A stretch of DNA of 64,000 bases from Nitrososphaerota archaeon. Its GTDB lineage: Archaea; Thermoproteota; Nitrososphaeria; Nitrososphaerales; Gagatemarchaeaceae. The DNA lies in the NCBI GenBank assembly GCA_027339745.1, contig DAHWNW010000001.1, positions 1-64,000 of the forward strand, read 5' to 3'. The notes below the pieces were generated by a model. It ran no database searches, had not been told where the DNA came from, and was given only the letters and a program-made list of their open reading frames with translations. The translations under genes were made by a program, and so were the position numbers. The first letter of the stretch is position 1. Each line of letters begins with the position of its first letter. This document shows positions 1 to 64,000 of this stretch, one piece after another.

Positions 1-31
1 GTATTTAAGGGTTGCCCGACCTGCTTCGTGC

Positions 32-379
32 GTGAAGAGCGAGAAGATACTAAGCGGGATAATGACCTTGCTCGTGCTCAGGCGGCTCGCCGATAAGCCC
101 GCGCATGGCTATGGATTACAGAGTTTCTTGTCGGAGGTCCTCGAAAGGCCGATTCCACCGGGCACGATATACGTTATCCTCTCTACCCTCAGAGCCAGGG
201 GACTGATCGCTATCGAGAGAAGGGCGACGGTCAACGGCAGAAACGTGGTGGAGTACGGCATAACCGATCGTGGGACGCGGTTTCTGCTCGAACATGAAAA
301 GCCCCTTCGCACGGTAAGAAAGGTAATCGGCGAACTCGCAGACTCGATCAAGCACCTCAAGAACGAGTCCGCAGCGTAG
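32..379 (+). CDS. PadR-family transcriptional regulator
   Basis: This is a 115-residue winged-helix DNA-binding protein of the PadR family. The N-terminal part matches the PadR pattern of a helix ending in HGYGL (residues 26-30), followed by PPGTIYVILSTLRARGLI, the recognition helix and wing. A C-terminal helix probably mediates dimerisation. The start is a GTG; a TATA-like element (tatttaag, positions 2-9) lies about 26 bases upstream, so the mRNA is probably leaderless. PadR proteins usually repress transporters or stress genes, but the target is not visible because the window begins just upstream. Family assignment is confident; ligand and target are unknown. Confidence 0.85.
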   Translation: MKSEKILSGIMTLLVLRRLADKPAHGYGLQSFLSEVLERPIPPGTIYVILSTLRARGLIAIERRATVNGRNVVEYGITDRGTRFLLEHEKPLRTVRKVIGELADSIKHLKNESAA

Positions 380-709
380 GAGTCTCTTCCGGCCCACTGA
401 ATCAGTCAAGAGAATCCTACACCTGAGCCGTTCCAGCGATGCGCGTTCCTTCGTCTTCGTCCCGATCATTGAGTTGATCCATATGAAGGCGCAACTGTTC
501 GAGGCTCTCCTCTCGGAGAGTAGCCGCTATTGGTAAGCCGCTTCCCTTGGGCCGATGTAATGGAGAGTCGGACGCTCATTCCACATCACGGCGTACACTA
601 TCCTTTGCTCGTAGAGCGCGGGGGCGGATGCCTGCGCGGCACGAACAGTGGTCTGAAGGCGGGCAAGGGCCAACCCCGTCCCGAGGGGGTGGGTTCACCG
701 TCTGCCTTG
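380..709. other. Intergenic stretch without a convincing gene
   Basis: About 330 bases separate the PadR gene from the end of the next minus-strand gene. Short open frames here have compositions unlike the neighbouring proteins. The part from about 600 to 700 is GC-rich with short inverted repeats, which could reflect 3'-end structure of the convergent transcripts. I could not match it to a known RNA family. Confidence 0.4.
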
Positions 710-1093
710 TCAGGGAGCGGCCGACGCAGGCTCGAACGTCTTCAGGTACTTGACCAACTCGACGAAGTCGGGGTTCTTCTCTGCCCTTATCATCCTCACC
801 GGGAACTCCCGGCTGTTGACCAGCGCCCTCTTCTCGTCCTGGAAGCTTGTCTCGGTGAAATTGACCACCGCGTAGTGGATTATCCCCTTCAGGCTCTCCG
901 ATATCGTCTCCGGGGTCGGTGGGAACTGGCCGATGACGAATGCTACGCCGTCGATCCAGTTGACCGCGGGGATTCCCGCTTGCTTCTGCGCCTCTGTCTG
1001 CTCGATTATCGACTTGAAGAACTCGGGGACGTCGAGCTTCCTGATTTCGTGGACGACGATCTTCTGATATGGACGGTACTCGATCTCGACCAT
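710..1093 (-). CDS. Conserved-looking hypothetical protein, 127 aa
   Basis: I do not recognise a family. The protein is soluble, mixed alpha/beta in appearance, with no membrane segment, signal peptide or cysteine cluster. It starts MVEIEYRPYQK and contains a central hydrophobic stretch around residues 45-56. The minus frame was chosen over a longer plus-strand frame because it has natural amino-acid composition. A TATA-like element (TTTAATA on the minus strand, 1125-1132) lies about 35 bases upstream of the ATG. It stands alone between convergent and divergent neighbours, so context gives no function. Confidence 0.55.
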   Translation of the reverse strand: MVEIEYRPYQKIVVHEIRKLDVPEFFKSIIEQTEAQKQAGIPAVNWIDGVAFVIGQFPPTPETISESLKGIIHYAVVNFTETSFQDEKRALVNSREFPVRMIRAEKNPDFVELVKYLKTFEPASAAP

Positions 1094-1250
1094 GACCGCT
1101 ACTCCACCTCCGGGCTTCAGGGTTGGTATTAAAGGACCGATGGCTTTCTCTGTGAAAGGGAGGTTCGAGCCACTATGACTGCCTCCTGTCTCTGAAGGCC
1201 CGTTCTGGACCCATGCCGTCGAAGCGCGACGGCCCTCCCTTCTCCAGGCT

Positions 1251-1703
1251 CTATTCGAGGCTCAGGTACAGCAGTATGGTATACGCCACCACGGTGAACA
1301 TGTCTGCCGCCGAGAAGTAGGGCCCGAACACTTCGGAGAATGTCCCCACGTAGCCCAGCAGGAGCGGGTACTGGAAGACCGACTGGAAGAGCAGCGCGAA
1401 CATCACCACGAGGATGCCCAGACTGAACCGCGCCTTCGTCTGTGCATAGATCCTGACGTAGACCGCGACAATGGCCACCAAGAGGGCGATGCTGACCGTG
1501 GAGAGGATGGTGTGCACCACCATCAGGTTTCTGAGCTGGAAGTAGAATTGAACCCCGAAGGGTCCCGGCCCGTAGGGGAGGGGGACGTAGGCCGACAGGG
1601 CGAAGCCGAGGAGGGCCCCTATGACGAGCACCACTGGCACCAGGACCTTCGAAGGCCCCCTTCTCCTGGAGGGTGCCCCCGCTGGCGCGGGCTGCTCTGT
1701 CAT
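1251..1703 (-). CDS. Small four-helix membrane protein
   Basis: This 150-residue protein has a short, positively charged N-terminus (MTEQPAPAGAPSRRRGPSK) followed by about four hydrophobic segments, near residues 19-40, 60-82, 92-115 and 130-148. Its ATG overlaps the stop of the upstream regulator in an ATGA arrangement at 1700-1703, so the two are translationally coupled. Small membrane proteins paired with an ArsR-like helix-turn-helix protein are common in archaea, often of unknown role. The regulator may control this gene or the membrane protein may sense for the regulator; neither is shown by the sequence. Confidence 0.6.
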   Translation of the reverse strand: MTEQPAPAGAPSRRRGPSKVLVPVVLVIGALLGFALSAYVPLPYGPGPFGVQFYFQLRNLMVVHTILSTVSIALLVAIVAVYVRIYAQTKARFSLGILVVMFALLFQSVFQYPLLLGYVGTFSEVFGPYFSAADMFTVVAYTILLYLSLE

Positions 1704-2008
1704 TTCAGTCTCCTCCCTCTTGACTTCTCGAGGATCGCCTCCAGCGCAGGCCAGTGGGCATCCATGGAGTCGGACACGAAGTAGAGCTTGCCGTATGTCT
1801 CCCCCTCGGTCACCACGACGCGGTTGTCCACGAGCACCCTAAGGTGGTGGCGGACCGTCGTGTAGTCCAGGCCTAGGGCCTGGGACAGCTGCTGGGCGTT
1901 CCTGGGCTGCTCCCTGACGGCCCTCAGGACCTCCGCCCTGGTGGAGGCACCGGTGCTCCCCGCGAACAGCCACCAGAGAAGGCGCTCGAAAGCATCCAAC
2001 GCGAGCAA
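1700..2008 (-). CDS. ArsR-like winged-helix regulator
   Basis: The protein carries a single winged helix-turn-helix: helix RAEVLRAVREQP, then NAQQLSQALGLDYTTVRHHLRVLVDNRVV, the typical ArsR recognition helix, followed by a beta-wing that ends in YFVSD. The frame stays open upstream to 2137, but that extension is low-complexity and overlaps the HtrA gene. I prefer the TTG at 2008, which has an AT-rich TATA-like element (2026-2033) at leaderless spacing and gives 102 residues. There are no cysteine metal ligands, so it is probably not a metal sensor. It is coupled to the downstream membrane protein by an ATGA overlap. Confidence 0.75.
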   Translation of the reverse strand: MLALDAFERLLWWLFAGSTGASTRAEVLRAVREQPRNAQQLSQALGLDYTTVRHHLRVLVDNRVVVTEGETYGKLYFVSDSMDAHWPALEAILEKSRGRRLK

Positions 2009-2111
2009 ATCGTCATAAGCCGGTCGCAATAACAGTATCGAGCCTCCGCCCGGGGTCCGCGCGGCCTTCGTCCATGGAGAGCCGGGCATCGAGGTCCCGG
2101 GACCTGGTTTG

Positions 2112-3329
2112 CTATGGGAGAGTGCCAACTTTAACACTGATGGTGCTCGGTGAGCCCGCCCGGATTATCCCTAGCTGGACGGTCTGTCCTGGGAGGGCGT
2201 GCACCTCCAGCCACGCGCTAAGGGCATCCGTGCTTATCACCTTGGTGCCGTTCACCGCGACGATAACGTCTCCGCCTATCTGGTAGGTCTGCCCCTCTAC
2301 GGTGACTGTCCGAGTGCCGCCGCGTAGCCCCGCCTGGGCTGCGGGACCGCCGGCCACCACAGACTCCACCAGGACGCCGTAGGTCACATTGGAACCGGTC
2401 GCCTGGGCGAGCTGATACGTCATGTCTGCGCTGGCCGATATGCCCAGGTACGGGTGGAGGGTGTAGTTTCCGGTGGTGACCAGCGACGGGAGCTCACGGG
2501 CGATGGTGCTCGCTGGTATGGCGAACCCCAAGCCCTGCGAGTTTGTGACAGCGGCCGTGGTGATGCCGATGACCTCGCCGGCTGAGTTGAGCAGTGGCCC
2601 GCCCGAGTTCCCGGGGTTGATCGCAGCGCTGAACTGTATCACGTCCGGGATGGTCGCCTGCGTCGTCGACTCCGTGATGGTCCTCCCTATCTGGCTCACG
2701 ATACCTTCGGTCATCGAGCCGGACAGCCCGAGGGGGCTCCCTATGGCGTACACCTGCTCGCCTACCGACACGGCCTGGGGAGTGCCCAGGACGTCCATGG
2801 GGTGGAACTCGCTCGCCGGTGCATTGACCTGCAGGACCGCCAGGTCCCTGTATGGGTCGGTCCCCTGAACCTGCGCTGTGTACGAGTTCCCGTCGGAGAA
2901 GGTCGCCGTGATGTTGGTGACCCCGCTGACCACGTGGTTGTTCGTGACCACGTAGGGGGCCCCCTGATATTCGACGACGAACCCCGACCCCTGCACGCTC
3001 TCGAGCGAGGAGACCTGCCCGAAGAAGCTGCTCTGGGTCACCAACGCGTAACCCTGGATGGTCACCACGCTGGCGCTGAGGTTGGCGTAGAGCCCCTCGG
3101 CCCCAGAATAGGACTGGTTGGATTGAGCCGGGGCGGCAGCGAGCCGGCTCTGAAGCGCCTGGTTGGCCGCCTGGAGGCTCGTCACCTCGGCTTGGAGGCT
3201 GCTCACCTGTTGCTGTACCTGGCCATGAGTGCTGGTCGCCTCGTAGTAGGCGACGAAAGAGACAGCAAGCAGCGCGGCTATCAGCACGGCGGTCAGCCGC
3301 CACTTCGGACGAGGCGCCTCGACTTCCAT
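2112..3329 (-). CDS. HtrA/DegP-like membrane-anchored serine protease
   Basis: This 405-residue protein has one N-terminal membrane anchor (about 11-29), then a heptad-rich coiled-coil segment (about 37-65). A trypsin-like protease domain follows, with the complete triad His132 (NNHVV), Asp162 (YRDLAV) and Ser242 (GNSGGP). A C-terminal PDZ domain covers about residues 290-405. The topology places the protease outside the membrane, where family members degrade or refold damaged exported proteins. A TATA-like element at 3350-3358 lies about 25 bases before the ATG, suggesting a leaderless transcript. The assignment is secure; substrates are unknown. Confidence 0.93.
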   Translation of the reverse strand: MEVEAPRPKWRLTAVLIAALLAVSFVAYYEATSTHGQVQQQVSSLQAEVTSLQAANQALQSRLAAAPAQSNQSYSGAEGLYANLSASVVTIQGYALVTQSSFFGQVSSLESVQGSGFVVEYQGAPYVVTNNHVVSGVTNITATFSDGNSYTAQVQGTDPYRDLAVLQVNAPASEFHPMDVLGTPQAVSVGEQVYAIGSPLGLSGSMTEGIVSQIGRTITESTTQATIPDVIQFSAAINPGNSGGPLLNSAGEVIGITTAAVTNSQGLGFAIPASTIARELPSLVTTGNYTLHPYLGISASADMTYQLAQATGSNVTYGVLVESVVAGGPAAQAGLRGGTRTVTVEGQTYQIGGDVIVAVNGTKVISTDALSAWLEVHALPGQTVQLGIIRAGSPSTISVKVGTLP

Positions 3330-3449
3330 GGAGGCGAACCTGCGGTGCCCGTATTTACTGGATTTCCGAAATCGTTCCTAAATCGATACCGAATCCTTCG
3401 CAGATGCCGTCCCGGAGGCTTCCGGTCCCCGCAGCAGGCATGTCATAGA

Positions 3450-3474
3450 GTGGTTTATAGTTACTATAGACCAC
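3450..3474. promoter_or_regulatory. Near-perfect palindrome over a TATA box
   Basis: An 11-base arm on each side of a 3-base centre (GTGGTTTATAG, TTA, CTATAGACCAC) pairs at 10 of 11 positions. It contains the AT-rich core that best fits a TATA box for the plus-strand gene at 3506, and it sits in the divergent space between that gene and htrA. A dimeric regulator bound here would block TBP. This is an inference from symmetry alone. Confidence 0.5.
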
Positions 3475-3505
3475 GCTGAAATATGAAGGCGCGGATGCCG
3501 AAGGC

Positions 3506-4300
3506 ATGGGGTTAGCCCTGGGGTCAGCTCGGGCAAGCGTGACAGCCCAGGTGAGCGTGATAGCCGTCTCCGCGGCCCTGTTCGCCCTGGCCAAGGGGCT
3601 CACGGCCTACATCCGCACCCCCTGGGGGGTAGGGCAGCTGTTCATAGCGTCGTTCATCCCTGTGTACTTCGCGGTCACATCTGACGCCATCCCAGCGGCC
3701 CTGGGGGCGGGGATAGGGTCCTTCCTCGGAGACCTCTTCTTCCTGGTCCCGCTCGGCGCCACCACTCCGTTCTTCGCGCTGACCGTCGGCGCGCCCGCTA
3801 ATTTCGTCGCCACCCTCCTCCTCGCGGTCTTCGTAAAGAGGTACAGGTCATGGCCGTCGTTCGTCGCCGCCACCGTCTGCTTCCTCACCCTCGGCAACTT
3901 CATGGCAGGGGCGCTCCTCTGGTGGCTCGCCCCTCTCCCATCGGCCAGCCTCATCCTCGGATTCACGGTCTACTGGGACATGACGGCGATACCTGCGATA
4001 CTGATCGGGGTCCCGGCCCTCGTGAGGGCCACGGCGCCCATAATCGGCCGCTCGAAGATGCTTCGATACGTCCCGGAGTGGTCCGGGGTCGGGAGGAGGC
4101 AGATGGCCTGGTCCCTGGTGTTCTCCCTGATGTTCGTCGGGTTCGGCGGCGCAATATTCCTCCTGGCGCCATCGACTCTCAGCGGGTGGCCCGGCCTTGC
4201 GACGTACTTCGCGGTGGCCGGCGTGGCCGTGGTGATCTTCGGGCCCCTGGCGAGCCTCCTCACCGGGAAGCGACTGGGGGCGGCCAGGACTGCGGACTAG
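3506..4300 (+). CDS. ECF transporter S-component-like membrane protein
   Basis: This 264-residue protein is almost entirely hydrophobic, with about six to eight membrane segments. The N-terminal part (GVGQLFIASFIPVYFA, then IPAALGAGIGSFLGDLF) resembles the substrate-binding S components of energy-coupling-factor vitamin transporters, which carry Gly/Ala-rich helices of this kind. The 5' ATG at 3483 is followed by an in-frame stop, so 3506 is the usable start. It overlaps the start of pantoate kinase, which suggests a substrate linked to coenzyme A synthesis, although no ECF ATPase or T component is nearby. Family call is moderate, substrate unknown. Confidence 0.5.
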   Translation: MGLALGSARASVTAQVSVIAVSAALFALAKGLTAYIRTPWGVGQLFIASFIPVYFAVTSDAIPAALGAGIGSFLGDLFFLVPLGATTPFFALTVGAPANFVATLLLAVFVKRYRSWPSFVAATVCFLTLGNFMAGALLWWLAPLPSASLILGFTVYWDMTAIPAILIGVPALVRATAPIIGRSKMLRYVPEWSGVGRRQMAWSLVFSLMFVGFGGAIFLLAPSTLSGWPGLATYFAVAGVAVVIFGPLASLLTGKRLGAARTAD

Positions 4301-5219
4301 GCCCGCCGTCGCCTTCGCCCCTTCGGCGATAACCAACTTCTTCGAGATCAACTACGGTCCTTCCGCCGAGCCGCTTGGGGCCACCGGAGGGGGATACATC
4401 CTCTCCGGGGGGACCGTCTCCAGCGCGAAGGTCGCAGAGGGGGCGGGCGGGGTCGAGACCGTCGTGAACGGGGACCGGGGCTACGACGCCCGCACCACTC
4501 GCAGGGCCGTCGAGCTGCTCCTGGCTGCGTCGAGGAAGACCGGCGTCTCGATGCAAATCGACCAGACTGTGGGCACCCCAATTGGGGCCGGGTTCGGTGC
4601 TAGCGCAGCCGCGGCTACCTCGGCAGTCTATGCTGCTGCCGCAGCTGCAGGCATACTGGAACCGAAGCGGGCGCTCGCCCTCTACGCCCACAGAGCCGAA
4701 GTCATCGAACAGACAGGCCTGGGTACGGTGTCGGTGGTCTACGACTCGGCAGGCGCCGGCGCCATCACCGTCCCAGGGGAGCCCGGCGTCTCCCGCTTCG
4801 TCGCGGTGGACGTACCTCCTGGGACGAAGATAGTCACCGGATACGTCGCGTCCTTCGACAAGAAGGACGCCCTGTCCTCCAAGGCGATCAGCGACAGGAT
4901 CAACTCGCTGGGGCGTTCGTCCCTTGCCGCGTTCCTCGCGGACCCGACGTTGGACGTCCTGGCTTCCGAGGGAGAGAGGTTCTCTGGCAGGCTAGGGCTG
5001 GAGTCGCCGGAGGTGAAGAAGCTCATCGCCGCCGGCAAGGGGGCGGGGGCGAGGTACGCGAGCCAGAACATGATCGGGTACTCGGTGCACTGCGTGACGG
5101 ACGCCGACGCGGCAGGCAAGGTCTCCGCCGCGCTGCGACGGTTCGGCCCGGGGGTGAGGGTAGACGTCTACGACGTCGGGACCAAGAAGGCCCGCGTCCT
5201 TGGGTCTAGCCACAGGTGA
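4290..5219 (+). CDS. Pantoate kinase (GHMP family), probable CTG start
   Basis: Pantoate kinase phosphorylates pantoate in the archaeal coenzyme A pathway, before phosphopantothenate synthetase. The GHMP glycine/serine loop is clear (GAGFGASAAAA). The first usual start is GTG at 4464, but the same frame continues upstream with a well-conserved N-terminus (AFAPSAITNFFEI, then PLGATGGGYILSGG), matching the family's AFxPxHITxFF opening. Back to the in-frame stop at 4233 there is no ATG, GTG or TTG; the only plausible initiator is CTG at 4290, about nine bases after a G-rich Shine-Dalgarno-like run. That gives 309 residues, near the family norm. A frameshift at the 5' end is the alternative. Confidence 0.82.
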   Translation: MRTRPAVAFAPSAITNFFEINYGPSAEPLGATGGGYILSGGTVSSAKVAEGAGGVETVVNGDRGYDARTTRRAVELLLAASRKTGVSMQIDQTVGTPIGAGFGASAAAATSAVYAAAAAAGILEPKRALALYAHRAEVIEQTGLGTVSVVYDSAGAGAITVPGEPGVSRFVAVDVPPGTKIVTGYVASFDKKDALSSKAISDRINSLGRSSLAAFLADPTLDVLASEGERFSGRLGLESPEVKKLIAAGKGAGARYASQNMIGYSVHCVTDADAAGKVSAALRRFGPGVRVDVYDVGTKKARVLGSSHR

Positions 5220-6246
5220 CCAGGTCCTTGGTGAACTTGGTGAACAGCTCGGGCTTCCTGTCGACCCTGAGGGTGTCCTCTATCCTGATCCCGTACTTGC
5301 CGACGAGGTAGACGCCCGGCTCGTCCGTGATGACGTCGTTCTTCCCGAGCTTCACTTCGTTCCCGTGGAATATCCCTGGCGACTCGTGGATGTCGATGCC
5401 GACGCCGTGCCCCACGCTGTGGTTCAGATACCTGTCCATCCTGTGCTTGCGGAGGACGCCTACGGCCGCGTCGTGCACCGAGCCGCAGGAAACCCCTTCT
5501 TTCGCCGTGTCGATGGCTGCCTGCTGGGCATCCTTCACCACGGCGTAGGCCCTCTTCATCTCTGAGGTGACGCTCCCCACGGCGAACGTCCTGGTCTCGT
5601 CGGAGTTGTACCCCTCATACCTGAAGAACAGGTCGGCGACCACGAAGTCGCCGCTCTTGACCTTCCTCCCGGAGAGCTCCGAATGGCCGTACGCCCCGTG
5701 GGGCCCGGACGCGATGATGATCGGCCCCAACGACGAGCCAGAGTTGGAAGGGGTGAGCCCTTCCTCGAGGGCTGTCTTCATCACCTCAGCGGCCAGCTCC
5801 CACTCCGTCCGTCCGGGCTTCAGGACTTGCTCGAGCGTCCCGTATGTCTTGTCCGTCTTGGCGCAGGCCTTCCTGATCCGCTCGAGCTCCGGCTCGTCCT
5901 TGAACCTCCGCGCTTCGAGGAAGAGCTCCGGCTTCGCTTCCATCTTCCTGGGGTCCGTCCCAGGCTGGTCTGTCACAGCCTTCTTCCCGTCGAGCTGCTT
6001 CTCTATCTCGACCTGGACGTCCTTCCACCGCTTCACCACAACGATCTCCGCTTCCTTGCATACCTCCCCAGCCCTGTCTGCTTCCAGCGGGGTAGTGATC
6101 ACCACCGTCTTGTCGGGGCGGACCACCGCAGCCCCTCCGCCGAAGAAGTCCGTGAGGTAGAACAGGTTGGGGGCGGTCTGCGCTGCTACCTGGCTCCCTT
6201 TGGCCAGCGCGAGGAGCTTCTTGCGCCTCTGAGAGAAGACAGTCAA
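5206..6246 (-). CDS. pepQ: Xaa-Pro dipeptidase / M24 metallopeptidase
   Basis: This 346-residue protein has the two-domain layout of prolidase-type M24 peptidases: an N-terminal creatinase-like domain (about 1-120) and a C-terminal pita-bread domain. The dimetal ligands are visible as Asp in VADLFF, Asp in SDETRTF, His in HSVGHGVG, Glu in TDEPGVY and Glu in RIEDTL. It would cleave dipeptides with C-terminal proline in the cytoplasm. The start is TTG, with a TATA-like element (6268-6275) at leaderless distance. It converges with pantoate kinase and overlaps its 3' end by 14 bases. Confidence 0.88.
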   Translation of the reverse strand: MTVFSQRRKKLLALAKGSQVAAQTAPNLFYLTDFFGGGAAVVRPDKTVVITTPLEADRAGEVCKEAEIVVVKRWKDVQVEIEKQLDGKKAVTDQPGTDPRKMEAKPELFLEARRFKDEPELERIRKACAKTDKTYGTLEQVLKPGRTEWELAAEVMKTALEEGLTPSNSGSSLGPIIIASGPHGAYGHSELSGRKVKSGDFVVADLFFRYEGYNSDETRTFAVGSVTSEMKRAYAVVKDAQQAAIDTAKEGVSCGSVHDAAVGVLRKHRMDRYLNHSVGHGVGIDIHESPGIFHGNEVKLGKNDVITDEPGVYLVGKYGIRIEDTLRVDRKPELFTKFTKDLVTCG

Positions 6247-6532
6247 CGGCCTCGGGTGCGGGCGGGGTTATTACTACCTTGTCGTCGGTCTCTGGCAGGC
6301 ACCTCCGACCGGCTCGAATAGGGCGTCGGCCGGCTACCGGAGCTTGGATCTTGACACTATGATGAAAAAGGGCCTGAAACAGCCCATCACGGCCGACTCC
6401 TCTTTTGGTGGGCGCTCGCTCAGAAAAATCGCCCTCCGACGGCGGTGGAGGTCGGACTTATCACGGCGAATCAGGCTCCGATTCCCTTATATCCTCTGTC
6501 AAACCTGTCCTACAGTCGGGGCTAAACTTCCT

Positions 6533-9500
6533 GTGACGTATATCCGAAGGCTGGAGATGCGCGGCTTCAAGTCTTCCGGCCCTCGAACGGTCGTCGTAAA
6601 CTTCGAGCGCGGCTTCACCGTCATCACCGGGCCCAACGGCAGCGGCAAGTCCAACCTCGCGGACGCCATCGCGTTCACCATCGGCGAGAACTCTCCGAAG
6701 GCGCTGAGGGCCGCGAACGGGAGGCTGTCCGGGCTCATCTATGACCCGAGGAAGGAGGACTCGCCCGGGGGCGGCAAGCCCAACGCCTGCAGGGTGACCC
6801 TCCAGTTCGACAACTCTGACAGGGCGATCCCGATCGACTCGGACCTTGTGACCCTGACGAGGGAGCTCAGGGAGGACGGCGACAACAGCTACTATCTCAA
6901 CGGGAGGAAGAGCACCAGGAGCGCGCTCACCGAGATCATAGACCTGGCCGGGCTTGCGCCTGGCGGGTTCAACATCGTCGCCCAGGGCGCCGCCACGAGG
7001 ATGGCAGACCTGACGCCCGAGGAGAAGAGGAAGGTCATCGAGAGCGTCGTCGGGATATCAAAGTTCGACGAGCGCAAGGCCGAGGCCCAGAGGCAGCTCA
7101 GCCAGGCCGACCAGAGGCTCGAGGTGGCCATGGCGCGCATCGGCGAGATGAAGAGCACACTCGAGTCGCTCGACTCGCAGAGGACCGAGATGGTGAGGTA
7201 CAACCTGCTCGAGTCCCAGATAAACTGGCTCAACGCGGTGATCACCTCGAAGAGGGTGACGGACCTGAAGGGGAGGCTCGCGGACCTGAGGTCGCAGGAG
7301 CAGGGGCTTAACGCGAAGCTGGGCGACCTGGGGGCGAGGCTGGTCGAGCTCGAGAACCGCATATCGCAGGTCGAAAGCGACAAGACGAAGTTCATCGTAG
7401 AGGTCATCCAGGGAGGGGGGGCGAGCCATGTCGAGCTGCAGTTCCAGCTCGCCGAGCTCAGGAACGAGCTCGAGACGCTGGAGTCGGACTTCAAGACGGC
7501 CGAGGGGAACGTGGCCGAGCTCGAGGGAGAGACCGTCCCGCAGCTGAAGCAGGTCGTCTCGGAGAAGCAGAAGGAGACGAACGCCGCCTCATCGACAGTG
7601 AGGCAGCTGACCGCCGACATAGAGAAGCTCGACGCCAAGCACGCCGAGCTCGCCCAGAGGCTGAAGGAGTTCTTCCGCGCGGGAGAGGAGCTGAGGGGGA
7701 CCATCGAGAAGAAGGGGAAGCTCACTGCGAAGGTGCAGGTCAAGCTGGCGGACCTCGTCCAGAGGCAGACCCAGGTTGAACTTGCCATCAACGCCGCCAG
7801 CGCCAGCTTGGGCGTGGAGCGGAAGCGCCTGGACGAACTGAAGCTCAGGGTCGACGGATACTCCGAGGTGCTGGGGAAGCTGGAGGCGAGCACGAAGCAG
7901 CTCTTCGGGCTCTACGACACGTCCACGAAGGAGCTCAGCACCCTCGACGAGAGCCTCTCGGGGGCAGAGAGGACCAGGGAGGCGCTGATGGCGTCGATCC
8001 AGGGTGCCTCGAAGATACTGGAGAAGGCGTCGGCGGAGATGTCGAAGGAGGAAGCGTTCAGACACCTCTCCGAGAGCCTCGCGGGGGAGAGGAGCGGACA
8101 GCGGAAGCTCCAGGACTTCTGCGACCAGGGAGGCGTCCCAGGATACGTCGGGAGGCTGGGCCAGGTCGTGAAGTATCCGCAGCAGTACTCCAAGGCCGTC
8201 AACGCGGTGATAGGCAAATGGCTCGGCGCCTTCATCGTCCAGGACCTGAAGTCCATGACGCACCTGATCAAAGCCGCGAAGTCACTGAAGGCGAAGAGCT
8301 TCTCGGTCATACCGCTCAGCGAGGTGGAGTCGTGCAAGGCGTCCGAAGTGGAGAGGTCGGCCGGCGTGATCGGTCTGCTCTCCGGCGTGATAAAGTGCGA
8401 GGAAGAGTTCGAGGGCCTGGTCAACTTCCTCGCCGGGGACTCGGTCCTGGTCGAGACCGAGGCCATAGGGTACATCATGGCCTCCGAGGGGATCAGGGCC
8501 GTGACGGAAGCGGGGGAGACATTCGAGCCCGGCGGTAGGGCGTTCAGCTATGGGTACCAGGAGCTGGTGGTCAACCTGATGGAGGGGCTGGAGAACATCG
8601 AGGGCATGAGCGAGGTGGAGGACGCCGTCGGCGCCCTCAAGGGGGCCATCGACAGGAGGAGGTCACAGCTCAGCTCGCTGGAGTCTGGTTCGCGCTCGAT
8701 GATGAAGGAGCGTATCAAGAAAATCGTGACCACCACCAGCCTGAAGGCCGAGGCGACCACCATCACCAGGATGGCCAAGAGATACAGCAGCATATTCAAG
8801 ACGATGAACGCCGAGTACCAGAAGCAGGCCAGCGTCGTCGCGCGCCTGGAGGAGAAGCTCAGGGTGAACGTCGAGAGGAAAGAGTCCGTAGCCAAGGGCA
8901 TCGCCTCCCTGCAGCAGGTGGTCGCCGACTCGCAGGCGCTGGGGCTTGAGGGGCACCTCGCCGAGCTCGACGCGACGAAGAAGTCCGTCTCAGACGAGAT
9001 AGACGCCATCAGGAACCGCATCCAGGACATCAGCCTCACCCTGACCAGGGAGAAGGCGAACCTGGAGAACGTGCTCCTGCGGGCCCTGGAGGAGAACCAG
9101 CTGGACCTGGCCAACGCGACGGAGGACCTCCAGTCGAACAAGCAGTTCGTTCGGGAAGCGCCTCGCAGGATCAGGGAGCTCGCCGAGCAGAAGAAGTCCT
9201 ACGAGGACCAGATTTCGAAGCTCATGGAGTCGTCGAAGAGGAGCCAGCCCGTCCTGGACGAGTTCGACGCGAAGGGGAAGCGCCTGAAGGAGGAGAGGGA
9301 CAGCGTGTCCAGGTCTGTGTCGGCGCACCAGAAGGACCTGTTCGCCATCGCAGGGCAGGCGTCGACGACCCAGGAGAGGATAGAGGAGGCGCTCGGGAGC
9401 CTGAGGATGCTCGGCTACTCGGAAGAGCTCGAATACTTCGAGTCCTGCGAGTCCCTCCTGGCAGACCTCCAGCAGGAGTACCAGGCGGCTTCCGGCTCGG

Positions 9501-10093
9501 TGAACAGGGGGGCGGACAGGCAGTACACCGAGATGTACCTGAGCTACAAGAACCTCTCCGTCAGGCACAACGAGCTGGAGGGGGAGCGGAACTCGATCAT
9601 TACATTCATCGAGAGCGTGGAGGCCGAGAAGAGGAAGGTGTTCGTGTCCGCCTTCGACAGGGTCGGGAACGAGTTCAGCTCCATCTTCGCCAAGCTGACA
9701 GGGGGGACGGCCCAGCTCGACCTCGAAAAGCCTGACGAGATATTCGCCGGGGGGATATTCATGCGCGCCGACTTCGGGAACGGGCTCCGCGAGTCGTCCC
9801 AGCACAGCGGAGGGCAGAGGGCTGTGACGGGAGTGTCCCTGATACTCGCGATGCAGGCCGTCCAGACGCACCCGTTCTACCTCTTCGACGAGATTGACGC
9901 GCCGCTGGACGCGGTCAACTCGAGCAGCCTGGCGAAGTTCCTGAAGGAGAAGTCCGCCGAGGCCCAGATAATCGCCATCACGCTCAGAGACGTCTTCGTG
10001 GCGGAGAGCGACATGACCTACGGGGTCTACTCAGCGGGTGGGGTCTCGAGGGTGGTCCACTACAAGCCCGCCGAGGTGCCGAGGAGTGCCTAG
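6533..10093 (+). CDS. smc: Chromosome segregation ATPase SMC
   Basis: SMC forms the long arms of the condensin ring that organises the chromosome. The frame is open from 6344, but the conserved N-terminus begins at GTG 6533 (VTYIRRLEMRGFK), giving 1186 residues, the usual SMC length. The Walker A motif GPNGSGKS is at residues 33-40. Long coiled coils flank a hinge at about 530-690. The ABC signature HSGGQR (about 1090) and Walker B YLFDEIDAPLD (about 1115) close the C-terminal head. A TATA-like element (cttatatcc, 6485-6492) lies 42 bases upstream. The next two genes, scpA and scpB, overlap head to tail, so the entire condensin is one operon. Confidence 0.97.
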   Translation: MTYIRRLEMRGFKSSGPRTVVVNFERGFTVITGPNGSGKSNLADAIAFTIGENSPKALRAANGRLSGLIYDPRKEDSPGGGKPNACRVTLQFDNSDRAIPIDSDLVTLTRELREDGDNSYYLNGRKSTRSALTEIIDLAGLAPGGFNIVAQGAATRMADLTPEEKRKVIESVVGISKFDERKAEAQRQLSQADQRLEVAMARIGEMKSTLESLDSQRTEMVRYNLLESQINWLNAVITSKRVTDLKGRLADLRSQEQGLNAKLGDLGARLVELENRISQVESDKTKFIVEVIQGGGASHVELQFQLAELRNELETLESDFKTAEGNVAELEGETVPQLKQVVSEKQKETNAASSTVRQLTADIEKLDAKHAELAQRLKEFFRAGEELRGTIEKKGKLTAKVQVKLADLVQRQTQVELAINAASASLGVERKRLDELKLRVDGYSEVLGKLEASTKQLFGLYDTSTKELSTLDESLSGAERTREALMASIQGASKILEKASAEMSKEEAFRHLSESLAGERSGQRKLQDFCDQGGVPGYVGRLGQVVKYPQQYSKAVNAVIGKWLGAFIVQDLKSMTHLIKAAKSLKAKSFSVIPLSEVESCKASEVERSAGVIGLLSGVIKCEEEFEGLVNFLAGDSVLVETEAIGYIMASEGIRAVTEAGETFEPGGRAFSYGYQELVVNLMEGLENIEGMSEVEDAVGALKGAIDRRRSQLSSLESGSRSMMKERIKKIVTTTSLKAEATTITRMAKRYSSIFKTMNAEYQKQASVVARLEEKLRVNVERKESVAKGIASLQQVVADSQALGLEGHLAELDATKKSVSDEIDAIRNRIQDISLTLTREKANLENVLLRALEENQLDLANATEDLQSNKQFVREAPRRIRELAEQKKSYEDQISKLMESSKRSQPVLDEFDAKGKRLKEERDSVSRSVSAHQKDLFAIAGQASTTQERIEEALGSLRMLGYSEELEYFESCESLLADLQQEYQAASGSVNRGADRQYTEMYLSYKNLSVRHNELEGERNSIITFIESVEAEKRKVFVSAFDRVGNEFSSIFAKLTGGTAQLDLEKPDEIFAGGIFMRADFGNGLRESSQHSGGQRAVTGVSLILAMQAVQTHPFYLFDEIDAPLDAVNSSSLAKFLKEKSAEAQIIAITLRDVFVAESDMTYGVYSAGGVSRVVHYKPAEVPRSA

Positions 10094-10748
10094 CTCCTCC
10101 GTCCTGGGGCGCCCGCCGCTCAACGTCCTCATCGACCCCTCCCTGGCAAAGCGCAAGAGCCCATGGGAGATCAACCTCTCCGAGCTCCTGGACATGTTCC
10201 TGAAGGCCATCTCCCAGACCGACCTCATCGACATGCGCGCGGCGGGGACCGCGGCCCTCTCCTCGGCTACGATCTACAGGCTCAAGGTGGAGACGCTGTT
10301 CCTGTTCGAGAAGCTCAGGATGCAGCACAGGCTGGTCGGCTCCTCGGAGCCTCCGCAGATCATAGTCATGCCCTTCAGATACGAAATCTACTCCACCAAC
10401 ATAGACGAGCTCTTCGACGAGCTCGGCCGCATCCTGCAGGACATAGTCGTCAGGGACGAGGGGGAAGAGCAGAACCCGCTCGCCATCGCCGACCTCCAGC
10501 CCCCGGACTTCGAGAACTACGTCGTTTCGCTGCAGGTCCTCCTGTCAGAGTTCAGGAAGATCCTCGTCGAGAGGCTGAGGGCGACCGGGAAGGCGCTCCT
10601 CTCGGAGCTCCTCAAGGGGCTCCCTCCACTCGACGCCGCCCGCGTCTTCATCCTCCTCCTGTTCGCGGCCAACGACGGCGAGGTGGTGATCAACCAGGAG
10701 GAGTCCGACCAGGACGCGCTGGTGGTGTCGGTGGGCCAGCTTGAGTAG
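10086..10748 (+). CDS. scpA: Condensin kleisin subunit ScpA
   Basis: ScpA is the kleisin that bridges the two SMC heads. The protein has the N-terminal helical segment of the family (SPWEINLSELLDMFLKAI), then an alpha-helical middle and a C-terminal winged-helix region (PLDAARVFILLLFAANDGEVVINQEE) that should contact the SMC head. The open frame begins at 10038, but the GTG at 10086 overlaps the smc stop by eight bases and begins just before the conserved region, giving 220 residues. It overlaps scpB by eight bases, which supports fixed stoichiometry through translational coupling. Confidence 0.9.
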   Translation: MPSSSVLGRPPLNVLIDPSLAKRKSPWEINLSELLDMFLKAISQTDLIDMRAAGTAALSSATIYRLKVETLFLFEKLRMQHRLVGSSEPPQIIVMPFRYEIYSTNIDELFDELGRILQDIVVRDEGEEQNPLAIADLQPPDFENYVVSLQVLLSEFRKILVERLRATGKALLSELLKGLPPLDAARVFILLLFAANDGEVVINQEESDQDALVVSVGQLE

Positions 10749-11283
10749 CGAAGACGCGGCCGGGGAGCACCCCAAGGAGATGGTCGCCAAGGTCGAGGCT
10801 GCCCTCTACGCGGCTGGGAGGCCCATATCGGTGGAGGACATCGCCCGGGTGGCCGGGACCGCGTCCGAGCGGAAGGCTGCTGCGATAGCCAGAGAGATAG
10901 CCAGGGCGGTCAACGGCGCGTTCCAGGCGGTGGAGGTGGTGGAGTATTCGGGGCCGAGGTTCGCCATGCAGCTGAAGGCGAAGTACACCCAGACCGCCAG
11001 GAAGTTCGCCACGCGGCCCCTCCTGTCCAAGGCCGCGCTCCGGACCCTGTCTTTCATCGCCTTCTTCCAGCCGATCACCTCGTCCGAGCTGGTCCTCAGG
11101 CGGAGCTCCACCGTCTACCAGCACCTGAAGGAGCTCGAGGGGGTCGGGTTCATCCTCGGGGAGAGGCAGGGGAGGAGCAAGGCGTACAAGACCACGGCCA
11201 GGTTCGCCGAGTACTTCGGACTGAGCAACGACGTCCCGACCATGAAGAGGCAGCTCGAGAGCCGGACCCTGACGCTGAGGTAG
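10741..11283 (+). CDS. scpB: Condensin accessory subunit ScpB
   Basis: ScpB is a dimer that binds ScpA and regulates the condensin ring. The 180-residue protein shows two winged-helix domains: the first from about residue 12 (MVAKVEAALYAAGRPISVEDIARVAG) and the second from about 95 (KAALRTLSFIAFFQPITSSEL, then VYQHLKELEGVGFI). The start is TTG within the end of scpA. Compared with bacterial ScpB, the C-terminal tail is short. The order smc-scpA-scpB with overlaps leaves little doubt about the role. Confidence 0.9.
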   Translation: MSSEDAAGEHPKEMVAKVEAALYAAGRPISVEDIARVAGTASERKAAAIAREIARAVNGAFQAVEVVEYSGPRFAMQLKAKYTQTARKFATRPLLSKAALRTLSFIAFFQPITSSELVLRRSSTVYQHLKELEGVGFILGERQGRSKAYKTTARFAEYFGLSNDVPTMKRQLESRTLTLR

Positions 11284-11356
11284 CCGCCCTCCGGTCCGGG
11301 CCGACCTGCTCCGATATGCTTAACATGAGGCCCGCGAGGGCGCCCATCAGGAAGCG

Positions 11357-11743
11357 ATGACGCGCCCCATCGAGAACCTCACCAAGCGGAAGTCGACCGG
11401 AGGCAGGTCAAGGCCCCACAGGGGGAGAAGGGCCTACGAAAAGGACGGGTACGCCATCGAGCCTCTGGTGGGCGAAGCATCGACGAGGGCGAGCCGGCGT
11501 CGCGGAGGGTCCATCTCCACCGGTGTGATATTCGCGGACAGCGCGAACGTCTCCGACAGCTCGGGGAAGTCGACGAAGTCCAAGATACTGAGGGTAAAGA
11601 AGAGCCCTGCCAACAGGGACTATGAGAGGCGGGGGGTGATCACCAGGGGCGCGGTCCTCGACACCGAGGCCGGCGAGGCCGTGGTCACGTCGCGCCCGAC
11701 AGCCGACGGTGTGGTGAACGCCGTCCTCCTGTCGAAGAAATGA
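11357..11743 (+). CDS. rps8e: Small-subunit ribosomal protein eS8
   Basis: This is the archaeal/eukaryotic S8e protein of the 30S subunit. The family hallmarks are present: the N-terminal KRKSTGGRSRPHRGRR basic segment, RRRGGSIST, the SPANRDYERRGVITRGAV core, and the C-terminal VTSRPTADGVVNAVLL. At 128 residues it has the expected length. A TATA-like element (atatgcttaac, about 11313-11323) precedes it by roughly 40 bases. Its stop overlaps the start of the SRP19 gene (ATGA at 11740-11743), so the two are translated together. Confidence 0.95.
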   Translation: MTRPIENLTKRKSTGGRSRPHRGRRAYEKDGYAIEPLVGEASTRASRRRGGSISTGVIFADSANVSDSSGKSTKSKILRVKKSPANRDYERRGVITRGAVLDTEAGEAVVTSRPTADGVVNAVLLSKK

Positions 11744-12066
11744 AAGAGTACGACCGCTACATATTCTGGCTGGAATACTTCGACTCTGAGCTCAAGCGAA
11801 AGGCGGGGCGCAGGGTCCCGCTGAGCTCGGCTACCAGGGCTCCGGTCCTCGTTGAGCTCGAAGAAGCGTGCAGGCGGCTCAACCTCCAGCCTCAGCCCCT
11901 GGCGGCGCGCTATCCTTCCAGGCCCGCCAGGGAGTCGGGGTACGTGTCGATCGTGAAGTCGGGGCCGAAGCAGGCGCTGCTGCTGAAGGTCGCGAAGGAG
12001 CTGGCGACAGTCAGAGGGATCGCCCAGAGGCGCCAGGGGCAGGCGCAGCAGCCCCGCAAAAAATAA
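11740..12066 (+). CDS. srp19: Signal recognition particle subunit SRP19
   Basis: SRP19 binds helices 6 and 8 of 7S RNA and prepares it for SRP54. The conserved RNA-binding core is visible: YIFWLEYFDSELKRKAGRRVPLS, then PVLVELEEACRRLNLQP and a basic tail ending PRKK. At 108 residues the length is normal. It overlaps the S8e gene by four bases. The SRP RNA gene itself was looked for in the window by its helix 8 sequence and not found. Confidence 0.92.
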   Translation: MKEYDRYIFWLEYFDSELKRKAGRRVPLSSATRAPVLVELEEACRRLNLQPQPLAARYPSRPARESGYVSIVKSGPKQALLLKVAKELATVRGIAQRRQGQAQQPRKK

Positions 12067-12112
12067 TCAGCCCCTCAACGTTTAAAGGCAAGAAGTCGGG
12101 CCTTCGCTTCAC

Positions 12113-12331
12113 TTGCATCAGGTGGGCACAGTCATCCATAGGGCCAAGAGTGGCAGGCTCGTCGTCCGCCTGACGAAGGAGGTCAGGCCGGGCGTTTTTC
12201 TGTTCGACGAAGGCAAGAGGAAGTTGGGGAGGATAGGCGAGCTGATCGGCCCCGTGAAGTCCCCCTACGCGTCGGTGGTCCCAGCCAGCAGCCGCGCGGG
12301 AAGGCCGGGGGAGCCGGCGTTCGCGGAGTGA
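12113..12331 (+). CDS. gar1: H/ACA RNP protein Gar1
   Basis: Gar1 is a component of the H/ACA ribonucleoprotein that guides rRNA pseudouridylation, where it binds Cbf5. The 72-residue protein has the small Gar1 beta-barrel: VGTVIHRAKSGRLVVR, then a loop with PGVFLFDEG and the signature IGELIGPVKSPYASV. Start is TTG, about 28 bases after a TATA-like element (gtttaaagg, 12079-12087), so it is probably leaderless. It precedes TFB by four bases, an arrangement also seen in other archaea, which supports both calls. Confidence 0.9.
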   Translation: MHQVGTVIHRAKSGRLVVRLTKEVRPGVFLFDEGKRKLGRIGELIGPVKSPYASVVPASSRAGRPGEPAFAE

Positions 12332-12335
12332 ACTC

Positions 12336-13283
12336 ATGAGCATCTGGGGCGCGAGCCGGGACGAGGGCTTCAGGAACTCCTGCCCTGTCTGCGGCAACAG
12401 GCTGATCGGCGACTCAGAGAAGGGGGAGCAGGTCTGTCCGACCTGCGGTTATGTCACCCTGGCTCCGGCCGACTCCGGCCCAGAATGGAAGGCCATGGAC
12501 CTGGAGGACAAGAACAAGCGGGTGAGGGTGGGCGCCCCGACGACCCTGGCGCTCCACGACTTCGGGCTCACCACCGAGATCGGGAGGACCATGCGCGACT
12601 CCCACGGCAAGTACCTCGACCCGACCATGAGGGCGACCGTGGAGAAGATGAGGAAGTGGCAGAGCAGGTCCAGGACGATAAACAGCGAGGAGAGGGGGCT
12701 CTCGAACGTCCTTTCGAAGATCAGCGAGCTCTGCGACGCGCTGAACCTGCCGGACAACGTTGCCGAGACGGCGGCCCAGATCTACCGGACCTCGGCCAAG
12801 AAGAAGGTGGCCAAGAGCAAGTCGATACTCGGGATGACGGCGGCGACGGTGTACCTGGCGTGCAGGAAGTGCGGGGTGTCGCGCACCCTCAAGGAGGTGG
12901 CCAGGGCCTCGGGGATGGAGAAGGGGAGCGTCGCGCGCTACTTCCGCCTGGTCCTGAAGGAGGTCGAGAAGGAGTACGTCCCTCCGCCGTCGGTTGAGAA
13001 GTACATCTCAAAGTTAGTCAACATCGCCAAGATCGACGCAAGGGTCGAGCGCCTGGCGCTGACACTGTCCCGCAAGACGAGCGACTCGCGGATCTCCAGC
13101 GGCAAGGCCCCTGCGGGGCTCGCGGCCGCTTACGTCTACCTGTCCTCGGTCATGGTGGGGGAGCACCTGCCGCAGAGGGAGGTGGCTGAGTTCGCCGAGG
13201 TGACAGAGGTGACCGTCAGGAACCGGTGCAGGGAGATACTCGACAACTACGTGATAAGACAGGAGTTCATGCAGTCAAAATGA
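12336..13283 (+). CDS. tfb: Transcription initiation factor TFB
   Basis: TFB, the homologue of TFIIB, bridges TBP on the promoter and RNA polymerase. The N-terminal zinc ribbon has Cys16, Cys19, Cys34 and Cys37 (CPVC and CPTC). The B-reader/linker follows, then two cyclin-fold repeats (about 110-205 and 206-305); the second includes the helix-turn-helix that reads the BRE (PQREVAEFAEVTEVTVRN). At 315 residues the protein is full length. Its stop overlaps the start of a TFE-beta-like gene as ATGA, joining two initiation factors in one transcript. Confidence 0.96.
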   Translation: MSIWGASRDEGFRNSCPVCGNRLIGDSEKGEQVCPTCGYVTLAPADSGPEWKAMDLEDKNKRVRVGAPTTLALHDFGLTTEIGRTMRDSHGKYLDPTMRATVEKMRKWQSRSRTINSEERGLSNVLSKISELCDALNLPDNVAETAAQIYRTSAKKKVAKSKSILGMTAATVYLACRKCGVSRTLKEVARASGMEKGSVARYFRLVLKEVEKEYVPPPSVEKYISKLVNIAKIDARVERLALTLSRKTSDSRISSGKAPAGLAAAYVYLSSVMVGEHLPQREVAEFAEVTEVTVRNRCREILDNYVIRQEFMQSK

Positions 13284-13774
13284 AACAGAAGAAGCAGACA
13301 GCCAAGGACAGCCCCAAGAGGCAGACAAGGGGTCGCCAGAAGAAGGAAGCGGAGCCAGAGAAGCCTGTGGAGAGGACCGAAGAGGAGCTGGTGGACCTCA
13401 CTTCCAGGGTCTACAAGCTCGTGGTGGAACGCGGGCGGGACGGCGTACTGCAGAGCGAGATATGGAAGGAGCTCGGCCTGACCAGCAGGGACGGGTCCAG
13501 GCTCGCCATAAGGCTCGAGAGGAGGGGGCTGATAGGGAGGGTGAAGGTCCTCGAAGACGGGCGCTGGACATATAAGTTGACCCCGCTTCGCTTCCCGACT
13601 GACATGGCCTCCATCGAGAAGGCGCCATGCATCGTCTGCCAGTACGAGCCGAAGTGCTCCGTCGAGGGGGAGGTCAGCCCGTACATCTGCCCCTGGATAG
13701 GGCCCTGGGTGATCCAGGAAGCCATGGCTTCGCGGACCGGGGCGCCGAGCGCCGAACCGGCCCCGGCCAGGTAG
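13280..13774 (+). CDS. TFE-beta-like transcription factor (RPC39/RPC34 family)
   Basis: TFE-beta pairs with TFE-alpha to help open promoters. After a lysine-rich N-terminus (1-30) comes one winged helix (about 36-100: ELVDLTSRVYKLVVERG, LQSEIWKELGLTSRDGSRLAIRLERRGLI). A C-terminal cysteine cluster follows, with Cys117, Cys120, Cys126 and Cys137 and a Trp next to the last Cys, as in the 4Fe-4S domain of TFE-beta/RPC39. The frame opens at 13226, but ATG 13280 overlaps the TFB stop (ATGA) and gives 164 residues. The winged helix plus cluster and the TFB neighbour make this the best call; a general Fe-S HTH regulator is the alternative. Confidence 0.78.
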   Translation: MKQKKQTAKDSPKRQTRGRQKKEAEPEKPVERTEEELVDLTSRVYKLVVERGRDGVLQSEIWKELGLTSRDGSRLAIRLERRGLIGRVKVLEDGRWTYKLTPLRFPTDMASIEKAPCIVCQYEPKCSVEGEVSPYICPWIGPWVIQEAMASRTGAPSAEPAPAR

Positions 13775-13783
13775 GCCCAGACC

Positions 13784-14191
13784 ATGACAGGGGTGGACAC
13801 GTCAGGGCTAGTGGACGCGGCCAGGAAGGCGCGCGAGCGCGCCTATTCGCCATACTCCGGGGTCAAGATAGGGGCAGCGGTCCTGACGGAGGGCGGGGCG
13901 GTCTACACGGGCGCGAACGTCGAGAACGCGTCCTATGGCCTCTCCTGCTGCGCCGAGAGGACGGCGATGTTCAAAGCCGTCTCGGAGGGGGCGAGGAAGA
14001 TCCTGGCCATCGCCGTGGTCGGCAAGTCCGAGCAGTTCACCAGGCCCTGCGGCGCATGCAGGCAGGTCATGGTCGAGTTCAACCCTGAGATGGCGGTGAT
14101 GATGCGCGGGGTCGACGGCTTCTCCGCAGACGCGACCGCCAAATCCCTCCTCCCGGCAGCGTTCAACCCCCCAGAGCTCTCGAAGAGATGA
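13784..14191 (+). CDS. cdd: Cytidine deaminase
   Basis: This enzyme converts cytidine and deoxycytidine to uridine and deoxyuridine for pyrimidine salvage. The zinc and catalytic motifs are intact: Cys56-Ala-Glu58 in CCAERTAMFKA and Cys89/Cys92 in PCGACRQ. The substrate-binding GANVENASYG lies just before. At 135 residues it is the homotetrameric short form. Its stop overlaps the start of rlmE (ATGA, 14188-14191), a coupling without an obvious metabolic reason. Confidence 0.95.
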   Translation: MTGVDTSGLVDAARKARERAYSPYSGVKIGAAVLTEGGAVYTGANVENASYGLSCCAERTAMFKAVSEGARKILAIAVVGKSEQFTRPCGACRQVMVEFNPEMAVMMRGVDGFSADATAKSLLPAAFNPPELSKR

Positions 14192-14784
14192 GGCTGAACG
14201 AGGCGCGCCGGGACCTCTACCGGCGCCTTGCCAGGGAACAGGGGTACAAGAGCAGGGCCGCCTTCAAGCTGATCGAAGCCAACGAGCGCTACGGGTTCAT
14301 CCGGCTCGGGGACAGGGTCGCCGACTTCGGCGCAGCCCCGGGGGGGTGGCTCCAGGTGGCGTCCTTCCTCGTCGGGGAGGACGGGCTAGTGGTGGGGGTG
14401 GACTTGGACCCGATCCGGCTGAAGGAGAAGAACGTCGTGGCCATCAAGATGGACGTGCACGACCCCGCTGTGGCCGAGAAGGTGTCCCAGGCCCTGGGGG
14501 GGAAGGCAGACGTCGTCCTCTCCGACCTCGCCCCCTCGGTCACAGGGGTCTGGGAGCTGGACCAGACGAGGCAGATCGACATGACTCTGCGGGTCCTCGA
14601 GCTGTCCCGGACCCTCCTCAAGGGCGGAGGCCGCGTCTACTGCAAGCTCTTCGAGGGGGAGCGGTCACAGGAGGTCCGGGGAGAGTTCCGCAGGATGTTC
14701 AGGTCGGTCAGGGTGATCAAGCCCGCGGCCAGCAGGAACGCGGCCTCAGAGCTGTACTATCTGTGCGAAGGGCCGCAGGTGTGA
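14188..14784 (+). CDS. rlmE: FtsJ/RlmE-like RNA 2'-O-methyltransferase
   Basis: The protein should methylate a ribose in large-subunit rRNA (or tRNA) using S-adenosylmethionine. The methyltransferase fold is complete: SAM loop DFGAAPGGW (47-54), acidic VDLDP, and the K-D-K-E catalytic tetrad at Lys21 (YKSRAAFKL), Asp113 (SDLAP), Lys153 (YCKLF) and Glu188 (SELYYL). At 198 residues it has no extra TRAM or other domain. RlmE and archaeal homologues act on rRNA; a tRNA target cannot be excluded. Confidence 0.9.
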   Translation: MRLNEARRDLYRRLAREQGYKSRAAFKLIEANERYGFIRLGDRVADFGAAPGGWLQVASFLVGEDGLVVGVDLDPIRLKEKNVVAIKMDVHDPAVAEKVSQALGGKADVVLSDLAPSVTGVWELDQTRQIDMTLRVLELSRTLLKGGGRVYCKLFEGERSQEVRGEFRRMFRSVRVIKPAASRNAASELYYLCEGPQV

Positions 14785-14793
14785 CGCGGGTCC

Positions 14794-15939
14794 TCAGATG
14801 CCTGAGCGCGCCGCCGTCCTGACTGCCTCCACCACCTCAGCATAGCCTGCGTCCGTCTTCAGCCCTGTCTTCTCGAACGGCGTCCGCGCAACCCTGCGCC
14901 CGGACTGCGCAAGGGCCCTGTACACCCTGTCCTCGGGGGCAGACGCCACTTTCAGGGCGGAACAGACCCGCTCGAGGCTGAAGCTCCACGGGGGGAACCC
15001 GTCGACCCCGACCAGGGACCCGAGCATGGTCGCGGCCCTGGCAAGCCCCTTCTCCTGCGCCGCCCTGGCCGCCGCGCGCACGGTCTCCTCCTCGGTGACC
15101 TTCCCGACCCAGAGCGGCCCTGCCACCTTCGCCTTCTTCCCGCAGCGTGGGCACACGGGCGAGGGGACGACGCCGCTCGAAGCCTCGCCGCAGTGGTGGC
15201 ACCAGGAGACGCTGCCGACGCCCTTCAGCGCTGCGTCAGCTCTGGACGCCCCGGCCCTGACCCGGACGAAGACCCTCAGGTAGTGCCTCGTCGAGTGGGC
15301 TGCCACGGGCTCGGCCCCTATGTCCAGCATGGCGCCCAGCCTGGCCACAGCCCCCAGGAGCACCCTGATCCCGGTCTCGTGGTGGAAGTGGTTGTTGAGC
15401 GGGGAGCCGCCGTACCTCCTCCTGCAGGTCCCCTCCTGCACCCCGCAGAGCACAGCGGTGTCGGTGGCGGTGAGCGACAGCACCCCGCCGTCCGACGTCG
15501 CCGCCAGGGCGGCCTGGATGTGCCTGATCGGCGTTCCGAACGGGTCCACGTCGACGTAGTCGAACCTCTGGTCCCTCCCGAACCGCGAAGCCAGGAAAGC
15601 GTTGGTCTCCGAAAGCTCGAAGGAGCACCTCCCGGCGACCCTGTTCAGCCTGGCGGACCTCTCCCCAGCCCGGAGCGCGGGCTCGTTGAAGTCTACCAGG
15701 GTCACCGACGACACCCCTTCCACCTCTTTGGCCACCCGCACACCGCGCCCCCCCACCCCCGCCATGGAGTCGCAGAACGTGCGGCCTCCACCCACGGCAG
15801 CCAGGGCCACGGTGACGTCCCTGTTGAGGGCGGCCGCAGGGTTGAAGAAGACCGGCGAGGTGGGAGGCGGATCGACCGTGACGCTCGCCTGGGGGACGAG
15901 GAGGGTGGTCTTCCCCTCGCCGTGGCGGACGAACTTCAA
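14794..15939 (-). CDS. trm1: tRNA (guanine26-N2)-dimethyltransferase Trm1
   Basis: Trm1 makes N2,N2-dimethylguanosine at position 26 of tRNAs. The frame is open far upstream, but the likely start is TTG at 15939, giving 381 residues. A TATA-like element (gttaaac, 15962-15969) lies 26 bases before it. Motifs are the N-terminal FFNPAAALNRD, SAM-binding FCDSMAGVGGRGVR, the catalytic VDVDPFGTP and LTATDTAVLCG. A C-terminal zinc ribbon carries two pairs, CHHC and CPRC. The gene is transcribed away from THEP1 across an 81-base gap. Confidence 0.93.
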   Translation of the reverse strand: MKFVRHGEGKTTLLVPQASVTVDPPPTSPVFFNPAAALNRDVTVALAAVGGGRTFCDSMAGVGGRGVRVAKEVEGVSSVTLVDFNEPALRAGERSARLNRVAGRCSFELSETNAFLASRFGRDQRFDYVDVDPFGTPIRHIQAALAATSDGGVLSLTATDTAVLCGVQEGTCRRRYGGSPLNNHFHHETGIRVLLGAVARLGAMLDIGAEPVAAHSTRHYLRVFVRVRAGASRADAALKGVGSVSWCHHCGEASSGVVPSPVCPRCGKKAKVAGPLWVGKVTEEETVRAAARAAQEKGLARAATMLGSLVGVDGFPPWSFSLERVCSALKVASAPEDRVYRALAQSGRRVARTPFEKTGLKTDAGYAEVVEAVRTAARSGI

Positions 15940-16020
15940 CGGGCCGGGCGCGCCGCGCCAGGTGTTAAACGATTCCCGCAGGCTGCTAACTTCATGTAGC
16001 CCGGCGAGGGAGGACGGGGG

Positions 16021-16569
16021 TTGTCGAGGATCTACCTGGTGACCGGCCCGCCGGGGGTGGGCAAGTCCACCCTCGTCTCCAAGGTCGTCCGGAGGCTGAA
16101 GAGCGCCGGGGTGATAGTGGGAGGGTGCACCACCTCGGAGGTCAGGTCGGGGGGCGCCAGGACGGGGTTCGGGGTGACCGACCTCACCAGCGGGAGGACG
16201 GGGGTGCTCGCGTCTGTGGAGTCGAGGTTCGGCCCCAAGGTCGGGAGATACAGGGTCAACCTTTCCGACCTGGCGTCCGTGGGGGCGGCGGGGCTCGAAG
16301 CGGCAGCGGCGGACTCGGAGCTTGTCGTGATCGACGAGGTCGGCCCCATGGAGCTCGTCAGCCCGGACTTCCGGAGGGCCGTCAGGAAGTGCGTCGCCTC
16401 GGGGAAGCCGATCCTCGCGGTGACCCACGAGAGGCTCGAGGACGACCTGCTCAACGAGCTGAGGGGGGCCGCCGAGCAGATCTTCGCGCTCACCGTCGAG
16501 AACAGGGACGACGCCACGGACAGCCTCGCTGCAGTCCTCTTGGCGGCGGCAGGGGGGCCAAAGGTCTGA
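16021..16569 (+). CDS. THEP1-type nucleoside-triphosphatase
   Basis: This 182-residue P-loop enzyme belongs to the THEP1 family (cancer-related NTPase/NTPase_1), which hydrolyses ATP, GTP and other NTPs; the cellular role is not settled. Walker A GPPGVGKS is at residues 9-16, Walker B is VVIDEVGPMEL and there is the conserved TCGFY-equivalent segment GGCTTSEVRSGGARTGF. Start is TTG. Its stop overlaps the probable start of RNase HII as CTGA, so the two are probably expressed together. Confidence 0.9.
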   Translation: MSRIYLVTGPPGVGKSTLVSKVVRRLKSAGVIVGGCTTSEVRSGGARTGFGVTDLTSGRTGVLASVESRFGPKVGRYRVNLSDLASVGAAGLEAAAADSELVVIDEVGPMELVSPDFRRAVRKCVASGKPILAVTHERLEDDLLNELRGAAEQIFALTVENRDDATDSLAAVLLAAAGGPKV

Positions 16570-17267
16570 CCGGGCCGCGGGCGATTGGCGGCGTCGACGA
16601 GGCTGGGAGAGGGTGCCTCCTGGGTCCCTTGGTCGTCGCTGGTGTGTCCGCGTCCCCGCGCGGGGCGAGGCGGCTGAAGGAGCTGGGGGTGAAGGACTCG
16701 AAGAAGCTGTCCCCGAAGAGGCGCGAGTCCCTCTACCCGGAGATACTCAAGGCGGCCGAAAGGGTCCGCTGGACGAGCATACCTCCGAGAGAGATCGACG
16801 CCGTCGTGCTCCGCGGAGAGCGGCTTAGGAAGCTCAACTACCTGGAGGCGGTCTACTTCGCCAGGGTGGTCGACCAGCTGGGGGCGGGGAACGTGACCGT
16901 GGACGCGTCAGACGTCCTCCCGGAGAGGTTCGCCAGAGACATATCGAGCAACCTCGTGTCCAAGTGCAGGGTGAAGGCGCTGCACAAGGCGGACAGGGAC
17001 TTCGTGGTCGTCTCGGCCGCCTCCGTGGTGGCCAAGGTGCAGAGGGACAGGGAGGTCGCCCTGCTCAGGGAGGCTCACGGAGATTTCGGCTCCGGGTACC
17101 CATCTGACCCTCAGACGGAGGCCTTCTTCGTCGAGAAGATCAGGAGAGGTGAGCCGCTCCCTGAGTTCGTAAGGAAGAGCTGGAAGACTTGGTCCAGGTA
17201 CGGCGCTCCTGCGACCGCGGTTTCGCTCCCCAACGCGGGGGGCGCTCGGGATTCAGCGTCACGGTAG
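16566..17267 (+). CDS. rnhB: Ribonuclease HII, non-ATG start
   Basis: RNase HII cuts the RNA strand of RNA-DNA hybrids and removes misincorporated ribonucleotides. The conserved core is complete: GGVDEAGRGCLLGPLVVA with the first Asp and Glu, VKDSKKLSPKRRE, VTVDASD, and ADRDFVVVSAASVVAKVQRD. The frame is open from 16125, but family members begin only a few residues before VDEAGRG. No ATG, GTG or TTG is present there: the options are CTG 16566, which overlaps the upstream stop as CTGA and gives 233 residues, or ATT 16584. The first is chosen because it mimics the ATGA couplings elsewhere in the window. Confidence 0.88.
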   Translation: MTGPRAIGGVDEAGRGCLLGPLVVAGVSASPRGARRLKELGVKDSKKLSPKRRESLYPEILKAAERVRWTSIPPREIDAVVLRGERLRKLNYLEAVYFARVVDQLGAGNVTVDASDVLPERFARDISSNLVSKCRVKALHKADRDFVVVSAASVVAKVQRDREVALLREAHGDFGSGYPSDPQTEAFFVEKIRRGEPLPEFVRKSWKTWSRYGAPATAVSLPNAGGARDSASR

Positions 17268-17387
17268 GGGCCTGGCGGGGCACCGGCCCCTTCGCCGGGG
17301 AGGGCTCAAGGGCGAGCTGTCCAGGATGTCCTCCGGCCCGGGGCTGGGCCAGGTGCTGCCATCCAGGAGGGCGCGTCCGCGAAGGCC

Positions 17388-18053
17388 TCACCCTTCGGAA
17401 TCCATGACGGCGTGGATCAGGGCGTGGTCCTTCTCGAAGGGGCTCAACTCAGTCACCGACTTCACATCGAATCCCCCGGCCCGGAGCTTCTTCTCCTCCT
17501 CGATGAAGACCCTCTCGGGGTCCTTGAGGACGTCGATGCTCCTAGCCTTCACCACCAGAAGGAGCGTCCCCCCAGGCTTCAACAACGCAGCGCAGTTGGC
17601 GAGGGCGATCTCCGTCTGGTCGGGCTGGGCTATGTCGCAGTAGACCACGTCGAACTTCGCCACCGAGTACTTCGAAGGGTCCCTGGCGTCCGCCACGAAG
17701 GGGATCACATTCCCCCTCTCCCTGGCCACCTTTTCGATGAACTCCCTTGCGACCCTTGGGGAGAACTCTACCCCGACCACGAGCCCCCCCGGCCCTACGA
17801 GGTCAGACACATGAGAGACGGTGGTCCCCGTGGACGCTCCAAGGTATAGGACCTTCGCCCCCTCCCCTACGGCGGAGTCAGGGAGGCCCTTGATCATCGC
17901 CGCGGCCAGCTTGCTCCTGAAAGGGTCCCAGGTCCTGTACTCCGCCCCTCCCCTCTGGAGGAGGTCCTCGTTGTATACCCTCTTCCCGGGGACGAGGTTC
18001 CGAGTGAGCAGCGCCTTCCTTCCCAGCCTCTCCTCTTTGAGGAGGCGGCTCAT
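17388..18053 (-). CDS. flpA: Fibrillarin, C/D-guide 2'-O-methyltransferase
   Basis: Fibrillarin is the catalytic subunit of box C/D RNPs that 2'-O-methylate rRNA and tRNA. The frame stays open to 18278, but ATG 18053 overlaps the Nop5 stop (ATGA) and starts the recognisable N-terminus, giving 221 residues. Motifs are EYRTWDPFRSKLAAAMIKG, SAM loop YLGASTGTTVSHVSD, VVGVEFSPR, and catalytic YCDIAQPDQ with the Lys in VVKARS. The Nop5-fibrillarin order is typical of archaea and both bind the same guide RNAs. Confidence 0.95.
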   Translation of the reverse strand: MSRLLKEERLGRKALLTRNLVPGKRVYNEDLLQRGGAEYRTWDPFRSKLAAAMIKGLPDSAVGEGAKVLYLGASTGTTVSHVSDLVGPGGLVVGVEFSPRVAREFIEKVARERGNVIPFVADARDPSKYSVAKFDVVYCDIAQPDQTEIALANCAALLKPGGTLLLVVKARSIDVLKDPERVFIEEEKKLRAGGFDVKSVTELSPFEKDHALIHAVMDSEG

Positions 18054-18964
18054 CGCCTTCTGAACTTGTCTCGCCTGGGGGGCCGGCCTTCCCTGCGCGG
18101 CCTGTCCCTCTGCTCCGGTCTCCGCTGCGGGGGCTCCTTGTAACGTTCCTTGATCCCCTCTAGCCTCTTGTCGAGGCCTGCCTTGATGGTCGGGTCCTCC
18201 GACCCGCGGTAGTAGTCCACCCTCGCTGCTATCGCTATCTTGTTGGCGAGGGTCCTCGCTATCTTCCCCCTCTGCCACTTCGGAGCGGCGTGCACTGCCT
18301 GGTGCTGGAAGAGGATCCCGTGCTTGGGGGGCCTTGCCCCCGTCCTCAGGGACCTGAATAGCGCCTTCTCCGCCCCGAGTATCTGTATCGTGCTGGCTGG
18401 GAGGACGGCCAGCCTGTCGAGCCCCCCTGCCTTCGCCATCAGCCTGGCCCCTATGGTTGCCCCCGCCACCTCCGACACGTTGGGCGCCACCCTCTTCATC
18501 TGGGCCTCCACATAGTCGTTAAGACCCCCCCTCAGCGCGCTGAGCTGGACCGCGAGCGAAGCGAGGGACTTCACCTTCGTGATGTCCCCGTCCGAGATCT
18601 CCCCTCCCTTCGACCTTTCCTTGGCTTCCATGATAGCCTCGACCTTCTTGTCGGTGAACCCCCTCCCGGCGAGCGCTTCGAGGGAGTACGCTCCTCTCCC
18701 CCCAATCTCGGAGATCATCTTGCAAAGGACGACGTTGTCCTGCACCATCTGGGCCAGCTCGGGGAAGTGCAGCCCGTACCACTCAGACGCCCTCGTGGCT
18801 GTTATGTTCAGGTACTTGTCAGTGTCGTCCAGGGCCTGGATTGCCTGCACTAGGTGGAGGTCCGGACGGGATGAGGCCTGGCGGATTGCCTCCTCGGCGG
18901 CCGCGATGCTCTTCTGCCTGAGCGCCTCGACGTCTTGGTTCTCCGGGATTCCTTCGCCTGACAA
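18050..18964 (-). CDS. nop5: Nop5 (Nop56/58), box C/D RNP scaffold
   Basis: Nop5 joins fibrillarin to L7Ae-bound guide RNA. The protein has a shortened N-terminal region, a coiled-coil middle, and the Nop domain (about 145-260). The Nop domain includes TNLVG-like VSEVAGATIGARLMAKAGGLDRLAVLPASTIQILGAEKALFRSL and the signature PPKHGILFQH. A lysine/arginine-rich tail ends in RRDKFRRR. The start is TTG with a TATA-like element (tttaat, about 18991-18998) roughly 30 bases before it. At 304 residues it is shorter than many homologues because the fibrillarin-binding N-terminal domain is reduced. Confidence 0.94.
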   Translation of the reverse strand: MSGEGIPENQDVEALRQKSIAAAEEAIRQASSRPDLHLVQAIQALDDTDKYLNITATRASEWYGLHFPELAQMVQDNVVLCKMISEIGGRGAYSLEALAGRGFTDKKVEAIMEAKERSKGGEISDGDITKVKSLASLAVQLSALRGGLNDYVEAQMKRVAPNVSEVAGATIGARLMAKAGGLDRLAVLPASTIQILGAEKALFRSLRTGARPPKHGILFQHQAVHAAPKWQRGKIARTLANKIAIAARVDYYRGSEDPTIKAGLDKRLEGIKERYKEPPQRRPEQRDRPRREGRPPRRDKFRRR

Positions 18965-19172
18965 GTCTGGTCGCCGCTCGCGCCCAACTCCATTAAAGGG
19001 TTTCAGGAGAGCCGCGTCAGTGATCCCCGCATCGCCCCTGCGCCGGCGGTCTGCAGTCTGCTCTCCGGCCTGCTTGCTGTCGGGCTCTCCCTTGTCGCGC
19101 TCGGTCGTGGTGGGTTGGAAGGCGTGGGCTGGCGACGTCAGGGTCCGCCGGGCCTGAGGGAGGAGCCGCGAG

Positions 19173-19760
19173 CTATTGCTCCATGAACACTTGCCAGTAG
19201 CAGTTAGTCGCTGAAATCAGCACCTCGTAGCTGCGCCCTACGGCCAGTCCAGAGCAGCTGTCGCTGAAGGATGCGGGCGCGTACGCCGTCTTTTGGCACA
19301 ACGCAGCGCTCTCTGGCGTCTGGGGGTTCAGATACACAGCGTACGAGAATGCGACAGCCTTCGGCGGGTCTGTCGGCATAATGTATGCCGAGAGCTGGAC
19401 GGTGAAAGAAGGAGCGGTGAACGAGTAGCTCCCGGTCGACTGCCCTAGTCCCCCGCCTCCGGAGCTGGCGAGGTCGGGCGGAGGCAAGACGGTGGGCGTC
19501 GGACCAATCGCCAGGCTGTATCCTGTGCTGTTCACGTTGTCATAGGTCCCGCCTATTCCGAACACCCGGTAGGTGACTGATGAATATCCTGGCTTGTAGT
19601 AGCCAAAGCACCCGACCATGCGTGTGGCACCTCCTGACGACGATGGACATTTGCTCGGGGGCGGGGTTATGACGAAGTCCACCTGCAAGATGGGGGCGAG
19701 GAACAGGAATGCGGGGACCGCGACTAGCGCGACGATCACTGCCTTGCTCCTTCGTCGCAT
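19173..19760 (-). CDS. Secreted or membrane-anchored hypothetical protein
   Basis: I do not recognise this 195-residue protein. An arginine-rich N-terminus (MRRRSK) precedes one hydrophobic segment (about 7-25). The rest is a Ser/Gly/Pro/Tyr-rich extracytoplasmic part with a beta-sandwich look and several cysteines that could form disulfides (around SKCPSS, MVGCFGYY, ALCQK, DSCSG, TNCYW). The frame extends to 19790, but ATG 19760 gives the better signal sequence. It is followed on the same strand side by two small membrane proteins, perhaps a recently acquired surface set. Confidence 0.5.
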   Translation of the reverse strand: MRRRSKAVIVALVAVPAFLFLAPILQVDFVITPPPSKCPSSSGGATRMVGCFGYYKPGYSSVTYRVFGIGGTYDNVNSTGYSLAIGPTPTVLPPPDLASSGGGGLGQSTGSYSFTAPSFTVQLSAYIMPTDPPKAVAFSYAVYLNPQTPESAALCQKTAYAPASFSDSCSGLAVGRSYEVLISATNCYWQVFMEQ

Positions 19761-19839
19761 GCCCTCAACATGAGGGCCTCCCATACACACCTATGGTTGA
19801 ACTGTCCTGGTATCCAGCCGCTGGCGCTTCAGGCGCGGG

Positions 19840-20139
19840 CTACGTCACGGTCAGCAGCTTGCGCATGACCCAGGCAAAGAGCGACGCGAGGATGCCGCCC
19901 ACCCCAAGGACTAGGAACGTCCCCTCTACCCGCTGGGTGATGGCGCACGCGAGCACCAGCGTCCCGTTGATCACGGGCTGCTGGGCTCCGCACCAGTATG
20001 TCTCCACGCCCGACTCGTATATCGCGGCGGCGATCCCAGCGACCGCCAGGACCATCAGCTCGACCGCGACCACGGTGGCTACGCCGACGCCTCTCCGGAC
20101 GCGCATGAACCCAGGCGCCGCCCTCACTCGGGGGGTCAT
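19840..20139 (-). CDS. Small membrane protein, two helices
   Basis: This 99-residue protein has a basic N-terminus (RVRAAPGFMRVRRG) and two membrane helices (about 18-40 and 72-93). The loop between them carries two cysteines (YWCGAQ, VLACAIT) that could form an extracytoplasmic disulfide. It overlaps the upstream small membrane protein by an ATGA, so the two probably form a complex. No family was recognised. Confidence 0.5.
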   Translation of the reverse strand: MTPRVRAAPGFMRVRRGVGVATVVAVELMVLAVAGIAAAIYESGVETYWCGAQQPVINGTLVLACAITQRVEGTFLVLGVGGILASLFAWVMRKLLTVT

Positions 20140-20384
20140 CGCTCCTCCTCGCGCCTGGCTTCACGTTCTCCGCGGACCAGGAAGACCAAGTTTAGCGCCA
20201 TCCCTGCCGCTCCTACTGCGAGCAGCAGATCGGCGGAGGAGAGCAGCGCCCCTCGGACAGAAGTAGCGGCGGTCATCGACGCGGCTGCACTCTGGATGAA
20301 CCAACCGAACAGGCCCACGACACCGAACGTCCACGAGACCAGGGCCGCCGCCCAGTTGAGTCCTCTCATCTGGGCTGTCGCCAA
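20136..20384 (-). CDS. Small membrane protein, two helices
   Basis: This 82-residue protein has two hydrophobic segments (about 11-35 and 46-68) and a highly charged C-terminal tail (RGEREARREEER) that would face the cytoplasm. A TATA-like element (taaaatag on the minus strand, 20393-20400) lies close upstream of the start. Its stop overlaps the start of the next membrane protein. Function is unknown. Confidence 0.5.
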   Translation of the reverse strand: MATAQMRGLNWAAALVSWTFGVVGLFGWFIQSAAASMTAATSVRGALLSSADLLLAVGAAGMALNLVFLVRGEREARREEER

Positions 20385-20527
20385 CCGGCTCGCTATTTTA
20401 GGACTCAGCCAGCGAACGTAGGCCCCTTAACTTCACTCCATCAGAGACTGCGCGCGGGCGGAGCAGCCGCCGGCTGAGCTCTGAGGCGTGTCCGGAAGCA
20501 GCACCCCCTCGGGAAATCAACCTGGAG

Positions 20528-20884
20528 TCAGGCGTACTTTTCTATCTCTTCCTTGAGGACGGACCTATGGCACGTCGAAGGGTCCTTCTCCGTGCAGAGG
20601 AGGGTTATCGTCCCTGCCTTCGATTCCTTCGCGAGCTGGCGCAGGGTCCCCTCCTTCCCCCTCAGGGACTTCCTGTACTCCGACCTGAATTCGTCCAACG
20701 ACACCTCTCCGGATTTGTACCGCTTGATTAGGTCTCTGGGGGAGCCCAGGTCCTTCATCCAGGCGTCCACCTTGTCCTTGGAGACGCCTCGGGGCCAGAG
20801 GGTCATGACAAGGACCCGCTTTCCATCGCCCCGCTCGGGAGGGGAATAGACCGACTTCTCGACCTTGATCAACCCGCAAGGCAA
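20528..20884 (-). CDS. DUF488 family protein
   Basis: This 118-residue protein matches the DUF488 pattern: RVLVMTLWPRGVSKDKVDAWMKDLGSP, then FRSEYRKSL, and near the end TITLLCTEKDPSTCHRSVL, in which the family's Cys-His element is present (the classic DUF488 pattern has CHR at this point). The biochemical function of DUF488 is not established. It begins with TTG and is transcribed alone, diverging from the S30e-elp3-gatDE side. Confidence 0.85.
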   Translation of the reverse strand: MPCGLIKVEKSVYSPPERGDGKRVLVMTLWPRGVSKDKVDAWMKDLGSPRDLIKRYKSGEVSLDEFRSEYRKSLRGKEGTLRQLAKESKAGTITLLCTEKDPSTCHRSVLKEEIEKYA

Positions 20885-21072
20885 GAGGGATCCCAGCTAC
20901 TAATGCCTTCCCTAGCTCGCACGCGCCGCGGTGTCTCGCCGCTCGACCCCCCTCGTCAGGGCAACTTTTGGCGCTCCGCCTAGGACGACCAGGTGGCGCG
21001 ACCCACCTGTCGCTGGCCAATACTTTATAGAGCGTCCAATCAAGTCGGGGAGAAAAGAGGAGGTGCAAAAAC

Positions 21073-21260
21073 ACGCCTACACACGGATCGCTGACGAAGG
21101 CGGGTAAACATCCCGACGATGGCCCTGAGTCCGTAGTCAGACTCCGAAACTGGAAGGGAAGCCGAAGGACAGCAAGATCCCCAAGGTGAGGAACAAGCGG
21201 ACCTACGAGAAGCGCTTCACTCTGAAGCGTAAGCCCGGACAGAACTGGATGCGCCAGTGA
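21073..21260 (+). CDS. rps30e: Ribosomal protein eS30, broken frame and no normal start
   Basis: The two halves of a small-subunit S30e protein are present but not in one frame. The first half, 21073-21108, reads TPTHGSLTKAGK after a Shine-Dalgarno-like aggaggtg seven bases upstream, but the codon at the start position is ACG. The second half, 21129-21257, reads VRSQTPKLEGK and continues for 43 residues to the signature KRKPGQNWMRQ. Between them lie 20 extra bases (21109-21128) ending in an in-frame TGA. Without them the two halves join exactly as in homologues. The stop overlaps the elp3 start (GTGA). A TATA-like element (ctttatag, 21022-21029) precedes it. It could be an intron, a translational bypass, a pseudogene or an assembly error. 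Confidence 0.7.
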
Positions 21261-22846
21261 CAGACCAGGGACTCAGCCTCAGCGACGCTATCTCTTACGT
21301 AGCGGAGCTGGTGTCGGAGGGGGAGGTGCGCTCCAGGAATGACCTTGAGAGGGCCAAGAAGCGGGCGGCGTCACTCTACGGCCTAGACAGATACCCATCG
21401 AACTCTGAGATACTCGCCAGGCTCCCACGGGGGTCGGCGGAGGGGTTCGAAGAGCTCCTCAGGGTCCATCCGAGGAGGAGCGCGTCAGGTATCGTGGTCG
21501 TCACCGCGTTTTCCGCTCCGTTTTCATGCCCGCATGGGACGTGCGTCTTCTGCCCCGGCGGCCCCCGCGTCGGCACCCCGCAGTCATACCTCCCTCGCAG
21601 CCCAGGGATGAAGACGGCCCTCTCCGTAGGATTCGACCCATATCTCCAGGTGAGGAAGTGCCTGGCGAAGTACAGGGGGAACGGGCACGAGACGAGCAAA
21701 GTGGAGACGATAATCGAAGGGGGGACTTTCATCGCGGTGGACGAAGGGTATCAGAGGAGCTTCGTCAAGGGCGTCTTCGACGGGCTCAACGGCTTCAAGT
21801 CAGCCACCTTAGAGGAGGCGCAGGTGGCCAACGAGTCGGCGGATAGCAGGTGCGTGGGTCTGACGCTCGAGTCCAAACCAGACTGGTGCAGGCCCAGGGA
21901 CGTAGACCTCATGCTCAGCTACGGCATCACCAGGCTCGAGGTAGGCGTCCAGAGTCTCAGGGACGAAGTCCTCGCGAAGAGCAACCGCGGGCACACCGTC
22001 GAGGACTCGGTCATGGCGTTCCAGGTGGCGAGGGACGCGGGGCTCAAGGTGACGGCCCATATGATGCCCGGGCTCCCAGGAGCGACCCCGGGAGAGGACC
22101 TGGAAGACCTCCGGCGGCTCTTCGAAGACGAGAGGTTCAGGCCGGACATGTCTAAGCTCTACCCCACGCTTGTGGTCCCGGGGACGGCGCTGGCACGCCA
22201 GTTCGATGCCGGGCTCTACACCCCCTATTCCCTCGAGACGGTGGTAGAGCTGCTGAGCGAGATGAAGAGGCATGTCCCGCCCTGGCACAGGATAATGAGG
22301 ATACAGAGGGAGATCCCCTCCGACGAGATAGAGGGGGGCGTGAGGGACGGGAACCTCAGGCAGCTGGTCCTGCAGCGAGCCGAGGAGAAGGGGGTCCGTT
22401 GCATGTGCATCAGGTGCAGGGAGGTGGCCCTGAGGGGCCCCGAGGGTCTGGAAGCAGGGGACCTCGAGTATCGACAGGAGAGGTACGCGGCCTCCGGAGG
22501 GGAGGAGGTCTTCGGGTCGTTCGAGGTCAAGAGGTCAAGGGCGATAGCAGGGTTCGTCCGCCTGCGCCTCCCCTCCGCCGCAGCCCACAGGAAGGAGATG
22601 CGGAGGGCGGCTGTGGTCAGGGAGCTCCGCGTCTACGGGAAGGCGGTGAGGCTGGGGGGGAGGGCGGAGGGGGCTTGGCAGCACAGAGGGCTGGGGGGCG
22701 CGCTCATGAGGAAGGCCGAGGATGTGGCCTCGTCCGACCTCGGGGCGAGGAAGCTCCTGGTCACGAGCGCTGTGGGGACCAGGGGATACTACAGGGGGCT
22801 CGGCTTCGATAGGGAGGGCCCCTACATGTCAAAGCTCCTTCGCTAA
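21257..22846 (+). CDS. elp3: Elp3, tRNA wobble-uridine carboxymethylation enzyme
   Basis: Elp3 uses acetyl-CoA and radical SAM chemistry to modify uridine 34 of tRNAs. The 529-residue protein has an N-terminal tRNA-binding segment. The radical SAM domain follows, with the unusual cluster ligands Cys91, Cys96 and Cys99 (SCPHGTCVFC). A C-terminal GNAT acetyltransferase domain (about 395-529) includes QHRGLGGALMRKAE and YYRGLGF. GTG start lies inside the S30e stop. This stand-alone archaeal form works without the other Elongator subunits. Confidence 0.96.
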   Translation: MTDQGLSLSDAISYVAELVSEGEVRSRNDLERAKKRAASLYGLDRYPSNSEILARLPRGSAEGFEELLRVHPRRSASGIVVVTAFSAPFSCPHGTCVFCPGGPRVGTPQSYLPRSPGMKTALSVGFDPYLQVRKCLAKYRGNGHETSKVETIIEGGTFIAVDEGYQRSFVKGVFDGLNGFKSATLEEAQVANESADSRCVGLTLESKPDWCRPRDVDLMLSYGITRLEVGVQSLRDEVLAKSNRGHTVEDSVMAFQVARDAGLKVTAHMMPGLPGATPGEDLEDLRRLFEDERFRPDMSKLYPTLVVPGTALARQFDAGLYTPYSLETVVELLSEMKRHVPPWHRIMRIQREIPSDEIEGGVRDGNLRQLVLQRAEEKGVRCMCIRCREVALRGPEGLEAGDLEYRQERYAASGGEEVFGSFEVKRSRAIAGFVRLRLPSAAAHRKEMRRAAVVRELRVYGKAVRLGGRAEGAWQHRGLGGALMRKAEDVASSDLGARKLLVTSAVGTRGYYRGLGFDREGPYMSKLLR

Positions 22847-22881
22847 CGCTTTAAGACCCGAGGCCGGACGACGGCGCTCGC

Positions 22882-24192
22882 ATGGGAGACCTCCCGGGCT
22901 ACAAAGGCGCCTCCCTACGCTTCCTCGAGGAGGCGGGGGCCGCGGTTGGGGACGTGCTCGAAGTGAGGACCTCGTGGGGGACGGTCACAGGCACGCTCGT
23001 CCCTCGATACCTCGACGCCGACGGGGAGCACGTGGTCCTCAAGCTGAGGTCTGGATACAACGTCGGGCTAAGCCTGGAGGAGCTGGTGGACGCCAAGGTC
23101 GCGGCCAAGGGGGAGAAGCCGACTTTTTCACCCCCTCCGCCTCCGAAGCCCGCCCCCGGGCTCCCGAAGGTCCTGCTGATAGGCACGGGGGGGACCATCG
23201 CCAGCAGGGTCGACTATCGGACGGGGGCGGTAAGGCCCGCCGTGACATCGGACGAGCTCTACTCGCTCGTCCCAGAGCTCTCCCAGGTCGCCAGGGTCGA
23301 GCCCGAGATAATGTTCGACATATTGAGCGAGAACATCACCCCGGCCCACTGGGCCAAGCTGGCGCGGAGGGTCTACAGGGCGGTGAAGGAGGGGGTGGAC
23401 GGGGTGGTGATCACCCATGGGACCGACACCCTCGGGTATACGGCCGCCGGGCTGAGCTTCGCCCTGGGCGGTGTCCCTGTCCCAGTGGTCTTGGTCGGGG
23501 CCCAACGCTCCCCGGACAGGCCCTCGTCGGACGCACCCCTCAACCTGCTCGCCGCCGTCAGCATCGCGGGGTCCGCGAAATTCTCAGGGGTCTACGTAGC
23601 GATGCACCTGGGGGAGAGCGACGACAAGGTCGCGCTCCACAGGGGGACCAGGGTGAGGAAGAACCACACAAGCAGGAGGGACGCGTTCGAGTCCGTGGGC
23701 GTCCCGCTCGCGGCTGTCTGGGGGCGAAACGGGCTGGAGCACGTGGCGGACGGCCTCCCCCCGAGGGGCGGGGAGTTCAAGCCAGCCCCGAGGTTCGACG
23801 GGGGAGCTGCCCTTCTGAAGTTCTACCCTTCGATGCCCGGGGCGCTGGTGAGGGCGGCGAGGAGGTCCGGGTCCAAGATAATCGTAGTCGAAGGGACCGG
23901 CCTGGGGCACGTGAGCAAGGAGGTAGCCCGGGAGCTGCGCCTCTTCGTCCGCTCAGGGGGGATAGCGTGCATGACATCACAGTGCGGCCGCGGGAGGCTC
24001 GACCTCAACGTGTACGACACGGGGAGGGACCTCCTTCGGATGGGAGTGGTCCCCCTGGAGGACATGCTGGCAGAGACTGCGCTCGCGAAGGCGATGTGGG
24101 TCCTAGGGACCGGGGCGAGGGGGGAGAGGGCGAAGGAGCTCATGCTCAAAGACCTCGCCGGGGAGACGACGACCAGGACCTTCCCAGGGTAG
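22882..24192 (+). CDS. gatD: Glu-tRNA(Gln) amidotransferase subunit D
   Basis: GatD is the asparaginase-like subunit that releases ammonia from an amide donor for GatE. The N-terminal beta domain (about 1-85) is followed by the type I asparaginase fold. Its catalytic threonine is in LLIGTGGTIASR, the second Thr-Asp pair in ITHGTDTLGYTA, and the conserved Lys region in GTGLGHVSKE. At 436 residues it is full length. A TATA-like element (gctttaag, 22848-22855) about 29 bases before the ATG points to a leaderless mRNA. gatE follows after 12 bases, and GatDE is restricted to archaea. Confidence 0.95.
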   Translation: MGDLPGYKGASLRFLEEAGAAVGDVLEVRTSWGTVTGTLVPRYLDADGEHVVLKLRSGYNVGLSLEELVDAKVAAKGEKPTFSPPPPPKPAPGLPKVLLIGTGGTIASRVDYRTGAVRPAVTSDELYSLVPELSQVARVEPEIMFDILSENITPAHWAKLARRVYRAVKEGVDGVVITHGTDTLGYTAAGLSFALGGVPVPVVLVGAQRSPDRPSSDAPLNLLAAVSIAGSAKFSGVYVAMHLGESDDKVALHRGTRVRKNHTSRRDAFESVGVPLAAVWGRNGLEHVADGLPPRGGEFKPAPRFDGGAALLKFYPSMPGALVRAARRSGSKIIVVEGTGLGHVSKEVARELRLFVRSGGIACMTSQCGRGRLDLNVYDTGRDLLRMGVVPLEDMLAETALAKAMWVLGTGARGERAKELMLKDLAGETTTRTFPG

Positions 24193-24204
24193 GCGGCGCT
24201 GAGG

Positions 24205-26085
24205 ATGAAAGAGGAGCTGCTCGTGGGATTGGAGGTCCACCAGCAACTGGCCTGCCGCACGAAGCTCTTCTGCGCCTGCCCGCCGTTGAAGTCCGAAGAG
24301 TTCCCCAAGAAGTTCGAGAGGCGGCTCCGGCCCGCCCAGAGCGAGACCGGGCACCTCGACCCCGCAGCCGTGTACGAGTACGCCAAGGGCAAGTCCAACC
24401 TCTACTTCTGGAACCCTGAGTCATCCTGCCTAGTGGAAGCGGACGAGGAGCCGCCACACCCTCTCAGCGCGGAGGCCCTCCGCGACTCCATGCTGGTCGC
24501 GGCGACCCTCGGCTCTCACCTGATGGACGAGGTACACGTGATGAGGAAGATTGTGATCGACGGCTCGAACACCGCCGGGTTCCAGCGGACCGCCGTGGTG
24601 GGCCTGGACGGTTCGTTCGAGGTGGACGGCGCGAGGGTAGGGGTCCAGTCCGTGACCCTGGAGGAGGACGCCGCCAGAATACTCGGGGAGGACGACTCCT
24701 CCCACCGCTACGCGCTGGACCGCCTCGGGGTCGCGCTCGTGGAGATAGCCCTGGAACCCGTGGCCGGGGACCCGGAGCTCGTGGGGCGCGTGGCCCTCCA
24801 CCTAGGGAGGGTCCTGAGGTCGACCGGAAAGGTAGCCAGAGGCCTTGGGACGATACGCCAGGACATGAACGTCTCCCTCGGCGGGGGGAAGATCGTGGAG
24901 GTGAAGGGGGTCCAGAAGCTCAACCTCCTCCCCAAGATAGTGGAGTACGAGCGGAGGAGGCAGTCGATGCTCCGGAGGGTGGCGGAGAAGCTGCAGGAGA
25001 AGGGGGTCAAGGAGGTCGTCTGCTCCTCCGCAGACGTCACCGCCACGCTCAGGGGCTCCCCGTCCCACGTGATGTCGAGGCTGATAGGAGAGGGAGGGAA
25101 GGCTGTCTGCATCTCTGCCGCGGGGCTTGGCGGCCTCCTGGGGTGGGAGCCTGAGCCTGGGGTGAGGCTGGGGAAGGAGCTGGCGGAGGTGGCGAAGGCG
25201 AACTCACTGGGGGGCGTCATCCATTCGGACGAGTTCGAGAAGCAGGGGGTCACCCCGCAAGAAGCCGCCGCGCTCAGAGGCGCGGTCGGGTGCGGAGAGG
25301 GGGACGGGATGGTACTGGTCGCGGGGAGGCCCGAGTCAGTGGACAGGGTCGTCCCACTGCTGAAGGCGAGGCTTGCCGGCTGCGTGGGGGGTGTCCCGGC
25401 GGAGACGAGGGCCCCGACAGACGCCGGGGAGACGAGGTACATGCGCCCACGCCCCGGGTCGCAGAGGATGTACCCGGAGACTGACATCCCAGACATAACG
25501 GTCACCAGGAGCGAGATGGCGGAACTTGCGAGGTCCGTCCCCGAGGACTGGCGCGTCATCGTCGGGCGCCTGGAGAGGGAGCGGTCGCTGAGCGCGGACC
25601 TGGCCCTCAAGCTATATGACATGGACGCCGTCGGAGAGTTCGAGGAGCTCTCAGGGAGGCTGAGGCTCGAGCCTTCGTTCATAGCTTCTGTCCTGGTCGA
25701 CCTGCCGACGAGGCTATCGAGAGAGGGGGTCGGGGAGGAGGGGTACGCCCCTCCCGCCCTCGCCGCCGCCCTGGAGGCGGTCGCAGCGGGAAGGATGGCG
25801 AAAGAGGCGGTCCCCGACGTCCTGAAGCTCGCGTGGGAGAAGGGGGTGACAGCAGCGCAGGCCGCTGATGCCCTCGGCCTTGGCGCCGTGGACGAAGGGC
25901 GCCTGGGGGCCCTCCTGGACGGGCTTGTTTCGAGGCATCGTGCCCTGATCGCAGAGAAGGGGGAGGGCGCGTTTTCACCTCTGATGGGGGAGGCGATGAA
26001 GGAGGTGCGGGGGAGGGCTGACGGGAGCCTCGTGGCTCGCCTGCTGAAGGAGAAAATCACCGAGGCCTCAGGCGCAGCCGGCTAG
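24205..26085 (+). CDS. gatE: Glu-tRNA(Gln) amidotransferase subunit E
   Basis: GatE activates Glu-tRNA(Gln) with ATP and transamidates it to Gln-tRNA(Gln). The first half is the GatB/E kinase core, opening with LLVGLEVHQQLACRTKLFCAC, whose Cys residues belong to a zinc site, and continuing through HVMRKIVIDGSNTAGFQRT and GLGTIRQDMNVSLGGG. The middle shows the GAD domain shared with bacterial AspRS (about 265-400). The C-terminal YqeY-like tail binds tRNA. At 626 residues it is normal. The stop overlaps a convergent hypothetical gene by four bases. Confidence 0.95.
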   Translation: MKEELLVGLEVHQQLACRTKLFCACPPLKSEEFPKKFERRLRPAQSETGHLDPAAVYEYAKGKSNLYFWNPESSCLVEADEEPPHPLSAEALRDSMLVAATLGSHLMDEVHVMRKIVIDGSNTAGFQRTAVVGLDGSFEVDGARVGVQSVTLEEDAARILGEDDSSHRYALDRLGVALVEIALEPVAGDPELVGRVALHLGRVLRSTGKVARGLGTIRQDMNVSLGGGKIVEVKGVQKLNLLPKIVEYERRRQSMLRRVAEKLQEKGVKEVVCSSADVTATLRGSPSHVMSRLIGEGGKAVCISAAGLGGLLGWEPEPGVRLGKELAEVAKANSLGGVIHSDEFEKQGVTPQEAAALRGAVGCGEGDGMVLVAGRPESVDRVVPLLKARLAGCVGGVPAETRAPTDAGETRYMRPRPGSQRMYPETDIPDITVTRSEMAELARSVPEDWRVIVGRLERERSLSADLALKLYDMDAVGEFEELSGRLRLEPSFIASVLVDLPTRLSREGVGEEGYAPPALAAALEAVAAGRMAKEAVPDVLKLAWEKGVTAAQAADALGLGAVDEGRLGALLDGLVSRHRALIAEKGEGAFSPLMGEAMKEVRGRADGSLVARLLKEKITEASGAAG

Positions 26086-26444
26086 GGCTCGGTCTCCATA
26101 GGCGCTTGCGCCCGCTGGGGTGCGCGCGCCTGCCTCTCCTCGAGCGCCTTTATCCTCGCGTCGACGTACTCCAGTTGCCCCGCCAGGAGCTTCCTGTACG
26201 CTCCCAGGAGCGCCGCCTGGTCGCCCGTCGTGCCGCCGTCGATGGTCTTCATCGTCCTGGTGAAAGCGGCCGCAGCCGCGTCCATCGAAGCGTCAAGTGA
26301 CCGTTGCAGCGCGGGGGTCGCCTTCTCGATTGTCTTCTGGGTCATGCTCGCGGCCTTCTCCAGCGCGTCCCTGAGCGTCTTCAGGGCGGACCTGGGCTCG
26401 GGGGGCGGCGATTCGCTAGCCAGCTCAGGCCCACCCCTCACCAT
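26082..26444 (-). CDS. Alanine-rich helical hypothetical protein
   Basis: I do not recognise a family. The 120-residue protein is predicted to be largely helical and coiled-coil, without membrane segments or cysteines. The centre (SALKTLRDALEKAASMTQKTIEK) and end (YVDARIKALEERQA) have heptad spacing, somewhat like phasin-type or structural proteins. A TATA-like element (ttcaaatc on the minus strand, about 26479-26486) is upstream. It converges with gatE. Confidence 0.5.
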   Translation of the reverse strand: MVRGGPELASESPPPEPRSALKTLRDALEKAASMTQKTIEKATPALQRSLDASMDAAAAAFTRTMKTIDGGTTGDQAALLGAYRKLLAGQLEYVDARIKALEERQARAPQRAQAPMETEP

Positions 26445-26607
26445 GGCTGATGCGGCTCATGCCGGGATATCCGCGCGGTGTCGATTTGAATCTATGGTGT
26501 TGAAAGCCTCCGCCCCCGGCCCGCGCGTTATTCTAGGTCAGGCTTGCCATTCGCAGTTTTTATAAAACCGCGGCGGCGGGTGGCACCGCCACAGGTAGGA
26601 GACCGCA

Positions 26608-27015
26608 ATGGCTCTCAGCACATATGCGAATCTATACGTCGGCCTGATGCTAGGGTTCGTAGTCATCATGGTCGTCGCCGCTGCGCTGGACAGGTTCGGG
26701 GACGCCATGTTCAGGCGTGGGGTCGCGAGGCCCTTCTTCGTCTTGGGGCGCAGGCTGCACCACAGGAGCTTCCTGTACCGCGCCGTGCCGCTCGCCTACA
26801 TCGCCGTCTCTGCGCTCATACTCTTCGGATACGTGCACATAGTCTGGAGCCTGTTCTGGACGGGCATAGCCGGGACCATACTAGTGGCCGTAGACTGCGT
26901 GATAATGGACATGGCCATGGACTACGCCTTGAAGGGGCGCGGCATGTGGCTCTTCAGGCACGAGCTCCTCTACGCTGCCGTCCCGCTCTACGCGTTCTCG
27001 ATGTTCCTGAGATAG
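26608..27015 (+). CDS. Membrane protein of unknown function, 135 aa
   Basis: About four hydrophobic segments are present (near 10-26, 57-77, 80-102 and 117-133), with a basic cytoplasmic loop (RRGVARPFFVLGRRLHHR) after the first. A strong AT-rich promoter element (tttttataaaacc, 26554-26567) precedes the ATG by about 45 bases, leaving a leader of roughly 20 bases that contains gtaggag as a Shine-Dalgarno site. The gene stands alone. No family was recognised. Confidence 0.6.
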   Translation: MALSTYANLYVGLMLGFVVIMVVAAALDRFGDAMFRRGVARPFFVLGRRLHHRSFLYRAVPLAYIAVSALILFGYVHIVWSLFWTGIAGTILVAVDCVIMDMAMDYALKGRGMWLFRHELLYAAVPLYAFSMFLR

Positions 27016-27020
27016 AAGGT

Positions 27021-27659
27021 TTACCGCTCCCGGCTCCGGGACACCTCGTCAGCCAGGTCCAGGTCGTCCCCCTCCCCCCTCCCCCTCAGCCCCGCGACCA
27101 TCCCTGCCCTGTCCCCGGGGGGCCTGTTCTGGCCCAGCTTCCACTTCCCTTCGAGAGAGGTCACGCCGATCTCGAAGCCCACGACCGCCTTCAGCTCCCG
27201 CGCAACGTAGTCTGCAGGTGCGTCGGCCACCCTCCACGGCGATCCAGATCCCGCCTCGAACTTTTCGGTGAGCCGGGTGACCAGGCCAAGGAGCCGCCTT
27301 TCGTCTGTGAAGAATCTCACCGGGCCCCTGGCGTGGACGACGACATAGTTCCACGTCGGGACAACCTCGCCTTTCCGTATGCTGCTCTCGTACCACTTCG
27401 GCGAGATGTAGGCGTGGGGCCCGACGAAGATTGCGAGGGCTTCAGAACCTGGCAGGGTGTCCCTCCACTGGAGGTTCCCGCGCGCGATGTGCCCAAGGAT
27501 CACCCCTCGGGCCCCCCCGTCCCTGTCGACGAGCATCGGGACGTGGGACGCGGAGAGTCCCCCTGCGGTCACAGACACGAGCGTCCCAAAGGAGATCTTG
27601 TCGATAGCATCGAACATCACTTCCTTCCTTTCTTCCCTGAACCACTTCGGGTTGTACAA
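27021..27659 (-). CDS. PaiB-like FMN-binding protein
   Basis: The protein resembles PaiB, a small FMN-binding split-barrel protein described as a negative regulator in Bacillus; in archaea its role is untested. Features are MYNPKWFREER at the N-terminus, HVPMLVDRD, GHIARGNLQWRD, FVGPHAYISPKWYES, and the diagnostic GKWKLGQNRP. An ATG exists at 27677, but the TATA-like element (cttttaac on the minus strand, about 27684-27691) is at correct leaderless spacing from TTG 27659, which also gives the family's typical MYxPK opening (212 residues). Confidence 0.88.
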   Translation of the reverse strand: MYNPKWFREERKEVMFDAIDKISFGTLVSVTAGGLSASHVPMLVDRDGGARGVILGHIARGNLQWRDTLPGSEALAIFVGPHAYISPKWYESSIRKGEVVPTWNYVVVHARGPVRFFTDERRLLGLVTRLTEKFEAGSGSPWRVADAPADYVARELKAVVGFEIGVTSLEGKWKLGQNRPPGDRAGMVAGLRGRGEGDDLDLADEVSRSRER

Positions 27660-28062
27660 GCGCTTGTAGGTTTGCATGCGCGGTTAAAAGAGGTGCAGGG
27701 GCTCCTTTGAAACGGGCGGCTCTCCTGTGCCTTCTTAGGAAGCGGGCGAATCGTAGGCTGAAGACGGTCAGAACGACATTCAGCGAGAAGAGGGTTGCGA
27801 GTAGTACGGAGGAGACGGTCGGTCCGTAGACGAGGTTGACCTGCAGGTGCCCGTTCGGATACCAGACTATCAGGGAGTTGTAGAAGCCCGAGAGTCTGTA
27901 GAACGGGTTGAAGAAGGAAGGGTTTGGCGCCTGATACTTCTGCAGGAGAGGTGTGATGTCCGACGAATAGTAAAAGAACATGCCGCCTGAGACCGTGTAA
28001 AGTAGCCAAAAGCTCAGCCAGCTTCCGACCGCGAGGACCTTGAACCTGCGTGCCGGCGGCAT
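27442..28062 (-). pseudogene. Probably truncated membrane-protein gene
   Basis: From ATG 28062 the frame encodes a basic start (MPPARRFK), a membrane helix (about 10-28), an extracytoplasmic segment with YYSSDITPLLQKYQAPNP, a second helix near residues 85-107, and a basic stretch (RFARFLRRHRRAARFK) at about residue 120. From there the frame simply continues into the out-of-frame sequence of paiB with no stop until 27442, and that part has no natural composition. The native 3' end therefore seems lost and replaced by the paiB promoter. No family was recognised for the remaining part. Confidence 0.4.
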
Positions 28063-28302
28063 CGTCCTGAGGAGCGAGGGCAGGCTGTGTCCTCCTTGGG
28101 TGGCCTCTTTTAGCGGAACATCAGCGGATACGGGCTTCCGCACTCTTCTTAACTCCCCCGCTACGTCGTCGCCGCTAGGAGATTGTCCGCGGCGGTTATC
28201 GCGCTCTGAATCGTCGTTCCGAGATTGAGACCGCTGGTAACAATTGTCCCCGACGGGCCGAGCTCTGACCAGAGTTTTGGGATTGGAGCTTGCAGCCAAA
28301 AG

Positions 28303-28378
28303 CGGGCCCGGCCGGATTCGAACCGGCGACCCTCAGCTCCGCAGGCTGATGCCCTGATCCGTGCTAGGCTACGGGCCC
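28303..28378 (-). tRNA. tRNA-Arg (anticodon GCG)
   Basis: The minus strand folds into a 76-nucleotide cloverleaf. The acceptor stem is GGGCCCG/CGGGCCC; the D arm has the GG pair in its loop. The anticodon stem TCAGC/GCTGA encloses the loop CTGCGGA, with anticodon GCG reading arginine CGC codons. The variable loop is GGGTC and the T arm GCCGG-TTCGAAT-CCGGC. The discriminator base is G; the terminal CCA is not encoded and there is no intron. Confidence 0.95.
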
Positions 28379-28399
28379 GGGCTGCGGTCAAAGCGCCCC

Positions 28400-28408
28400 G
28401 CTTATATG
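28400..28408 (-). promoter_or_regulatory. TATA box of the tRNA-Arg gene
   Basis: The minus-strand element GCATATAAG lies about 25 bases before the tRNA 5' end. It overlaps the final codons and stop of the uracil-DNA glycosylase gene, so the promoter sits inside that coding sequence. Confidence 0.65.
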
Positions 28409-29085
28409 CGCAAGTCTCGCCTGATCTTTCTGAGCAGGCCGACGAGCATTGGCATGCTCAGCTTCCCAGTGTTCGTGTTCCTCGGGCTCGGGTGGTAACC
28501 TGCGTACACCACGGGACCCCCCTCCACCCGGTAGGAGAGGCCGTGCCCGAAGACCATCCCCTTGACGTCCGCCCCTCCCCTGGCGAGGTGCGAGACGTAG
28601 GCCTTGAACGCCAGAGAGCCGAGGGCCAGTACCCCTTCCAGGTTAGTCAGGAGCGAAAGCTCGACGTCGAGGAAACGGGAGCAGTTGTCGAACTCATCCC
28701 TAGTCGGCTTGTCCCCCGGCGGGACGCACTTGACCGCGGCCGTGATGTAGCACCCTTTGTACACCAGTCCGTCGTCCCTCGACTCCGATACCGGCTGGTT
28801 GGCGAACCCCGCCGAATGGAGCGCGGCCACCAGGAACCTGCTCGAGGCGTCCCCGGTGAAGATCCTCCCCGTCCGCTCGCCACCGTGTAGAGCTGGGGCG
28901 AGGCCCAGCACGAGCAGCTTACCCTTCAGGTCTCCGAACCCTGGGACGGGCTTCCTCCAGTAGGCTTGGGACGCGTAGGACGCCCTGGGCTTCACGTTTT
29001 CTCTGTACTCCACCAAGCGCGAACAGGCCCTGCACGAGACTATCGCTCCTTCCAGCTCCTCGACGGAGCGGTAGCCGAGGCTCAA
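28402..29085 (-). CDS. Uracil-DNA glycosylase, family 5 (UDGb) type
   Basis: This Fe-S glycosylase removes uracil and perhaps other deaminated bases from DNA. Cys18 and Cys21 (SCRACSRL) start the iron-sulphur site, with later cysteines in AAVKCVPP and FDNCSRF. Motif A is GLAPALHGGERTGR, as in family 5 (GLAPA) and not GEAPG of family 4. Motif B is HPSPRNTNTGKL. At 227 residues it has the standard size. Its start overlaps the lysyl-tRNA synthetase stop, and it runs up to the promoter of tRNA-Arg. Confidence 0.9.
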   Translation of the reverse strand: MSLGYRSVEELEGAIVSCRACSRLVEYRENVKPRASYASQAYWRKPVPGFGDLKGKLLVLGLAPALHGGERTGRIFTGDASSRFLVAALHSAGFANQPVSESRDDGLVYKGCYITAAVKCVPPGDKPTRDEFDNCSRFLDVELSLLTNLEGVLALGSLAFKAYVSHLARGGADVKGMVFGHGLSYRVEGGPVVYAGYHPSPRNTNTGKLSMPMLVGLLRKIRRDLRI

Positions 29086-30674
29086 TTCCCGACGGCGGCG
29101 AGGAGCGCCCTGCTCACTTCCGCCTTACCCGCGTCCATGACGTACGGCCCCAGCCTGGGCCCTCTGTCCGAGCCGAGCAGGATGGAATACACCGCGGGGA
29201 AGAACTCCCCCGGCCTGAGGCCGTGCTTCTTGGCGGCGTCGAAGGCGGCGTTCTGCACGTCTTCCTCGGTCGCCAGCCCTGGGAGGGCCCACGCGAACTC
29301 CCTCACGGCCCCGCGCGCGGCGTCCCCCAGCTCGGGGGGCTCCACGGCGGCCCTCCCCTCCCTTGAAGCCCACGCGCGTGCCCAGGAGACCCTCTGGGAC
29401 AGCCCCGGCCCTGATGAATTCATCCCGTAGCTCGCAAGCCTCTTAGCCACGAACTCCTCTACCGCCCCCTCGGGGGCCACTGAGGAAAGCTGCGCGAGGA
29501 GCCTGTATGGGACGTGGACCCCCTTCGCCTTGGGAGGCCTCAGGAAGGTGGAGTATTCGTAGAGCCCCTTGAGCCTCGCGTCCTTCATCGTGTTGGGGTC
29601 CCGCTTCTTGGAGAAGTAGTACTCCTCCAGGTCGTCGAACTCGTCCATGTACGTCGGGACGTCCTCCAGGGATATGTTCCTCGCGCCGACAATCCTCTTG
29701 TACATCAGCAGCCTCAGGCTCTCGGGGGACGCGAACCTCAGCCACTCGTCGGGGGTGACGAGGTTCCCGGTAGACTTCGACATCTTTTTCCCCGACTTGT
29801 CCTGGAACAGCTCGTACCTGGCATGGTATGGAGGCGGGTATCCCAGGACGCTCTCCGCCACCCAGTCGTTGATCTTGACCGAGTCAGTAAGCTCCTTCCC
29901 GTAGGCTTCGAAGCGTATGTCGAAGGCAGACCACCTGGCAGCGAACTCGACCTTCCACATCAGCTTCCCGTTCCCCTCGGTGACCTTCACGTCCCCCTCG
30001 TGGCCGCACCCCTCGATCAGCTTCTCCCCGAGCTTGGTCCCCTGACAGACGTAGTGGACGGTGTCCTTCACTGGGTCGAAGGACCTCGCCTGCGTGACGT
30101 ATATCCTCCCGCAGCTCTTGCAGACAGGGGTGTATGGGAGGGACTCCTCGTACTTCGACTGGCCGACCAGCTCGTTGATCTTCCTCCCGATGGCGGCAGA
30201 GTTGGAGAGTATCTTCCTTATCTGGCCGTTGAGCTTCCCCGAGGCGTACGCCTCCGCCCCGCTCTGGAAGGTGTACTCCACCCCTATCTTGTCGAGGGCC
30301 CCCCGGAGGAGGGAACCGACGTGCTCTGCGTAGGAGGCGTGGCACCCGAGCGGGTCCGGGATCCGCGCCACCGGGTGCGACAGATACTCGCTCAGCGACG
30401 CGGGGAACCCGGCGGGGACCTTCCTTAGCCCGTCGAAGTCGTCGGAGTATGCTATCAGCTCCGACTTGTACCCGAGTGACTCCAGCGCGAGCTTGACTCC
30501 GTAGCTCCTGATGGCGTCGCCGACGCTCCCGATGTGGGGGAGCCCCGAGGCTCCGAGCCCGCTCTCCACCCTCAGCAGTGAAAGGCTCCGGCCCAGCCGT
30601 TCCTCGCGCTCGACTGTCTCCTGAGCCACCTTGTCGAGCCAGGTCCCCCGCCCTATGATCGCAGCTTGCTCCAA
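29082..30674 (-). CDS. lysS: Lysyl-tRNA synthetase, class I
   Basis: The class I LysRS, found mainly in archaea, charges tRNA(Lys). The HIGH-equivalent is HIGS (47-50) and the KMSKS loop is KMSKSTGN (about 297). A zinc-binding insertion shows CKSC and later cysteines (YVCQG, EGCGHEG). The C-terminal helical cage completes 530 residues. The TTG start lies about 27 bases from a TATA-like element (taattac, 30700-30708), consistent with a leaderless transcript. It is followed by, and overlaps, the glycosylase gene. Confidence 0.96.
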   Translation of the reverse strand: MEQAAIIGRGTWLDKVAQETVEREERLGRSLSLLRVESGLGASGLPHIGSVGDAIRSYGVKLALESLGYKSELIAYSDDFDGLRKVPAGFPASLSEYLSHPVARIPDPLGCHASYAEHVGSLLRGALDKIGVEYTFQSGAEAYASGKLNGQIRKILSNSAAIGRKINELVGQSKYEESLPYTPVCKSCGRIYVTQARSFDPVKDTVHYVCQGTKLGEKLIEGCGHEGDVKVTEGNGKLMWKVEFAARWSAFDIRFEAYGKELTDSVKINDWVAESVLGYPPPYHARYELFQDKSGKKMSKSTGNLVTPDEWLRFASPESLRLLMYKRIVGARNISLEDVPTYMDEFDDLEEYYFSKKRDPNTMKDARLKGLYEYSTFLRPPKAKGVHVPYRLLAQLSSVAPEGAVEEFVAKRLASYGMNSSGPGLSQRVSWARAWASREGRAAVEPPELGDAARGAVREFAWALPGLATEEDVQNAAFDAAKKHGLRPGEFFPAVYSILLGSDRGPRLGPYVMDAGKAEVSRALLAAVGN

Positions 30675-30716
30675 GCTCGTCGCCCGGGCGTTCGCGCCGG
30701 CGTAATTAGGGTTCCC

Positions 30717-32936
30717 CTATCTGTAGTATGGGACAGGGACCTTCTCCATCGGCTTCCCCTCCCTGGACTGGCGGACCTTCTTGATGGCCTCCGCGAAGTG
30801 GTCGATGGTGACCACGGCCTCGTCGACGTGCTTCTTGGCGTCGTCTGGCTTCGGGTACTTGGAGATGAACCCCTGCAGGACGATGGAGACAGCTGTGTTG
30901 GTGAGCGAGGCCATGTCGGCGCCGCTGAACCCCTCCGTCATATCCACGATCCTGTCCAGGTCCACGTCCTTCGAGATGGGGACCCCCTTGACGTGTATCT
31001 TCAGTATCTCCTTCCTGGCCGGCTTGTCAGGGAGAGGGATCTGGATTAGCTTGTCGAACCTCCCCGCCCTCACCAGGGCCGGGTCGACGATGTCAATCCT
31101 GTTGGTGGCCGCGAGGACCACGACCCCCTGTAGGCTTTGGACGCCGTCGAGCTCGGTGAGGAGCTGGCTGACAACCCTCTCGGTCACCATGCTGTCCCCG
31201 CCCATCCCTCTGGTCGGGGCGAGGGCGTCGACCTCGTCGAAGAATATGACGCAGGGCGAAGCCTGCCTGGCCCTCCTGAACACTTCGCGTATGCCCCGCT
31301 CTGACTCGCCTACCCATTTACTCAGGAGCTCCGGGCCCCTGACGCTGATGAAGTTCGCCTCGCTCTCTGTCGCGACGGCCTTCGCCAGGAGTGTCTTACC
31401 AGTCCCAGAGGGGCCGTAGAGCATTATCCCCTTCGGCATGCTATATCCGATCTTGTCGTAGAGGTCGGGGTATTTCAGAGGCCACTCCACCGCCTCCTGC
31501 AGCTCCTTCTTGACCCCCTCAAGGCCGCCGATGTCGTTCCACTTCACGTCTGGGGTCTCCAGGTACACCTCGCGCATCGCGGAGGGCATGACATCCTTCA
31601 GCGCGTCCTCGAAGTCCGCCATGGTGACCACGAGCTTATCCAGGGTCTCAGGGCTCAGCCTATCCTCTTCGAGCTTGATGTCAGGGAGGTTCCTCCTTAG
31701 GGTCTTCATGGCCGCCTCCTTGCACAGGTACTCGAGGTCCGCGCCCACGAAACCGTGGCTCACCCCGGCGAGCTTCTCCAGGTCGACTATCTTGTCCGCG
31801 GCCCCGTTCTTGTCGTCATTCTGGGCCAAGGGCATGTGCCTGGTGTGGATCTGGAGTATCTCCAGCCTCCCCTTCTTGTCGGGGACCTTGATCTCGATCT
31901 CCCTGTCGAACCTTCCGGGCCTCCTCAGCGCCGGGTCGATGGCGTTGGGGCGGTTGGTGGCGGCGATGACGATGACCTTCCCCCTCGCTTCAAGTCCGTC
32001 CATTAGGGACAGCAGCTGGCTCACCACCCTGCGCTCGACCTCGCCCGTGACCTCCTCCCTCTTCGGCGCTATTGAGTCAATCTCATCGATGAATATGATG
32101 GTGGGCGCCTTCTCCTTGGCCTCCTTGAAAATCTCTCTGAGTCTGGCTTCCGACTCCCCGTAGAACTTGCTCATTATCTCGGGGCCGCTTATGGGGATGA
32201 AGTGCGCATTGCTCTCGGTCGCCACGGCCTTCGCCAGCAACGTCTTGCCGGTCCCGGGCGGGCCGTAGAGGAGTATCCCCTTGGGCGCCTCGACCCCGAG
32301 CTTCTCGAATATTTCCGGGTGACGCAGAGGGAGCTCTATCATCTCGCGGACCTTCTGAATCTCGTCCTTCAGGCCGCCTATGTCCTCGTAGGTCACCTGC
32401 GGGACCCCGCGCAGCGCTTCCCCCTTCTCCGAAATCACGAACACTGTCCGCTGCGTGATGAGGGCGGCGTCCGCGACGGGGCTTACCCCTACGACCTGGA
32501 ACGTGAGCCGCCCTCCGAAGTATGGTATCATGATGTTGTCCCCCTTCGTCACCGGGACGCTCTCGAGCGCGTCTGCGAGGTACCTCTCGTCTATGGGCGG
32601 GACCGCCTCTAACGGGGCGACGACCACCTTCTCGGCCGGCGGGGCCTTCACCTTCTTTACGACGACGACGTCACCTATCGCGACCCCCGCGTTGTTCCTG
32701 ATGAGCCCATCGATCCTGACTATCCCGCGCCCCTCGTCTGAAGGGTAGAGCGGGAGGCACTTCGCCACCGTCCGCCTCTTCCCCTTTATCTCGATCACGT
32801 CCCCGGTCGACGCGTCAAGCGCGTCCATGGCGTCGTAGTCTATCCTAGCGACCCCCCTACCGACGTCGCGCGTGTATGCTTCGAGGACCTTCAGTTGGAC
32901 CTGCTGCTGGCTCACTCCGGCACCACTCTCAGACAA
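30717..32936 (-). CDS. cdc48: Cdc48/p97-type AAA ATPase
   Basis: Cdc48 unfolds proteins for degradation or complex disassembly. The 739-residue protein has the N domain (about 1-180: double-psi barrel opening [21 protein letters not shown]). D1 carries Walker A GPPGTGKT (about 223) and Walker B FIDEIDS, and D2 carries GPSGTGKT (about 507) and FFDEVDA. Arginine fingers are present in both ([13 protein letters not shown]). The C-terminus ends VPYYR, with a penultimate Tyr after a hydrophobic residue, which fits the HbYX motif that docks partners to the 20S proteasome. Its start overlaps the hsp20 stop by eight bases. Confidence 0.96.
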
Positions 32937-33447
32937 TGTTTACCCTCCTGTAGCCCTTATTAGGCTTGTCCTTCAATGAGAACGAAACCTCCAGCATCCC
33001 GTTCCTATACTCCGCCTTCCCAGACTCCGCCTTGACAGGCTCCTTGAACGCCAGCTCGGCGCGGTAGCGCTTCTCCCCTCGCTCCGCGGTTATCACTGCG
33101 CTATCCTCGGTCGCGTCGACCCTGATGTCCGCCTTCTCGACCCCTGGCATCTCCAGTATCAGCTTGAGGGTCCCGTCCTTCTCGTCGACTATCTGTTCGC
33201 TGATAGGGGACCTGAACCCGTCCCTGCGAACCGGGTTGTTGCCGAAGATCTGGACCGACGGCTTCCCCTCCGGGCCCACGTTGAATGTGAAACCCGCCAC
33301 GAACGGCTTGTTCTCCCTTCCGTGGCCGAAGAACGCGTCCCTCACCGTGTTCTCGATGTCCTTCTCGAAATCCTCGAAATACCTGTCGAGCTCGTCGAGC
33401 ATGTCCCTCAGGTCCCTCCGCCTGTCCCCGCTTTCTATTCCGCTCAT
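32929..33447 (-). CDS. hsp20: Small heat-shock protein, Hsp20/alpha-crystallin family
   Basis: This 172-residue chaperone holds unfolding proteins. A charged N-terminal arm (about 1-75, with many Asp/Glu/Arg) precedes the alpha-crystallin domain (about 80-160: LKLILEMPGVEKADIRVDATEDSAVITAE, YRNGMLEVSFSL). The tail ends YRRVNIV, where the hydrophobic NIV resembles the I-X-I/V docking motif. It is the first gene of the operon with cdc48. Upstream is an AT-rich, symmetric promoter region shared with a divergent HTH gene, suggesting heat-regulated expression. Confidence 0.93.
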   Translation of the reverse strand: MSGIESGDRRRDLRDMLDELDRYFEDFEKDIENTVRDAFFGHGRENKPFVAGFTFNVGPEGKPSVQIFGNNPVRRDGFRSPISEQIVDEKDGTLKLILEMPGVEKADIRVDATEDSAVITAERGEKRYRAELAFKEPVKAESGKAEYRNGMLEVSFSLKDKPNKGYRRVNIV

Positions 33448-33508
33448 ATTAATTCACATTACGTTAATTAACGCATGTTTATTAACTTACCTCTAGTTGC
33501 ATTTGCCC
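33448..33508. promoter_or_regulatory. Shared AT-rich promoter with 12-bp palindrome
   Basis: The short gap between hsp20 and the divergent HTH gene is strikingly AT-rich. It contains a perfect 12-base palindrome, CGTTAATTAACG (33462-33473), overlapping the region where the hsp20 TATA box should be. A second element, tttattaac (33478-33486), lies about 26 bases before GTG 33509 and is the best TATA box for the HTH gene. A regulator bound to the palindrome could shut both genes. Confidence 0.6.
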
Positions 33509-34108
33509 GTGCAGACCGACCTGATGGAGGAGGTCCTCTCGTCCAGGGCGAGGCTCAGGATAGCAGACGCTGTCTCCGTCAGGCCCCGCACCCTGAGGGA
33601 GCTTTCGCGGATAACTGGGATCTCAGTCCAGGGGGTGCTCAGGCACCTCAAGAGGCTCACAGAGCTCGGAGCGGTAGAAGAGAGGCCCCTCCCGAGGCTC
33701 GCGCCCAAGGCCCGGACCGTGTACGCCTCGACGTCGGTACGCGTCAGGGATTACTCGACCCCCGGGCTCACGGTGGTCCGCTCGTCGGAACGCCCGCCAC
33801 GAGCTAGGCAGGAGGAGAGGGTCCGGAACCTCGAAAGGGCGGCGGGGGAGCTGCTCATACTCAGGCGAAGGATAGGCGAAGGGACGCGGAAGCTTGGCCG
33901 GCTGATCGACGAGGCCGCCGAGGAACAGGAGGCGCTCGCGGCCACGGTGAGGTCACTGCCGTTGTCTCAGGCGGAGAGGCTGATCGTCGAGGTGGCTCTC
34001 ACCGAGGACACCCTTGAGGACGGGGTGGCTGTCCTCTCGGAGTACTACGGCATCGAGGACAGAAGGTCTATAGAGCGAGCCCTCGCCAAGGCGGGCAGAT
34101 TTGTCTGA
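33509..34108 (+). CDS. HTH regulator with C-terminal coiled coil
   Basis: The N-terminal winged helix-turn-helix is ArsR/MarR-like (RLRIADAVSVRPRTLRELSRITGISVQGVLRHLKRLTELGAVEE), with a wing ending RTVYAST. Residues about 95-150 form a charged coiled coil (RNLERAAGELLILRRRIGEGTRKLGRLIDEAAEEQEAL). A helical end follows that may bind a partner. The frame has a TTG at 33497, but GTG 33509 has the correct leaderless TATA spacing. Divergence from hsp20-cdc48 with a shared palindrome suggests a heat-shock repressor analogous to archaeal Phr, though no sequence identity to Phr was established. The end overlaps surE by eight bases. Confidence 0.75.
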   Translation: MQTDLMEEVLSSRARLRIADAVSVRPRTLRELSRITGISVQGVLRHLKRLTELGAVEERPLPRLAPKARTVYASTSVRVRDYSTPGLTVVRSSERPPRARQEERVRNLERAAGELLILRRRIGEGTRKLGRLIDEAAEEQEALAATVRSLPLSQAERLIVEVALTEDTLEDGVAVLSEYYGIEDRRSIERALAKAGRFV

Positions 34109-34934
34109 GACCAAGAAGCTCGTAATGGTTACCAACGACGACAGCGTGCAGAGCAACGGCATAGTCGAGCTCGCACGGGCCACGGCGAAGCACGCCAAGG
34201 CTGTCATAGTCGCCCCGGAGCAGCCTCAGAGCGCCACCGCCCTCAGCCTGACGTTCCACAAACCCATCAGGGTGAACAGGGTGAGGCGCGACAATTTCGA
34301 GTGCTACGCCGTCTCGGGGTCGCCGGGGGACTGCGTGATGGTCGGGGTGAACAAGGTCCTCCCGAGGAAGCCTGATCTGGTGGTCTCGGGGATCAACATC
34401 GGGGACAACGACACCTTCCAAGACATACTGGCTTCCGGCACGGTGGCGGCGGCGTTGGAGTCGGCTATCACTGGGATACCTGCCATAGCGTTCTCGATGG
34501 AGGTGAGCGGGGAGTCGATGTTCGCGCTCGAGTACGACCAGCCCGACTTCACCAACGCAGGCATCATCGCGGGGGAGATAATCCGCGACGTCCTTGACAA
34601 CGGCATGCCCGATGGAGCCGAGATCCTGAACGTCAACTTCCCCCGGAACGTGCAGCCTACCACCCCGATCAAGATCACAGAGGTGGGGAGGAGGAAGTAC
34701 ACGGACAAGGTCCTCGTCAGACGGGACCCGAGAGGTAGGCCCTACTATTGGCTCTTTGGGGAGCGGCTCACCAGTTTCCCCGACAGGACAGACGCGGAGG
34801 CGGTGGTCGTGAAGAAGCACGTGTCGATCACTCCCATCGTTCTCAAGATGTCAGGCCCCCCCTCCAGGGACCTGTCGAGGCTCAGGGAAAGGGTCGAAGA
34901 GGGGCTCCAGAGGTCACGCCGCGGCGGCCGATAG
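34101..34934 (+). CDS. surE: 5'/3'-nucleotidase SurE
   Basis: SurE is a metal-dependent phosphatase acting on nucleoside monophosphates. The N-terminal motif TNDDS (11-15) provides the Asp pair, and VVSGINIGDND supplies the Asn ligand; SPGDCV follows the typical order. At 277 residues it is slightly longer than usual, with a basic tail (RLRERVEEGLQRSRRGGR). Start is TTG, inside the preceding HTH gene, so expression probably follows the stress regulator. Confidence 0.94.
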   Translation: MSETKKLVMVTNDDSVQSNGIVELARATAKHAKAVIVAPEQPQSATALSLTFHKPIRVNRVRRDNFECYAVSGSPGDCVMVGVNKVLPRKPDLVVSGINIGDNDTFQDILASGTVAAALESAITGIPAIAFSMEVSGESMFALEYDQPDFTNAGIIAGEIIRDVLDNGMPDGAEILNVNFPRNVQPTTPIKITEVGRRKYTDKVLVRRDPRGRPYYWLFGERLTSFPDRTDAEAVVVKKHVSITPIVLKMSGPPSRDLSRLRERVEEGLQRSRRGGR

Positions 34935-34943
34935 AAGGGAGCG

Positions 34944-35453
34944 GTGGCGGCGACGGCTGCAGGGGAAGTCTGGGAGGAGGTCGATGCGAAGATGAGGGTC
35001 GTCCGGCTCACGCCCCCCCTGCAGGCGCTGGTCCCCGTCCTGGCGCTCCCCGCCCTATCGAAGGGGACGAGGGGGATGACACTGATACCAGGGAGCGGGG
35101 GGGCCGCCCTGGGCGCTATCCTCGTGGCCGCGTCGTCGGGGATGGCCTACGCGCTCTACACCGCGGCCGGGCCCCTGGCGGGGCTCCTCCCAGTCTGGCT
35201 GGTCGGGACCGCGGGGGCGGTCCTGCTCGCGTCGGCTATGAAGCCGACCGCCTTCGTAAAACCGATATGCGTCCGCTGCAGGCTCCTCCCTGTGATCAGG
35301 GAGCACGAGGCGATACACCTTTCCGGCGTCGGCGGAGAGGAGGCAGTCTGGGAGTCGATGCGTTCGAGGCACAGCATCGAGAGCCTGTCCTTGGAGGGGG
35401 ACCCGGCGATATGCGCCTTCTGTCCGATCCCCAAGAGACTCGCGGAGCGCTAG
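34944..35453 (+). CDS. Membrane protein with paired cysteine motifs
   Basis: This 169-residue protein has two to three hydrophobic segments (about 50-75, 80-98) preceded by an amphipathic N-terminus. A cytoplasmic-looking tail holds CVRC (at about 109-112), HEAIHL, and CAFC (at about 158-161). Four cysteines in two pairs with nearby His residues suggest a zinc or iron-sulphur site. I do not recognise the family. It lies between surE and ABCE1 with gaps of about ten bases, so it is probably co-transcribed with them. Confidence 0.55.
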   Translation: MAATAAGEVWEEVDAKMRVVRLTPPLQALVPVLALPALSKGTRGMTLIPGSGGAALGAILVAASSGMAYALYTAAGPLAGLLPVWLVGTAGAVLLASAMKPTAFVKPICVRCRLLPVIREHEAIHLSGVGGEEAVWESMRSRHSIESLSLEGDPAICAFCPIPKRLAER

Positions 35454-35463
35454 GTGAGAAGAG

Positions 35464-37275
35464 ATGGTCCACCGCATCGCCGTAGTAGAACAGGACCTCT
35501 GCCAGACCAAGAAGTGCGGCCTTGAGTGCATCAAAGAGTGCCCGGTAAACATCAACGGCCAGGAGTGCATCACCCTCCCCGAAAGCAGAATCGCGCTGGT
35601 CTCAGAAGGGCTCTGCATCGGCTGCGGCATCTGCGTCAAGGTCTGCCCCTTCGATGCCATCGACATCCTGAACCTGAGCGAGGAGCTGAAGACAGACAAG
35701 ATCCACCAGTACGGCGTCAACTCATTCCGGCTGTTCCGGATCCCCACCGTGAGGAAAGGACAGGTGGTGGGGCTGGTCGGGAGGAACGGGATAGGCAAGT
35801 CGACGGCCCTCAAGATACTCGCGGGACAGCTCGTCCCCAACCTTGGCGACTACGAGCGGGAGGGGACATGGGACAGGTTCGTCAGGTACCTCAGCGGGCG
35901 GGAGATGAAGGAGCACTTCGAGAGGGTCGCCGACGGAGAGTTGAAGGTCTCTCTAAAGCCTCAGGCGGTATACAAGATCCCTGAGGCGTGGAAGGGGAAG
36001 GCGCGGGGGCTCCTCGAGCAGATGGACGAAAGGAAGAGGATGGACGAGGTGGCGGACCTGCTAAGCCTGAGGGAGTCGCTCGACAAGGACCTCCCCGACC
36101 TCAGCGGCGGGGAGCTGCAGAGGGTGGCGGTCGCCGCCGCTGCGCTGAAGGACGCGGACCTGTACCTGTTCGACGAGCCGTCGTCTTACAACGATGTCTA
36201 CCAGAGGCTCGCGGTCTCGAAGCTGATAACGGGGCTTGCCGAAGAGGGCAAAGCCGTCCTCGTGGTCGAGCACGACATCGCGTTCCTCGACTACGTCACT
36301 GACTATGTCCAGATCATCTATGGCGAGCCTGGGGCCTACGGCATCGTCTCCGGGCTGTACCCAGCCAGGACGGGGATAAACGCCCTGCTCGACGGCTACC
36401 TCCCCCAGGAGAACGTCAGGTTCAGGGACCACGCAGTCTCCTTTGACGTCAGGGCTGCCGGGGAGACGGTGGAGAGCGAGGCCGCCGTCGCGAAGTACAC
36501 CGAGTTGACGAAGAGTTACCAGTCTTTCAGCCTCAGGGTCGGCGCGGGGGAGATAAAGGGAGGCTCCATCGTCGGGGCGGTCGGCGCCAACGCGCTCGGG
36601 AAGACCACCTTCCTCAAGATGCTGGCAGGAGTGGAGAAGCCCGCCGAGGGGACGGTTCACGTGGACGCGAAGGTGGCGTACAAGCCCCAGTACCTCAGCT
36701 CCGACTTCGAGGGGACCGTGGAGGAGTTCTTCATGTCGACCCTCGGGACGAAGTACAACGACCCGGTCCTCCAGGACAACCTGGTCGCCCCCTTGAGGCT
36801 CGAGAAGCTCATGGCCAGGAAGGTGGGGGAGCTCAGCGGAGGGGAGCTCCAGAAGGTGGCGGTCGTAGCCACCATGGCCCAGGAGTCGGACGTATACGCG
36901 CTTGACGAGCCGTCGGCGTTCCTGGACGTGGAGGACAGGTTCGTCGTATCTCGGGCGATCAACAGGATGGTGAAGGCGAGGGGGAAGGCGGCCGTCGTGA
37001 TAGACCACGACCTCCAAGTGATCGACATAGTGTCCGACAGGCTCCTGGTCTTCAGCGGGGAGCCAGGGGTGGCGGGGGAGGCCACCCCTCCGCTGACCAA
37101 GGAGGCGGGGATGAACGACTTCCTGAGTAGGGTGGGGCTCACATACAGGCGGGACGTCAACACGGGGAGGCCCAGGGTCAACAAGCCGGGCTCGAAGCTG
37201 GACAGGGAGCAAAAGGAGAGGGGGGACTACTACTACGTCCCAGCCCAGAGGGAAGAAAGTGCCCCGGCTGATTAG
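35464..37275 (+). CDS. rli1: ABCE1/Rli1 ribosome-recycling ATPase
   Basis: ABCE1 splits ribosomes after termination. The N-terminal ferredoxin-like domain has the eight cysteines of two 4Fe-4S clusters (CQTKKCGLECIKECP, CIGCGICVKVCPFDA). Two ABC domains follow: Walker A GRNGIGKS (about 105), signature LSGGELQRVA, and Walker A GANALGKT (about 375), signature LSGGELQKVA. The hinge region between them is conserved. At 603 residues it is full length. Its stop codon overlaps the trm5 start by 17 bases. Confidence 0.97.
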   Translation: MVHRIAVVEQDLCQTKKCGLECIKECPVNINGQECITLPESRIALVSEGLCIGCGICVKVCPFDAIDILNLSEELKTDKIHQYGVNSFRLFRIPTVRKGQVVGLVGRNGIGKSTALKILAGQLVPNLGDYEREGTWDRFVRYLSGREMKEHFERVADGELKVSLKPQAVYKIPEAWKGKARGLLEQMDERKRMDEVADLLSLRESLDKDLPDLSGGELQRVAVAAAALKDADLYLFDEPSSYNDVYQRLAVSKLITGLAEEGKAVLVVEHDIAFLDYVTDYVQIIYGEPGAYGIVSGLYPARTGINALLDGYLPQENVRFRDHAVSFDVRAAGETVESEAAVAKYTELTKSYQSFSLRVGAGEIKGGSIVGAVGANALGKTTFLKMLAGVEKPAEGTVHVDAKVAYKPQYLSSDFEGTVEEFFMSTLGTKYNDPVLQDNLVAPLRLEKLMARKVGELSGGELQKVAVVATMAQESDVYALDEPSAFLDVEDRFVVSRAINRMVKARGKAAVVIDHDLQVIDIVSDRLLVFSGEPGVAGEATPPLTKEAGMNDFLSRVGLTYRRDVNTGRPRVNKPGSKLDREQKERGDYYYVPAQREESAPAD

Positions 37276-38131
37276 GGCCGCGCTCGAGAAGGCAGGGGTC
37301 GAAGGCGCGGGGCGCGTCTCCTCCGGGGTCGACGTGGTGGGGGACATAGCCATCGTGAGGCTGGCAGGGTTCACGCCGCGCGAGAAGGCGAAGGTCGCCG
37401 ACGCCATCCTCGAGGAGATGCGGAACGTGAAGGTGGTGATGGAGCAGGAGGGGGGGATAGAGGGGGAGTTCAGGCTGAGGAAGCTGGTGCGCCTCGCCGG
37501 CGAGGCGAGGACCACCACGGTGCACAGGGAGAACGGCTGCTCTTTCATGGTGGACGTGGAGAAGGCGTACTTCTCCCCTCGGCTCTCCACGGAGAGGCTC
37601 CGGATAGCCAGGCTTGTCGGGCGCGACGAGCGCGTCCTCAACATGTTCGCCGGAGTCGGCCCCTTCTCCGTCTTGATAGCGAAGGTATCGGGCGCCAGGG
37701 TGACCAGCTGCGAGATGAACGAGGTGGCGGCGGACCTGCACGAGGCTAACGACAGGCTGAACAAGGTCGATGGGCTGGTGACGGTGGTCCGAGGCGACGC
37801 CGCCTCCCTCCCCGGCTCTCTCCGGGAGAGGTTCGACAGGGTGCTGATGCCCCACCCGTCTGAAGCGGACAAGTATCTCCGGGGGGCGATAGAGATGACG
37901 AAGGGGACTGGGACCATACACTACTACAGGCACGTCCTTGGGGAGGACGAGGGGGAGGCGAAGGGGGCGCTCCGCAGGGAGCTGAGGAGGCTCCTCCCCG
38001 CGGGAGCGAGATACAAGTCGAGGAGGGTGAGGGAGGTCGGGCCCAGGTGGGTGGAGATGGAGGCAGACATCAGGCTCGCCGCGCGAGAGGGGAAGGACCG
38101 CCGCGCCCGGAAGGGCGCAACCCCAACATAG
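37259..38131 (+). CDS. trm5: tRNA (guanine37-N1)-methyltransferase Trm5
   Basis: Trm5 makes 1-methylguanosine 37 next to the anticodon, preventing frameshifts. The protein has an N-terminal substrate-binding part (about 20-95), then the Rossmann methyltransferase: YFSPRLSTERLRIARLV, SAM motif NMFAGVGPFSVLIAK, SCEMNEVAADLHEANDRLN. At the position of the usual NLP element it reads LMPHPSEA; the usual Asn is replaced, a variant to check against other archaeal Trm5 clades. A GTG start lies inside the ABCE1 gene. Confidence 0.85.
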   Translation: MPRLIRAALEKAGVEGAGRVSSGVDVVGDIAIVRLAGFTPREKAKVADAILEEMRNVKVVMEQEGGIEGEFRLRKLVRLAGEARTTTVHRENGCSFMVDVEKAYFSPRLSTERLRIARLVGRDERVLNMFAGVGPFSVLIAKVSGARVTSCEMNEVAADLHEANDRLNKVDGLVTVVRGDAASLPGSLRERFDRVLMPHPSEADKYLRGAIEMTKGTGTIHYYRHVLGEDEGEAKGALRRELRRLLPAGARYKSRRVREVGPRWVEMEADIRLAAREGKDRRARKGATPT

Positions 38132-38153
38132 AAGCGCCGGGGTCCCCCCGGGC

Positions 38154-39587
38154 GTGCGCAGGATTACTTCCGCGGCGGAGCTGGCCGCCCTTTCAAAGGA
38201 CGCGGGGATATTCGTCATAGCCCCGGCGAGGGCGTACGTGGTCGAGTCCGAGCGCGAGGTGTCGCACGCCGTAAGGGAGGCGGCCGGGGACGGGCTGAGC
38301 GTGACCCCCAGAGGAGGGGGGACCTCGATCCCCACGCAGTCGGTCGGGTCCGGCGCGATACTCGTCCAGGCGAGGGCGTCGATCAGGCTGACGCAGGACA
38401 CCGTAGTCTGCGAGCCCGGGGTGGTCAAGGCGGACCTAAACAGGGAGCTCTCGAAGTGGGGGAGATGGATGCCTGTCGACCCTTCGAGCTACGCGAGCTG
38501 CACCGTGGGAGGGATGGTCGCGAACAACTCCTCTGGGGCGAGGACCCTGAAGTACGGGTCCACCGCTGACTCCCTCGCCGGGGCGAGGGTCGTCCTTGCC
38601 GACGGCAGGGCCCTGGCCTTGGGCCCCGCGACCGAAGAGGCGCTGTCTGGAGACCCCCTGACACGCAAGGCGGCGTCGCTGATACTTGAAAACCAGAAGG
38701 AGATATCGGAGGACGCCCCCAGGGCGACCAAGAACTCCTCCGGGTACAGGCTGGAAAAGGTGCGCCGGGGGAGCTTCCTCGACCTTCAGAAGCTCTTCGC
38801 TGGGTCCGAAGGGACGCTCGGGGTCATCACGGAGGCGACGCTGAAGACGAGGCTCAGGCCCAAGTGGAGGGCCCTCTTCGTGGCGGAGTCCACCCTGCAC
38901 GAGCTCGACGCCGCGGTAGCCGCGTTCAGGACCCTCGCCCCGTCTGCCCTCGAGCTGGTGGACAAATCAGTGTTCCGCAGCGCGGGGAGGTGGGAGAGGG
39001 TCTCGAGGCTCTCGCGGTCGGACGACCCGTTCATGATTTTCTGCGAGCTCGACGGCGACGATGGAGGATTGGAGGAGGAAGCGGCGGGGGCAGTCGGCGG
39101 CCTCGACCCCCTGCTTTTGACTGACGAAGGGGACATCTCGGCGGCCTGGGAGGCTCGGAACGAGACGTTGACCTTCGCGCAGGACATGGTGAAAGGAGGG
39201 AGGCGCCCGGTCCCAGGCGTCGAAGACCTGGCCGTCCCCCCGGGGGCGCTCGGCGACCTGGTGGAGCTGCTTGTGGGCCAGTTCGAGCGGAGAGGGCTCG
39301 AGTACATACTTTACGGCCACGCGGGGGACGCGAACCTCCACGCCAGGCCGCTTCTCGACCTGAGCGAGCCATCGGAGGCGAAGGTCAACGAGGGGCTGAT
39401 GGAGGACTGCTTCGAGGAGGTGTGGAAGATGGGAGGGTCCATGACCGGAGAGCACGGGGACGGGATGCTGAGGGCGAAGTACGTCCCCCGCCAGTACCCG
39501 CGGACCTACCACCTGATGGAGGAGCTGAAGGCGATGTTCGACCCGAAAGTGGTCATGAACCCCGGCGTCAAGATCGCCAGGACATAG
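38154..39587 (+). CDS. FAD-linked dehydrogenase, GlcD/D-lactate dehydrogenase type
   Basis: This oxidase has the PCMH-type FAD-binding domain (about 15-200: TPRGGGTSIPTQSVG, CTVGGMVANNSSGARTLKYG) and the C-terminal VAO-family cap (about 250-470), with the catalytic YGHAGDANLHARP and GEHGDGMLRAKY. Substrates in this family include D-lactate, glycolate, 2-hydroxyglutarate and alkyl ethers. At 477 residues it is complete. The start is GTG with CGGGG spacing unclear. It overlaps the 3' end of the convergent DUF99 gene by 20 bases. The exact substrate cannot be read from the sequence. Confidence 0.85.
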   Translation: MRRITSAAELAALSKDAGIFVIAPARAYVVESEREVSHAVREAAGDGLSVTPRGGGTSIPTQSVGSGAILVQARASIRLTQDTVVCEPGVVKADLNRELSKWGRWMPVDPSSYASCTVGGMVANNSSGARTLKYGSTADSLAGARVVLADGRALALGPATEEALSGDPLTRKAASLILENQKEISEDAPRATKNSSGYRLEKVRRGSFLDLQKLFAGSEGTLGVITEATLKTRLRPKWRALFVAESTLHELDAAVAAFRTLAPSALELVDKSVFRSAGRWERVSRLSRSDDPFMIFCELDGDDGGLEEEAAGAVGGLDPLLLTDEGDISAAWEARNETLTFAQDMVKGGRRPVPGVEDLAVPPGALGDLVELLVGQFERRGLEYILYGHAGDANLHARPLLDLSEPSEAKVNEGLMEDCFEEVWKMGGSMTGEHGDGMLRAKYVPRQYPRTYHLMEELKAMFDPKVVMNPGVKIART

Positions 39588-40140
39588 CAGCCCTGGCCAG
39601 CAGCTTGGCCACCCTCACAGGCTCCGGGATTGACCCCTGCAGAGTGAAGGCGTCGAGGACTGCCTTCGCCTCCCCCTCGTCGACCCCCGCCGTCCTGACG
39701 AAGACCGCGTGGCCCGTCTTGAGCCTGACCCTAACCCTCTCGCCAAGCCGCCTGTACGCCTCCAACTTCGCCTCAGCCCCCTCTGGGAAGTGGCGCCTTA
39801 TCGAACCCTCGATCCCCCCGGTCTCCTTGTACGTCAGGCAGACGACGGGGAGGCGTGTCCTGACGGAGAGCCCGTCGGCGTCGACGACGTTGTATAGGCT
39901 CAGGATAGCGCCGGAGACGAGGATGACGTTGATGTCGTTCCTGCGGAACCGCCTGAACAACGAGGCGATGGACCTCGTGGCGTCGTCCCCGCCTACCTCG
40001 GTCCTCCCCATCGCCACCCCGTCGATGACGAAGTCGCTCCGCATCACGACCCCGGCCAGGACCGACCTCCTCTGCCCCTGCCTGAAGCTCTCGGCGACGC
40101 CGAGGGCCCTTATCCCAGGCTTGTCGAGGTGGAGCCTCAT
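39568..40140 (-). CDS. DUF99 family protein
   Basis: DUF99 proteins have an endonuclease-V-like fold and are mostly archaeal; function is uncertain. The 190-residue protein shows IRALGVAESF at the N-terminus, LAGVVMRSDFVIDGVAMG, the NDINVILVSGAILSLYNVVD core and LPVVCLTYKETGG. It is the last gene of the ABC-2 operon, nine bases after the permease, so it may be co-transcribed with the exporter by chance or regulation. Confidence 0.85.
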   Translation of the reverse strand: MRLHLDKPGIRALGVAESFRQGQRRSVLAGVVMRSDFVIDGVAMGRTEVGGDDATRSIASLFRRFRRNDINVILVSGAILSLYNVVDADGLSVRTRLPVVCLTYKETGGIEGSIRRHFPEGAEAKLEAYRRLGERVRVRLKTGHAVFVRTAGVDEGEAKAVLDAFTLQGSIPEPVRVAKLLARAAMSWRS

Positions 40141-40149
40141 CTGGAAGAC

Positions 40150-40998
40150 CTAGTACTCTTCGAACCTGCCTGTCCTGCGCGAGAGCGACTCGAAGCCGGT
40201 GAAGAGCGCGAAGCCGGAGAGCATCACAAGCAGGGCGTCGAGCGACTCCCAGCCGATGATGCCGAGGAGGGACCGCAGCGAGTCGCCCGCTATCGCCATC
40301 CTCACCGCCTCGGTCCCGTATGTGAGCGGGATGGCCCACGCCACCGGCTGCAGCCATGTCGGGAGCTGGGACACAGGGAAGTCGATCCCGCAGAGGAGCA
40401 TGGTGACGAAGAGGAAGACGTTAGCCACTATCAGCGCTGTCCTCATGTAGAGCCCGACGGCGCTTATCAGGAGGCCGAAGGTCGTCATGGCTATCGCAGT
40501 CAGCATCACCACCACGACGAGGGCGAGGAAGTCTGCCTGGGCGAAGCTCACGCCGAATATTGTGGCCGCGTAGAGCAGCCCCGCCCCCGCTATCAGGGCG
40601 GAGAGGAGGACCTGGAACCACGCCCTGCCGATGAATAGTGCCACCCTGTTCGCGGGGGTCACCATGGTGCTAGGGAGCGTCCCCTGCCACTTGTCCTGGG
40701 AGGTGATGTTCGCCACGGCGAACACGGCGGAGAAGGACATCGCCTGCAGGGCGTTCCCGATGACTATGAACTGGGTCGCCGAAAGAGGGTACTTCAGGTA
40801 CACGGAGAGGAAGGCGAAGAACCCTATCTGGGCGATGGGGGTGATGAAGATCTGCATGATCCACATCTCCCAGCTGTCCCAGATGATGAGCCCCTTCCTG
40901 CCGAAGAAGAAGGCCCCCTTGAACACGCGGTACGCCATCTGGAGGCGCGACCTGGCGCTGAGGACACCGGCTTCTTCAGTACTCTTCAAGGGTACCAA
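40150..40998 (-). CDS. ABC-2 type exporter permease
   Basis: The 282-residue protein has six membrane helices in the ABC-2 pattern, with a cytoplasmic N-terminus (FKGAFFFGRKGLIIWDSWEMW, an elbow helix). A long extracytoplasmic loop follows helix 1, and the helix 5-6 region reads PVSQLPTWLQPVAWAIPLTYGTEAVR, typical of drug, lipid and polysaccharide exporters. Its start overlaps the previous permease gene by 23 bases. With the adjacent permease it should form the membrane heterodimer served by the ATPase. Confidence 0.85.
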   Translation of the reverse strand: MVPLKSTEEAGVLSARSRLQMAYRVFKGAFFFGRKGLIIWDSWEMWIMQIFITPIAQIGFFAFLSVYLKYPLSATQFIVIGNALQAMSFSAVFAVANITSQDKWQGTLPSTMVTPANRVALFIGRAWFQVLLSALIAGAGLLYAATIFGVSFAQADFLALVVVVMLTAIAMTTFGLLISAVGLYMRTALIVANVFLFVTMLLCGIDFPVSQLPTWLQPVAWAIPLTYGTEAVRMAIAGDSLRSLLGIIGWESLDALLVMLSGFALFTGFESLSRRTGRFEEY

Positions 40999-41818
40999 TC
41001 TTCTTTGCGTATGCTTCGACCCTCTTGAACAGGAAGAACGCCAGGGCCAGGTAGGCGAGGGTCTCGACGGCCATGATGGCCATGTCCTGCCAGTACGTGG
41101 TCGGGAGGCCCACGTAGTTGGGGAGGGCGGCGATCCTGATGGCGTCTATCCCCCATGTCGGGGCGAGCATGAAGGCGAACGGGAGGTAGACTATCGGCAG
41201 GAGTATCACAGGGAACATCGTGCCGGTCGCGATGTACACCGGGATCTCCATCGAGTTGGTGATGAAGCCCCCCTTGCGCGAGAGGAGGAGGACGGTCGTC
41301 ATGAGGAGGCCGAAGGTCGAGAGCGAGAGGAAGGTAGACACAGAAGCGAGGAAGAAGGCAGGAGGATTGACGAGCGTGAACCCCGTCCTGAACCAGGCTA
41401 TCCCGATCACCAGTATGAAGACGGCGGTGAGGACCCCCTGGAGGGTGTTGAACAGCACTCTGCCGAGCGCGATCCAGGAGAGGGGCATCGGCGCGGCGAG
41501 GGTAGATTCCATCGTCCCGTTCCACCTGTCGAAGCCTATCGAGTTCGCCGAGGCGTAGATGGTCGTCCCCCACATCCCCATCAGCCCCGAGCCCAGGACT
41601 AGGTACAGGAGGAAGGAGCCGCTCGAGGTCTGGCCGTCGAACAGCTCGAAGGCGACGAGGGTGAATATGAACGGGGCGATGATGTTGGGGATGACCCACT
41701 GCGGGTCGGCGAAGAAGAGCCTGCTTGTGAGGAACATGGAAGCCTTCAGGACTTGCACCCTCTGCCCCAGGTACCCCTCCGTCCTCTTCCCGGGGGTCAG
41801 GTCGTCCATGGAGGGCAT
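40976..41818 (-). CDS. ABC-2 type exporter permease
   Basis: This is the second permease, 280 residues, related to its neighbour: elbow helix KASMFLTSRLFFADPQWV, membrane helices, and the signature PVILLPIVYLPFAFMLAPTWGIDAIR near the C-terminus. The C-terminal tails of both permeases are alike (VEAYAKKIGTLEEY and SLSRRTGRFEEY), suggesting duplication. The stop of the ATPase and this start overlap as TAATG (41816-41820). Confidence 0.85.
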   Translation of the reverse strand: MPSMDDLTPGKRTEGYLGQRVQVLKASMFLTSRLFFADPQWVIPNIIAPFIFTLVAFELFDGQTSSGSFLLYLVLGSGLMGMWGTTIYASANSIGFDRWNGTMESTLAAPMPLSWIALGRVLFNTLQGVLTAVFILVIGIAWFRTGFTLVNPPAFFLASVSTFLSLSTFGLLMTTVLLLSRKGGFITNSMEIPVYIATGTMFPVILLPIVYLPFAFMLAPTWGIDAIRIAALPNYVGLPTTYWQDMAIMAVETLAYLALAFFLFKRVEAYAKKIGTLEEY

Positions 41819-42846
41819 TACTCTTCCACCAACCTGAGGTAGGCGTCTTCCAGCGTCGGCTCCTTTATCGTCCTGTCGATTATCTTCGTCCCCTCCGGGA
41901 GCGCGGCGACCACCTGTGGGAGGAGGTCCGCGCCCATGGGGGTCTGGACCCTGATCGACTGCTCCTCGGAGTCGAGGTCGGCCACCACCCTGACCACGCT
42001 CGGGAGGGCCCGGAGAGCTTCGACGTACTCCATCGTCGCCCCGTATGTCCTGAGGTCTATGACGGAGATGTCTCTTACCATGTTCTTCAGATCGGACGGG
42101 GTGTCGAGCGCGACTATCTTCCCCTTCGAGATCACCCCCACGCGCTGGCAGAGCTCCTCCGCCTCGAACATGTAGTGCGTAGTGAGGAGGATCGTCTTCC
42201 CCTGTGCCTTCAGCTCCCGCACCATGTTGCGGATGTCCCTCGCCCCGGCAGGGTCGAGCCCTATGGTGGGCTCGTCGAGGAATATCAGCTCAGGGTCGTG
42301 TACCAGGGCCTTCGCTATGTGGAGCCTCTGCTTCATCCCCCTCGAATACTTCTCGACTCTCTCCTGGGCCCTGTCGGCCAGACCCACCACTTCGAGCAGC
42401 TGCGGGATCCTCTTCTTTGCGACCCCCGAGTCGACCCCGTAGAGGTCCGAGAAGTAGCGGAGGTTGTCCACCGCAGAGACCCTGTTGTAGAGGCCCCTCT
42501 CCCCGCCGAAGACGATCCCTATCCTGCGCCTGATCTCGTAGAGGTCTTTCCTGACGTCGAGGCCCAGGATCGTCGCGTCGCCCCCGGTCGGGGTGAGCAG
42601 CGTCGTGAGGATCTTGATGGTCGTGGTCTTGCCGGCGCCGTTGGGCCCTATCAGACCGAAGAGCTCGCCTACCGCGACCTGGAAGTCGACGCCGGAGAGC
42701 GCCCACGTGCTCCGCGCGACCCCGCCGAAGAAGTTCCTAGTGGTATACTCCCGAGTAAGCCCCTTGACCGAAACGGCCCATTCTGACGACTCTGCGGACG
42801 GCGACCCCAGCACCAATACCTGATATGGCTCCCGTGGGATTCCCAC
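41818..42846 (-). CDS. ABC exporter ATPase, DrrA/NatA type
   Basis: The ATPase drives the two ABC-2 permeases. Walker A is GPNGAGKT, signature YSRGMKQRLHIAKAL, Walker B ELIFLDEPTIGLDPAG and H-loop LLTTHYMFEAE. The C-terminal regulatory extension (about 240-340) resembles that of DrrA/daunorubicin-type exporters. The frame is open to 42939, and the ATP domain needs only a start before about 42770. I place it at GTG 42846, the best leaderless match to a weak TATA-like element near 42860. TTG 42816 and GTG 42813 are alternatives. Confidence 0.88.
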   Translation of the reverse strand: MGIPREPYQVLVLGSPSAESSEWAVSVKGLTREYTTRNFFGGVARSTWALSGVDFQVAVGELFGLIGPNGAGKTTTIKILTTLLTPTGGDATILGLDVRKDLYEIRRRIGIVFGGERGLYNRVSAVDNLRYFSDLYGVDSGVAKKRIPQLLEVVGLADRAQERVEKYSRGMKQRLHIAKALVHDPELIFLDEPTIGLDPAGARDIRNMVRELKAQGKTILLTTHYMFEAEELCQRVGVISKGKIVALDTPSDLKNMVRDISVIDLRTYGATMEYVEALRALPSVVRVVADLDSEEQSIRVQTPMGADLLPQVVAALPEGTKIIDRTIKEPTLEDAYLRLVEE

Positions 42847-42847
42847 G
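42833..42847. promoter_or_regulatory. Perfect inverted repeat at the exporter start
   Basis: CGTGGGA-T-TCCCACG is a perfect palindrome with seven-base arms around one base, located at or just inside the start of the ABC exporter ATPase gene and upstream of the divergent PPC-domain gene. It may bind a dimeric repressor or form an mRNA hairpin at the 5' end. Confidence 0.4.
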
Positions 42848-42971
42848 TCCGTGTGAGGGTATGAAAGGGTTCCCCCCAAGGACCAGGCGGTCAGGGCGGG
42901 TTTCTGAAACTGTTCCCTGGACCCTCCCCCGAAGGCCACCCCTTTTAACGCCGTGGAGGTCTGGGCGGGCG

Positions 42972-43370
42972 TTGGCGAAGATACATTCGTTCAAGGCGGG
43001 GGCGCGGATCCCCGAAGACATACTCGCGGCCGCGGCCGAAGACAAGGTCACCACGGCCCTTGTGACAGGCATCGGCGGGGTGCGCGAGGTCAAGCTCGCG
43101 TACTTCGACCAGAAGAAGAAGAGGTACGAGGAGAAGGCGTTCGATGAGAAGATGGAGCTCGTCAGCCTGATCGGGAACGTGACCATGAAGGAGGGGAAGA
43201 GGTTCCTGCACGCGCACGGCACGTTCGGAAGGGACGACTACTCAGTCATAGGCGGGCACATCGTTTCCGCGGTAATCTCCCCCCTCCTCGAATTCGTCCT
43301 CACCCCCACGGACAACGCCGCGGTCAGGGAGTTCGACGAGTCCCTCGGGCTCTACGCGATACGCGACTAG
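42972..43370 (+). CDS. PPC/DUF296 domain protein
   Basis: The 132-residue protein is a single PPC (DUF296) domain, a trimeric fold found in prokaryotes and, with AT-hooks, in plant proteins. Diagnostic parts are AKIHSFKAGARIPEDIL, ALVTGIGGVREVKLAYFD, and the histidine motifs HAHGTFG and IGGHIVSAV, which may bind metal. The frame opens at 42825, but TTG 42972 follows a TATA-like element (ttttaac, 42943-42949) by 26 bases. No AT-hook is present. Function in archaea is not established. Confidence 0.85.
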   Translation: MAKIHSFKAGARIPEDILAAAAEDKVTTALVTGIGGVREVKLAYFDQKKKRYEEKAFDEKMELVSLIGNVTMKEGKRFLHAHGTFGRDDYSVIGGHIVSAVISPLLEFVLTPTDNAAVREFDESLGLYAIRD

Positions 43371-43444
43371 GCGCCCGCATCGACCCGCGCAAGCAAAGGG
43401 CCCTACCCCCTGCATCGTGTTTAAGAGCAGAAGCGAGCCCGCAC

Positions 43445-43740
43445 CCCCGCCCTCGATGACTGAACAGAGTTACGGGATTAGGTCAAGATGACCTGAAGGC
43501 ATTAGGCTGAGAGGGCATGCGAGCCTGCAGCGGCTTACGTCGTCTTCCGCTTCGCGCAGCTCCCCGAGTCGGGCGAGGCCGCGCAACCCCCGGCCGCGAG
43601 GGGCATGGAGGACAGAGGGGACGCTGGCAACCCGGCAGCCTACCTTCGGCGTCACCGACGCCCGGGGCGCCGAGGGACATAGAGACTCTGGGCATGGAAC
43701 CCCGGGTTCGCGCGCGAGGCTAGCCCCGCCCAGGGTCTGA
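43445..43740 (+). ncRNA. Candidate structured RNA, unknown family
   Basis: Between the 3' ends of the PPC gene and a dehydrogenase lie about 370 bases with no plausible coding frame. A TATA-like element (tgtttaagag, 43416-43425) predicts a transcript from about 43445. The following sequence has several strong inverted repeats: ggtca-aga-tgacc (43481-43493), ggcgtc-acc-gacgcc, gaacc-ccg-ggttc, and an 11-pair stem joining agactctgggc (43683) to gcccagggtct (43728). The end falls just before the convergent gene stop at 43745. No 7S, RNase P, 5S or tRNA signature was found. The strand is chosen from the promoter only. Confidence 0.4.
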
Positions 43741-43744
43741 GATG

Positions 43745-44680
43745 TCACTGGCAAGAGAGCGGGAGGTCGAGGACCGTGATGAGACCGGGCTGCGCCCTCC
43801 CCACCCTCTCGACCGCGTGGACCGCCATGGCCACGGTCGCAGAGTCCCCGAAGACCCCCTTCTCGAACCTCAGTTTGATCACCGGGTCGCCGGTGACCTC
43901 GATTACGTCGAAATCGGCCGAGGTGGTGGTCATCTCGAGGTCGAGGCGTATGACGCAGTCCCCCGCCTTCCCCTCGGCGAACTGCCTCACCCCCATCACG
44001 TAGTCTTCGGACCCCAGGACAGGGAACGCCCCCTCGCTCGCCCCTTCGAGCTTCCGACCAAGCGAGAGGGCCACGAGGTGCGCCGATTCAACTAGCCCTA
44101 TGTGGCCGATCCTCCCTTCGGCGAGCTCCTTCTCGAACCTCGCCCGACTGAGACCTACCCCCACCCTCATGTGGAGCTGCTGCCGCCTGCGGGAGACGTC
44201 GACGCTGCGGACTACGTGGATGCGGGTCGGGTTCTTGGACGCGGACGCGACCACCGCAGGGACCCAGTCCATGACGAACCCCGGGTTCACCCCCACTCCG
44301 ACGAGGGACACCCCCTTCTCCTTCGCGATTGCGTCGAGTCTCCCTGCCTGGTCTCCCCCCGCGTGGCGGGGGTACACCATCTCCTCCGCGGTGGTGACCA
44401 CGTCCAGACCTGCGGAAAGGAGGGCGGCTATGTCCCCCGCGACGTCTTCCACCCGCGACTTGGCCGCGAAGACCGCGACGTCGGAGTCGGCGAGGGGGGC
44501 AGACTGGACGGATTGGTGCACCCGCACCCCGATAGGGAGTCCTGTGAGTTCCGCTACTGTCTTCCCCGCTATGGCCGGGTCAGCGTCTATGACCCCTGTT
44601 ATCGTGTGCCCCCTTTCGACGAGGTGCTTCAGGATCTCGGTGCCCACCGCGCCCATCCCGCACAGGACGACCCTGGCCAA
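43745..44680 (-). CDS. DapB/2,4-diaminopentanoate dehydrogenase-like oxidoreductase
   Basis: The 311-residue protein has an N-terminal Rossmann NAD(P) site (VVLCGMGAVGTEILKHL) and a DapB-like C-terminal substrate domain, with AEEMVYPRHAGG, GVGVNPGFVMDWVP and TTSADFDVIEVTGDPVI. These match the 2,4-diaminopentanoate dehydrogenase/dihydrodipicolinate reductase group, which acts on amino acid derivatives. The long open frame upstream (to 45139) is unrelated. TTG 44680 lies 26 bases after a TATA element at 44702-44711, which is shared with the divergent DUF1028 gene. Precise substrate unknown; neighbours suggest a diamino acid. Confidence 0.75.
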   Translation of the reverse strand: MARVVLCGMGAVGTEILKHLVERGHTITGVIDADPAIAGKTVAELTGLPIGVRVHQSVQSAPLADSDVAVFAAKSRVEDVAGDIAALLSAGLDVVTTAEEMVYPRHAGGDQAGRLDAIAKEKGVSLVGVGVNPGFVMDWVPAVVASASKNPTRIHVVRSVDVSRRRQQLHMRVGVGLSRARFEKELAEGRIGHIGLVESAHLVALSLGRKLEGASEGAFPVLGSEDYVMGVRQFAEGKAGDCVIRLDLEMTTTSADFDVIEVTGDPVIKLRFEKGVFGDSATVAMAVHAVERVGRAQPGLITVLDLPLSCQ

Positions 44681-44701
44681 TCCCCCGAGGCGCAGCCAGG
44701 C

Positions 44702-44711
44702 GTTTAATAAT
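44702..44711. promoter_or_regulatory. Shared TATA element of a divergent gene pair
   Basis: The element TTTAATAA reads as a TATA box on both strands. On the minus strand it is 26 bases from TTG 44680. On the plus strand the predicted start of transcription is near 44732, nine bases before the DUF1028 ATG at 44741. One element seems to serve both genes. Confidence 0.6.
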
Positions 44712-44740
44712 GGATTCCCAAGCGTCCGTGGCCGGGCCCA

Positions 44741-45718
44741 ATGACTTACTCCATCGTCGCCCGGGACGGAAAGACAGGCGAGATGGGCGTGGCGGTCCAG
44801 TCCCACTACTTCTCCGTCGGCTCCGTCGTCCCCTGGGCCAGGGCCGGAGTCGGGGCGGTGGCCACCCAGGCGAACGTCGACGTCCGCTACGGACCGCTTG
44901 GGCTCGGCCTGATGTCCGGGGGGAAGGCCGCACCTGAGGCGTTGAAGGCGCTCCTGAGCGTGGACTCCAAGGAAGAGGTGAGGCAGGTGGCCATGGTCGA
45001 CTCGCGCGGGTCGGTCGGGGTGCACACGGGGGAGAAGTGCATTCCATGCGCAGGCCACGCGACGGGGGAGGGGTTCAGCTGCCAGGGGAACATAATGAAG
45101 AACGACAGGGTCTGGGGGGCGATGAAGAGGGCTTTCCAAAGGAGCTCGGGGTCCCCGCTCCCCGAGAGGCTCCTATCAGCGTTGGATGCAGCGCAAGCCG
45201 AAGGGGGAGACCTCAGGGGGAAGCAGTCAGCCGCCCTTCTCGTCGTCGCCCCCGACCTGAAGCCGAATGACTGGGAAGGGAGGCTGGTCGATCTCAGGAT
45301 AGAGGACCACCCTGACCCCCTCGGGGAGCTCCGGAGACTCCTGAAGTATCAGCGCGGGTACAGGTGGGTCGACATGGGGGACGACCTGCTGAGCTCCAAC
45401 AGGCTCGAAGAAGCGCTGGAGGCGTACGCGAAGGGGATGATGATGGTCCCTGAGGAGCTCGAGCTGAAGTACTGGGTGGCCGTCGGACTGTTGAGCTCGC
45501 GGAAGGACGTCAGGCGGGGCCTCCGCATGCTGAAGGAGGTCTGCTCGAAGGACAGCAACTGGGTGCAGGTGACCGAGGGGATAATCAGTGTCGGGAGGCC
45601 CTCGCTCGACCCATCGGTCCTCAGGGACGTCCGAAGTCCGCGCCCTCGAAGCGGCGGACGCCCTGGAGGATCCCCAGGAGGCGCTTCGAGTACTCGCTCC
45701 CGTCCGAGAGGTCTGTGA
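44741..45718 (+). CDS. DUF1028 protein with C-terminal TPR-like region
   Basis: The N-terminal part (about 1-205) is a DUF1028 domain, an Ntn-hydrolase-like fold: TYSIVARDGKTGEMGVAVQSHYFSVG, AGVGAVATQANVD, GFSCQGNIM and GKQSAALLVVAPD. DUF1028 function is unknown, though many members occur with peptidases. A short helical TPR-like region follows (about 235-280: LEEALEAYAKGMMMVPEELELKYWVAVGLL). The last 33 residues are low-complexity and run antisense to the NlpC/P60 gene for 98 bases, so the C-terminus may be artificial. Confidence 0.85.
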   Translation: MTYSIVARDGKTGEMGVAVQSHYFSVGSVVPWARAGVGAVATQANVDVRYGPLGLGLMSGGKAAPEALKALLSVDSKEEVRQVAMVDSRGSVGVHTGEKCIPCAGHATGEGFSCQGNIMKNDRVWGAMKRAFQRSSGSPLPERLLSALDAAQAEGGDLRGKQSAALLVVAPDLKPNDWEGRLVDLRIEDHPDPLGELRRLLKYQRGYRWVDMGDDLLSSNRLEEALEAYAKGMMMVPEELELKYWVAVGLLSSRKDVRRGLRMLKEVCSKDSNWVQVTEGIISVGRPSLDPSVLRDVRSPRPRSGGRPGGSPGGASSTRSRPRGL

Positions 45719-46322
45719 TCGAGACCCCTCCGTGGCTCAGGTTGGCGTGCACTATCTTTCTCCCTCCCAGGTAGAGCGCTACGTGCCCCGTGAAGAACAC
45801 GAGGTCCCCCCTCCTCGCGGCGTCGAACCCGTCCACAACCTCCCCCGCGTCCCTCTGCCACCCCGCGTTCCTCGGGAGCTCGATGCCAGAGTAACGGAAC
45901 AGCCTCTGGGTGAACCCGGAGCAGTCGTAGCCGAAGTCCGAGGTCCCTCCCCAGAGATATGGGACTCCTAGGAAGTCCAAAGCGAGGCTCGCCGGGTCGG
46001 CCCCCCTGTCCACCGAGACGAGGAGCTTCCGGGGGACCTTGAAGCGTTTCGCCTCCCTCTCGCTCAGGTAGGAACCGAAAGGGAACTGGAGGCCGTCGGC
46101 GCGGTGCCTGGCCGCCGTCTTGTAGGCCCTGTCCCCTTCCAGGTCGCCTACGAGTGACTTTTGCACATACCCTTCGTATCCGTCCCTCCCGACCGCCTTG
46201 TAGTAGTCCTCCTCCGAACCCAGGGTCCTGACCTCCTCCCCGTAGATGAGCTGGGAGATCCTCTCGGACCTGAACTTCGGCTTCCTCCTCAAGTCGGCGA
46301 CGCCGACCACTATCCCCTTCAC
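45621..46322 (-). CDS. SH3b-NlpC/P60 cysteine peptidase
   Basis: NlpC/P60 peptidases typically cut the D-Glu-diaminopimelate bond of bacterial murein. This 233-residue protein has an N-terminal SH3b-like domain (about 1-60, VADLRRKP, GYEGYVQKSLV). The peptidase domain has the complete Cys134 (DCSGFTQ), His180 (GHVALYLG) and His192 (VHANLSHG) triad. No signal peptide is visible, so it is probably cytoplasmic. A TATA element at 46344-46352 is 26 bases from the start. Archaea lack murein, so the substrate may be imported peptide or a foreign cell wall. Confidence 0.88.
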   Translation of the reverse strand: MKGIVVGVADLRRKPKFRSERISQLIYGEEVRTLGSEEDYYKAVGRDGYEGYVQKSLVGDLEGDRAYKTAARHRADGLQFPFGSYLSEREAKRFKVPRKLLVSVDRGADPASLALDFLGVPYLWGGTSDFGYDCSGFTQRLFRYSGIELPRNAGWQRDAGEVVDGFDAARRGDLVFFTGHVALYLGGRKIVHANLSHGGVSITDLSDGSEYSKRLLGILQGVRRFEGADFGRP

Positions 46323-46342
46323 GCGGGTTCGGCCCGCTGGGG

Positions 46343-46352
46343 AGTTTTAACC
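46343..46352. promoter_or_regulatory. Shared TATA element of NlpC/P60 and lysA
   Basis: The symmetric AGTTTTAACC element is 26 bases from the NlpC/P60 start on the minus strand. On the plus strand it predicts transcription from about 46374, upstream of the lysA ATG at 46394. Another possible lysA TATA (aaatagag, 46376-46383) would fit a leaderless start at the second Met, 46403. Confidence 0.5.
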
Positions 46353-46393
46353 GTTAGCAGGCCTGGGCAACGGAGAAATAGAGACGGCCCGGG

Positions 46394-47659
46394 ATGAATC
46401 GGATGGACAAAAGGAGGCCGCACTTGAACATCTCGCGGGCTTCGCTGAGGATCGGAGGGGTCGAAGCCAGGTCGCTGGCCGAGAAGTACGGGACGCCGCT
46501 GTACGTCACCGACGTCGGCAGGCTGGCTGAGAGGTTCAACGAGGCGAAGGCTGCGCTCTCGTCGAGATACGGAAACGTCCTGGTCGCGTTCGCCTACAAG
46601 TCCAACTCCACGCCCCCCGTGGTGGAGAGGCTCGCGAGGGAGGGAGCGGGCGCGACGGTGGTGTCAGTAGCCGGCATCGAGCTGGCGATCAGGCATGGGG
46701 TGTTTCCGGGGGACATCGTCCTGGACGGGCCCAGCAAGTCGAAGGAGGAGCTCTCGGCCGCCATCAAGGCAGGGGTGGGGATGATAAACGCGGAGTCGAC
46801 GCAGGAGGCCAGGGACGTCGAGGCCCTGAGTCGCGCGCTCGGGTCCAAGGGGGTGCGCCTCGGGTTCAGGGTCAACTTCGGGATAGAGGCGGAGACCCAC
46901 GCTGGGCTGGCCACCGGGGGGAGGGAGCACAAGTTCGGGGTCGCGAGGGACGAAGTGGTGAAGTTCTGCAGGGACGACCGCAGCCTCACGTTCGCCAGGG
47001 TAGCGGGACTGCACTCCCACATAGGGTCCCAGGTATCAGACGCAGGCGTCTTCAGGAGGCAGACGGAGGAGATGGTAAGCCTGGCGGGGGAGCTCGAGGC
47101 CCTGGGGACCGACGTGGAGGAGTTCAACCTAGGAGGAGGGCTCGGCGTCCCTTACAAGAAGGAGGACGGGGAGCTCTCGATCGGGGACTATGCCGACGCC
47201 ACCGCGGGGGCCTTCGCCAGGTCCCGCTGGGCGGGGAGGGCCAGGCTGGTCTTCGAGCTGGGAAGGTGGGTGGTCGCCGACTCCACCATACTCCTCACGA
47301 GGGTGAACTACGTGAAGGCGGCGGGGAGGGTCCGCTGGGCCCTCGTCGACGCAGGGATGAACGACTTCATCAGGCCTTCTCTGTACGGGGCATATCACGA
47401 GATCGTCCCCGCATGGACCTCGACGGAGGGGCGGTCGGGTGCGGCTTACGACGTCGCGGGACCTGTATGCGAGTCGACCGACGTCTTCGGCAGAGGGAGG
47501 CGCCTCGGGGTCAGCCTGGCCCAGGGGGACTTGCTGGCCATACTCGACGCGGGCGCCTACGGATCCTCTATGTCGAGCACCTACAACATGAGGCCGCTCA
47601 CCGCGGTTGCGACGGTGGAGGACGGCAGGAGCGCGCTCGCGTCCCCCCGCAGGTTCTGA
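46394..47659 (+). CDS. lysA: Diaminopimelate decarboxylase
   Basis: The enzyme decarboxylates meso-diaminopimelate to lysine. This 421-residue fold-type III PLP protein has the PLP lysine Lys69 (VAFAYKSN), HSHIGSQV, the phosphate-binding FNLGGGLGVPY and the C-terminal CESTDVFG at about 359, where Cys comes from the partner subunit. ALVDAGMNDFIRPSLYGAYHE is the family's substrate segment. Archaea of this group usually make lysine by the alpha-aminoadipate route, so lysA here may serve diaminopimelate use or catabolism. It diverges from the NlpC/P60 gene. Confidence 0.93.
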   Translation: MNRMDKRRPHLNISRASLRIGGVEARSLAEKYGTPLYVTDVGRLAERFNEAKAALSSRYGNVLVAFAYKSNSTPPVVERLAREGAGATVVSVAGIELAIRHGVFPGDIVLDGPSKSKEELSAAIKAGVGMINAESTQEARDVEALSRALGSKGVRLGFRVNFGIEAETHAGLATGGREHKFGVARDEVVKFCRDDRSLTFARVAGLHSHIGSQVSDAGVFRRQTEEMVSLAGELEALGTDVEEFNLGGGLGVPYKKEDGELSIGDYADATAGAFARSRWAGRARLVFELGRWVVADSTILLTRVNYVKAAGRVRWALVDAGMNDFIRPSLYGAYHEIVPAWTSTEGRSGAAYDVAGPVCESTDVFGRGRRLGVSLAQGDLLAILDAGAYGSSMSSTYNMRPLTAVATVEDGRSALASPRRF

Positions 47660-47673
47660 CCGGGGCCCGGGCG

Positions 47674-48018
47674 CTATACCTTCCCCGATACCTCGAAGTG
47701 GGTGACGCTTGGCTCGAGCTCCGCCAGGTATTCGCTGTCTCTCGTGAAGTACTTCGCCTTCTTGATGTCGTCCCCCGCGAACCTGCGTATGGACTCCTCG
47801 GAGTCCCACATCGAGACGAGGAGGAACTCGGTGTTGTCCCCCACGTCCCTGGTGAAGAGCCACGCCCCCAGGTTGCCCTTCGTATTCCTGATCTCCTCCA
47901 TGCTCGTCACCCCCACGTAATGGATGAACTCTGCCCGCTTCGTCTTAGGGGTTACGCCGTGCCAGACCCTGGCGATTGACGGCTTCTCGCCCCGGCCAGC
48001 CGTCTCACTCCCCGCCAC
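47674..48018 (-). CDS. ABM-fold (antibiotic monooxygenase-like) protein
   Basis: The 114-residue protein has a dimeric ferredoxin-like barrel pattern: ARVWHGVTPKTKRAEFIHYV, GNLGAWLFTRDVGDNTEFLLVSMWDSEESIRRFAG, and LAELEPSVTHFEV at the end. Family members include quinone-forming monooxygenases and haem oxygenases. The first 14 residues may not be translated because no clear promoter or Shine-Dalgarno site supports the first ATG. It converges with lysA. Confidence 0.75.
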   Translation of the reverse strand: MAGSETAGRGEKPSIARVWHGVTPKTKRAEFIHYVGVTSMEEIRNTKGNLGAWLFTRDVGDNTEFLLVSMWDSEESIRRFAGDDIKKAKYFTRDSEYLAELEPSVTHFEVSGKV

Positions 48019-48140
48019 GCCTTCCAGTCCCCTTGCGGCGGCGTGCGCTGTTTCGCAAGGATGGAAGAATGGCTCCGCGTGAAGATATAGTTTTCGTGCG
48101 TGGAGTCCTGACCGCGCCCGCGGAAGCTCCGCTGGGTCCC

Positions 48141-48180
48141 TAAAAATAGAAGAAGGGTCCCAGACCTCTCGGTCCAGGAC
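48141..48180 (-). terminator. Hairpin and U-tract after the peptide-binding protein gene
   Basis: Just past the solute-binding protein stop (48186), the minus strand has a ten-base hairpin with eight paired positions (gtcctggacc, gaga, ggtctgggac), followed by the T-rich TTCTTCTATTTTTA. It looks like a strong transcription terminator for a highly expressed gene. Confidence 0.55.
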
Positions 48181-48185
48181 TTTCT

Positions 48186-50528
48186 CTATACGTTGACTGG
48201 CTGGTAGTAGATGAGGTTGTAGAATCCGCCGACGTACTGGTTATCGACTACACCATGTACGTAAGGCTGGACGAAGAAGAAGTTCGTTGGGAAGCCCGCG
48301 TTGGGCTGCCCTGCAGGAATCTCTGGGATTGGTGTGTAGATCCATATCTGGTTCTGCTGCGCCATCGCGTAGAGGGTGGTTGCACAGGACTGAGCCTGCG
48401 CTGTGGACGCCGGGAACTCGCACGCCAACGTTTCTGCGTTGACGGTAGAGTTGGTGAAGAACCCGTTGTACGGTGACGGGGTCATCAGTGGGAAGAACAT
48501 TCCGAGGAATGGGTCGTTGAAGTCAGCGCCCCAGCCGACGAGCTGGACCGCTGGATATGTCTGAGGCTTGGAGTCGAGTATGTCGAGCTCCGTGGTCGTG
48601 GTCCCGAACGGCACCGCGGAGATGCCGAACTGGCTAAGAGAGTTCTGGATCACGGTCAGCGTGACCTCCAGAGACCCTACCAGAGGGACGGCGTAGTACA
48701 GCTTGAATGGCTGTAGCTGTACACCCTTGGCGTCACCTATGACGGTCCCGGCCGCGAGCGTTGTCCCGTTAGACAGCGTCAGCGGAGACGGGATGATCAT
48801 GTAGGAGCCAGACTGCATGCCGAACTCCTGGAAGTAGTTGACGGCCGCGGTGGTGTTCTCCTGTGGTAGTGGGTAGTTCTGCGGGTTATAGTAGGCGTAG
48901 GCTGGCGTCAGCGGTCCGACGAAGTAGCCCGCATATGCGGTGCCGTTGAAGTAGTTGGGCTGGTTGAGCGCGGTGTAGTTGAGCGCTGCCGCCATACCCT
49001 GCCTGAAGCTGGTATAGTTGGTCGGAGCCTGGTATTGGTTGAACTGGGCGAAGAGCGCGAAGTCGTATGCGCCGATGCCCTGGAATATCTGGTTGAAGGA
49101 GAAGGTGGCTCTCACATCTGCCGGGAGCGCGTCATACATCGCGCTGTACAGGAACGGTGACTCAGCAGATAGCTGAGCCTTGTTGCTCCCGAAGTCACCC
49201 TCGGCCTGTGCGTTGGTGGAGAACGGCGCCATAACTACGGTGTCGATGCTGGCTGGTCTGGCGACCATCGGGATGTTCGTTGCTGACGACTTGCCCGCCC
49301 AGTAGTTGGGGGTCGCGGTCAGCACGACCGGGTTGTTCCCAGGCCCTACTGACGATACGACGTAAGGTCCGGTCCCGATTCCGCCGTGGGTGTCGAAGTA
49401 TGCGTTGGCAGTGTTGTTGGCGACCCCTCCGTGGGCGTCGACGAACGCCGGCTCGACCACCTGCTGGCCGTCGAACCCTGCCCACAGCTGTGGACCGAAG
49501 GGCCCGAGGCTCCTCAGGTAGTTGGCGGTGAAGTATGTCGAGTTGGCCACGTACGCCTGCTCAGGATACTGCATTATAGCAGCCTGAGTGGAGTTCGAGG
49601 GGTTGAAGTTGCTGAGCATCTGGTTCAGCGCCTGCACTGCGAGGTTGACGGCGGCCGGCGTGTCAGCTGCGGTCTGGAGCCCTGTTACGGACTGGATGGC
49701 CATCCTCAGACCCCACGGGAATTGGTTGCCCATGGTGTTGTAGGAGTAGCTCCCAGATGCGAACTGGGCGCCCGCGGTCTCGTTGTAGGAGACCCCGTTC
49801 CAGTTGAACAGGCTGATGCCGGAAGGCGCGTTGATGTACTGGGTGCGCACGATCGAGAACCACTGGTCATAGGCAGTTGCGGGGGTCCCGTCGGAGAAGG
49901 TGACACCCGGCCTAATGTGGAAGACGTTCGTACAGCCACCGTTGGTGATCCAGTACTGGTCTGCGACCACAGGAACTATCTGTGTGCCGCTGTTACCGTT
50001 GTACATGACCAGGTTCTGGAACACTGCGTTGTTGTATGTGACATCCTGCGAGTAGAACCCTGCTGCTGGGTCGAGGTAGTCCGGCGGAGTCCCGATGGAC
50101 TCGTCGGTGAGTAGGCTAGAGTTGGTCGGCCCATACTGGCCTGGGCCAGTGGTGGGCGGGGTAGAAGTGACAGGGTAGTTGAAGTTATTAGCCGTCGAGT
50201 TGGCGGTGTAGGTGAACGACTGCGTAGGAGGGACAGTCCCCGATATCGCAGAAGTGCACGAAGCTACCGTCAGGGGCGTCGGTGGGGCCGTCGAAGTCGA
50301 AGTCGAGGAACTCGAAGAACTGCTCGACGAGCTGCTCGAAGAGGTCGACAGGCTGCTTGAAGAAGTGGTCGTGACGCTGCTAGACGAAGTCGAGGTCGTC
50401 GAGGTCGTCGTCTTCGACGTCGATGACGTGAGGACGAAGTAGCCGGCGACGCCGGCGATGACAAGGATGACTACGATGATGGCGACTGTTGCTGTAGTAC
50501 TAATTGCTTTTCGTTGACTTAGTAACAT
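48186..50528 (-). CDS. Peptide/solute-binding protein of ABC transporter, family 5
   Basis: The substrate-binding lipoprotein-like component of an Opp/Dpp transporter. Residues about 8-32 are a membrane anchor, followed by a long Ser/Thr-rich linker (about 35-85) typical of archaeal surface binding proteins, probably glycosylated. The SBP_bac_5 domain follows: DPAAGFYSQDVTYNNAVFQNLVMYNG, FHIRPGVTFSDGTPATAYD, PYVVSSVGPGNNPVVLTATPNYWAG. At 780 residues it is longer than bacterial OppA. A TATA-like element at 50554-50562 is 27 bases upstream of the start. It is divergent from the permease operon. Confidence 0.93.
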   Translation of the reverse strand: MLLSQRKAISTTATVAIIVVILVIAGVAGYFVLTSSTSKTTTSTTSTSSSSVTTTSSSSLSTSSSSSSSSSSSSSTSTSTAPPTPLTVASCTSAISGTVPPTQSFTYTANSTANNFNYPVTSTPPTTGPGQYGPTNSSLLTDESIGTPPDYLDPAAGFYSQDVTYNNAVFQNLVMYNGNSGTQIVPVVADQYWITNGGCTNVFHIRPGVTFSDGTPATAYDQWFSIVRTQYINAPSGISLFNWNGVSYNETAGAQFASGSYSYNTMGNQFPWGLRMAIQSVTGLQTAADTPAAVNLAVQALNQMLSNFNPSNSTQAAIMQYPEQAYVANSTYFTANYLRSLGPFGPQLWAGFDGQQVVEPAFVDAHGGVANNTANAYFDTHGGIGTGPYVVSSVGPGNNPVVLTATPNYWAGKSSATNIPMVARPASIDTVVMAPFSTNAQAEGDFGSNKAQLSAESPFLYSAMYDALPADVRATFSFNQIFQGIGAYDFALFAQFNQYQAPTNYTSFRQGMAAALNYTALNQPNYFNGTAYAGYFVGPLTPAYAYYNPQNYPLPQENTTAAVNYFQEFGMQSGSYMIIPSPLTLSNGTTLAAGTVIGDAKGVQLQPFKLYYAVPLVGSLEVTLTVIQNSLSQFGISAVPFGTTTTELDILDSKPQTYPAVQLVGWGADFNDPFLGMFFPLMTPSPYNGFFTNSTVNAETLACEFPASTAQAQSCATTLYAMAQQNQIWIYTPIPEIPAGQPNAGFPTNFFFVQPYVHGVVDNQYVGGFYNLIYYQPVNV
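50270..50430 (-). repeat. Low-complexity repeat encoding the Ser/Thr linker
   Basis: Short repeats of the type tcgaagaac/tcgacgagc occupy about 160 bases and encode the Ser/Thr-rich stretch of the binding protein. The run of serines uses mixed codons, so it is not a simple microsatellite, but such repeats can vary in length between strains. Confidence 0.6.
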
Positions 50529-50553
50529 TCTCAGGCCCGAGAAGTCATATACG

Positions 50554-50562
50554 TTATATAAG
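50554..50562 (-). promoter_or_regulatory. TATA box of the peptide-binding protein gene
   Basis: The minus-strand element CTTATATAA lies 27 bases before the start codon and is one of the best TATA boxes in the window, fitting high, leaderless expression. Confidence 0.7.
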
Positions 50563-51097
50563 AATTGTTAGCACATGAGACATATTCGCATTTTCTTGAA
50601 ATAATCGCGAGATTTGTCCACCGTCTGCCATCCCCGGAGCCGAGGACGGTGACGGCCGCGACTGTGCGGCTAGGGATAAGCAGACAACGGGTGCGCCACG
50701 CCATGGGAGTTCAGAGGTGAAGGCGAAGGGGCGCGTCAGGAACGCCCTGAGACACGACCCCCACCCTACAGGCCAGGGGGGGCGCGATGAAGCGCGCAAG
50801 GTGCAGACCAAGGAAGGGGGGGAACGAGCCCTGGGGCGGCCCATCACCGGTTCTCTGTCCCCCCGGGGGCGACTTTCCAAGCTTGTGGTCGCCAAGTGGC
50901 CCTCACCCCTGCCATGCTGGAATGAGAAACATCCACCCGAGGGGAGGAATTCGCACACCAAATGCGAAAAAGGCCTACCCAAATTGAAAAGCCGTCCCCA
51001 GCCAGGACTCCGCCGCAGTGGCGCTACGTATGACAAAGATCGGAGTTGATAACAATCTATAAGAGCCCCAAGGGGCGGAGTGATGGCCCGCTGATAG
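50563..51097. other. Long divergent intergenic region, no gene found
   Basis: About 535 bases lie between the binding-protein promoter and the permease operon. Open frames on both strands here have poor composition. GC-rich inverted repeats occur between 50700 and 50900, and an AT-rich element (tctataag, 51056-51063) precedes the permease gene by about 35 bases. It may be a long regulatory or 5'-UTR region. Confidence 0.45.
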
Positions 51098-52126
51098 TTG
51101 GACTCTCGGTTCATGCTCTTCGTCGCAAGACGGGCCGTGAACGCCTTCATAACAATCCTGATTATGATTGCGCTGATGTTCGCTATCATACACCTTGTCG
51201 CGCCTACGCCCGAGGACCTGGCTAGGCTCTACGTAGGCACGCACTTCACCGTCCCCGAGCTGGTTCAGATCGCCCATCGGATGGGCTTTTACCAGCCCAT
51301 CTATGTCCAGTTCTTCAACTATGTGAACGGGTTCTTCCATGGGAACCTTGGCACCGATACCCAATATGGCATTCCTGAGATCTTGGTCATCGAAGAGTAC
51401 TTCCCGGTCACCCTGAACATGGTGATCCTCGGGACGATACTCGGGGTCGTGATAGGGATATTCACCGGCGCCATCGCGGCATCCAACAGGAACACGGGGA
51501 CGGATTACGGGATAAAGGCGATCTATCTCGGGACATGGGCGGCGCCCGTCTTCCTCGTGGGGGTGTTCCTGCAGTTGATCCTCGCTTACGAGTTGAACCT
51601 CCTGCCGACGGGCCAGGTAGCCAATCCTACCCTGGCGATCCCCGCCGCGGTCACGGGGCTCCCTCTCGTCGACGCGATCCTCGCGCACGATTGGGTCTAC
51701 CTTTACAGCTACCTCAGGCACCTGGTACTCCCTGCCATCACCATAGCCGTGATAAGCTTCGGCGGGATCACCAGGCTCACCAGGGCGACGATGGTAGACG
51801 CCCTCGACAAGGACTACGTCAAGCTGGCTTACATGAAAGGGCTGCCGAAGCGGCAGGTGGTTTGGGGGACCGCGTTCAGGAACGCCATAATACCGATAAT
51901 CACCCTGATGGCCCTTGCGTTCGCGTTCACGGTGGGCGGGGCGGTCGTCGTCGAAGACATCTTCTCCTACCACGGCATCGGCTTCTTCTTCGTGAACGCG
52001 GCGTACAACCTCGACTACCCAGCGATACTGGCCATCACAGTCATAATCGGCCTCGCGGTCATAATAGCCAACTTCATCGCAGACATACTCTACGGCGTGA
52101 TGGATCCGAGAGTGAGGCTGACCTAG
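51098..52126 (+). CDS. dppB: Peptide ABC transporter permease, DppB type
   Basis: This 342-residue permease has six membrane helices and the BPD_transp_1 signature with the EAA-type loop (RATMVDALDKDYVKLAYMKGLPKRQVVWGTAFRNAI). The first helix and large extracytoplasmic domain (about 30-100) are as in DppB/OppB. The start is TTG, with a leader of about ten bases from a TATA element near 51057. It begins a four-gene operon (dppB-C-D-F) with gaps of zero or overlaps. Confidence 0.93.
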   Translation: MDSRFMLFVARRAVNAFITILIMIALMFAIIHLVAPTPEDLARLYVGTHFTVPELVQIAHRMGFYQPIYVQFFNYVNGFFHGNLGTDTQYGIPEILVIEEYFPVTLNMVILGTILGVVIGIFTGAIAASNRNTGTDYGIKAIYLGTWAAPVFLVGVFLQLILAYELNLLPTGQVANPTLAIPAAVTGLPLVDAILAHDWVYLYSYLRHLVLPAITIAVISFGGITRLTRATMVDALDKDYVKLAYMKGLPKRQVVWGTAFRNAIIPIITLMALAFAFTVGGAVVVEDIFSYHGIGFFFVNAAYNLDYPAILAITVIIGLAVIIANFIADILYGVMDPRVRLT

Positions 52127-53134
52127 ATGGAGAGCAAAGACACGAACAAAGCCGGGAGGTTCAGGCTGTTCAAGGGGAAGAGCCACACCACAAGCGTGTC
52201 CGTCCACAACGAGGCGGAGGTCCCACTCGGGGAGTCGTCGGGGCTGCGGTTCATAGCCGGGTTCATCAGGAGGGACAAGATCGCTCTAACAGGTGCGATA
52301 GGGATCGGGATTTTCTTCGTGTATGGGCTGATACAGGGGATAATCGAGATGGCGGCGGACTATACCCACAACCTCGCACTGAGCTACGTCCTGCTGCCGT
52401 CGAACCCCTTCCAGTTCAACTTCGCTCGGTCTCTGGGCGCACCCACCCTAGCCAACTTTCCGGTCGGCATCTTCGGGTACGACGAGACGGGGAGGAGCAT
52501 CCTATCGAGGATCTTGTACGCTATACCGAAAGACGCCCTTGCTTCGGTCCTCATCGTCGTCTCGGCCATAGTGATAGGGATGTTCCTTGGGATATCGGCG
52601 GGGTACCTAGGCGGCTGGGCCGACGAGATCCTGATGAGGGTGACGGACGCGTTCCTCGCGTTCCCGCTTATCGTCTTCGCAATAGCCCTGTCATTGACTC
52701 TCGGAAACGGCTACGTGGTGGTCCTCGTCGCCCTGACGATCATCTGGTGGCCGACCTATGCGAGGTTCTTCAGGGCCCAGGCTCTGACCCTGAAGTCAAG
52801 GGGATACGTGGAGGCAGCGAGGCTCAGCGGGCTGTCCCCCTTCAGCATCATCGTAAGGCACATCTTCCCAAACGCCATCGACCCGATAGTGGCGATAGCT
52901 ACCCTAGACTTCGGGAACGTAATCCTGACCTATTCTACCCTCGCGTTCTTGGGGATCGGGGTCCAGGTCGGCCAGCCAGAACTTGGTTCGATGGCAGCGT
53001 CGGGGCTCCAATATGTCCCCCGAGTGTGGTGGTACGCGCTCTTCCCGAGCATAGTGATCATGGCGATAGTGGTCTGCTACTCCTTGCTCGGCGACAGGAT
53101 ACAGGACATGGTTGGTGGGAGGCTTTCGTACTAG
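52127..53134 (+). CDS. dppC: Peptide ABC transporter permease, DppC type
   Basis: This is the second permease, 335 residues, with a cytoplasmic basic N-terminus (about 1-45). Membrane helices follow, and the EAA loop YARFFRAQALTLKSRGYVEAARLSGLSPFSIIVRHIFPNAI, the DppC hallmark. The FGYDETGRSILSRILYAI segment is the conserved DppC element before helix 2. Its ATG directly follows the dppB stop, so the two are translated as a unit and pair in the membrane. Confidence 0.93.
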   Translation: MESKDTNKAGRFRLFKGKSHTTSVSVHNEAEVPLGESSGLRFIAGFIRRDKIALTGAIGIGIFFVYGLIQGIIEMAADYTHNLALSYVLLPSNPFQFNFARSLGAPTLANFPVGIFGYDETGRSILSRILYAIPKDALASVLIVVSAIVIGMFLGISAGYLGGWADEILMRVTDAFLAFPLIVFAIALSLTLGNGYVVVLVALTIIWWPTYARFFRAQALTLKSRGYVEAARLSGLSPFSIIVRHIFPNAIDPIVAIATLDFGNVILTYSTLAFLGIGVQVGQPELGSMAASGLQYVPRVWWYALFPSIVIMAIVVCYSLLGDRIQDMVGGRLSY

Positions 53135-54100
53135 TTGCTGCTGGACGTCAAGGGACTGCGAGTAGCTTACCGTACGGTCTATGGAGACCTTGAAGCTGTA
53201 AGGTCGCTGGACTTCGCCGTCGAGAAGGGCGAGAGCGTGGCGATTGTCGGCGAGAGCGGCTGCGGGAAGTCGAGCCTCGGCCACGCCATAGTGAGGCTCC
53301 TCCCCCCCAACGCGACGTACGAGGGGGAAGTGTTGGTCGACGGGAAGGACGTATTCTCGTTGAAAGGGAGGAGGTTGAGGGAATACAGGGGGAGCGACGC
53401 GTTCATGATATTCCAGGACCCGCTGAACAGCCTCAACCCCGTGAAGCGCGTCGACAGGCAGATGCTCGAGGCCATCAGGACGCAGAAGATCATGCGCGAC
53501 GAACCCTACGACGAAGAGGAGGCGACGAAGGTGGTGGTGGAGGGGCTCAAGGGGGTGAGGATGCCCGACCCCGAAGTCATCCTCAGAAGGTATCCCCACG
53601 AGCTCTCAGGGGGCCAGATACAGAGGGTGGTGATCGCCATGGCGCTCGTCATGAAGCCGAAGATCCTGATTGCGGACGAGCCGACTTCAGCCCTGGACGT
53701 CACCATCCAGGCCCAGGTGATGAAGCTGATCAAGGAACTGAAGGCCGAGTACGGGATGTCTGTCCTTTTCATCACCCACGACATGGCCGTGGCGTACACC
53801 GTGGCAGACAGGTTCCTGGTTATGTACGCAGGGGAGCTATCCGAGCTGGGACCGGTCGACAAGGTGGTGACAAGGCCCCTGCACCCCTACACCACGGCAC
53901 TCGTCAACAGCATCCCCCACAAGTCGAAGAGGGAGGGCGACCTAGTCGCGATACCAGGGTCTCCCCCCAACATGCTGGCCCCTCCCAGCGGGTGCAGGTT
54001 CCACCCGAGGTGCCCGAAGGTCATGGACATATGTAACACGGTGAACCCTGGAGTCAAGCAGGTGGAGGACAGGCTCCTCAGGTGCCATCTCTATGACTGA
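53135..54100 (+). CDS. dppD: Peptide ABC transporter ATPase, DppD type
   Basis: The 321-residue ATPase has Walker A GESGCGKS, signature LSGGQIQRVVIAMAL and Walker B ILIADEPTSALDV. The C-terminal oligopeptide extension ends in the cysteine motif GCRFHPRCPKVMDIC (plus a later Cys), which in related proteins can bind an iron-sulphur cluster. Start is TTG immediately after the dppC stop. It overlaps dppF by eight bases. Confidence 0.93.
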   Translation: MLLDVKGLRVAYRTVYGDLEAVRSLDFAVEKGESVAIVGESGCGKSSLGHAIVRLLPPNATYEGEVLVDGKDVFSLKGRRLREYRGSDAFMIFQDPLNSLNPVKRVDRQMLEAIRTQKIMRDEPYDEEEATKVVVEGLKGVRMPDPEVILRRYPHELSGGQIQRVVIAMALVMKPKILIADEPTSALDVTIQAQVMKLIKELKAEYGMSVLFITHDMAVAYTVADRFLVMYAGELSELGPVDKVVTRPLHPYTTALVNSIPHKSKREGDLVAIPGSPPNMLAPPSGCRFHPRCPKVMDICNTVNPGVKQVEDRLLRCHLYD

Positions 54101-55055
54101 GGCCGTCTTCAGCGCCAAGGGCCTCACGAAGTACTTCGAGGCCTCGAGGAGGGGGTTCATCGAGTCGCTGGTCTCGCGCCAGCCGAAGGCCTGGGTGAGG
54201 GCCGTCGACGAGATAGACTTCACGATACCCGCCGGCGAGGTACTGGCCCTGGTGGGCGAGAGCGGGAGCGGGAAGACAACCCTCGGGAGGATGCTGGCGA
54301 CCCTCGAGACAGCGACCAAGGGGGACCTTTACTTCATGGGGGAGAAGGTCTCCAGGAAGGACTACAAGAGGATAAGGCGCCAGGTGCAGATGGTGTTCCA
54401 GAACCCTACGGACAGCATCGACCCCAGGATGTCCATCAAGGCGATAGTCACAGAGCCCCTCCACAGGTCCGACGCCGGGAAAACCTCGAAGGACGAGCAG
54501 TTCAACACGGCCCTGTCCCTGGTCGGGCTCGACGCCAAAACGTTCGCCCAGAGGAGGGTCCGAGACCTTTCGGGGGGGCAGAGGCAGAGGGTGGCCGTGG
54601 CCAGGGCGATCATCTCGAACCCGACGTTCATAGTCCTCGACGAACCGACCTCCGCTCTAGACGCGTCGGTCCAGGCCCAGGTCTTGAACCTCTTGACGCG
54701 GATTCACGACGAGCTCAAGCTCACCTACTTGTTCATCACCCACAACATAGCGGTCGCCCGCTATATCTCTGACAGGATAGCCGTGATGTATGCGGGGAAG
54801 GTCGTCGAACAAGGCCCGACAGAGGAAGTGATAACCAACCCCAAGCACCCCTACACCCAGGCCCTACTGAAGTCGGTCCCCACGCTCAGGACCCATGAGC
54901 TCGTCCCCCCGTCGGGGGAGGTCCCCAGCCTCGTCGGCCTGCCCTCCGGTTGCAGGTTCCACCCACGTTGCCCCTATGTCATGGACGTGTGCAAGGAGAA
55001 GGAGCCGCCGATGAGGAGGACGGGGGACGTGGACGCGGCCTGCTGGCTGTACTAA
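54093..55055 (+). CDS. dppF: Peptide ABC transporter ATPase, DppF type
   Basis: The second ATPase, 320 residues, has Walker A GESGSGKT, signature LSGGQRQRVAVARAI, Walker B FIVLDEPTSALDA and the C-terminal GCRFHPRCPYVMDVCKEKE motif. It pairs with DppD to power the permeases. The arrangement dppB-C-D-F with a divergent binding protein is a complete oligopeptide/dipeptide importer. Confidence 0.93.
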   Translation: MTEAVFSAKGLTKYFEASRRGFIESLVSRQPKAWVRAVDEIDFTIPAGEVLALVGESGSGKTTLGRMLATLETATKGDLYFMGEKVSRKDYKRIRRQVQMVFQNPTDSIDPRMSIKAIVTEPLHRSDAGKTSKDEQFNTALSLVGLDAKTFAQRRVRDLSGGQRQRVAVARAIISNPTFIVLDEPTSALDASVQAQVLNLLTRIHDELKLTYLFITHNIAVARYISDRIAVMYAGKVVEQGPTEEVITNPKHPYTQALLKSVPTLRTHELVPPSGEVPSLVGLPSGCRFHPRCPYVMDVCKEKEPPMRRTGDVDAACWLY

Positions 55056-55064
55056 TGACGAGCG

Positions 55065-55532
55065 TTGGAATCAGAAAGAAGGCTAAAGTCTAACGTAACG
55101 AAGAGCCTCATCAAGGGGACCGTCGCCCTCGCGGCCCTTTCGGTCTTCCTGAAGATTGACGCGAACACGCTCCCGGGTTACCTCCTCTTCATGGGGGTGT
55201 CTTACGCGCTCATCGGGGCGTACATGTACAACAAGGGGTACACTACGTACACCATAGGAGACACAGGGATAAGCATCAAGAAGCGCTTCGGACGCGAGCA
55301 ACACGTCGCATACAGCAATATTCAGGGCTTCGGTTACTCTCAGGGGATGCTGGCCAGGCGCTTCAAGTGCGGGTCAGTCTTCGTGGAGCTGAAGCAGGGG
55401 AAGGGGAGCCACAGGTCCCCCGAAGGGCTCGGGGTGGTGATCCTCAAGGACGTCCCTGACCCTATCGGGCTGATCAAGGAGCTGGAAGACCTTATGGGTC
55501 CCTACGCCGCGGCGCCGACCGGGAGCGGCTAG
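55065..55532 (+). CDS. Membrane PH-domain-like protein (bPH2/DUF304 type)
   Basis: The 155-residue protein has two membrane helices near the N-terminus (about 15-32, 38-54) and then a small PH-like domain (about 60-145: YTIGDTGISIKKRFGREQHVAYSNIQGFGYSQGMLARRFKCGSVFVEL), as in bacterial YdbS/DUF304 proteins. Function of the family is unknown. TTG start. It follows the peptide transporter with ten bases, so it could be co-expressed with it. Confidence 0.7.
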   Translation: MESERRLKSNVTKSLIKGTVALAALSVFLKIDANTLPGYLLFMGVSYALIGAYMYNKGYTTYTIGDTGISIKKRFGREQHVAYSNIQGFGYSQGMLARRFKCGSVFVELKQGKGSHRSPEGLGVVILKDVPDPIGLIKELEDLMGPYAAAPTGSG

Positions 55533-56092
55533 ACAAGCTCGAGCCGGCCTGCGTGCTCCTCTATGCTGTCGAGGAAGTCCCTGAAGGCGAAGATAGGGAC
55601 CACGGCCCCGCCTTCCACGAACCTCTCCCCCGGGTCTACCGCTACCAGTACCACGGCCGCGATAGGACCCACAGGGTCGAGGCTGTCGTGCAGCCTCCTG
55701 GCCCTTCCGAGCTGCGCCCTCACCAGCCCGGCGAGCGCCCCCCTCCCCGACGCCCTGGCCCAGTGCTTGCAGTCCACCGCAAGGGAGGTCCTGTCCGAGA
55801 CCCCGAGGACGTCGACCTGGGCCCTAGGGCGCCTCAGGTAGATGTTCTCCCTCACCCTGTACCCCTTGGCGCGGAGGATGCTGGAGCAGAACCTCTCGAA
55901 GTCCCTCCATGTGAGGTGCTTTGACACGGCCTCGATGCTCTCCCCCCTGGCGCAGAGGGCGAGCCCGGCGAGGTGCTCGTCTGTCTCTGGGGTGCCCACG
56001 AGGCCCAGGGTCGACGCTATGGAGGAGACAGCGTCTTCCGCCGCCTCGATGGAGCCTGTCCTCTTCACGAGACGGGCCAGGAGTGGGCCCAT
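55529..56092 (-). CDS. Mrr-like PD-(D/E)XK nuclease
   Basis: The 187-residue protein has an N-terminal helical part (about 1-68) and a C-terminal restriction-endonuclease-like fold (about 70-187). Motifs are LTWRDFERFCSSILRAKGYRV (the Glu before the core), then AQVDVLGV and LAVDCKHWAR, the D and DXK of the PD-(D/E)XK site. This is the Mrr_cat/RecB type. It is alone, with no methylase or restriction partner nearby. The start is set at ATG 56092, 27 bases from a TATA-like element (56115-56123), rather than the open frame to 56164. Confidence 0.7.
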   Translation of the reverse strand: MGPLLARLVKRTGSIEAAEDAVSSIASTLGLVGTPETDEHLAGLALCARGESIEAVSKHLTWRDFERFCSSILRAKGYRVRENIYLRRPRAQVDVLGVSDRTSLAVDCKHWARASGRGALAGLVRAQLGRARRLHDSLDPVGPIAAVVLVAVDPGERFVEGGAVVPIFAFRDFLDSIEEHAGRLELV

Positions 56093-56176
56093 GTCCGACC
56101 TCGCCGCCGCCTCGGCATTTGAACCTGAGCGAGCATCCCACCCCTGGGGAGGGAGGGTTGCCACGAGTGTCTTAGG

Positions 56177-56566
56177 TCAGGGGTGAGGAGCGGAGGAGCC
56201 TGCATTCCTCGCTTGCCCCCCTTTCACATAGTTAGAGTATAGGTGCCAGGCGTTGACCACCACAAGGAGGACCGCTATCACCTGGAACCAGTCGAGGGTG
56301 GGAGGGCTGGTGAGCGAGACCCCGTTCCCGGTCATGGTGAAATACTGTACCAGAATCCCGTAGCTGAAAGAGGGGGTGTAGCTGCAGAGGCTGGCGCACG
56401 CGGTGTGCAGCGAAGCTGCGTAGTCGGCACGGACCGCCTGGTCCCGGACCACGAGGTAGGCGAGTGCCACGAGGACGACGTCGACCGCGAGCAGCTTCAG
56501 AGGAAGCCTTGCCACGGCTGACCTGCCCGGCTCAGGGCGGATAAAAACATCGGCGGATTCAGACAT
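56177..56566 (-). CDS. Membrane protein with two or three helices
   Basis: From ATG 56566 this 129-residue protein has helices at about 22-41 and 92-110 and an extracytoplasmic segment with two cysteines (HTACASLCSYTP) that could form a disulfide. I do not recognise a family. The longer frame to 56620 has a less natural N-terminus. It diverges from the signal peptidase gene, with which it may share the AT-rich gap. Confidence 0.5.
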   Translation of the reverse strand: MSESADVFIRPEPGRSAVARLPLKLLAVDVVLVALAYLVVRDQAVRADYAASLHTACASLCSYTPSFSYGILVQYFTMTGNGVSLTSPPTLDWFQVIAVLLVVVNAWHLYSNYVKGGQARNAGSSAPHP

Positions 56567-56597
56567 ATAACTGGTAGCAGGCGGGGAGGGTCCATCT

Positions 56598-57116
56598 ATG
56601 AAGGTGGCGTCGAAGAGCACCGTAGTCTACGTCGCGGCCGTGGTGCTCCTCCTCTTCTGGGCCTATTTCGTCCAGAATGACACGCGCCGGGTGGACGGCC
56701 ACAGCATGCTCCCCACCCTCGAAGGAGGGGACCTCGTCGTCCTCCAGAGCGTCCCAATCAGCGACGTGCACGTGGGCGACATCATCGTCTACGGCGGGTC
56801 TTGCTCCGCCCTCGGGATATCTGTGGTCCACCGGGTGGTGGCGATCACCTCCGCTGGGCTGATCACCAAGGGGGACAACAACCCAGGGACAGACCAATCA
56901 CTTGGGATAGCTACGGGGCCGATAACCCAGGGGTGCCTCGAGGGGGAAGTGGTCTTCGTGATCCCCTACGTAGAGCTGCTGGCATACTATGTCGACACAT
57001 ACGGGCTACCGCAGTGGTTGAACTACCTCCCGTCCATTCTGATCATATTGGTGGTCGTGGGCTCGCTACTCCTTCAGCCGGAGGAGAAGAAGGGCGAGGA
57101 CGTGCGGGAACCTTAG
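56598..57116 (+). CDS. Signal peptidase I (archaeal/ER type)
   Basis: The enzyme removes signal peptides from exported proteins at the membrane. After an N-terminal anchor (about 7-24), the catalytic Ser36 is in GHSMLPTLEGGD. Archaeal and ER-type peptidases use His in place of the bacterial Lys, here His78 (VVHRVVAI). Asp93 and Asp99 (KGDNNPGTDQ) complete the site. A C-terminal membrane helix (about 144-161) precedes a charged tail. A TATA-like element (catataac, 56564-56571) lies about 28 bases before the ATG. Confidence 0.94.
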   Translation: MKVASKSTVVYVAAVVLLLFWAYFVQNDTRRVDGHSMLPTLEGGDLVVLQSVPISDVHVGDIIVYGGSCSALGISVVHRVVAITSAGLITKGDNNPGTDQSLGIATGPITQGCLEGEVVFVIPYVELLAYYVDTYGLPQWLNYLPSILIILVVVGSLLLQPEEKKGEDVREP

Positions 57117-57662
57117 AGACGGCCTCTGAGCGAGTTCGGCCCTCGGTTGATCCTAGCGTGGCGCCCTGGCGCGTATGATAGAGACCAATATACACCAAAT
57201 CGCAGGCAACATTAGGCGGGAGTTGAAAGGGGAGCGGACCGGAAATTGAGTGACAGTCCAGATGCCGAATCGAGGATGGTCTTGTTCTATGGTTCCCCAA
57301 ATATGACATAAGGTCTCGCTTGTTTCGCCGTGGGCCTCCCCACGTTGGTTACGGGGATTTTCAGGGGGCCCTTTTTGATTGACCGGAGCGGCTGTCCTTT
57401 CACTCGGTAAAGAGACGGTTCTTGGAAGTCGAGATGGAGAGGTGCACTTCGCTGATAGTGGGTGCTATTCAATCGTTTATCTCTCCTGTCGAGATATGGT
57501 TGCACACCCGCGAAGTTTGCACCTATAGCGAGAACCAAGGTTTTGACTCCTGTCGGCGATAACCTTTCCGAGAGGATGCTCATCTCTAACTCATTGGAGA
57601 TGGGACATCTTGACTGCTCTGCCGCCTAAGTTACCAGTTCCCGTTCTCCCAAGTATTTATGC
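57117..57662. other. AT-richer intergenic region, orphan ORF of doubtful status
   Basis: About 550 bases upstream of TBP have visibly lower GC than the neighbours. The only open frame of size is minus strand 57287-57583 (98 codons), whose predicted protein (MSILSERLSPTGVK opening, basic C-terminus) matches no family I know. There are repeated motifs such as ctcctgtcgagat and ctcctgtcggcg (57486 and 57547). It may be a remnant of an inserted element, or long regulatory sequence. Confidence 0.4.
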
Positions 57663-57672
57663 CCTTTATATA
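57663..57672 (+). promoter_or_regulatory. TATA box of the TBP gene
   Basis: CCTTTATATATC lies about 28 bases before the TTG start of the TBP gene and is the strongest TATA box seen in the window; a second, weaker one (gtatttatg, 57651-57659) is just upstream. TBP may regulate its own promoter. Confidence 0.65.
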
Positions 57673-57695
57673 TCGAAAGGATTCGCCCACCCGAG

Positions 57696-58253
57696 TTGCC
57701 ACAGACAAAGGCAATCGTAAGCATCGAGAACGTAGTCGCGTCAGCGTCAATCAACCAAACAGTCGACCTCAACCTGATCACAAAGAACTTCGTCACAGTC
57801 GAATACCACCCCGACCAGTTCCCAGGCCTGGTCTTCAGGCTGAGGAACCCCAAGACTGCCACATTGATCTTCAGCTCAGGGAAGATGGTCTGCACCGGGG
57901 CCAAGTCCGAGGAGCAGGCCAGGAAGGCGGTCGAGGAAGTCGTCAGGCAGCTTAAGAAGGGGAAGATACCCATCAAGAACGAGGCGGTGGTGGAGATACA
58001 GAACATCGTAGCTTCAGCGAGCCTCGGAGGTAAGGTGCACCTCGAAGAGGCTGCAAGGGTCCTTCCGAAGTCGATGTACGAGCCAGAGCAGTTCCCTGGC
58101 CTGATCCACAGGATGGCTGACCCGAAGACCGTGATCCTGCTCTTCGCCTCGGGGAAGCTAGTCTGCACCGGGGCCAAGAAGGAGAGCGAGGTCTACCGAG
58201 CGGTCAACAACCTGCACGTGACGCTAGAAGAGAAGAACCTCATGGTCTACTGA
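57696..58253 (+). CDS. tbp: TATA-box-binding protein
   Basis: TBP recognises the promoter TATA box. The 185-residue protein has the two direct repeats of the saddle (about 5-90 and 96-180): IVSIENVVASASI, EYHPDQFPGLVFRLRNPKTATLIFSSGKMVCTGAKS, and the second with NIVASASLGGKVHLEEAAR, YEPEQFPGLIHRMADPKTVILLFASGKLVCTGAKK. Start is TTG with a TATA element at leaderless distance. The protein ends without an acidic tail of the kind seen in some other archaea. Confidence 0.97.
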   Translation: MPQTKAIVSIENVVASASINQTVDLNLITKNFVTVEYHPDQFPGLVFRLRNPKTATLIFSSGKMVCTGAKSEEQARKAVEEVVRQLKKGKIPIKNEAVVEIQNIVASASLGGKVHLEEAARVLPKSMYEPEQFPGLIHRMADPKTVILLFASGKLVCTGAKKESEVYRAVNNLHVTLEEKNLMVY

Positions 58254-58282
58254 GAGGTTCTCCTTCCCAATTTGTCTCCGGC

Positions 58283-58771
58283 TCAGAACACCTTCTCCAT
58301 GTAGAGCAGGTCGTGGTACCTGCCATCGACCAGCAGCTCCTTCTGGGCCCTCATCTGGGCCACGAAGCCTTCTCTCTCATAGAGGCTGACGGCGGCGCTC
58401 ATGTCAGGGTTGACGCTGAGCTGGACCTTGACGACCCCTCCGTGCTCCCTTATCCTTTCCAGGGCCGCCCTCAGCAGCTCCCTCCCTGCCCCCTTCCCTC
58501 GGGCGGTCCGGCGCACGTAGACGCCGTAGATGTGCGCTATGTGCCTCGTCTTCACCCTCTCGCTGACCGCGTAGGTGATCATGCCGACAGGCGACCCTTC
58601 CTCGAGGGCGAAGAGGACCGTCCTGATCCTTCGCCTCCACTCCTCCTCTGGCAGCGCCTGCTCTTCCTCGTAGGAGCTGCCGAAGGCGGCTGGCTCGTCC
58701 TGCAGCGACTCCAGGCGGAGGTCCCTGTACTCCCGCCACCTCTCCTCTGGGAGGGCGGATATTGTGACCAA
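58283..58771 (-). CDS. GNAT acetyltransferase
   Basis: This is a 162-residue single-domain GNAT protein. The acetyl-CoA loop RRTARGKGAGRELLRAALERI fits the Q/RxxGxG/A pattern, preceded by HIYGVYV and followed by VKVQLSVNPDMSAAVSLYEREGFV. Targets could be protein N-termini, small molecules or antibiotics. TTG start two bases after the pyrE stop on the minus strand, so it is co-transcribed with pyrE. Confidence 0.88.
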   Translation of the reverse strand: MVTISALPEERWREYRDLRLESLQDEPAAFGSSYEEEQALPEEEWRRRIRTVLFALEEGSPVGMITYAVSERVKTRHIAHIYGVYVRRTARGKGAGRELLRAALERIREHGGVVKVQLSVNPDMSAAVSLYEREGFVAQMRAQKELLVDGRYHDLLYMEKVF

Positions 58772-58772
58772 C

Positions 58773-59408
58773 TCAGCCCCTGCGGCGGACGGGCTGCTTC
58801 TTCCCTACTGACCGCGTGATTGCTTTCATGTTTTCGTCGGTGATCAGCTCCATAGAGTGGAGGAGGTCCGCTAGCTCGACCATGTCGGTCACTGCGTGGA
58901 GCGTTATCCCCCTCTTGCCGAGCCTCTCCCTGGCGCCTTCGAGCCTGTCCACGAGGACGACGGCCGAGGTGACCTCCCCTCCTTCGTCCTCCACAGCGTC
59001 GGCCGCGGCGAGGATTGTCTTTCCGGACGTCGCGATGTCGTCCACGACGACGACGTCCCAGCCGGGCCTCACCTCCCCCTCGACCAGCCTCTCGTTCTCG
59101 TGCTTCTCCATCCTGGTGTAGACCATCGGCTTCCCTAAGGCGACGGCCACTGGGGGCGCGTAGAGCAGCCCGGTCAACGGCACGGCGCAGATGGCGTCCG
59201 CTTTGGGAGCCTTCTTCGACGCCAACTCCGTCAGGGCCTCCACAGCCAGCCCGTAGGTCCCGGGGTAGCTCGCGATCCCCCTCAGGTTGACGTAGTAGGA
59301 GCTGTCCCTTCCGTCAGGGAGGGAGAAGGCGCCGAACTGCAGCGCCCCCGCCTTGACCAAGCCCTCGGCCAGCTCGCCGAGGCGACCGCTGCGTCTCTTC
59401 CAGGCCAT
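58773..59408 (-). CDS. pyrE: Orotate phosphoribosyltransferase
   Basis: PyrE joins orotate to PRPP in pyrimidine synthesis. The 211-residue protein has the PRPP-binding motif VVVVDDIATSGKT, LYAPPVAVALGKPMVYTRMEKH and FSLPDGRDSSYYVNLRG. It carries a basic tail (KKQPVRRRG). The ATG is 27 bases from a shared TATA element (59431-59439). It leads a two-gene operon with a GNAT enzyme. Confidence 0.93.
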   Translation of the reverse strand: MAWKRRSGRLGELAEGLVKAGALQFGAFSLPDGRDSSYYVNLRGIASYPGTYGLAVEALTELASKKAPKADAICAVPLTGLLYAPPVAVALGKPMVYTRMEKHENERLVEGEVRPGWDVVVVDDIATSGKTILAAADAVEDEGGEVTSAVVLVDRLEGARERLGKRGITLHAVTDMVELADLLHSMELITDENMKAITRSVGKKQPVRRRG

Positions 59409-59430
59409 GAGGGCACGCCCTACGCTTTTG

Positions 59431-59439
59431 CTTAAAAAC
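59431..59439. promoter_or_regulatory. Shared TATA element of pyrE and the LarA-like gene
   Basis: CTTAAAAAC reads as a TATA box on both strands and lies at equal, leaderless distance from both starts: 27 bases to pyrE (59408) and 28 bases to TTG 59463. This is the cleanest example of a shared bidirectional element here. Confidence 0.65.
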
Positions 59440-59462
59440 TAACTCTGCGGGAACCTACATGG

Positions 59463-60563
59463 TTGCCTGAACTCTGGATCCCGTACGGCGGAGTGGAGAC
59501 CCTGGTGACGATACAGGCGGAGAACCTCGGGTCGGTGTCGGAGCACCCCCTCGACGGAGCCGCCATGGACCTCGAGCGGGTCGCCGAGCTCGCGAAGGGC
59601 TCTGCCAGCGTTTTCGTCTGCGACGCGGCCCCGGCGACGCTGGAGGTCCTGAAGGGGATAGCCCCCCTTCTCGCGGGAGCGCCCGGCCTAGGGATCTACT
59701 CCCCTGCTCCCAAGCGCGTCGAGGGGAGCGTCCCCGACCTCAAAGGAAAGGTCACCACCCTCCCGCCCCCCATCCCCGCAGGGGGAGGGGAGGAGCCTGT
59801 CTACGCCACGGAGCTGACGTCTGCAGGCGCGAAGCTGTTCGTCGGGACCGCCAGGCCTGACCCTCTCTTCGGCCTAGTGGACGCCAGGGTGGAGGCATGC
59901 CTCTGGTGGGTCGCCGGGGCGAGGGCGACGGCCGCCCGCTCGCGGAAGGACATGGAACCTACCCCCTTCCAGAAGACCGCAGCCTACGACGCGGCCGAGG
60001 GCATCACCAGGGGGATCCCCGGGTCCAAGTTCCTGACGGTCGTCCCCCGAGGAGGCAAGCCCAGGACCGTGCTGGAAGACGCTCCCTTCGACGCGGTGAA
60101 GAACTCATTCGCGAAGACTCAGATGCAACAGGGGAAGGGGATAGTGATCGGGGCAGGGGGGCGCGGCTACGACGACACCCTCTCCTCCGCGCTCCGGGGG
60201 GTCTGGAACGTAATCGAGGGGGTCAGGAAGTCTGGCTCCATCCTCCTGATAGCCGAGTGCTCGGAGGGGATGGGGTCAACGGCGCTCGAGATGATGGTCA
60301 CGGGGAGGCTGGGGGAGTGGGAGCGGAGGAGGGAGAGGTACGTAGACGGGATCGAGGAGGCGCACTACCTCAGCAGGCTGAAAGACGAGTATGATGTCCT
60401 CCTCCTTTCGGGGCTCCCAGAGACCTACGCCAGGTCGAAGCTGGGGCTGGCCACGGCCAGGGGGTCGGGGGAGGCAGTCGGTAGGCTCCTGAACAAGGTG
60501 GGGCGCTCGGGGAAGGTCAACGTCGTCCCGAGGTCACCCGAGTGCCAGGTTGAACTAGGGTAG
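59463..60563 (+). CDS. LarA-like (DUF2088) protein
   Basis: The 366-residue protein resembles the lactate racemase LarA family: an N-terminal DUF2088-like part (WIPYGGVETLVTIQAENL) and a C-terminal domain with GSILLIAECSEGMGSTALEMMVTGRL, the LarA-like Gly-rich AECSEG segment. The histidine-rich segment (HxxxP/HPH) that binds the nickel-pincer cofactor in LarA is not evident, so it may not racemise lactate. Its gene is fed by the same TATA element as pyrE. The end overlaps the convergent S2P gene by nine bases. Confidence 0.6.
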   Translation: MPELWIPYGGVETLVTIQAENLGSVSEHPLDGAAMDLERVAELAKGSASVFVCDAAPATLEVLKGIAPLLAGAPGLGIYSPAPKRVEGSVPDLKGKVTTLPPPIPAGGGEEPVYATELTSAGAKLFVGTARPDPLFGLVDARVEACLWWVAGARATAARSRKDMEPTPFQKTAAYDAAEGITRGIPGSKFLTVVPRGGKPRTVLEDAPFDAVKNSFAKTQMQQGKGIVIGAGGRGYDDTLSSALRGVWNVIEGVRKSGSILLIAECSEGMGSTALEMMVTGRLGEWERRRERYVDGIEEAHYLSRLKDEYDVLLLSGLPETYARSKLGLATARGSGEAVGRLLNKVGRSGKVNVVPRSPECQVELG

Positions 60564-61667
60564 AGGGATGGTCCCCACGTTGTGGGGGATGGGGAGGCAC
60601 AGGAACGCGACTACGATCAGGCCGACCAGGAGCCAGCGCCTTGACCGCGAGAGACCCGACACTTCGTCCATCAGCTTAGGCTGGGACGGGCGTCCGACGA
60701 GGACAAGGCCAAGCAGGGCCACCCCCCAGTAGGTCGGGGTGTCTATGGCCAGCAGTGCGAGGACGCCAAGGTAAGCCGCCGCCCGTGACGCCCTGGAGGA
60801 GAGGGCGACGGTGGTGAGCATCCCCCCGTCATAGAACGCGAGGGGGAGGGAGCAGAGGAACACCAGGATAAAACCGACCGTGGCTCCGTCGGCAATCGGC
60901 GAAACAGCCACGTATCCAGACGGGACCGCGTGGACGAAAGGCGAGAGAACCGAGTAGACGCCCAGCTGGATCAGGTTGGGGTTGACGGTCACGGTCGTGT
61001 TTGCGAGGGTTGTGCTCGAGAACGGGACGGCAGACTGCACGGAGGTCACCGTGCCGACGGCGAAGAGGAGGATCGTGAGCCCGAGCATTGCCAGCGGCCC
61101 GGCGATCACGGTGTCGAAGAGGCTGTCGCGGTTGAGGGCCGGGGCGCGCTGGGACGACGCGAACCCCCATGACGGGGTGAAGGGGGGGAGGATAGGGATG
61201 CCGGGGACGAGGTAGCTACTGGCGTGCCCCGCGTCCCTTGTCCGAGCGACGAGCCGCTGGCCGAGCTCGTGGGCGCCCAGGATGACCGCCATCGTCGCGC
61301 CGTAGGCGAAGAAAGAGACATACGGCGAGATGTCCGGGATGAGGGCCTGGTAGACCTCCTGCTGCAGCAGGGCGGAGAAGACGAGCGCGGCGAGCGTGAA
61401 GAAGAGGAGGAGCGCGGGGAGGCGCGACAGCTTCCGCGTGCCCTGGTCTGCCTTCCTGAGGACCAGGACGCACTCCTCGGCGGTACCGGTCAGCTCGGGC
61501 CTGAAGCCAAGAGCCGCCGCCTTCCCCTTTAACTCCATGAAATTACGCTTCGTGGAGCCGTCGTAGGCGACCTGGAACTCGAGCTCACCGTCAGGTAGGA
61601 CGAAGTGCTGCTTGACCTCGAAGAGGCCTCGGACTATTCGCTCCGCGTCTTCGGTGTTGGAGGACAA
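60555..61667 (-). CDS. Site-2-protease-like M50 membrane protein, active site altered
   Basis: S2P proteases cut substrates inside the membrane. This 370-residue protein has a cytoplasmic N-terminus (about 1-82), a helix near 85-101, and six further helices. The helix that should carry HExxH reads AHELGQRLVAR at residues 132-142, with His133 and Glu134 but Gln in place of the second His. The later Asp in FYDGGMLTT is present. It is likely inactive or adapted. The frame is open to 61733, but TTG 61667 sits 28 bases from a TATA-like element (ttattatc, 61691-61698), giving MSSNTEDAERIVRG. Confidence 0.8.
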   Translation of the reverse strand: MSSNTEDAERIVRGLFEVKQHFVLPDGELEFQVAYDGSTKRNFMELKGKAAALGFRPELTGTAEECVLVLRKADQGTRKLSRLPALLLFFTLAALVFSALLQQEVYQALIPDISPYVSFFAYGATMAVILGAHELGQRLVARTRDAGHASSYLVPGIPILPPFTPSWGFASSQRAPALNRDSLFDTVIAGPLAMLGLTILLFAVGTVTSVQSAVPFSSTTLANTTVTVNPNLIQLGVYSVLSPFVHAVPSGYVAVSPIADGATVGFILVFLCSLPLAFYDGGMLTTVALSSRASRAAAYLGVLALLAIDTPTYWGVALLGLVLVGRPSQPKLMDEVSGLSRSRRWLLVGLIVVAFLCLPIPHNVGTIPLP

Positions 61668-61976
61668 GCAGAGCCCCCGCCCGACCGTTCCGATAATAAA
61701 GACATTAGCGCGGCCTGCCCGGCCAAGAGTCATCGGCGCAGTCGGCGATCTGCGGGCAAGCTCGCCTTCGGGTATCCAGATTCGCAGACAGGGCTAACCC
61801 GCCGAGGCCACGGCTCTCTTACTCGGCTTCATGATGACACCCCCGGCGCACGCTAGTGGGACCCTCCGAGCTCCGGCATGGCTGGGGGACGGGCCACTCT
61901 TTCCCCCGAGAGGAGCGACGAGCATTTGTGCCGGCCAGGAAGCTTTAATCGGCCGTGGTCGGCGAGTTCCACTGGC

Positions 61977-62480
61977 TTGCAGAAGGCCGTGGTTGCGAGG
62001 GTCGGAGAGTACGAGATAAGGCGGTGTGACAGGTGCGACGTCCCCGCGGTCATACAGATCAACGAGGAGGCGCTCCCGGAGCACTACTCCGATTACTTCT
62101 ACTATGACATCCTAGCCGAGTTCCCCGAGTCCTTCCTGGTGGCAGAGATAGACGGAGGGGTGATCGGGTACGTCATGGGCCGGATGGAGTATGGGTTCTC
62201 TCACATTCGGAAGCTGGGGCTCGCGAGGAAGGGGCACATCGTTTCCGTCGCCGTGAAGGAACCGCATCGAGGGAAGGGGGTGGGCTCCCTTTTGGTGAAG
62301 ACGGCCCATGAGGCCATGGCCGCGAGGGGAGGGACGGAGTGCTACCTGGAGGTCCGCGTCTCTAACGCCGAGGCAATCAACCTCTACCAGCGGCTCGGCT
62401 ACAAGACATCGGGGCGGATGGAGGGGTACTACAAGGACGGGGAGGCCGCCCTCGTCATGGTCACCCCGCTGGAGAAATGA
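61977..62480 (+). CDS. RimI/Ard1-type N-acetyltransferase
   Basis: This 167-residue GNAT enzyme resembles archaeal Ard1/RimI, which acetylates protein N-termini: EYEIRRCDRCDVPAVIQINEEALPEHYSDYFY, GHIVSVAVKEPHRGKGVGSLLVK, and YLEVRVSNAEAINLYQRLGY. The frame opens at 61878, but TTG 61977 follows a TATA-like element (ctttaatc, 61943-61950) by about 28 bases. Its stop overlaps the DNA ligase start (ATGA, 62477-62480), so the two are coupled. Confidence 0.85.
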   Translation: MQKAVVARVGEYEIRRCDRCDVPAVIQINEEALPEHYSDYFYYDILAEFPESFLVAEIDGGVIGYVMGRMEYGFSHIRKLGLARKGHIVSVAVKEPHRGKGVGSLLVKTAHEAMAARGGTECYLEVRVSNAEAINLYQRLGYKTSGRMEGYYKDGEAALVMVTPLEK

Positions 62481-64000
62481 GGAGCGCCCCCTTCCTTGGG
62501 CTGGCAGAGACCCTTGAGAGGGTCAAGGGGACGAGCAGCAAGAAGGAGAAGGTCGCGTTGCTGTCTTCGTATCTCAGGGGGCTCGGGGCGGAGGACGCTA
62601 CAGTCGCCGCGAGGGTAGCGTCTGGGAGGGCGTCCGAGCGCGGGAGCAAGGACGAGGCGCAGGTGGGGTACTCCACCCTCCTGGGGGTGCTGCGGGAGGT
62701 CACGGGCGCCACGGAAGGGGACGTCTCGAGGTCATATCTGAATCACGGCGACCTCGGAGAGGTGGCGGAGGACCTCCTGGCGAATAAGAAGGCTCAACCC
62801 CTCTTCGCCGAAGAGCTGACGCTCGGCGACCTCGATGCGGGGTTCTCGAGGCTGCGCTCGGCCAAGGGCGAAGGCTCAGCGTCGGCCAAGAAGAGGATAG
62901 TGAAGTCGCTCCTCCTTGCCGCCACCCCCCTAGAGGGGAAGTATCTGGTGAAAGCGCTCACGGGCGAGATGAGGACAGGGCTGGTCACCGGCCTCCTCGA
63001 GGAAGCGATAGGGGCGGCCTACGGGCTGTCCAAGGAGGAAGCGGCCAGGGCCCACATGGTCCTGGGGGACGTAGGGGCTTTCGCAGGGAGGGCGGCGGCC
63101 GGGACCGCGGCTTCGGTCAGGATCGAGCCATTCAGGCCGGTCAACTTCATGCTCGCCGAGCCGTTCGCCACCGCCCGCGGAATATCGGAACACTTCGCGA
63201 GGACCGTGTACGCCGAGTACAAGTACGACGGGGTCAGGGCCCAAGTCCATCGGGCCGGGGGGGAGGTCAGGATATACTCCAGGAGGCTCGAGGACATCAC
63301 GTCGAGCTTCCCTGAGATCGTCGAGTCTTTCCGCGGAGGGGCGGGAGAATTCATTCTCGACGGCGAGGCGGTCCCCTTCGCGGACGGCCGCCCTCTCCCG
63401 TTCCAGCTCCTGCAGAGGCGGCTCAGGAGGATGGAGGATTTCGAGGAAGCGGCTAGGAGGGCTCCTGTCACCTACTTCGCCTTCGACATACTCTTCAGCG
63501 GAGGGGAGGAGACGGTCCACCTGCCCCTCTCCCAGAGGCGGAGGATCCTGCGGGAGGTGGTCGCGGGGACTCCGGCGCGCCTGGCCGAGACGTCCGACGT
63601 CAAGAGCGAAGAAGAGGTGCAGGCTGCGTTCAGGCGCAGCCGGGAGCTAGGGTATGAAGGGCTCGTCGTGAAGGACCCGGAGGAGCCCTACGCCATGGGG
63701 AAGAGGGGGTCAGGGTGGGCGAAGCTGAAGGAGGAGCTCGACACCCTGGACGCTGTCATAGTCGCGGCCGAGTACGGCCATGGGAAGAGGGCAGGGGTCA
63801 TTTCTGACTACACCTTCGCGGTGAGGGACGGTGGCGAGCTGAAGACGGTCGGCAAGGCGTACAGCGGCCTGACCGACAAGGAGATTCAGGAGATGACGCG
63901 CAGACTGAAGGAGATCACCCTGGAGGACTTCGGGTACCGGCGGACCGTGAGAGCCGAGATCGTCGTGGAAGTCGCCTTCGACAGCGTCCAGCGCAGCGAC
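62477..64000 (+). CDS. lig: ATP-dependent DNA ligase, 3' end beyond the window
   Basis: DNA ligase I seals nicks in replication and repair. The N-terminal DNA-binding domain (about 1-220) is followed by the nucleotidyltransferase domain. The adenylation Lys249 is in motif I (EYKYDGVRAQVH). Motifs III (ILDGEAVPF) and IIIa (PVTYFAFDILF), IV (YEGLVVKDPEEPY) and V (GWAKLKEEL) are visible. The OB-fold begins with VIVAAEYGHGKRAG, and RRTVRAEIVVEVAFDSVQRSD is reached at the edge. The visible part is 508 codons, short of the roughly 600 expected. Confidence 0.95.
   Translation, partial: MRSAPFLGLAETLERVKGTSSKKEKVALLSSYLRGLGAEDATVAARVASGRASERGSKDEAQVGYSTLLGVLREVTGATEGDVSRSYLNHGDLGEVAEDLLANKKAQPLFAEELTLGDLDAGFSRLRSAKGEGSASAKKRIVKSLLLAATPLEGKYLVKALTGEMRTGLVTGLLEEAIGAAYGLSKEEAARAHMVLGDVGAFAGRAAAGTAASVRIEPFRPVNFMLAEPFATARGISEHFARTVYAEYKYDGVRAQVHRAGGEVRIYSRRLEDITSSFPEIVESFRGGAGEFILDGEAVPFADGRPLPFQLLQRRLRRMEDFEEAARRAPVTYFAFDILFSGGEETVHLPLSQRRRILREVVAGTPARLAETSDVKSEEEVQAAFRRSRELGYEGLVVKDPEEPYAMGKRGSGWAKLKEELDTLDAVIVAAEYGHGKRAGVISDYTFAVRDGGELKTVGKAYSGLTDKEIQEMTRRLKEITLEDFGYRRTVRAEIVVEVAFDSVQRSD

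Follow-up and report, generated by a model that had tools for sequence, protein, structure and literature searches.

The gene for ribosomal protein S30e (rps30e) of a Nitrososphaerales archaeon very probably carries a 20-nt archaeal pre-mRNA intron of the bulge-helix-bulge (BHB) type, which would be spliced out of a message started at an ACG codon, and this ACG most likely stems from insertion of a LAGLIDADG homing endonuclease gene (HEG); our confidence in this joint reading is high. The case for a BHB intron in rps30e is made by the motif and the covariation of its pairs, by a reading frame that is restored exactly, by the occurrence of one copy per genome, and, in relatives, by another intron site in the gene and by the processing enzymes that they encode.

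In the window, by which we mean the whole 64,000-nt stretch of DNA analysed here, the two halves of S30e are read in different frames, TPTHGSLTKAGK at 21073-21108 and VRSQTPK...GQNWMRQ at 21129-21257, with 20 bases between them and a TGA directly 5' of the GTC at which the second half resumes. The start position is occupied by ACG, placed behind a good Shine-Dalgarno (SD) site, and the gene overlaps a downstream open reading frame (ORF) that we take to be elp3, as named in the earlier note. All these features had been pointed out in the earlier note, and all are confirmed; the ACG is common to relatives as well. Exon 2 alone aligns with positions 13-46 of the S30e model NF006817 (E 5.5e-10, 38.9 bits, under the cut-off of 75). 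Features of the locus are collected in Table 1.

Table 1. Coordinates of the rps30e locus and its proposed intron in the window.
Feature	Position	Strand	Remarks
TATA-like element TTTATA	21024-21029	+	TATATA in about the same place in 12/14 distinct ACG-type genes (by eye)
Probable LAGLIDADG HEG C-terminal tail and stop, now rps30e leader	21020-21094	+	Open frame ending in ILYRASNQVGEKRGGAKTRLHTDR and a stop
Shine-Dalgarno GGAGGTG	21059-21065	+	7 nt 5' of ACG
rps30e exon 1	21073-21107	+	ACG start codon 21073-21075
BHB motif	21099-21131	+	Minimum-energy fold; 165/165 cells paired over 15 distinct sequences
BHB outer helix GGC/GUC	21099-21101/21129-21131	+	
BHB central helix GGGU/GCCC	21102-21105/21122-21125	+	
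BHB bulges AAA and UGA	21106-21108 and 21126-21128	+	
Intron A, 20 nt, BHB intron	21108-21127	+	Canonical BHB, fold, covariation
BHB inner helix CAUC/GAUG	21109-21112/21118-21121	+	
rps30e exon 2 including stop	21128-21260	+	S30e model NF006817
elp3	21257-22846	+	GTG at 21257 opens the frame; GTGA overlap with rps30e TGA stop

A very short archaeal mRNA intron was the first cause that the earlier note listed for the split gene, and this proposal was right; its argument against a standard intron was wrong. It had put the insert at 21109-21128 and found that a BHB failed to pair there. The junction of the insert, here called intron A, is ambiguous by one base, and the alternative register pairs as a canonical BHB with an identical spliced product, so that the case against a standard intron came from a one-base register error. 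The canonical arrangement, two 3-nt bulges separated by a 4-bp helix and bordered by flanking helices, is found in 15 of 15 distinct intron-A sequences, and an in silico cut between the second and third bases of the bulges gives GKVR back exactly. Within the window, an exact-register BHB motif occurs at 5 of 127,918 positions on both strands, intron A included. Folding 21094-21134 gives the BHB as the minimum-energy structure, and the introns of two relatives, L010 and L046, likewise take this shape at minimum energy. The folding energy itself is not unusual: 161 of 200 shuffles of 21094-21134 fold at least as well (z +0.84), the longer stretch 21087-21140 gives z -0.60, and the L010 and L046 introns (z -1.27 and -0.56) lie little or not at all below their shuffles. 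Rfam models, searched against 20400-21900 up to E 1, gave no match to a group I intron or other catalogued structured RNA.

All 11 pairs of the motif form in all 15 distinct intron-A sequences, the window's among them, and sliding the register by one to three columns leaves 33-59% of cells paired. Two-sided changes are seen in 6 of the 11 pairs, with a covariation of 0.558 versus 0.196 in shuffles (0/500). These compensatory changes reach synonymous sites of the exons: the wobble base of an exon 1 Gly codon co-varies with intron A, and in L013 the wobble base of an exon 1 Lys codon and that of an exon 2 Val codon have changed together from G-C to A-U. Where intron A is present, the Ala codon ends in a purine (GCG or GCA) in 15/15 genes versus 2/13 without it (p 3.6e-6), and the Lys/Val wobble pair is kept in 15/15 versus 6/13 (p 0.0014), in both cases with relatedness not removed. 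Synonymous exon codons are thus constrained where intron A is present.

The split is shared widely. The window's own genome (60% complete) holds one match to the rps30e locus, and a DNA search of 61 genomes, its own included, found the locus in 27; in other genomes of the genus the insertion aligned without change of length, and the hit alignments show that the window's insertion is common to relatives, with a second insertion upstream in others. The stretch 21040-21280 is 100% identical in G004, of the same genus. The closest loci in a named collection are labelled Nitrososphaerota or Thaumarchaeota archaeon, Nitrososphaerales archaeon, or Candidatus Gagatemarchaeum stordalenia (L048), and judging by these neighbours the hosts are Gagatemarchaeaceae-like Nitrososphaerales, a family described as the former group I.1c (PMC10640624). 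The main text of that paper, searched by term, mentions neither introns nor splicing, and neither S30, ribosomal proteins nor start codons.

Exon 2 is held, once each, by 31 of 46 family genomes, and 27 of these 31 carry at least one intron (11 intron A only, 10 intron B only, 6 both and 4 neither, by tally; intron B is the second insertion). The remaining 15 genomes we read as assembly gaps: 14 of them also give no elp3 match, and in G001 the contig begins inside elp3. Counting identical rps30e bodies once leaves 28 distinct family genes, of which 10 combine ACG with intron A, 4 have ACG and no intron, 9 have ATG or TTG with intron B, and 5 have ATG or TTG with both. Eight loci that the motif did not parse are uninterrupted, M-starting genes outside the family set and were left out of the counts. 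Intron lengths are 19, 20, 31, 32 and 46 nt, never multiples of three, and in all 24 distinct family genes that have an intron, canonical removal in silico leaves a 36-nt exon and PTHGSLTKAGKVR. Separately, L088, from a Nitrososphaerales MAG, has one extra base that breaks rps30e, either an error or another oddity.

This distribution bears on two of the causes that had been offered earlier. If the gene had recently become a pseudogene, S30e being dispensable or made from another copy, a broken frame and a start that is not ATG would be accounted for, but each of the 31 genomes with any exon-2 match has exactly one, so that the second rps30e proposed in the earlier note is found neither there nor in the window's own genome. 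Moreover, exon 2 is 81-95% identical to the window's in five family relatives and 76% in a sixth (L023), and the broken state is common to many species and accompanied by compensatory changes. Decay is therefore very improbable. A sequencing or assembly error might be thought of, most named records being metagenome-assembled; it is the least probable of the readings considered, since 15 distinct sequences, that of the window among them, have an insert at site A and 14 have one at site B, from many differently named isolates, and the inserts of separate relatives co-vary. The split of rps30e is real and is not decay.

Intron B lies 16 nt upstream of the intron-A site, after the start codon and CCNACNCACGGRAGTC, in 14 distinct family genes. 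It is 31-32 nt long, and 46 nt in L041; in L041 and L119 a CGT-type repeat in the hairpin loop expands it to this size. The five distinct genes with both introns therefore have a 16-nt exon between them. The central helix is GAAG/CUUC or GGAG/CUCC, tied to a Gly wobble base, the inner helix is mostly GCAG/CUGC, and the bulges are UCA and A(G/A/U)U. Pairs of the central and inner helices form in 111 of 112 cases, and across 13 of the 14 sequences (L041 was left out of the alignment for its length) 96.8% of cells are paired, with a covariation of 0.264 versus 0.095 in shuffles (0/500). The outer exon-exon helix does not form: in 14 of 14 sequences A.C and C.A mismatches leave 1 of 3 outer pairs. 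Intron B is at best a relaxed BHB motif, and in L009 the minimum-energy structure of intron B folded alone is not the BHB.

Hairpins of 19-20 or 31-46 nt would also suit a programmed ribosomal bypass or frameshift over the insert, with no RNA splicing, and the bypass site of phage T4 likewise has a hairpin (PMC8211752). This explanation, too, had been raised in the earlier note, but the triplet before the resume codon (TGA, CGA, GAA, ACA, TAA, TTA, CTA or CAA) differs from the last codon before the insert, which is AAA (AAT in L004 and L006), and matching take-off and landing codons are found in 0 of 15 sequences. The conserved pairs reach both exons in BHB register, including the exon-exon change from G-C to A-U in L013, and there are two sites in one short gene. 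We consider bypass highly unlikely, and a BHB intron remains the reading that we favor.

Removal of such an intron calls for an endonuclease and a ligase. The splicing endonuclease family PF01974 is matched in 36 of 41 genomes, with two matches in 26 of the 41, and the RNA ligase RtcB in 28 of 31; in the window's own assembly (60% complete) neither PF01974 nor RtcB was matched. One G015 paralogue, with a DHAP motif, matches 3p1z_B (E 1.8e-41), which we take to be the heteromeric splicing endonuclease of A. pernix, and a second matches 5x89_A (E 1.1e-22). The second does not have the histidine of the DHAP motif that the first has, a residue that presumably has a catalytic role. Relatives are thus predicted to encode both a splicing endonuclease and a ligase. 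A review assigns alpha2beta2 splicing endonucleases to Thaumarchaeota (PMC4090602). In three relatives (G002:C36, G006:C40 and G011:C96) the RtcB match is split at about profile position 47-50. The split falls within long ORFs in G002 and G011 and next to a long ORF in G006, and it resembles what an intein or comparable insertion in the ligase would give.

We propose that transcription would begin from the TATA-like element, that a heteromeric tRNA-splicing endonuclease would cut after 21107 and 21127, between bulge bases 2 and 3, and that RtcB would ligate the exons. The spliced mRNA would then be translated from the ACG, behind its strong SD, into a normal S30e of 55 residues. An SD-like stretch precedes 28 of 28 distinct family rps30e genes (by eye), and ACG is the start in 14 of these 28 (15 of 31 genomes). 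Five ACG genes (L007, L017, L022, L046 and L139) have an in-frame stop between the SD core and the ACG, so initiation is not upstream there. We infer that ACG is a working start codon. Titles retrieved on non-AUG starts in archaea include none on ACG starts, and one paper names, in its available text, AUG, GUG and UUG only as starts (PMC7531240). Outside the family, 6 of 58 distinct rps30e genes parsed also have other codons at the start position: CTG, GTA (two), ATA and ACG (two), in L061, L067, L093, L105, L062 and L076.

The likely cause of the ACG, an HEG overlapping the start, was absent from the options of the earlier note. A LAGLIDADG ORF or remnant adjoins rps30e on its upstream side in six ACG genomes and extends into the gene; the open frames with LAGLIDADG features upstream of several ACG-type genes overlap it by 14-53 nt (19 nt in most). 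The ORF is long in L007 (229 codons), L183 (211) and L132 (197) and broken in L136; remnants are present in L004 and L006, whereas L003, L005 and, weakly, the window have just the tail. The upstream ORFs of relatives match LAGLIDADG_3 (E 1.5e-4 and 0.0046), at 22.3 and 17.6 bits versus a Pfam gathering score of 22.5, and 3e54, an rRNA intron-encoded endonuclease (E 2.9e-6); an NCBIfam scan of the HEG gave no match. On this similarity to known LAGLIDADG enzymes the ORF is a predicted homing endonuclease. The tails of L003 and L005 match those of L004, L006 and L007 with E 2e-7 to 8e-6; for the tail in the window only a weak match was obtained (E 0.012-0.016, against a tiny database), and part of the likeness is due to S30e coding, since the last residues of the frame lie inside rps30e. 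A tblastn search (E 1e-3) placed HEG likeness in front of six ACG-type genes, and in front of none of the intron-B genes among the loci searched. The DNA that L007 shares with its intron-B relative L019 runs out at -748 in the former and at -190 in the latter, which fits an insertion of about 550 bp. Because of the overlapping HEG and its remnants, we read the ACG as probably the scar of a LAGLIDADG HEG insertion at the rps30e start, after which the HEG tail would have come to serve as promoter, SD and start.

An HEG that overlaps the start of rps30e could instead belong to a third, larger intron separating an upstream ATG exon from the ACG, and many archaeal rRNA introns are described as holding HEGs (PMC2738675). 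This is unlikely, though less so than the other alternatives. When 14 ACG-type loci were searched for start codons that precede CCN and have an SD or TATA, no group-wide candidate emerged, only L003 and L005 sharing one, near -870, in a search not exhaustive for upstream BHBs. Moreover, TATA-like and SD elements stand before the ACG at the usual spacing in most genes, even where the HEG ORF has decayed; the ACG-type genome G005 has neither the TATATA element nor HEG likeness.

ACG and intron B exclude one another: 15 of 15 ACG genomes have no intron B, which is present in 16 of 16 ATG or TTG genomes. A tree of elp3 was made from 2 outgroup rows and 30 of 31 family rows, G036 being too short; elp3 was not matched in 7 of the 9 outgroup loci intended for it. 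This tree needs 10 changes for intron A and 5 each for ACG and for intron-B loss, 4 of the 5 switches being forced by well-supported branches. The two traits change in opposite directions in each of 4 independent pairs (sign test p 0.125), so that the exclusivity, complete by count, is weak as independent evidence. Recombination or homing that swapped the 5' block as a whole would account for it; concealment of the HEG target by the intron is a possible reason. Carried further, the latter becomes an arms race in which the HEG targets the 5' end of rps30e, intron-B alleles, with the intron inside that target, cannot be cut and keep AUG or UUG, and unprotected alleles are invaded, their start changed to ACG and the HEG tail made promoter and SD. 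We regard this as a speculative, rather doubtful account; if true, archaeal mRNA BHB mini-introns would be kept or born as shields against homing elements, or be relics of them.

A frame-break scan with a GC3 filter, run on the window and the syntenic DNA of G004, G005, G008 and G015, found no insert of 15-60 nt; it missed rps30e itself and so is blind to very small genes. Unfiltered, the scan found rps30e by its place (G005 versus G008, insert 20) amid many apparent shadow frames, and two further 20-nt inserts, a G005 ORF versus window 34714-35447 and window ORF 19673-20263 versus G008, which were dropped without individual checks. Two other places in the window drew attention. At 41607-42172 a coding stretch shifts frame by one base relative to G015, with the same break in G004, and is a real frameshift, a shadow frame, or an error common to close assemblies. 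At 5521-10078 a 1469-aa ORF of G005 aligns in two frames with about 217 extra bases between, as it also does in G004.

An rps30e with one or two mini-introns, family-wide and covarying, would broaden archaeal mRNA splicing and offer a clean system for how such introns arise and are lost. It may account for rps30e genes that annotations have missed, and the ACG-type genes form a natural collection of ribosomal-protein genes with an apparent ACG start. According to a 2020 paper, cbf5 is the only archaeal mRNA with a reported additional BHB intron, to which that paper adds one Haloferax mRNA (PMC7714728); the cbf5 paper mentions predicted cases in other genes, as unconfirmed, and putative introns of 12 bp in an archaeal virus (PMC2738675). 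As far as the accessible text of the literature examined goes, BHB splicing of archaeal coding sequences is demonstrated for cbf5 only and just predicted elsewhere, and among open-licence papers on archaeal mRNA or BHB introns, S30e and the splicing endonuclease no title or abstract start concerned rps30e introns.

The closest parallels lie on several sides. The predicted HEG has a sequence relative in the rRNA intron-encoded LAGLIDADG endonuclease 3e54; unlike 3e54, it adjoins a protein gene, runs into its start, and has a possible N-terminal C2H2 finger (Pfam, sub-threshold). With the BHB introns of archaeal tRNA and rRNA, the rps30e introns share the motif and, as would be expected, the processing enzymes, whereas their host is an mRNA and the exon side of the motif is drawn partly from synonymous codon positions. 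The Haloferax HVO_1309 mRNA is likewise cut by the splicing endonuclease at BHB sites, which lie there in the 5' UTR (PMC7714728). The cbf5 pre-mRNA introns of Desulfurococcales and Sulfolobales, 16-44 bp long, resemble those of rps30e in being short BHB introns of a protein gene, cut between bulge bases 2 and 3, patchily lost, and found in lineages with heteromeric endonucleases (PMC2738675). An HEG beside mini-introns in the same gene touches the idea of the cbf5 authors that short mRNA introns are deletion derivatives of endonuclease-bearing introns (PMC2738675). In the family studied here cbf5 itself looks uninterrupted: in 42 of 46 genomes its match clears the cut-off and contains no stops. 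Unlike cbf5, the host gene is that of ribosomal protein S30e, in Nitrososphaerales related to acid-soil lineages, and this single gene has two sites for introns as well as a 16-nt exon; the motif of intron A is canonical, whereas those of cbf5 are described as mostly unconventional (PMC2738675).
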